From positions 1 through 6,465 of the forward strand of contig JACDFX010000106.1 in the NCBI GenBank assembly GCA_013815575.1: 6,465 nucleotides of DNA, written 5' to 3'. A program made the translations under genes and the position numbers. Each line of letters begins with the position of its first letter. Positions within the stretch are counted from its first letter, which is position 1. This DNA is from Rubrobacter sp. (GTDB lineage: Bacteria > Actinomycetota > Rubrobacteria > Rubrobacterales > Rubrobacteraceae). Below the pieces are notes generated by a model that worked only from the letters and a program-made list of their open reading frames with translations, ran no database searches and was not told the DNA's origin. Shown here one piece after another: positions 1-6,465 of this stretch.

Positions 1-11
1 GTGCCTCTCTG

Positions 12-17
12 TATAAT
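12..17 (+). promoter_or_regulatory. -10 box of a near-leaderless promoter
   Basis: A perfect TATAAT, directly preceded by TG, lies 11 bases before the ATG at 29. With the usual 6-7 base distance from -10 to start, transcription would begin near 24, leaving a leader of about five bases and no room for a Shine-Dalgarno sequence. The -35 region falls outside the window. Confidence 0.6.
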
Positions 18-28
18 CCCCACCCAGT

Positions 29-889
29 ATGAGAGGGGAAAAAGCTCAAGAGGCCCAGCGTGTCGAGGAACGGCGTCGGCCCGTGCCTCGTTCGGGACGC
101 GGCGGCCCGCGGCTGGCACAGAGACGGTCCCAGTCGGGCCGGAGCGCCGTCGGGCGCCTCACCGAGCTGCGCGAGGCCAGGAAGACCGAGCACGACGCGG
201 GCGTCTACCGGCGGCGGCAGCTCATGGCGATCTCACTCCTGATACTCGGTGCGCTGGCGCTGGTCTTCGCCGTACTCGTGCAGACGCAGGCCTCCGGCGC
301 CACAGAACGGGCGGTCCCCATAGACCCGAACAACGCGGGGCCCGACACGGTCCTGGCCGAGGCCGCCGGCGTCGGCATCTCGACCCCCGTACGCCCGGCG
401 AACCTGACCGGCCTCGGCTACCACCCTGAGGGCGGGAGCCTGGTCGCGATGGCCCCGCGGGGTGAGAACCGCTCCAAGAACGCGCTTCTCGGCCTCGTCT
501 CAAACGGGGAGACGCCGGAGGACATCAACTACAACATCATGGACGACGCGGGTAGGGACGGCCCCGGGACGGGCGCCCTGGACGTCGGCGCCGGGTCCGG
601 CTCGACGGCCTACGCCCCGGTGACGGGCTCCGTCACCTCCATCCGCCCAGACCCGACGGTGGAGGGCGCAAACATCGTTGAGATAAAGCCCGACGCCAAC
701 CCCGACGTCCGGGTCAACGTCGCCCTCGTGCAGAGCGACGGCGGCGCCGGCGTCAACGACCGCGTCGTGGCCGGCATGACGCGCCTCGGCGCCGTGGCCG
801 ACTCCGCGAAGGTCCTCGACCCTCAACTCTCAACCTACACCGCGGACTCCGGCAACCACGTCACCGTCACCGTCTCCAGGGTAGGTTAG
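29..889 (+). CDS. Membrane-anchored protein with degenerate M23/LytM-like outer domain
   Basis: The protein has 286 residues. Residues 1-64 are very basic and hydrophilic (many Arg and Glu) and probably cytoplasmic; one hydrophobic segment at about 65-86 anchors it, with the rest outside. After a low-complexity linker, residues 180-286 carry features of the M23/LytM beta-barrel: an ALDVGAGSG stretch, then TAYAPVTGSVTSI, a VVAGMTRLGAV strand resembling the usual 'VKAGQVIG' element, and a final GNHVTVTV resembling 'GPHLHFEV'. The metal ligands seem lost: the first His of HxxxD is Thr181 (D185 remains), and the second His of HxH is Thr279 (H277 remains). I infer a non-catalytic binding or scaffold role in the envelope, not a working peptidase; the fold assignment is tentative. 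The ATG at 29 fits the adjacent TATAAT; no good ribosome site is visible. The next gene follows after 40 bases. I do not recognise a named gene. Confidence 0.8.
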   Translation: MRGEKAQEAQRVEERRRPVPRSGRGGPRLAQRRSQSGRSAVGRLTELREARKTEHDAGVYRRRQLMAISLLILGALALVFAVLVQTQASGATERAVPIDPNNAGPDTVLAEAAGVGISTPVRPANLTGLGYHPEGGSLVAMAPRGENRSKNALLGLVSNGETPEDINYNIMDDAGRDGPGTGALDVGAGSGSTAYAPVTGSVTSIRPDPTVEGANIVEIKPDANPDVRVNVALVQSDGGAGVNDRVVAGMTRLGAVADSAKVLDPQLSTYTADSGNHVTVTVSRVG

Positions 890-895
890 CCGAAC

Positions 896-911
896 CCCGG
901 CGGGCGCCGGG
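896..911 (+). repeat. GC-rich hairpin between the two + strand genes
   Basis: CCCGGC (896-901) pairs with GCCGGG (906-911) across a four-base GGGC loop. It begins seven bases after the first gene's stop and ends four bases before the -10 box of the next gene, so it occupies the -35/-10 spacer. There is no T-run, so intrinsic termination is unlikely to be strong; it could weaken read-through or merely reflect base composition. Confidence 0.4.
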
Positions 912-915
912 CGTG

Positions 916-921
916 TATCAT
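916..921 (+). promoter_or_regulatory. -10 box of a leaderless promoter for the M50 protease gene
   Basis: TATCAT, again directly preceded by TG, ends eight bases before the ATG at 930, placing the expected transcription start at or within two bases of the A of the start codon. No Shine-Dalgarno sequence is present between them, and no TTGACA-like -35 is seen at 15-19 bases upstream. The layout matches leaderless transcripts common in actinobacteria. Confidence 0.55.
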
Positions 922-929
922 AAAACCCC

Positions 930-1568
930 ATGTTCCTATACTTCTTCCAGGACGACCCGCCCACAGCCGTCGCGTTCCTTCTCGGGCTCGTGATCGGCAT
1001 AACCGTCCACGAGGCCGCCCACGCGACCTCCGCGTACTGGCTCGGCGACGACACCGCCTACCGCGACGGCCGGGTGACGCTAAACCCCGCCTCCCACCTG
1101 GACGTGCTCGGTAGCCTGATGCTGCTCATGGCCGGCTTCGGGTGGGGTAAGCCGACCCCGGTGATGCCTTCCAAGCTGCGCGGCGGCATCTTCGGACCCG
1201 TGGCCGTGGCACTCGCCGGCCCCATCTCGAACCTGCTGATCGTGGCCGTCTGCGGCGTCCTGTTCCTGATACCCGCCTTTCAGGGCGGCTACCTGGCTAT
1301 CGTCGTGGCGATGACGGCCTTCACCAACGCCCTGCTCTTCGTCTTCAACCTCATCCCCATCCCCCCTCTCGACGGCTCGAAGATCCTCTTCCCTTTCCTC
1401 CCACGTGCCCTGAACGGTTTCGTGGACTTCATGAACCAGTACGGGCCGATGATTCTGTTCGGCCTGATCCTGGTGACGATCGTTATCCCCAGATTCTCGA
1501 TCTTCGGCTTCTTGCTGGCCCCTATACGCCCGCTCCTCCAACTGTTCGGCATACCCTCTATATTCTGA
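930..1568 (+). CDS. Site-2 protease family (M50) intramembrane metalloprotease
   Basis: This 212-residue polytopic membrane protein belongs to the compact M50 family without a PDZ domain. The zinc motif HEAAH sits at residues 27-31 inside the first membrane helix (about 13-35). A typical family segment follows, with GRVTLNP at 47-53, HLDVLGS at 56-62 and a WGKPTPV block at 72-78. LAGPISN is at 95-101. The third zinc ligand is Asp148 in NLIPIPPLDG (140-149). Hydrophobic segments lie near 59-71, 91-114, 120-141 and 175-205. All expected catalytic residues (H27, E28, H31, D148) are present, and the length is normal for this subgroup, so it should be active. Such enzymes cut membrane-spanning substrates; the substrate here is unknown, and the single-pass neighbour upstream is only a positional candidate. 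The ATG start is supported by the -10 box eight bases before it. The gene converges on the kinase gene across a 206-base gap. Confidence 0.93.
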   Translation: MFLYFFQDDPPTAVAFLLGLVIGITVHEAAHATSAYWLGDDTAYRDGRVTLNPASHLDVLGSLMLLMAGFGWGKPTPVMPSKLRGGIFGPVAVALAGPISNLLIVAVCGVLFLIPAFQGGYLAIVVAMTAFTNALLFVFNLIPIPPLDGSKILFPFLPRALNGFVDFMNQYGPMILFGLILVTIVIPRFSIFGFLLAPIRPLLQLFGIPSIF

Positions 1569-1619
1569 AGGCATCAGTCTTCAGGGAACACGAAGCCCTT
1601 CCAAACCGTTCCAGAGAGG

Positions 1620-1637
1620 GCCCACCAGGCCCACCAG
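1620..1637. repeat. Tandem duplication of a 9-base unit
   Basis: GCCCACCAG occurs twice head to tail (1620-1628 and 1629-1637) in the convergent intergenic region 1569-1774. A weak six-base hairpin CTGAAG/CTTCAG (1565-1570 with 1579-1584) also overlaps the stop codon just upstream. I see no gene in this 206-base interval; its other content is the terminator structure described separately. Confidence 0.6.
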
Positions 1638-1660
1638 AACCAACTGAGGCCTAGAACCTT

Positions 1661-1719
1661 GAAAAGAGAGGCGGCGCGGCCCGTAGGGAGGGGGGAGAAT
1701 CTACGAGCTTGGCGCCGCC
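1661..1719 (-). terminator. Probable terminator of the response regulator-kinase genes
   Basis: Read on the - strand, GGCGGCGC (1719-1712) pairs perfectly with GCGCCGCC (1677-1670) and is followed at once by TCTCTTTTC (1669-1661), a reasonable T-tract. The 34-base interior holds a second five-base pairing, CGTAG (1705-1701) with CTACG (1686-1682). It lies about 55 bases after the kinase stop. On the + strand the same stem is followed only by CCTCCTTATTC, so termination of the protease gene from that side would be weaker. The long interior loop keeps confidence moderate. Confidence 0.55.
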
Positions 1720-1774
1720 CCTCCTTATTCTACCCTCCCATCAGCCGTAGCGTAAGCTCTACCTCAGGTTTAAG

Positions 1775-3616
1775 CTAAGAAACGTCGAGGGGTTGGGGTT
1801 CGTTCGGGCTTCGGGCGGTTTCGGTCATGGGCAGGAGGACGGAGAAGGTGCTGCCCGCTTCGGGTTGGCTCTCTACCCTGATCCTGCCGCCGAGGTGGTC
1901 TGTGATCTCGTGGGCGAGGGCCAGACCGAGGCCCGTGCCGTCGGCCCGGGAGGAGCCTTGGACGCGGTAGAAGCGGTCGAAGATGTGCGGGATCTCGCCC
2001 TCCGGGATGCCGCACCCGCGGTCGGCGACGCTGATTACGGCGTGCCCGTTCTCTCTGGAGAGCTCTAGGTCCACGGGGGACCCGTCTTCGGAGTACTTGA
2101 TAGCGTTGTCCACGAGGATCGTGAGCGCCCGGTGGAGCTGGTTCGGGTCCGCCTCGACGGGTGGGACGTTCTCTTCGGTTCTGATGTTGATCGGACGGCC
2201 CGTAAAGCCGAAGTCGCGGCGCAGCGAGTGGAGGAGGTCTTCGAGGTCGACCTCCTCGGAGCGGAAGACAGTGGCGTTTGCGTCAAGCCGCGAGAGGTCC
2301 AGCAGCGTCTGGGCGAGGCCTTTGAGACGTTCGGTCTGGGCCCGCATATCGTTCAAGAACTCTGCCCGAAGCTCCGGGTCCTCCACGTCCTCCATCATCT
2401 CGAGCCAACCCGAGAGGGCGAAGATCGGGGTCTTGAGCTCGTGCGAGGCGTTGGCGATAAAGTCGGCCTTGGCACGCTGCACCCGACGCTCCGCGGTAAC
2501 GTCCCGCAGGATGGCGAGGGCGCCGTCCTCGAGGGGGGCGGCCCGCACCTCGATGACGCGGTCCCCGGCCTCTGCTTCGGGTTCGGTGACCGGGCCGGAG
2601 TAGCGGGTCTTGGCGAGAACCTCCTGCAGGCGGACGTGGAACTCGTGCGGGGTTGATTCGAGCAGCTCTTTGGCGCGGGGGTTTCGGAAGACGAGCTCTA
2701 GGTCCCTATTCACGCCGACGACCGCGTCCGTCATGCCGTCGAGGATAGCGTTGCCGCGCTCCTTTTCCTGCTCGATCTGCCCGAAGGCGTCCTTCATGGA
2801 GGCGGCCATTGCGTTGAACGAGGAGGCCAGAGAGCCGAGCTCGTCCCCAACGTGGGTGTTTATGCGCTCGTCGAAGTTGCCGGCGGCCAGGCTCTCTGCG
2901 GCGACGTTCAGGCGGTCCACCCGGCGCGAGATCAAGACTGCCGCGAAGTACCCCGCGAAGCCCGCGATAAGAAGCGCCAGGCCACCGGCGAGCAGGGCCA
3001 GTCCTTCTATCCTGTTCAACACCTTCTCGGCATTCTCGATGTCGCCCTCGGTGTAGAACCTGTTGAAGACTATCGCGGTGTTCTCTACCTCGCGCCCCTC
3101 GGCGTCCCTTACGTCCCTGATCGGAACGGCGTATGTGGCCTGCCGCTGGCCCGCGTACGGGCCATTCTGGACCGATACGGTGTTCCACTTCGGTTCCCGC
3201 GCCTCTACGGAATTCTCTACCACCCCATAGAGCAGTTCCAGATCCGTGTCGCCTCGGAGCCTCAAGACGCCGCGTTCCTCGTCCACCCGGACGATCCCCC
3301 ACTGCAGGTTCCTGGTCTCCGCGAAGTCCTCCATGTCTTGGGTGCTCGGGTTGTCGTCACGCCTTATCTGAGCGTCCCACTGCTCGGCGACCTGCCGGAA
3401 CGTCGCGTCGCTCGCCCGGCTCAGGGAGGTCTCCAGGATGGGGCGCACGATACCGTAGGCGGCGACGGCTGAGACGGCGGTGACGAGCACGAAGAGGACG
3501 GTGAGCCAGACGCGGATGCTCAGGCGCGGCCTGAGCCCCTCTATCGCCTCCAGGGAGGGCAGCTTCGGACCCTGGCGCCGGGGCTTGCGGTCCGGTTTCT
3601 TCTTAGCGGAAAACAT
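1775..3616 (-). CDS. Two-component sensor histidine kinase, PhoR/WalK-like
   Basis: This 613-residue membrane kinase should sense an outer or membrane signal and phosphorylate the regulator encoded just upstream. In order: a basic cytoplasmic tail (1-33), TM1 (about 34-57), an outer sensor of about 145 residues (58-204), TM2 (about 205-229), HAMP (226-281), a PAS domain (286-372), and the HisKA/HATPase core. Key motifs are all intact: the H-box with His392 in ASHELKTP, the N-box with Asn504 in LVDNAIKYS, DRGCG at 532-536, IFDRF at 545-549 and GTGLGLA at 560-566. The outer sensor is not recognisable by eye; a Cache-like fold is possible. I start at ATG 3616, whose coding overlaps the regulator's end by 14 bases, implying translational coupling; the frame stays open further upstream, but that part only overlaps regulator coding sequence and reads as Ser/Thr/Ala-rich shadow. 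No clear Shine-Dalgarno sequence precedes the ATG. Confidence 0.95.
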   Translation of the reverse strand: MFSAKKKPDRKPRRQGPKLPSLEAIEGLRPRLSIRVWLTVLFVLVTAVSAVAAYGIVRPILETSLSRASDATFRQVAEQWDAQIRRDDNPSTQDMEDFAETRNLQWGIVRVDEERGVLRLRGDTDLELLYGVVENSVEAREPKWNTVSVQNGPYAGQRQATYAVPIRDVRDAEGREVENTAIVFNRFYTEGDIENAEKVLNRIEGLALLAGGLALLIAGFAGYFAAVLISRRVDRLNVAAESLAAGNFDERINTHVGDELGSLASSFNAMAASMKDAFGQIEQEKERGNAILDGMTDAVVGVNRDLELVFRNPRAKELLESTPHEFHVRLQEVLAKTRYSGPVTEPEAEAGDRVIEVRAAPLEDGALAILRDVTAERRVQRAKADFIANASHELKTPIFALSGWLEMMEDVEDPELRAEFLNDMRAQTERLKGLAQTLLDLSRLDANATVFRSEEVDLEDLLHSLRRDFGFTGRPINIRTEENVPPVEADPNQLHRALTILVDNAIKYSEDGSPVDLELSRENGHAVISVADRGCGIPEGEIPHIFDRFYRVQGSSRADGTGLGLALAHEITDHLGGRIRVESQPEAGSTFSVLLPMTETARSPNEPQPLDVS

Positions 3617-4301
3617 ATCCGACACCACGCGCGGTGTGGATAAACTCGGGGTTGCGGGGGTCGCGTTCGATCTTCTCGCGGAGGTGGCGGATGTGGACGT
3701 CGACGGTCCGCTCGTCGCGGAACTCATCACCCCAGACCCGCCTCAAGAGCGCGCTGCGCGAGAACACCCGGCCGGGGCTAGAGGCGAGGGTCACCAGGAG
3801 CTCGAACTCCGTGTACGTCAGGTCCACCTCTGTGCCGTCCACGGAGACCCGCCGGCTCGGCAGGTTGATGCGCAGCTTGTCGTAGGTGAGCTCGTCCGGA
3901 CGCTGGCCGGCGGGGACGGCCGCGCGGCGCATGATCGCACGTACCCGCGCCACCAACTCCCTGACGGCGAACGGCTTGGTAACGTAGTCGTCGGCGCCGA
4001 GCTCGAGCCCGACGACCCGGTCTATCTCGTCGTCCTTGGCCGTCAGCATGATGACGGGCACCTCGCTCTGGGCCCGGATGCGCCGGATGACCTCCGTGCC
4101 GTCGAGCTTGGGGAGCATGATGTCGAGCACTATGAGGTGCGGCTCGTAGCTCTTGAAGGCCTCCAAAGCGGCCTCGCCATCGCCCGCGACCTGGATCTGG
4201 AACCCCTCCCGCTCCAAGGCGTGCGTGAGCATCTTCTGGAGCGACGGCTCGTCGTCCACCAGTAGTATCTTTCGCGTAACGCCCTGTAAGTCCTGCACCA
4301 T
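3603..4301 (-). CDS. OmpR/PhoB-family response regulator
   Basis: The 232-residue cytoplasmic protein has a full receiver domain (about 11-125) and a C-terminal winged-helix DNA-binding domain (about 135-232). The acidic pocket is D16-D17, the phosphate acceptor is Asp60 in VLDIMLP, and the switch residues are Thr87 (MLTAK) and Lys109 (TKPF). The recognition-helix region (RTVDVHIRHLREKIE) and the end GVGYVFR are typical of the family, as is the length. It should be phosphorylated by the kinase encoded immediately downstream and then regulate promoters; the regulon is unknown. The ATG at 4301 adds about nine residues before the usual TRKILLVDDE start; GAGGT lies 11 bases before it, a rather long spacing. 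No conventional start codon exists closer to the conserved domain except the GTG at codon 2. An extended -10 promoter and a palindrome lie in the 95-base gap upstream. Confidence 0.95.
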   Translation of the reverse strand: MVQDLQGVTRKILLVDDEPSLQKMLTHALEREGFQIQVAGDGEAALEAFKSYEPHLIVLDIMLPKLDGTEVIRRIRAQSEVPVIMLTAKDDEIDRVVGLELGADDYVTKPFAVRELVARVRAIMRRAAVPAGQRPDELTYDKLRINLPSRRVSVDGTEVDLTYTEFELLVTLASSPGRVFSRSALLRRVWGDEFRDERTVDVHIRHLREKIERDPRNPEFIHTARGVGYVFR

Positions 4302-4326
4302 CGCCAGCTAGTACCTCGTCCGCGGG

Positions 4327-4348
4327 AACCGAAAACCGTCGTGCGGTT
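4327..4348. promoter_or_regulatory. Possible operator: AACCG repeats at the predicted transcription start
   Basis: Three copies of one pentamer lie within 22 bases: AACCG at 4327-4331, AACCG at 4334-4338 and its inverse CGGTT at 4344-4348. The last two form an inverted repeat with a five-base spacer. On the - strand this begins at the predicted transcription start of the response regulator gene. It could be a repressor or autoregulatory site, or a 5' hairpin in the mRNA; which one is not decidable here. Confidence 0.35.
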
Positions 4349-4354
4349 GCCCAG

Positions 4355-4363
4355 ATTCTAGCA
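4355..4363 (-). promoter_or_regulatory. Extended -10 promoter for the two-component genes
   Basis: On the - strand TGCTAGAAT reads as an extended -10 element (TGN followed by TAGAAT, one mismatch from TATAAT). The predicted start is near 4348, giving a leader of about 47 bases before the ATG at 4301. No good -35 is seen at 17 bases, as is usual for extended -10 promoters. It lets the regulator and kinase be expressed independently of the exonuclease gene upstream. Confidence 0.5.
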
Positions 4364-4396
4364 TGATGCGGGCGGATGCTTCCCCCAAGCCGCCCC

Positions 4397-6199
4397 TCAA
4401 GCCAGCGGGACCTCGGGCTCCCCGACCGCCTCCACCACCCTCTCCGCCGCCCTCACGAGATCCGCAGCCTCCCCCAGCCGCACCGCCTCCACCACCCCGG
4501 AGCGCCGCCTGAGGTAGGCCGCCACGATCCGCGCCTCGTTTGAACCGTTCTTGCCCGCGGCAGGCAGGCTCTCTTGCCTCTCCATCGCCTCCTGCGCAAA
4601 GGCCGCGAGGCCGGCCCCGTCCCCGGCCTCGAAGCCGCGGTGGCCGACCAGACGCCCCTCCGAGAGCGCGAAGACCTCTATGACGCCGGGTTCGGTGGAG
4701 GGAGCCACGACGGCCTGGGCGCCCTCCCCGCTCACGACCGACCGCGCGAGACGCACCCGCTCTATTCCCGCTATAAGGTCCCGCAGGCGCGCCGCCGCCT
4801 CGAACTCGAGCGCCTGCGCCAGCCGTTTCCGCTCCAGGACCAGGGCGTGGAGGTGCTCCTCGCCGCCCTCGCCCCGCAGGAGCGCCACGATCTCGTCCAC
4901 CACCTCGCGGCGGTACTCCTCCTCGCCCATCCCGGCGCACGGGGCGCAGCGGCCCATCTGGCCGTAGAAGCACGCCTCCCCGTCACCGGGGCAGCGCTTG
5001 AGGGGGAAGATCCTACCCAGGGCCTCCATGCAAGTATCCAGCACCCCGGCACTCCTGTACGGCCCGAGGTGGACCACGCCGTCTTCGGGGGCGCTCTCAG
5101 GCACTCTGACCGGCATCGGGTACGGCTCGTTGGTGTCGAGCTTGATGAACCAAGTCGCCTTGTCGTCGCGGCCGACGGAGTTGTAACGGGGCAGCAGGCG
5201 TTTGATCTCCCTCGCCTCCAGGATGAGCGCGTGCAACTCGCTCTCGGTCTCCTTGACCTGCACCTCCGCGACCTCCTCGACGAGGCGGCCGACCTTGCGC
5301 CGCCCATCCCCCCCGTTGAAGTACGTCCGCACCCTCGCCTTCAAGTCCTTCGCCTTGCCGACGTAGAGCACGCCGCCGTTCTTATCTACGAAGTAGTAGA
5401 CGCCTGGCGTGTTCGGGACGTGCTCGGCGAGGTGCTGTTTCTGCGGCTTGATCCGGCCCTTCCCGCCCCGGATAGTCGCCGCCTCCCCAACGCTCCTCAC
5501 CCCGGCGGAACGCAACAGCTTCAAGAGCCTCTGAAAGACCTCGGTCGTCGCGGAGGCGTCGGCCAGCGCCCTGTGGTTCGGCGCCTGCCTCACCCCGAAA
5601 TGGTTCACGAGCGCGCTCAACCGGTAGCGCCTCAGGCCTGGAACCAGGCAACGGGCGAGCTTCAAGGTATCGAGGACCGGGTTGGTCAGGGGCACCCCGT
5701 CCCTGGCAGCCGCGACGAACGAGCAGTCGAACTGGACGTTGTGGCCGACGACGACGGAGCCCTCGACGAACTCCTCGAAGCGGGGTATCACCTCGGAGAT
5801 GGGCGGTGCGTCGGCGACCATACGGTCGGTTATGCCGGTGAGGCGGACGACGAACGGGTCGATCGGGCGTCCCGGGTTCACGAGCGTGGAGAACTCGTCC
5901 ACCACCTGGCCGCGCACCAGCTTCAGGGCGCCGAACTCGGTGATCCCACCGCCCTTTCCGGCGGCAGCCCCCGTAGTCTCCACGTCGAAGATCACGTACG
6001 GGGCATCCTCTAGCGCGAGCGCCGCCACATCCGCGGTCCTCAACGCTTCATCCTCCCAGGCGAACCGGGGGTCATCCCCGGTTAGCTTCTCGACGAGGGC
6101 CCGGGCGTCCCCGTTGGCGTCCGGCAGGGAGAGGAAGCCGGAGCAGACCTCCTCCGGACCGACCGGCTCGCGGTCTTTTACGAAGCCGTAGAGGCTAAT
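4397..6199 (-). CDS. DEDDh 3'-5' exonuclease fused to UvrC-like GIY-YIG nuclease half
   Basis: Counted from ATT 6199 the protein has 600 residues; from the first conventional start, TTG 6043, it has 548 (subtract 52 below). Residues about 66-230 form a DEDDh exonuclease: D72 and E74 in FDVETTG, D158 in HNVQFD, H209 and D214 in HRALAD. Residues about 260-342 form the UvrC GIY-YIG domain (GVYYF, YVGKAK, R289, E328, N340). A UvrC-type cysteine cluster follows (C403, C410, C418, C421), then a UVR motif (about 449-482) and a tail without the complete RNase H-like or HhH domains of UvrC. This order is that of the actinobacterial Rv2191-like family. Family knowledge suggests single-strand incision plus 3'-5' trimming in DNA repair; the substrate is not known. 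I extend the start because the 52 codons before TTG are strongly coding in character and ATT has a GGAGGT site eight bases before it. TTG also has GGAGG at eight bases. Confidence 0.92.
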   Translation of the reverse strand: MSLYGFVKDREPVGPEEVCSGFLSLPDANGDARALVEKLTGDDPRFAWEDEALRTADVAALALEDAPYVIFDVETTGAAAGKGGGITEFGALKLVRGQVVDEFSTLVNPGRPIDPFVVRLTGITDRMVADAPPISEVIPRFEEFVEGSVVVGHNVQFDCSFVAAARDGVPLTNPVLDTLKLARCLVPGLRRYRLSALVNHFGVRQAPNHRALADASATTEVFQRLLKLLRSAGVRSVGEAATIRGGKGRIKPQKQHLAEHVPNTPGVYYFVDKNGGVLYVGKAKDLKARVRTYFNGGDGRRKVGRLVEEVAEVQVKETESELHALILEAREIKRLLPRYNSVGRDDKATWFIKLDTNEPYPMPVRVPESAPEDGVVHLGPYRSAGVLDTCMEALGRIFPLKRCPGDGEACFYGQMGRCAPCAGMGEEEYRREVVDEIVALLRGEGGEEHLHALVLERKRLAQALEFEAAARLRDLIAGIERVRLARSVVSGEGAQAVVAPSTEPGVIEVFALSEGRLVGHRGFEAGDGAGLAAFAQEAMERQESLPAAGKNGSNEARIVAAYLRRRSGVVEAVRLGEAADLVRAAERVVEAVGEPEVPLA

Positions 6200-6465
6200 G
6201 GACCCGGACCTCCGTCCGGGCGGCCACGGCCGTCTCGGCCTTCGCCGCCGCGGCGATGGTGCGGGCCTGCGCCTCGGTGATGCCGGGTATGGAGGCCAGG
6301 TTCTCGTAGGTGTACTCCTCGTCGAGCAGGCCGCTGGCGAGCACCCTGGCCCGCGTCTTCATCCCCACGCCCGGCATCTTGGTCGTGTGGAAGAGTTTGC
6401 CCCGCTGGATGCGTAAAGCGCCCACCCCGACGAGCCTCTCGCCGTCAATCAGGACGCGCTTTAGC
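6195..6465 (-). CDS. C-terminal fragment of a helix-hairpin-helix protein (5' end outside window)
   Basis: The frame is open from the window edge to TAG at 6195, giving 89 visible residues. A GTG at 6425 could start a 76-residue version, but the 13 codons before it are also GC-ending and in frame, so a longer gene cut by the window edge is more likely. Two helix-hairpin-helix-like motifs are visible: KMPGVGMKTRARVLA (fragment residues about 29-43) and LASIPGITEAQARTIAAA (about 56-73). Together they resemble an (HhH)2 non-specific DNA-binding module such as those of RuvA or the UvrC C-terminus. The preceding residues (VLIDGERLVGVGALRIQRG) do not look like the UvrC RNase H region, so I do not call it UvrC. 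A DNA-binding or repair protein is inferred; the family is not recognised. Its stop overlaps the ATT start of the exonuclease gene by one base, suggesting a shared mRNA. Confidence 0.75.
   Translation of the reverse strand, partial: LKRVLIDGERLVGVGALRIQRGKLFHTTKMPGVGMKTRARVLASGLLDEEYTYENLASIPGITEAQARTIAAAAKAETAVAARTEVRVH
6208..6213 (-). promoter_or_regulatory. Shine-Dalgarno sequence for the ATT start
   Basis: GGAGGT on the - strand lies exactly eight bases before ATT 6199 and inside the last codons of the preceding gene. It is a near-perfect match to the 16S anti-Shine-Dalgarno and is the main support for initiation at or next to 6199, where ATTAG also contains the preceding gene's TAG stop. 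Confidence 0.5.

What the first reader, a model, noticed from the sequence alone, without database searches (positions are those of the whole stretch)
6041..6199. Exonuclease fusion seems to start 52 codons upstream of its TTG, at a rare ATT codon
Between the stop of the HhH gene (6195) and TTG 6043 the frame is open and protein-like (SLYGFVKDREPV ... ALVEKLTGDDPRFAWEDEAL). 45 of these 53 codons end in G or C, like the rest of the gene. No ATG, GTG or TTG occurs in frame. ATT 6199 has GGAGGT eight bases upstream and overlaps the preceding TAG by one base (ATTAG). AUU starts are rare and in infC and pcnB are tied to low or regulated initiation, so the copy number of this nuclease might be held down in the same way. 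Alternatives are initiation at CTG 6127, a ribosomal frameshift from the upstream gene, or a sequence error changing ATG to ATT.
Basis: partly seen in the sequence, partly recalled or inferred. Interest (0 to 1): 0.7.

Follow-up and report, generated by a model that had tools for sequence, protein, structure and literature searches.

The report
Repair nuclease gene starts at AUU
In one Rubrobacter lineage, the gene of a predicted DNA-repair nuclease has lost the GTG codon from which its relatives' copies are predicted to start, and it likely begins instead at a rare ATT codon whose last base is also the first base of the previous gene's stop codon, which would keep production of the enzyme low.

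Summary
In detail: from ATT 6199 to TTG 6043, 45 of 53 codons end in G/C, and no in-frame ATG/GTG/TTG occurs from the preceding in-frame stop to codon 51. Of 39 Rubrobacteraceae genomes searched, 37 have the gene. In 32 of 37 an in-frame GTG lies one to three codons before SLYGF; in 5 of 37, one clade with the window, it is GGG or GCG and the codon before SLYGF is ATT. The tree needs one change. The 52-residue extension is in 37 of 37, is equally constrained in both groups, and is predicted to be a winged-helix domain that a TTG start would break. GGAGG lies 9 nt before ATT in 4 of 5. Base error, CTG 6127 and +1 frameshift are disfavoured; internal starts are less likely, although TTG 6043 has an SD of its own. 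Weak or IF3-regulated initiation is inferred, untested. Conserved non-canonical starts are known (infC, pcnB, sigR, cvfC1, ccpN): a new member, unusual for the shared start/stop base (ATTAG) and the traceable GTG-to-ATT switch.

The parts
6197..6199 (-). ATT, likely start codon of the exonuclease/GIY-YIG gene; its third base is the first base of the upstream TAG
   Evidence: ATT in 5 of 5 clade genomes; among codons 0-51 the only position where all five have the same near-cognate codon
6208..6213 (-). GGAGGT, Shine-Dalgarno-like; GGAGG ends 9 nt before ATT
   Evidence: Sequence; four-base SD motifs in sister genome G006 peak at 6-11 nt; predicted pairing with the anti-SD -10.7 kcal/mol in 4 of 5 clade genomes, -5.9 in G004
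6203..6205 (-). GGG at the site of the relatives' GTG (codon -2)
   Evidence: GTG at this site in 32 of 32 genomes outside the clade; GGG x4 and GCG x1 inside; overlapping HhH codon CGT in 31 of 32 and GGT in 1 of 32 outside, CGG/CGC in 5 of 5 inside
6195..6197 (-). TAG stop of the HhH gene
   Evidence: TAG in 36 of 37, TAA in 1 of 37 at the same register
6195..6465 (-). 3' end of the upstream HhH gene (343 aa in sister genome G006), continuing beyond the window
   Evidence: Pfam HHH_5 and HHH over cut-off on the full sister protein
4397..6199 (-). Exonuclease/GIY-YIG gene read from ATT, 600 aa
   Evidence: NCBIfam NF005906 575.1 bits against cut-off 495
6029..6199 (-). N-terminal extension, residues 1-57, predicted winged-helix domain
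   Evidence: AlphaFold2 H3-10, H15-22, H32-40, E46-49, E52-55, ten-residue pLDDT means 88-95 in the 240-aa model; same elements when predicted alone
6041..6043 (-). TTG, first canonical in-frame start in the window; not conserved, but with GGAGGA 7 nt upstream
   Evidence: TTG at codon 52 in 2 of 5 clade genomes (G000, G003)
6125..6127 (-). CTG proposed as alternative start
   Evidence: CTG in 3 of 5, ATC in 2 of 5 clade genomes; nearest SD 4-mer 20 nt away or none within 20 nt
5534..5995 (-). DEDD exonuclease domain (RNase_T), residues 69-222
   Evidence: Pfam PF00929, E 1.5e-34
5180..5404 (-). GIY-YIG nuclease domain, residues 266-340
   Evidence: Pfam PF01541, 34.1 bits against cut-off 22.6
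4757..4852 (-). UVR (UvrB-binding) motif, residues 450-481
   Evidence: Pfam PF02151, 23.0 bits against cut-off 21.5

Best explanation
Translation of this predicted exonuclease/GIY-YIG nuclease likely begins at ATT 6199-6197, which appears to have replaced, as start codon, the GTG found one to three codons before SLYGF in 32 of 32 relatives outside the window's clade. Shown by sequence: in five related genomes the GTG is gone, ATT stands immediately before SLYGF (SLYRF in G003), and no canonical start is in frame before codon 52. Inferred: a ribosome that finishes the HhH gene, or a 30S subunit caught by GGAGGT, is placed on AUU and starts there with fMet, so the protein keeps its predicted winged-helix N-terminus. 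Because the third base of AUU is the first base of the HhH stop TAG, no NTG start can exist in this exact register without destroying that stop; AUU is a near-cognate that fits. Predicted: initiation is weak, IF3-sensitive and coupled to HhH translation. In relatives the GTG is cramped 3 nt from the SD and may also be weak, so the switch may have exchanged one weak start for another.
For: 37 of 39 family genomes have the gene. GTG in 32 of 32 outside the clade and 0 of 5 inside; ATT in 5 of 5 inside and 0 of 32 outside. One change on the tree, support 99. The HhH codon that overlaps GTG is CGT in 31 of 32 outside (GGT in the other) and CGG/CGC in 5 of 5 inside; CGT is 362 of 5036 (7.2%) CGN codons in the G006 sample, so the base was probably held by the nuclease's start and then released. 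Extension dN/dS median 0.193 inside the clade against 0.203 among four GTG sisters: no relaxation. AlphaFold2 puts helix 1 at residues 3-10, so the fold begins right after the ATT. SD at 9 nt in 4 of 5. Of the 120 listed homologues, 103 begin at the GTG site; of the 28 of these 120 that I placed in the tree, 15 fall in the ATT clade and 15 of 15 have other predicted starts (2 further upstream, 13 downstream), as expected when the true start is not ATG/GTG/TTG. HhH homologues at 86% identity or more, 13 of 13 (query genome included), end in His before the stop, as CAT-TAG or CAC-TAG requires.
Against: No expression data. ATT being unchanged in five genomes is weak by itself: at the rate elsewhere on the tree only about 0.3-0.4 changes are expected at its two free bases (worked out). 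G004 has no GGAG/GAGG/AGGA motif before ATT, only GGGGT. Internal starts have SDs of their own: TTG 6043 has GGAGGA 7 nt upstream, and GTG at codon 68 has an SD motif at 10-11 nt in 3 of 5, so an additional shorter product is possible. Codon 24 is a near-cognate in 5 of 5, though not the same one. P0004 and P0005, in the clade, are predicted to start 10 codons upstream of the Ile, which could be their real start. HhH tails EVHVH (P0128) and EVNVH (P0131) leave open an ATG re-created at codon -2 in some members, although no protein beginning MSISLYGF is among the 120 listed. Four HhH homologues at only 79-82% identity also end in His (P0155, P0204, P0236, P0237).
Confidence: 0.82

Rival explanations
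1. The clade lost the N-terminal domain from its product: translation starts inside the gene at TTG 6043 (codon 52), GTG codon 57 or GTG codon 68, and the upstream codons are a fossil.
For: These are among the first canonical starts in the five genomes. TTG 6043 has GGAGGA 7 nt upstream and GTG 68 an SD motif at 10-11 nt in 3 of 5. Database gene predictions use downstream starts for 13 of the 15 clade proteins.
Against: Extension dN/dS in the clade (median 0.193) is like that of GTG sisters (0.203). TTG 52 is in 2 of 5, GTG 57 in 4 of 5; only GTG 68 is in 5 of 5, and it lies inside the first strand (68-75) of the exonuclease. A start at residue 53 would leave one strand of the predicted winged helix.
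Confidence: 0.09
2. A +1 ribosomal frameshift at the HhH stop (CAT TAG C) yields an HhH-nuclease fusion.
For: The nuclease frame is +1 relative to HhH and the stop register is kept in 37 of 37 (TAG 36, TAA 1); the next base is C in 32 of 37.
Against: The last sense codon varies (CAT, TCC, CCC, CCG, GTC, CTC and others), and CAT to ATT would leave tRNA-His without good re-pairing (recalled pairing rules). 32 of 32 GTG-type genomes have a start of their own and need no shift.
Confidence: 0.03
3. Another near-cognate codon (codon 24, CTG 6127; or AGG at codon -4) is the start.
For: Codon 24 is CTG in 3 of 5 and ATC in 2 of 5; codon -4 is AGG in 4 of 5; codon 37 is AAG or AGG in 5 of 5.
Against: At codon 24 no SD motif lies within 19 nt in any of the five, and a start there would cut off helices 1 and 2 of the predicted domain. 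AGG/AAG do not fit the NTN pattern of known non-canonical starts (recalled). Only ATT is the same codon in 5 of 5.
Confidence: 0.05
4. A base error changed ATG to ATT in the assembly.
For: None found.
Against: The same ATT is in five genomes, the other four at 89-91% identity to the window over 166 residues. Three of them match MAGs of one project by contig, one is a 4.38 Mb contig whose HhH protein is listed as Rubrobacter tropicus. An ATG here would also remove the HhH TAG.
Confidence: 0.01

Closest known systems
infC (IF3) with AUU in E. coli, AUC in Streptomyces, AUA in S. aureus
   Same: Third-position mismatch to AUG; start misannotated in most Streptomyces (PMC5472188 passages; PMC13009471 passages and section 10).
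   Different: infC controls its own discriminating factor; the nuclease cannot. IF3 control not tested here.
sigR of Streptomyces, GTC start repressed by IF3
   Same: Actinobacterial gene with a non-canonical start conserved in 32 of 34 species (GTT in 2) and an extensive RBS; annotated to a wrong canonical start (PMC5472188 passages).
   Different: There the codon was changed and IF3 alleles tested; here the evidence is comparative only. The passages seen mention no base shared with an upstream stop.
cvfC1 (AUU) and ccpN (AUA) of Staphylococcus aureus
   Same: Conserved non-canonical starts with strong SD; about 10% of AUG output in reporters in poor medium (PMC13009471 section 10).
   Different: Found by Ribo-Ret; other functions; no replaced ancestral start is described in that section.
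pcnB of E. coli, AUU
   Same: AUU start limiting synthesis (title seen in a reference list; the paper was not read).
   Different: Different gene and lineage; whether it shares a base with an upstream stop was not checked.
Cho-like+Exo family of Actinobacteria, with the mycobacterial exonuclease-GIY-YIG fusions
   Same: N-terminal exonuclease, GIY-YIG, UvrB-binding motif (PMC1564403 passages).
   Different: Rubrobacteraceae members carry a predicted winged helix of about 57 residues in front and follow an HhH gene; neither is mentioned in the passages seen.

Membership tests
Conserved non-canonical (third-position-mismatch) start codons | No canonical in-frame start that can yield the conserved N-terminus | tested here: met
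   0 of 5 clade genomes have ATG/GTG/TTG from the upstream in-frame stop to codon 51; two database proteins of the clade have one upstream
Conserved non-canonical (third-position-mismatch) start codons | Codon conserved across species at the predicted start | tested here: met
   ATT in 5 of 5 clade genomes; its invariance alone is not telling
Conserved non-canonical (third-position-mismatch) start codons | Shine-Dalgarno at suitable spacing | tested here: met
   GGAGG 9 nt upstream in 4 of 5; only GGGGT in G004; motifs in G006 peak at 6-11 nt
Conserved non-canonical (third-position-mismatch) start codons | Initiation shown at the codon and lower than from AUG | not testable with these tools
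   Needs reporter, profiling or N-terminal proteomics
Conserved non-canonical (third-position-mismatch) start codons | Repression by IF3 | not testable with these tools
   Needs infC alleles or IF3 over-expression
Cho-like+Exo GIY-YIG nucleases | Exonuclease domain N-terminal to GIY-YIG | tested here: met
   RNase_T 69-222 and GIY-YIG 266-340 over cut-off
Cho-like+Exo GIY-YIG nucleases | UvrB-binding motif, no EndoV-HhH part | tested here: met
   UVR 450-481 over cut-off; no EndoV or HhH family among the matches at E 1 or better
Cho-like+Exo GIY-YIG nucleases | NCBI family model of DEDD exonuclease domain-containing proteins | tested here: met
   NF005906 575.1 bits, cut-off 495
Termination-reinitiation (translationally coupled) gene pair | Short conserved gene overlap | tested here: met
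   5 nt overlap if ATT is the start; stop register kept in 37 of 37
Termination-reinitiation (translationally coupled) gene pair | Downstream synthesis depends on upstream translation | not testable with these tools
   Needs a two-reporter assay
Programmed +1 frameshift | Conserved slippery codon before the stop | tested here: not met
   Last sense codon varies over the 37 genomes

The most novel reading that the evidence does not exclude
A start codon locked in a non-canonical state by its neighbour: because AUU shares its third base with the HhH stop (AUUAG), selection cannot turn it into AUG, GUG or UUG in this register, so the nuclease stays under IF3 control. Rubrobacteraceae infC itself is predicted to start at GUA, so nuclease and IF3 would form one IF3-sensed set that couples DNA-repair nuclease dosage to translation-initiation capacity.
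Probability: 0.25. Interest if true: 0.75.

Novelty: new member of a known kind. Interest (0 to 1): 0.55.

Why it matters
Very few non-canonical starts have been characterised by experiment (as PMC5472188 says). Here comparison alone gives a history: a GTG kept in 32 of 32 relatives, its loss in one clade, and ATT in its place, with the N-terminal domain kept. It suggests how a gene can move its start to a non-canonical codon, shows that a start sharing its last base with an upstream stop cannot be NTG, and that gene prediction misplaces such starts (15 of 15 database proteins placed in the clade). It also offers a testable case of translational restraint on a predicted DNA-repair nuclease.

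Tried and rejected

Limits of the counts: one search used the 37 of 39 family genomes with a match (G014 and G025 had none). G001, G026 and G031 give shortened products in the stretches read. Second, weaker matches of several genomes were not used. In G019 and G023 the GTG is at codon -1 and in G024 at -3; these are counted as the same site because it overlaps the same HhH Arg codon. In one search, 28 of the 120 listed proteins were placed (P0004-P0030 and P0052, the last chosen for its short length). In one search, 581 open frames gave 219 after a composition filter and 60 with an unambiguous start; SD counts are motif hits, not genes, and GGAGG itself was hit 8 times (none at 3 nt). infC: 30 loci of 39 genomes were held, 29 readable at the start; two searches were failed first scripts (wrong motif; a crash), repeated. 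dN/dS was computed for codons 1-51 and 52-164 only, by a simple counting method; some sister pairs have dS over 1. After re-checking I lowered the main confidence from 0.85 to 0.82 and raised two rivals, because of the SD at TTG 6043 and the near-cognates at codon 24.

Full report
What is there. The window's minus strand carries the end of an HhH gene (stop TAG 6197-6195) and, overlapping it, a frame from ATT 6199 to the stop at 4397. The 600-residue product has a DEDD exonuclease domain, a GIY-YIG domain and a UVR motif and passes the NCBIfam model NF005906. By PMC1564403 (passages seen) this is the Cho-like+Exo kind of Actinobacteria. The first canonical start is TTG 6043, codon 52 if ATT is codon 0.

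Relatives. A search of 39 Rubrobacteraceae genomes found the gene in 37, and the extension aligns in 37 of 37. In 32 of 37, those outside the window's clade, an in-frame GTG lies one to three codons before SLYGF, typically as GGAGGTCC-GTG. In 5 of 37 (G000, G002, G003, G004, G006) that GTG is GGG (4) or GCG (1), and the codon before SLYGF is ATT. A quick maximum-likelihood tree of 65 rows without the extension's columns separates the five from the 32 with one change, support 99. Of the 120 listed database homologues, 103 begin at the GTG site. I placed 28 of the 120 in the tree: P0006, which begins MSPSLYGF, is sister to the clade, and 15 fall inside it; 15 of 15 have predicted starts elsewhere.

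A second sign that GTG was the start and is no longer. In the HhH frame the GTG overlaps an Arg codon. It is CGT in 31 of 32 GTG-type genomes (GGT, Gly, in the other), although CGT is 362 of 5036 CGN codons in the G006 sample; in the clade it is CGG (4) or CGC (1), still Arg. So the third base was probably held by the nuclease's start and set free when the start moved. The genomes are related, so no probability is given.

Why ATT. Among codons 0-51 the only position with the same near-cognate codon in 5 of 5 is ATT at codon 0. Codon 24 (CTG 6127) is CTG in 3 and ATC in 2, and codon 37 AAG or AGG in 5; codon 24 has no SD motif within 19 nt in any of the five. GGAGG ends 9 nt before ATT in 4 of 5 and 3 nt before the relatives' GTG in the typical setting. 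In 60 G006 genes with an unambiguous start, four-base SD motifs pile up at 6-11 nt (39 hits over six positions; background 1.4 per position), with one hit at 3 nt. Predicted anti-SD pairing is -10.7 kcal/mol in 4 of 5 and -5.9 in G004. ATT is rare: 1 of 18 Ile codons in this gene, 137 of 3418 in the sample.

Mechanism. Shown: the ATT, the lost GTG, the SD and stop register, the constraint on the protein. Inferred: AUU is decoded by initiator tRNA; ribosomes ending HhH translation, or 30S subunits docked at GGAGGT, supply it; output is low and IF3-sensitive. Precedents: in Streptomyces the GTC start of sigR is repressed by IF3 and infC starts at ATC (PMC5472188 passages); in S. aureus cvfC1 uses AUU and ccpN AUA, at about 10% of AUG output in poor medium (PMC13009471 section 10); short overlaps favour termination-reinitiation (PMC10666635 abstract). 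In ATTAG the start's third base is the T of TAG, so an NTG start is impossible there while this TAG stays. The relatives' GTG, so close to the SD, may be weak too; whether low output was kept through the switch is untested.

Results against. ATT's invariance in five genomes says little by itself. G004's SD is weak. TTG 6043 has GGAGGA 7 nt upstream, and GTG codon 68 an SD motif at 10-11 nt in 3 of 5, so shorter products could be made as well or instead. P0004 and P0005 have a predicted start 10 codons upstream, and two HhH tails leave an ATG at codon -2 possible in some members. Four HhH homologues at 79-82% identity end in His although they may lie outside the clade. No measurement exists. 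On re-checking I lowered the main confidence from 0.85 to 0.82.

Verdict. A well-supported non-canonical start, a new member of a known kind with two unusual traits: a switch from GTG that can be placed on one branch, and a base shared by start and stop.

Noticed in passing
L083-L112 (infC loci; window genome L112): infC (IF3) of Rubrobacteraceae lacks ATG/GTG/TTG in the 10 codons before its conserved N-terminus in 29 of 29 readable loci (30 held); in 29 of 29 a GTA is in frame with AGGAG exactly 9 nt upstream, so a GUA start is predicted; one database protein (P0303) has Ile there (MVYIATEEEPRIN). Of 120 listed database proteins 72 show no RIN-like motif in their first 60 residues, mostly for a start further in as far as I looked.
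   Followed up: partly
window 6195-6465 and L079:2689-3720: The upstream gene is a 343-aa protein in G006 with one HhH region over the Pfam cut-off and a C-terminal one just under it in the window (22.7 against 24 bits), weak RuvA similarity, 'hypothetical' in Rubrobacter tropicus; its stop register and similar tail precede the nuclease in 37 of 37 genomes, suggesting a functional pair.
   Followed up: partly
P0128, P0131 (HhH homologues): C-termini EVHVH and EVNVH mean that the codon over the relatives' GTG became CAY/AAY, which would give ATG or ACG in the nuclease frame; a possible return to a canonical start in some relatives.
   Followed up: no
window 6147-6155 (-): GGAGGAGGT, a strong SD-like stretch inside the extension, with no canonical in-frame start at a usual distance after it; chance or a pause site, not examined.
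   Followed up: no
window 1775-3730 and 3603-4301 (-): Frames that look by eye like a sensor kinase and a response regulator overlap by 128 nt if the kinase is read from its first GTG at 3730, so its real start is probably further in (families not searched).
   Followed up: no
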